From positions 1-7,024 of the forward strand of contig CAAGFH010000101.1 of assembly GCA_900769095.1 (NCBI GenBank): a stretch of DNA of 7,024 nt, in the 5' to 3' direction. A program made the position numbers and the translations under genes. Positions 1 to 7,024 of the stretch are shown here, piece by piece. The stretch is from Methanobacteriaceae archaeon. GTDB lineage: Archaea; Methanobacteriota; Methanobacteria; Methanobacteriales; Methanobacteriaceae. Numbering within the stretch: position 1 is the stretch's first letter; the number at the start of each line of letters is the position of its first letter. Under the pieces are notes generated by a model. The model worked only from the letters and a program-made list of their open reading frames with translations, ran no database searches and was not told the origin of the DNA.

Positions 1-62
1 TGGCGCTGCAGTTCTTCTTTTTCCTCTAAAAGCGCCCTGATCTGCACAAGTTCTTCACTTCG
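1..62 (-). other. GC-rich foreign-looking contig end, open on minus strand
   Basis: This segment is about 47-50% GC, whereas the DNA after it is strongly AT-rich. On the minus strand it reads open throughout (the frame continues to about base 98), giving a charged, helix-like stretch containing SEELVQIRALLEEKEELQR. On the plus strand, the spt4 frame runs into a stop at 27-29 with no start codon between that stop and the recognisable Spt4 sequence, so spt4 cannot begin here. The sequence change therefore interrupts spt4. I do not recognise the minus-strand peptide. Most likely this is an assembly or library chimera at a contig edge; a genuine recombination joint is the alternative. The exact joint lies somewhere between about 60 and 86. 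Confidence 0.5.
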
Positions 63-185
63 TGTGGAAAGCCAGCTTCCTACATCTGGAGTGGACTTTT
101 AATTATTACTGATCCTAGTGAATCTACTGTTGCTCGTGAATTAAATATTGATGTTGCGGGTGAATACTGTTTAAGAGTAAGATAG
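63..185 (+). CDS. spt4: Transcription elongation factor Spt4 (RpoE''), C-terminal part only
   Basis: Archaeal Spt4 is a small (about 60-residue) zinc protein that pairs with Spt5 (NusG-like) and keeps RNA polymerase processive. The codons from 87 to the TAG at 183-185 read W-S-G-L-L-I-I-T-D-P-S-E-S and end in GEYCLRVR, matching the usual Spt4 ending (WxGLLIIxDPxxSxIAxxL...GxYALxVR). Upstream codons 63-86 read C-G-K-P-A-S-Y-I, which puts a cysteine at the right spacing before the Trp for the second zinc CxxC, but the expected C-P pair before it is absent and the base composition is foreign there. The N-terminal zinc half is therefore missing, lost at the joint described for bases 1-62. The position directly before the dephospho-CoA kinase and rps24e genes is the usual archaeal order and supports the call. 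Confidence 0.8.
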   Translation, partial: CGKPASYIWSGLLIITDPSESTVARELNIDVAGEYCLRVR

Positions 186-195
186 AGGTTTTATT

Positions 196-702
196 GTGTT
201 ACGTTTAGATACAGAAAATAAAGATATAATTTGTGAACTTAAAAGACCTTTAGGTAAATTATATCCTGACTTTGAAGATGCTATTGATGAGATTAAATCT
301 TCTGAGTTTTTGATTTCTGTTGGTGATGCAACTTTTGGCAATCTTACTAAATATGAATTATATCCTAATATAGGTATAATTGATAATGTAATTCAGAGAA
401 AAACTCATGCTCATGAAATTATACGTGCAGATCACATTTTAAAAGCGAATAATCCTGCTGGAACTATTACAGATGATCTATGGGAAACCATAGGCCAAGC
501 TCTTGAATTATCTAACTCCGGCGAATGTTATGTAATTGAAGTAGCAGGGGAAGAAGATCTTGCAGTTCTTCCTTGCATCTTAATGGCTCAACCAGAAACT
601 ACCATATTATATGGTCAGCCAAATGAAGGTTTAGTGCTTTTAAAAGTTTCTGATTTAAAAGATAAAGCTCAAAAGCTTATTGATGGATTTATTAAAGAAT
701 AA
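196..702 (+). CDS. GTP-dependent dephospho-CoA kinase (DUF359 family)
   Basis: This 168-residue protein belongs to the archaeal DUF359 family, whose Thermococcus member TK1697 was shown to phosphorylate the 3'-OH of dephospho-CoA with GTP, the last step of CoA synthesis; it is unrelated to bacterial CoaE. Family landmarks are all present: KRPLGKLYP (16-24), SVGD (41-44), the NPAGTITDDLW block (86-96), VAGEEDLAVLP (116-126, with the acidic EED probably at the active site) and LYGQPNEGLVLLKV (138-151). Length is normal. The start is GTG: GAGGT at 185-189 overlaps the spt4 stop codon and stands 6 bases before it, and there is no better upstream start. The gene lies between spt4 and rps24e, as in many archaea, and is probably cotranscribed with them. 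It is cytosolic, with no membrane segment or signal peptide. Confidence 0.92.
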   Translation: MLRLDTENKDIICELKRPLGKLYPDFEDAIDEIKSSEFLISVGDATFGNLTKYELYPNIGIIDNVIQRKTHAHEIIRADHILKANNPAGTITDDLWETIGQALELSNSGECYVIEVAGEEDLAVLPCILMAQPETTILYGQPNEGLVLLKVSDLKDKAQKLIDGFIKE

Positions 703-720
703 ATTGAATGAGGTTTTATT

Positions 721-1035
721 ATGGAAATCGAATTTATTGAAGAAAAAGAAAATAAATTATTTAACAGAAAAGAAATTAAATTTTACGTTGATTACGACGG
801 AGAAGCAACTCCTAAAATCTTAGATATCAAATCTAAATTAGTTGCTTTATTAAATACTAAAAAAGAATTACTTGTAGTTGACAATGTACAACCTCACTAC
901 GGTGAACCTAAAGCATTAGGTTATGCTAAAGTTTACGAAACTGTAGATGACTTAAAATACATTGAAACTAATCACGTATTAGCTAAAAACGAAGAACCTG
1001 AAGAACCTGCTGAAGATGCAGAAGATGAAGAATAG
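721..1035 (+). CDS. rps24e: Small ribosomal subunit protein eS24
   Basis: This 104-residue protein is the archaeal/eukaryotic small-subunit protein eS24. The core spans residues 1-90: an N-terminal strand region with NRKEIKFYVDYDGEATP (15-31), a helix with KSKLVALLNTKKELLVV (37-53), and the family hallmark YG..KALGYAKVY (60-72). The last 15 residues form a very acidic tail (NEEPEEPAEDAEDEE), a common archaeal extension with no expected fold. Codon choice (TAC, CAC, AAC, CCT) is biased as in highly expressed genes. The ATG follows a TGAGGT ribosome binding site at 708-713, 18 bases after the kinase gene, so the two are almost certainly one transcript. Confidence 0.95.
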   Translation: MEIEFIEEKENKLFNRKEIKFYVDYDGEATPKILDIKSKLVALLNTKKELLVVDNVQPHYGEPKALGYAKVYETVDDLKYIETNHVLAKNEEPEEPAEDAEDEE

Positions 1036-1044
1036 GTGATTTGA

Positions 1045-1197
1045 ATGGTAAAAAAATCTGATCTTTACAAAGTAGATGGCGACAAAATTGAAAGAAAAAA
1101 CCCAATTTGTCCTCGTTGTGGTGAAGGTGTATTCATGGCTAATCACGGCGACAGATTCGCTTGTGGTAAATGCGGATACACTGAAATGAAAAAATAA
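1045..1197 (+). CDS. rps27ae: Small ribosomal subunit protein eS31 (S27Ae), zinc ribbon
   Basis: This 50-residue gene starts at ATG 1045 and ends with TAA at 1195-1197. It reads [10 protein letters not shown] at the start, then CPRCG (22-26) and CGKCG (40-44), a Cys4 zinc ribbon with a CxxC...CxxC layout, with the basic N-terminus typical of archaeal S27Ae (eukaryotes fuse this protein to ubiquitin). Length and motif spacing are normal for the family. The ribosome binding site AGGTGAT (1034-1040) overlaps the TAG stop of rps24e, which implies translational coupling. It is the last gene of the cluster and is followed at once by a T-rich terminator. Confidence 0.95.
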
Positions 1198-1231
1198 GAT
1201 TTTTAAAATCTTTATTTTCTTTTTTTTATTT
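1196..1231 (+). terminator. T-rich terminator after rps27ae
   Basis: The rps27ae stop codon runs into AAGATTTT (1196-1203), one T, then AAAATCTT (1205-1212), a near-perfect inverted repeat. This is followed by TATTTTCTTTTTTTT and more T-rich DNA to about 1240. Archaeal RNA polymerase terminates on U-rich tracts, so this is a likely end of the spt4-rps27ae transcript. The stem is AT-only and may contribute little. Confidence 0.6.
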
Positions 1232-1277
1232 ATTTTTACTTTTAATTTATTTTAATCATTTTTAAGAAGGGATTCTT

Positions 1278-2699
1278 TTGGATAATATTAGAAATGGTCG
1301 TTTTAAAACTGGAATGACTGATGAAGCTACCTTGTATACTTCATCACTTGAAGCAGATAAACTTCTTTTTGAAGCGGATATTAAAACTAATTTTGCTCAT
1401 ACTTCAATGTTAAAACATGAAGGAATTGTTGATGAGGAAATTGCAGATAAAATTTTATGTGCTCTTGATTCTCTTAAACAAGAAGGTTATGATGCATTAG
1501 TATTTGACCATTCTGTTGAAGATGTTCACATGGCTATTGAAAATTATGTTACTTCTAAAATCGGCCCTGATGCTGGTTTTATGCACACTGCAAAGTCCCG
1601 TAATGACCAAGTAGCTTGTGATGTAAGATTGGTTTTAAGAGAAGAAATTATCAATATTCAAATTGGTATTTTAGAATTTATGGAAGGTCTTGTTGAAATG
1701 GCAGGAAATCACATGGAAGATGTATTCATTGGATTTACTCACTTACAACATGCTCAACCAATTACTATTGCACATCATTTAATGGCACATGTTCAAGCTC
1801 TTAAAAGAGACTATGAACGTTTAGCTGACACTTATAAACGTGTTAACTTAAACCCTTTAGGCTCTGCTGCAATGGCAACTACCAGTTTTCCAATTAACAG
1901 ACAATTAACAACTGATTTACTTGGTTTTGATGCATACTTGGAAAACTCAATGGACGGTGTCTCTGCAAGAGATTTCATTGCTGAGAGTGTTTTTGACTTT
2001 GTATCATTATGTACTACTTTATCTAAAATCTGTGAAGAATTGGTTTTATGGAGTACCTATGAATTTGGTGTTATTGAAATGGCAGATGAATATTCATCAA
2101 CTTCTTCTATTATGCCTCAAAAGAAAAACCCTGACGTTGCAGAGCTTGCAAGAGGTAAATGTGCAATCGTTAACGGTGAATTGGTCACTATTTTAACCAT
2201 ATTAAAAGCAATTGCTTATACTTATAACAGAGATTTACAAGAAATCACTCCACATTTATGGAATTCCATTAAAGTAACTAAAGAAACTTTATCTATTGTT
2301 ACTAAAATGTTATTGTCTGTTGAATTTAAAACTGAAAGATGTGCTGAGCTTGCAGGTAAAAACTTCGCTACTGCAACTGATTTAGCAGATATTATGGTTC
2401 GTGAAAAACAAATTCCTTTCAGAACTGCTCATAAAATTGTTGGAAGAATTGTAAATGAAGCTACTGCTAAAGACATGGCTGAAGAAGACATTACTTCTAA
2501 ATTCATTGATGAAATTGCAGTTGAATTAGGATTTAGCGAATTAAACTTATCTGATGAGTTAATTCAAAGAGCTTTAAACCCTGTTGAAAACGTAAGAATT
2601 AGAGCAGTTCCTGGTGGTCCTGCACCGGAAATGGTTGAAATTGCACGTGATAATATTAAAGACTTTTTAAATGTTGAATTTGAAAAGCTTGGGATTTAA
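1278..2699 (+). CDS. argH: Argininosuccinate lyase
   Basis: This enzyme splits argininosuccinate into arginine and fumarate, the last step of arginine synthesis, as a cytosolic homotetramer of the fumarase/aspartase superfamily. The 473 residues match the usual length of 460-490. Visible landmarks are the NGRF start region (6-9), KSRNDQ substrate loop (106-111), THLQHAQP (154-161, with His155 in the position of the catalytic-pair His162 of duck delta-crystallin) and the superfamily signature [10 protein letters not shown] (276-285, with Ser276 as the likely catalytic serine of the mobile loop and Lys282). The C-terminal RAVPGGPAP segment is also typical. Start is TTG, chosen because the GRF motif lies just after it and AAGGGAT (1267-1273) lies 4 bases before it; the next ATG (1314) would delete conserved sequence. 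It is a separate unit from the ribosomal genes and has its own palindromic terminator. Confidence 0.96.
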
Positions 2700-2720
2700 T
2701 TAAATCCCTATATTTTTTTA
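2691..2720 (+). terminator. Palindromic terminator containing the argH stop codon
   Basis: Bases 2691-2708 form a perfect 18-base palindrome: GGGATTT, AATT, AAATCCC. The last two codons of argH and its TAA stop are part of it. The tract that follows holds a run of seven T (2713-2719). A 7-bp stem plus U-run resembles a bacterial intrinsic terminator, though archaeal termination depends mainly on the U-tract. Confidence 0.7.
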
Positions 2721-2830
2721 TTTTACAGAATTTCATATTTTTTGGAATTTAAATACTTTTTTTTTAAGCTTTTAAATATTGTTGAATAGTTTAGTTTTAT
2801 GTTTTTGTGTTAATGTGCACTTCCAAAGTA

Positions 2831-2838
2831 TTTATATT
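2831..2838 (+). promoter_or_regulatory. TATA box for the first MNT gene
   Basis: TTTATATT lies 53 bases before the MNT start codon, preceded by an A-rich possible BRE (CCAAAGTA). Transcription would begin near 2857. The second MNT gene has TTTATTATT at the same distance, and TGTG sits exactly 17 bases before each box (2814 and 5005), so the promoter appears to have been duplicated with the gene. Confidence 0.6.
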
Positions 2839-2883
2839 AAAGATATTAATAATATTTTATTAACTAATACTTTTGGTGATTAG

Positions 2884-3189
2884 ATGAATAATAGATTGGA
2901 GATTGCTCGTGAGTTTGCAGATGCTATAAATTCTGATAAAATCATTAAAATAATTGTTTTTGGTTCTGTGGCTCGTGGGGATGATCATGATGATTCAGAT
3001 ATTGATATTTTAATATTATCTAATCAAAGAGAAAATATTGAGCAAGTCGTTGATGATGAAATTGCTCGTATTATGTATGACAAGCAGGAATTGATTTCTG
3101 CTCATATAATGGATGAAGAATTTTTCAATCAAACAAAGAATTTCTCATTTTTAAGTTCTGTATTAAAAGAGGGTGTTGTCATTGGATGA
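2884..3189 (+). CDS. MNT-family minimal nucleotidyltransferase (antitoxin-like), copy 1
   Basis: This 101-residue protein has the minimal nucleotidyltransferase fold of the DNA polymerase beta superfamily. The signature GSVARG (27-32) followed by DSDIDILI (37-44) gives the nucleotide-binding GS and the metal-binding Asp39 and Asp41; Glu69 in YDKQEL is a tentative third carboxylate. Such proteins, paired with a HEPN RNase, act as antitoxins; in MntA-HepT-type pairs the MNT protein AMPylates the HEPN toxin. The start is ATG with GGTGAT at 2875-2880, 3 bases upstream, the same as in the second copy. Its end overlaps the start of the HEPN gene by 8 bases, so the pair was translationally coupled. 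The gene is intact while the HEPN partner is frameshifted. Substrate is unknown; assignment to an antitoxin role rests on context. Confidence 0.88.
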   Translation: MNNRLEIAREFADAINSDKIIKIIVFGSVARGDDHDDSDIDILILSNQRENIEQVVDDEIARIMYDKQELISAHIMDEEFFNQTKNFSFLSSVLKEGVVIG

Positions 3190-3555
3190 TGAGATTTGTT
3201 CTTTCATTGATAAAGCTGAAACTAAATTAAAAAATAGTAAAGTTTTATTTGAAGTTGGAGGATATTCTGATTCTGTTTCTTTATCATATTATTGTATGTT
3301 TTTATGTGCTAAGGCATTATTAGTTAAGAAGAATTGTAAAATTCCAAAATCTCATCGGGGTCTTATACAGTTGTTTAGTCTAAATATGTTCATGAAGATG
3401 ATTTTAATTATAATGCTTATAATTATTTATCTAGTTCTCAATCGGATAGAGAATCTGCAGATTATGGCGCAAGGGATAATATTGATGAGAGAATTGCAAA
3501 AAGAAGAATTAATCATGCTGAAGAATTCTTAAAAGAAGCTAAAAAATTTTTATAA
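3182..3555 (+). pseudogene. HEPN-domain protein, copy 1, frameshifted near 3384
   Basis: The frame from TTG 3182 reads a PF05168-type HEPN protein (SYYCMFLCAKALLVKK at 35-50, KSHRG at 56-60) up to codon 67, after which it degenerates into hydrophobic nonsense ending at 3532. Skipping back one base, the frame from 3385 continues the homology (YVHEDDFNYN..., RESADY, HAEEFLKEAKKFL) to TAA 3553-3555. Against copy 2 (TTA-AAG-TAT) the bases CTA-AA-TAT lack exactly one A. Repaired, the protein is about 124 residues and 69 positions match copy 2. Start TTG is preferred because GAGGGTG (3169-3175) lies 6 bases upstream; GTG 3173 falls within that site. The canonical HEPN Rx4-6H motif is not evident; both copies have R-x4-Y (R90-Y95). 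It could be a true pseudogene or a base-calling error. Confidence 0.82.
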
Positions 3556-3557
3556 TC

Positions 3558-3565
3558 TTTTTTTT
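3558..3565 (+). terminator. T8 tract after HEPN copy 1
   Basis: A run of eight T directly follows the HEPN stop codon and is preceded by an A6-T5 stretch (3541-3551) at the end of the gene. It is a plausible U-tract terminator for the first MNT/HEPN unit. Confidence 0.5.
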
Positions 3566-3608
3566 ATAAGTATTTCTAATTTGATAATATGTTTAAAATT
3601 TATTATTA

Positions 3609-3626
3609 ATTTAGGTATTCCTAAAT
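3609..3626. repeat. Inverted repeat abutting a TATA box
   Basis: ATTTAGG (3609-3615), TATT, CCTAAAT (3620-3626) form a perfect 7-bp inverted repeat with a 4-base spacer. It ends one base before the TATA box at 3628-3635, so it covers the BRE/upstream position and could be an operator for a dimeric regulator of the predicted small RNA. No T-tract follows it on either strand, which argues against a terminator. Confidence 0.4.
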
Positions 3627-3627
3627 A

Positions 3628-3635
3628 TTTATATA
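3628..3635 (+). promoter_or_regulatory. Consensus TATA box for a predicted small transcript
   Basis: TTTATATA is the best match to the archaeal TATA consensus in the window. No annotated plus-strand gene follows; transcription would begin about 25 bases on, near 3655-3660, exactly where the hairpin-forming segment begins. Confidence 0.5.
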
Positions 3636-3656
3636 CTTATTTTAATAAACTATTAA

Positions 3657-3735
3657 TGGGATGATGTTTCATTATCTCTTGGATGGGGATATTAATAGAA
3701 TACCGATTATTTGGTAGTGCTCAGCTTCTATTTTT
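3657..3735 (+). ncRNA. Predicted small structured RNA of unknown class
   Basis: This gap between convergent genes has about 39% GC, well above the surrounding spacer. Two helices are visible. The first pairs 3658-3666 (GGGATGATG) with 3670-3678 (CATTATCTC): nine pairs, two of them G-U, around a UUU loop. The second pairs 3694-3700 (AATAGAA) with 3726-3732 (TTCTATT) and encloses a 6-bp hairpin, TACCGA (3701-3706) with TTGGTA (3711-3716), leaving a GTGCTCAGC bulge. A TATA box lies at the right distance upstream and T-rich DNA follows (3730-3750). No C/D-box or H/ACA layout could be fitted. Alternatives: a nearly leaderless 18-codon peptide from ATG 3661 to TAG 3715, or a 3'-UTR structure of the opposing minus-strand operon. 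Confidence 0.35.
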
Positions 3736-3739
3736 ATCT

Positions 3740-3916
3740 CTATTCTTCTTTAATTGATTCTAAATAGCTTTCACGGATTTCTTCAGCCATTTCATCATTA
3801 CCTTCAATAATGGGCCCGGTATAATCACACTCATAACAAACCCATTGAGACCAGTTTTGAGGTATAATCCATTTTACTTTTCTTGATCCGCATCTTGGAC
3901 ATATTTTATGCATCAT
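3740..3916 (-). CDS. Small zinc-ribbon protein, function unknown
   Basis: This 58-residue protein begins with two Met codons (3916 and 3913) and ends at TAG 3740-3742. It has CPRC (6-9) and CYEC (27-30), a Cys4 zinc ribbon of the C-x2-C-x17-C-x2-C type, with three tryptophans (16, 22, 25) between the pairs and an acidic helical tail (EGNDEMAEEIRESYLESIKEE, 37-57). The start lies 4 bases after the stop of the PP-loop gene, with no clear ribosome binding site, so it is likely translated by coupling and shares that gene's promoter. I do not recognise a named family; nucleic-acid or protein binding through the ribbon is an inference. Partnership with the PP-loop ATPase is suggested only by the operon. 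Confidence 0.8.
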   Translation of the reverse strand: MMHKICPRCGSRKVKWIIPQNWSQWVCYECDYTGPIIEGNDEMAEEIRESYLESIKEE

Positions 3917-3920
3917 AGTA

Positions 3921-4937
3921 TCAAATCTTATAAAAGCTCCATATTAAATCTAGTGCTTCACCAGGTTCTAATGCGCCTGAACGGGTTTCCCTAAGGATTC
4001 TTTGTATTGAGAATTTCTTCATGTGTGGGAATTTCCTGTGAACTTCATAAAGCAGTGGACAACCGAAACCTTTGAATGTGCTTAAATCATATTTTCTGAT
4101 TAAGGATTTTATCTCTTGTTTGCCTGTGCTTAAACTTGCTGGAAGGTTCAAGCGATATAATGAATCCTCTTGTAAATTTATGCATTGGCTACCAGTTGCA
4201 AGCATATCACCAAAGATAATTATTGGGATTTCTTTTGATTTTGCATATTCTTTTACAAGCTCACCAGTATTTTTTGAACATCTCCCACATGGGTGAACAT
4301 TTCCTGTAAATGATTCTTCTACAACATCAGAATAATCAGTTTTAATATATTCGTGAGATACATCTAATGCAGAGCATAATTTTTCAATATTGTTTTTAAA
4401 CTGTTTTGGAAGTATTATTGTTCCAGGATCAACAGTAACAGCAATAGGATTAAAACCAAGTTTTTTAGCTAAAATTAATGAAAAACTACTGTCAACACCA
4501 CCGGAAAGTGCAACAACTGCTTCTGTATTTTGTGCTTTTTCAAATTCATTTTCATTTAGATAATTTTCGAAGTTAAAACTGTAAATATTGGCCAATTTAT
4601 CTTCAATAGCTTGTTGTAAATTTTTAAGCCCAATTAAATCGGAATTTAAATTATTAATGGTCTTTTTTGACAATTTTAATTTGTAGTTTTTGTTTAAAAA
4701 ATCACCGTAAGACTCAACATGGATACTTTCAAGACCTAATTTTTCTCTAAGTTTTCCAACAACCCATCCACCTTTTCCAATAATTGCGGATTTATCAGGT
4801 CTGTCTTCGGTAATAATCCATAATTCATTGGTTGTTTCGTTAAAATAAAGCTCTTCGATAAATATGTTTACTTTATCGTGGCCAATTTCATCTCTTATGG
4901 TATTAACTTCTTTTAAAATGAATTCTTTTGTATACAT
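3921..4937 (-). CDS. KH-domain PP-loop ATPase, probable RNA-modifying enzyme
   Basis: This 338-residue protein has two parts. Residues about 40-80 contain DKSAIIGKGGWVVGKLREKLG, whose GKGG (54-57) is the GxxG loop of a KH RNA-binding domain. After a linker, residues about 138-338 form an adenine-nucleotide alpha-hydrolase domain with the PP-loop SGGVDSS (145-151), a following VDPGT strand end (169-173) and FGDMLATG (242-249). PP-loop enzymes adenylate a substrate, often a tRNA base for thiolation or lysidine formation. HPCGRC (215-220) plus Cys252 and Cys293 (GCPLL) recall the CxxC + C cluster ligands of TtcA/TtuA-type thiolases, by analogy only. QueC- or TilS-like chemistry is possible, so no gene symbol is given. 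The gene heads a minus-strand operon with the zinc-ribbon gene and is divergent from the second MNT gene. No clear ribosome binding site precedes the ATG. Confidence 0.85.
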   Translation of the reverse strand: MYTKEFILKEVNTIRDEIGHDKVNIFIEELYFNETTNELWIITEDRPDKSAIIGKGGWVVGKLREKLGLESIHVESYGDFLNKNYKLKLSKKTINNLNSDLIGLKNLQQAIEDKLANIYSFNFENYLNENEFEKAQNTEAVVALSGGVDSSFSLILAKKLGFNPIAVTVDPGTIILPKQFKNNIEKLCSALDVSHEYIKTDYSDVVEESFTGNVHPCGRCSKNTGELVKEYAKSKEIPIIIFGDMLATGSQCINLQEDSLYRLNLPASLSTGKQEIKSLIRKYDLSTFKGFGCPLLYEVHRKFPHMKKFSIQRILRETRSGALEPGEALDLIWSFYKI

Positions 4938-4987
4938 TATTTTTAAATATTAACTAAGTCATTTAATTAGTTTTCTACATGGGGGAA

Positions 4988-4997
4988 TTATATTTTT
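4988..4997 (-). promoter_or_regulatory. TATA box for the PP-loop operon
   Basis: Read on the minus strand this is AAAAATATAA, about 55 bases before the PP-loop start codon, similar to the distance in both MNT promoters. It would give a leader of about 30 bases. It lies back to back with the TATA box of the second MNT gene in a 138-base divergent spacer. Confidence 0.4.
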
Positions 4998-5021
4998 TCA
5001 CATTTGTGTAGTTGGCAAATA

Positions 5022-5030
5022 TTTATTATT
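5022..5030 (+). promoter_or_regulatory. TATA box for the second MNT gene
   Basis: TTTATTATT preceded by GGCAAATA lies about 53 bases before ATG 5076, matching the geometry of the first copy. A second AT-rich candidate (TTTATTATTA, 5044-5053) is too near the start codon to leave room for the GGTGAT site in the leader. Confidence 0.5.
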
Positions 5031-5075
5031 AATGAGGCTGAAATTTATTATTATCTTTCTAATCGGTGATTATTT

Positions 5076-5378
5076 ATGAATAATAGAATAGAAGTTGCTC
5101 GTGAGTTTGCAGAAGCTATTAATTGTGACAAAATTGAAAAAATCATATTATTTGGTTCTGTTGCTCGTGGTGATGATTATGAAGATTCAGATATTGATAT
5201 TTTAATTGTTTCTAATTATCGTGATGAAATTTGGTCTAAAATTGCTGATGAAATTGCATGGTTTGTCTATGATAAACAAGAAGTAGTTTCAGCTCATGTA
5301 ATTAGTGAAGATCAGTTTAATTCAACAAGAGACCATTCTTTTTTAACTAATGTTTTAAATGATGGTGTTGTAATATGA
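5076..5378 (+). CDS. MNT-family minimal nucleotidyltransferase (antitoxin-like), copy 2
   Basis: This 100-residue paralogue of the gene at 2884 keeps every catalytic landmark: GSVARG (27-32), DSDIDILI (37-44) with Asp39 and Asp41, and YDKQEV (65-70). The two proteins match at 65 of 100 positions without gaps; they differ most at residues 51-57 and 75-87, which may be partner-contact surfaces. ATG 5076 follows GGTGAT (5065-5070) by 5 bases. Its TGA overlaps the ATG of the HEPN gene as ATGA (5375-5378), a textbook coupled pair. As in copy 1, this nucleotidyltransferase is intact while its HEPN partner is broken. The antitoxin role is inferred from the pairing; the transferred nucleotide is unknown. 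Confidence 0.88.
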   Translation: MNNRIEVAREFAEAINCDKIEKIILFGSVARGDDYEDSDIDILIVSNYRDEIWSKIADEIAWFVYDKQEVVSAHVISEDQFNSTRDHSFLTNVLNDGVVI

Positions 5379-5752
5379 CTAGTGAAGTTGAAAATTTTAT
5401 TAAAAAAGCTGAAGACAAACTAATATCTAGTAAAATATTATATGATGCGGACCAGTAGGCTACAAGTGTTAGTGCATCGTATTACTGTATGTTTCTTGCT
5501 GCAAAGGCATTATTAATTAAGAAAGGTTGTAATGTAGGAAAGAATCATGTTGGATTAATTAAACAATTTAGTTTAAAGTATGTTAAAGAAGACATTTTTG
5601 ATTATAATATTTATAAATTCCTTGCAGAGACACAATCTATAAGAGAAGAAGCAGATTATAGTGATATTGATACTATTACTGGAAGTGTTGCTTTAAATAA
5701 AATAAATCAGGCTGAACTATTTTTAATTGAATCTAAAAAATTTTTAGATTAA
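5375..5752 (+). pseudogene. HEPN-domain protein, copy 2, interrupted by amber codon at 5456
   Basis: The frame from ATG 5375 reads MTSEVENFIKKAEDKL and continues to TAA 5750-5752, but codon 28 (5456-5458) is TAG. In copy 1 the aligned residue is Tyr28 (TAT), so one base change explains the stop. The rest is good PF05168-type HEPN sequence: SYYCMFLAAKALLIKK (35-50), KNHVG (56-60), FSLKYVKED (65-73), REEADY (90-95), QAELFLIESKKFLD at the end. Repaired, it would have 125 residues. Restart at ATG 5489 would give 87 residues lacking the first helix, and no ribosome binding site precedes it. TAG is an ordinary stop elsewhere here (spt4, rps24e, zinc-ribbon gene), so readthrough is unlikely. Confidence 0.82.
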
Positions 5753-5760
5753 CTATGCTC

Positions 5761-5776
5761 TTTTTTCATTTTTTAT
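5761..5776 (+). terminator. T-rich tract after HEPN copy 2
   Basis: TTTTTTCATTTTTTAT begins 8 bases after the HEPN stop, and a further T8 lies at 5819-5826. Both fit archaeal U-tract termination of the second MNT/HEPN unit. The remainder of the 5753-5980 spacer shows only the downstream promoter. Confidence 0.45.
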
Positions 5777-5876
5777 ATGATCTTAATATGTTAAAAATTA
5801 TTACGGAGTATTTTTCGCTTTTTTTTAATTGATGTTTTTTATAAGATTATTCAAAAAAAGGATATTGAAAATATAG

Positions 5877-5885
5877 TATATAAAA
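5877..5885 (+). promoter_or_regulatory. TATA box for the aldo/keto reductase gene
   Basis: TATATAAAA preceded by A-rich DNA predicts a start near 5903 and a leader of about 75 bases. A second match, TTTATATG at 5952-5959, would start transcription at about the ATG itself and leave the GAGGG site (5970-5974) out of the transcript, so it is less favoured. Confidence 0.45.
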
Positions 5886-5980
5886 TAATATAAACTTTTT
5901 AGTGGATATAGGTCATTTTTCAATAAATTCTTTTATCATAATTAATAAAAATTTATATGAGATATTTTTGAGGGAATTTA

Positions 5981-7024
5981 ATGGAATATAAAAAATTAGG
6001 AAACACAGGAATTGAAGTATCAAAAATAGCTTTTGGTGCTGAGTATATGGTTGAAAGGCCTTATGAAGATAGTGAAGCTTTAATTAAGGCTTGTGAGGAA
6101 AATGGGATTAATTTTGTTGACTGCTGGATGAGTGAACCTGATGTACGCTCACACCTTGGAAAAGCAATAGTTCCTAATCGTGATTTTTGGGTTATCCAGG
6201 GTCATATCGGTGCTACATGGCAAAACAACCAGTATGTTAAATCACGTGATATGGATAAGGTAATTCCTGCTTTTGAAGACTTTATGCAAAGATTTCAAAT
6301 AGATACTCTTGATTTTGGAATGATTCATTATGTTGATCAAATTGATGATTATAATGAAATTATGAACGGTCCTTTTATGGAGTATGTTCGCAAATTAAAA
6401 CAAGAAGGAACAATTAAACACATTGGACTTAGTACTCACAATCCTGATATTGGTATTCTAGCTGCTAAAAACCCTGAAATTGAATCAATAATGTTTTCTA
6501 TGAATCCTGCTTTTGATATGTTCGGTACAATGGAGGATATTTGGGAATATAGAAAAGAGGGTGTTTTTGATGATGATAGTTTATCTTCCATTAATCCTAA
6601 AAGAGTAGAACTTTATGAATTGTGTGAAAAAACTGGTACTGCTCTAACAGCAATGAAAGGATTTGCCGGTGGTAATTTATTAAGTGATGAAATATCTCCA
6701 TTTGGTGTTGCATTAACTCCTATTCAATGTATTCATTATGCTTTAGAACAAAAAGGAGTCTCCAGTATCTTTGTTGGTGTTGATAATGTTAGTGAACTTG
6801 AGGATTCTATAAAATACTGTGATGCAACAGATGATGAAAAAGATTATACTCATGTGTTAAAAAACGCTCCTAAACATTCATTTGAAGGTCAGTGTACTTA
6901 TTGTGGACACTGTGCTCCTTGTTCTTCTCAAATTAACATTGCAATGGCGATTAAATTCTATGATCTTGCAAAAAATCATGATGAGGTTCCTGAAAGTATC
7001 AAACAACATTATTCAGATTTAAAA
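5981..7024 (+). CDS. Aldo/keto reductase family protein with 4Fe-4S motif, 3' end cut off
   Basis: The reading frame is open for 348 codons to the window edge. It is an aldo/keto reductase TIM barrel of the kind with an added iron-sulfur tail (COG1453-like). It begins with the family opening MEYKKLGNTGIEVSKIAFGAE (1-21) and has NFVDCW (44-49), TLDFGMIHYVD (109-119), IKHIGLSTHNP (145-155) and GVSSIFVGVDNVSELEDS (259-276), then C-x2-C-x2-C-x2-C at Cys305, 308, 311 and 314. Of the classical catalytic tetrad, Asp47 and His116 are seen; the Tyr is missing after Asp47 (W-M-S-E-P) and the Lys position reads Gln73 or nearby (VIQGHIG). A redox enzyme is likely, but substrate and cofactor cannot be read. 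ATG follows GAGGG (5970-5974) by 6 bases. Usual family length (about 370-390) implies little is missing. Confidence 0.88.
   Translation, partial: MEYKKLGNTGIEVSKIAFGAEYMVERPYEDSEALIKACEENGINFVDCWMSEPDVRSHLGKAIVPNRDFWVIQGHIGATWQNNQYVKSRDMDKVIPAFEDFMQRFQIDTLDFGMIHYVDQIDDYNEIMNGPFMEYVRKLKQEGTIKHIGLSTHNPDIGILAAKNPEIESIMFSMNPAFDMFGTMEDIWEYRKEGVFDDDSLSSINPKRVELYELCEKTGTALTAMKGFAGGNLLSDEISPFGVALTPIQCIHYALEQKGVSSIFVGVDNVSELEDSIKYCDATDDEKDYTHVLKNAPKHSFEGQCTYCGHCAPCSSQINIAMAIKFYDLAKNHDEVPESIKQHYSDLK

Follow-up and report, generated by a model that had tools for sequence, protein, structure and literature searches.

Broken HEPN genes beside intact MNT genes in two predicted Class II modules of a Methanobrevibacter-type chromosome

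Modules pairing a HEPN protein with a nucleotidyltransferase (MNT) have been divided into classes, and the toxins described as assayed in the 2020 study that named these classes are of Class I only (PMC7641770). Class I HepT/MntA, as presented for Shewanella and Legionella (PMC7641770, PMC11586414), resembles the modules described here in its two-gene layout and MNT catalytic motif, and the fold is alike (TM 0.69 to 7bxo_D); it differs in having a PF01934 or PF08780 HEPN, whereas the present HEPNs belong to PF05168 and carry no RX4HXY. Tyrosine adenylylation of HEPN by MNT has been published for this class. Closer still is Class II, which in the account given in PMC7641770 shares the Pfam pair, the upstream position of MNT, the GSX10DXD motif of MNT, a common occurrence in archaea (where Class II HEPN outnumbers Class I; section 22) and a HEPN with a conserved tyrosine that is described as lacking the RX4H RNase motif. 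The Class II section of that study deals with whole modules, whereas those reported here have a broken HEPN and a retained MNT. The best fold match (TM 0.90) was to the HEPN-T family (Anantharaman et al., 2013; type member AF0298, PDB 2hsb), in whose description in PMC3710099 Asp likewise replaces the motif His and another His is conserved; AF0298, however, is the product of an intact gene. The closest solved sequences for both partners are the HEPN and nucleotidyltransferase chains of PDB 9xbd and 9xbc, a likeness of sequence only, and at the conserved DY the two HEPN chains differ from each other, Tyr against Phe. Finally, loss of the toxin from a locus that lingers is described for ccdO157 and hok-sok of Escherichia coli, as is an anti-addiction model in which a kept antitoxin may shield against related toxins (PMC2654758, PMC7167474); those systems are bacterial and involve other protein families, whereas here one-sided damage was counted across an archaeal family.

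In the window, by which we mean the whole stretch of 7024 nucleotides that was analysed, a block of core genes on a Methanobrevibacter-type chromosome has a predicted Class II MNT/HEPN module on either side (Table 1). The PP-loop gene of this block had some match in all 67 genomes of the genus. MNT1 and MNT2 matched PF01909 at E 4.9e-12 (46.5 bits) and E 6.1e-10 (39.8 bits), respectively, against a cut-off of 21. For HEPN1, positions 3182–3382 corresponded to positions 4–61 of the PF05168 profile (E 2.1e-13, 50.9 bits; cut-off 22) and positions 3385–3552 to 76–115 (E 0.0093, alone below the cut-off), such that consecutive parts of one profile lie in different frames. The piece of HEPN2 found 3′ of its TAG matched profile positions 27–111 (E 4.1e-10, 40.3 bits; cut-off 22). 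These frames and profile matches confirm the sequence-only reading that both HEPN genes are broken whilst both MNT genes are open, and that each HEPN frame otherwise remains open to its proper end.

Table 1. Features of the two modules and of the genes between them
Feature	Position	Strand	Description
MNT1	2884..3189	+	Predicted nucleotidyltransferase antitoxin of 101 aa; intact; carries GSX10DXD
HEPN1	3182..3555	+	Putative Class II toxin; starts with TTG and overlaps MNT1; broken near 3381–3384
One-base loss in HEPN1	3381..3384	+	From alignment of the window to G001
Small zinc-ribbon-like gene	3740..3916	-	Core block between the modules; outside both modules
PP-loop (QueC-like) gene	3921..4937	-	Core; outside both modules
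MNT2	5076..5378	+	100 aa; intact predicted antitoxin; identical in G001
HEPN2	5375..5752	+	Putative Class II toxin; its ATG overlaps the stop codon of MNT2; frame interrupted at codon 28
TAG in HEPN2	5456..5458	+	Common to the window and G001

The HEPN partners belong to PF05168, and the MNT partners belong to PF01909 and adjoin them, which places the modules in Class II; they fall outside Class I HepT/MntA (type VII), as the HEPNs are not PF01934 or PF08780 proteins with RX4HXY. The GSX10DXD motif was present in both MNTs of the window and in 117 of the 122 intact MNTs surveyed. Amongst 32 HEPN relatives, H58, D94 and Y95 were invariant and R90 nearly so, whilst RX4H was absent at its usual site; some R-x4-6-H did occur in 9 of 56 long HEPN stretches, at residues 21–26 or 45, away from that site. 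The positions of D94 and Y95 lie 3′ of the lesions in both HEPN genes of the window. Given a Class II HEPN with no RX4H at the usual site, action as an RNase is a guess.

In order to place the lesions, we compared the window with its nearest genome, G001 (99.47 % identity across 6964 aligned bases). HEPN1 of the window is one base short relative to G001, in agreement with the single-base deletion that had been read from the sequence, and this allele also corresponds to a protein cluster of three member sequences (P0062); the lesion thus has a single assembly and this cluster as its basis. HEPN1 of G001 has no frameshift and is instead broken by a TGA of its own at codon 26 (3257–3259), and protein clusters suggest a third lesion in this gene. 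HEPN2 of G001 carries the identical TAG, and as the position is Tyr in 32 of 32 rows of relatives (alignment A1), a change of Tyr28 to TAG fits, as had been proposed. Across both HEPN genes the window and G001 differ by five changes, with no synonymous one amongst them, all being nonsense codons, indels or missense changes, whilst the two MNT genes differ by a single synonymous change in MNT1. Of the other two modules of G001 one is broken and one intact; in total, three of its four HEPNs are broken and all four MNTs are intact, as compared with HEPN disruption in 7 of the 50 remaining pairs that could be scored in the genus (Fisher p 0.017).

The copies are two older paralogues, located at two sites where other species have no such module. 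In the MNT tree, which has few columns and many weak forks, MNT1 grouped with G082 and G014 (support 98/92) whilst MNT2 stood apart, and the syntenic core gene block lacked both modules in each of the 13 other species that were compared. The separate placement in the tree and the empty sites rule out a recent local duplication, so that the earlier description of a duplicated locus does not stand in that sense. The suggestion that HEPN loss was recent fared better, as dN/dS for HEPN1 ranged from 0.056 to 0.189 in four comparisons, consistent with purifying selection until recently. Both HEPN genes were probably under past purifying selection like that on their MNT partners, as is seen for HEPN1; such selection implies that they were once of use, or that their loss at least carried a cost. 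No relative of the modules was found in the viral contig set that was scanned. Relatives of MNT1 occurred in two plasmid records, both from Methanosphaera ISO3-F5, and relatives of HEPN in eight, these same two and six from cyanobacteria (26–36 % identity); modules of this kind are plasmid-borne in some relatives of these gut methanogens.

In a wider survey, fixed rules were used to sort 122 intact MNT genes of the genus and family. The partner HEPN was intact in 75, disrupted in 32, absent in nine and unclear in six (a stop in the HEPN tail in three, a contig edge in three). The genus alone (n=61) gave 44 intact, 10 disrupted, three absent, two tail and two edge cases by these rules, which were used in place of a count by eye (43 intact, 11 disrupted, five unclear and two absent). 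A HEPN cut at about a third (L192) was classed as disrupted, bringing its survey set to 17 disrupted. Left uncounted were contig-end or partial loci with no clear partner (L102, L143, L144, L145, L147, L148, L215 and L222), HEPN fragments with no MNT (L149 and L230–L233), five loci with both genes broken (L142, L207, L208, L221 and L226) and weak HEPN matches in the genus (such as G068:C3, G003:C75, G008:C2, G067:C54 and G029:C63); outside the genus, those below about 85 bits amongst the MNT matches listed, bar a few, and any not listed, were likewise uncounted. The reverse case, a broken MNT beside an intact HEPN, was seen once amongst the surveyed loci (L146). As such, 32 of 33 one-sided losses hit HEPN (p 8e-8 under equal lesion rates per base); the loci are not fully independent, and with one count per genome the figure was 19 of 20 (p 1.2e-4). 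Adding as exceptions not only L146 but also two HEPN-like ORFs with no adjoining MNT (L150 and L151) gave 32 of 35 (p 3.5e-6). The GSX10DXD motif was missing from 5 of 41 MNTs beside a broken or missing HEPN and from none of 75 beside an intact one (p 0.005); its loss is therefore confined to orphan MNTs, which links the catalytic site with a HEPN that is still alive. The idea that the toxin had been hit twice independently with the antitoxin retained is thus repeated in G001, where HEPN2 shares the TAG and HEPN1 is broken differently, and is one-sided across the family.

The reading that we favour, and regard as probable, is that HEPN, the likely toxin, is broken and MNT, the likely antitoxin, intact because loss of the toxin is harmless whilst loss of the antitoxin first is deadly. 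The modules would have arrived by transfer; an intact MNT would, by analogy with Class I, use its GSX10DXD site to adenylylate a conserved tyrosine of HEPN, the C-terminal Tyr95 (P0003 numbering); free HEPN would harm the cell, presumably through action on RNA; and ordinary nonsense and indel mutations would have disarmed the HEPN genes. The orphan MNT may then simply linger, or may be kept for neutralizing related HEPNs from sister modules or incoming plasmids. More tentatively, and with some doubt, Methanobacteriaceae may turn selfish Class II modules into immunity, with HEPN repeatedly knocked out and the orphan MNT adenylylating and disarming HEPNs of sister modules and plasmids. The same asymmetry would follow if MNT outweighed HEPN for an unrelated reason.

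A quite possible alternative, if one that falls short of probable, is that both modules are dying selfish elements in which the toxin is hit first, as the only survivable loss, and an unselected orphan MNT follows. Toxin decay of this kind is described for the chromosomal ccdO157 and hok-sok modules (PMC2654758, PMC7167474), both genes are broken at five loci, and some orphan MNTs have lost the motif or lie on long branches (L125, 0.52; L137, 0.28). However, orphan MNTs with an open frame exceed loci with both genes broken by 41 to 5, several of them beside many-stop HEPNs, and dN/dS in most orphan MNT comparisons was <0.3, although these values also span time before HEPN loss.

It is rather doubtful that MNT performs an independent cellular function and that HEPN, as a dispensable substrate-binding or regulatory subunit, decays with no toxin involved. 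HEPN was indeed originally proposed as the substrate-binding subunit of MNT, in the account given in PMC3710099, Class II is described as having no RX4H (PMC7641770), and intact MNTs persist next to heavily decayed HEPNs, with at least three in-frame stops at five loci and ten at G141:C1:1032004. Against such a role, GSX10DXD is lost in orphan MNTs only, an MNT match was found in 37 of 67 genomes of the genus and most genomes with none live well, which argues against a general function, and MNT lies 5′ of HEPN and overlaps it, in antitoxin-first order.

Deliberate recoding, by readthrough of the stops or by a shift of frame, such that full HEPN is sometimes made, is very improbable. The HEPN frames are open except at the lesion, and five database proteins (P0001 and P0066–P0069) have Trp or Gln precisely at the stop positions. 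TGA specifies Trp in genetic code 4, and TAG specifies Gln in code 15. P0066 is identical to HEPN2 of the window, and P0001 to HEPN1 of G001, save for the stop and the start residue; these full-length proteins therefore look like gene-caller products, that is, alternative-code translations of the broken genes (codes 15 and 4, respectively), rather than intact alleles within the species. Two intact genes of the window end in TAG and three in TGA, and the search of G001 for PylS, as pyrrolysine use would entail, gave no match above the cut-off (best 41.7 bits against 178.15). Phase-variable silencing, another earlier suggestion, was rejected, as the HEPN2 and G001 lesions are nonsense codons, short indels and stops fall at differing places in one gene in different strains, and no long repeat or homopolymer was found at the HEPN1 site, where the run of A is three long in the window and four long in G001.

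Sequencing or assembly error is an unlikely source of the window lesions and deserves hardly any weight, since, although the HEPN1 lesion is a single base within a short A run, the HEPN2 TAG occurs in both genomes and agrees with clusters P0066–P0070 and P0073, G001 HEPN1 is broken at another place, and errors would be expected to hit MNT equally, against the 32 to 1 observed. Fragmentation is excluded as the cause, as HEPN lesions are present in assemblies with no more than two contigs (G138 and G141) and in two of the four modules of the complete plasmid pNP174.

The one-sided decay provides natural genetic evidence, short of proof, for Class II HEPN as the harmful partner, a natural experiment across many species that indicates which partner is likely dangerous. 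Moreover, intact modules occur in the same genomes as orphan MNTs and broken HEPNs, which provides ready test material. If orphan MNTs do protect against related toxins, they would give gut methanogens a layer of anti-addiction that works through an enzyme.

Each module of the window pairs an MNT gene (predicted antitoxin) with a HEPN gene (predicted toxin), the former lying 5′ of the latter with an overlap of a few bases. Upon alignment with the nearest genome, G001 (99.47 % identity over 6964 aligned bases), the TAG of HEPN2 was found in both sequences, whilst HEPN1 of G001 lacks the frameshift of the window and has a TGA at codon 26, a sense codon in the window. The HEPN lesions of the window are thus real and partly independent, bearing out the sequence-only reading of two modules with open MNT and broken HEPN genes. 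The HEPN1 and HEPN2 genes of the window and G001 are separated by five changes (one nonsense, one indel, three missense and none synonymous), MNT1 and MNT2 by a single synonymous one. The HEPN2 stop position is occupied by Tyr in 32 of 32 relatives, and the HEPN1 codon-26 site by E, G, K or Q. G001 carries four modules: two at the window locus, one on contig C3 (L033) with a HEPN whose frame is lost and then regained with an intervening stop, and one on C4 (L032) that is intact; MNT is open in all four. Elsewhere in this alignment, which begins at position 63, window positions 1–62 have no match in G001 and look like foreign or chimeric sequence at the contig end; a search of positions 1–100 for an Escherichia coli match found none. 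Fourteen of 15 argH differences from G001 fall inside a 94-base stretch (2513–2606), likely a recombination patch.

Genes of the window, with the basis for each assignment
Gene	Position	Strand	Basis or remark
argH (presumed)	1278–2699		Provisional name
MNT1	2884–3189		PF01909 match and GSX10DXD
HEPN1	3182–3555		PF05168 match in pieces; frame lost near 3381–3384
Zinc-ribbon-like gene	3740–3916	minus	
PP-loop gene	3921–4937	minus	
MNT2	5076–5378		PF01909 match and GSX10DXD
HEPN2	5375–5752		PF05168 match in pieces; TAG at 5456–5458
Aldo-keto-reductase-like gene (presumed)	5981 on		Provisional name

The modules had also been described as a duplicated locus, which was not borne out. A tree built from 63 MNT rows, on few columns and with many weak forks, placed MNT1 with G082 and G014 (support 98/92) and MNT2 outside that group. 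In all 13 other-species loci around the PP-loop gene, which is core, argH adjoins it with no MNT/HEPN match between; on the opposite flank, five loci include the aldo-keto reductase gene within view, with no MNT or HEPN there, and the remaining eight gave no MNT/HEPN match in the ∼0.9–1.5 kb visible. Because the block is empty of MNT and HEPN in these loci, modules 1 and 2 are two lineage-specific insertions flanking a core block.

Compared with four relatives, dN/dS was 0.056–0.189 for HEPN1 after codon 26, values indicating a functional, constrained gene until recently, and 0.123–0.285 for MNT1. Within the species, 13 HEPN clusters were assigned to HEPN1 (P0001, P0005, P0052, P0062, P0063 and P0064) or HEPN2 (P0066–P0070, P0073 and P0093), with P0064 and P0093 placed there by their matching parts; eight of the 13 are shortened or frame-changed. 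A third HEPN1 lesion is suggested, at the protein level only: P0063, with Gly as residue 26, goes out of frame around codon 59, and P0052 resembles the second half of a P0063-like HEPN1 allele. The five full-length clusters have Trp at the G001 TGA (P0001) or Gln at the TAG (P0066–P0069); besides the stop site and start residue, P0001 is identical to G001 HEPN1 and P0066 to window HEPN2. As Trp is the reading of TGA in genetic code 4 and Gln that of TAG in code 15, these full-length proteins are most simply read as gene-caller products. Database proteins with Trp or Gln at the species' stop sites (P0001, P0064, P0066–P0069 and P0093) are likely alternative-code gene calls masking pseudogenes. 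The MNT1 clusters (P0095–P0100) are all 101 aa among the best 120 of 311 matches, which a stub well below ∼60 residues might escape.

The predicted structure of P0003, a HEPN protein used as query, has a pLDDT of 94.6 and is nearest to AF0298 (2hsb, TM 0.90); it also resembles HepT of MntA/HepT (7bxo, TM 0.69). Three residues (H58, D94 and Y95) are the same in all 32 relatives compared and R90 is nearly invariant, in agreement with the HEPN-T family as described in passages of PMC3710099, where Asp replaces the motif His and another His is conserved. By the criteria in passages of PMC7641770 (GSX10DXD and the conserved Tyr kept, RX4H absent), the window modules are assigned from sequence to Class II. 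The toxicity tests in those passages cover four pairs, all Class I, and a genome-wide screen cited in PMC3710099 has HEPN as the toxin, its class unstated in the passages. Our search of the open-access literature found no toxicity test of a Class II HEPN, none within HEPN or toxin–antitoxin work in the genus or species, and no paper for PDB entries 9xbd and 9xbc. At the conserved DY, one of the HEPN chains of 9xbc and 9xbd carries Tyr and the other Phe, which suggests that others may have tested this Tyr. Carried over from Class I, the mechanism would be one in which HEPN harms the cell and MNT protects against it.

Six-frame scans, using profiles made from open copies, were applied to loci of 67 genomes of the genus found with MNT1, P0003 and PF05168 as queries, and the loci were classed by fixed rules. 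Next to 61 intact MNTs, HEPN was intact in 44, disrupted in 10, absent in three, with a tail stop in two and at a contig edge in two. An MNT in pieces beside an intact HEPN occurred once (L146, G014:C41), and both genes were broken in L142. The L146 HEPN motif is RENASY, not ADY, and two HEPN-like ORFs without an adjoining MNT (L150 and L151) possibly belong to another HEPN family. Whether the asymmetry extends past the genus was examined with 52 regions from 18 further family genomes, together with 14 regions picked from a HEPN search of them. Here, 48 intact MNTs accompanied 23 intact, 17 disrupted and six absent HEPNs, one tail stop and one edge case, and nine further intact MNTs accompanied six intact and three disrupted HEPNs. 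A complete Methanosphaera plasmid, pNP174 (NZ_CP118754.2; L167, L168), has four such modules, all with MNT open, and two intact and two disrupted HEPNs. No broken MNT beside an intact HEPN was found in these regions of the 18 genomes or on pNP174; both genes were broken in L207, L208, L221 and L226. In L211 (G149:C84), two divergent MNT genes lie back to back; the HEPN of one is disrupted and the other has none.

In total, 122 intact MNTs adjoined 75 intact, 32 disrupted and nine absent HEPNs, with three tail and three edge cases. One-sided losses fell on HEPN in 32 of 33 cases (p 8e-8, expecting lesions by length alone), in 32 of 35 when L150 and L151 were counted as contrary (p 3.5e-6) and in 19 of 20 at one count per genome (p 1.2e-4), the p values being guides as loci are partly dependent. 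Phase variation, an earlier reading of the lesions, was not supported. The reading that the toxin is disarmed and the antitoxin kept finds support far past the window.

Orphan MNTs, whose HEPN is disrupted or absent, kept GSX10DXD in 36 of 41 cases. The motif was missing in five of 122 MNTs, all next to a disrupted or absent HEPN, one of them (L106) having an unreadable residue at the motif (5/41 orphans vs 0/75 next to intact HEPN, p 0.005); from the latter count, GSX10DXD is therefore kept wherever HEPN is alive. Five HEPN remnants with at least three in-frame stops adjoin open, motif-bearing MNTs. Orphan-versus-relative dN/dS was mostly 0.05–0.29, values that also span time before HEPN loss, and two HEPN-less orphans (L125 and L137) lie on long branches. 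Selection has therefore likely retained some of the orphan MNTs and may have retained others.
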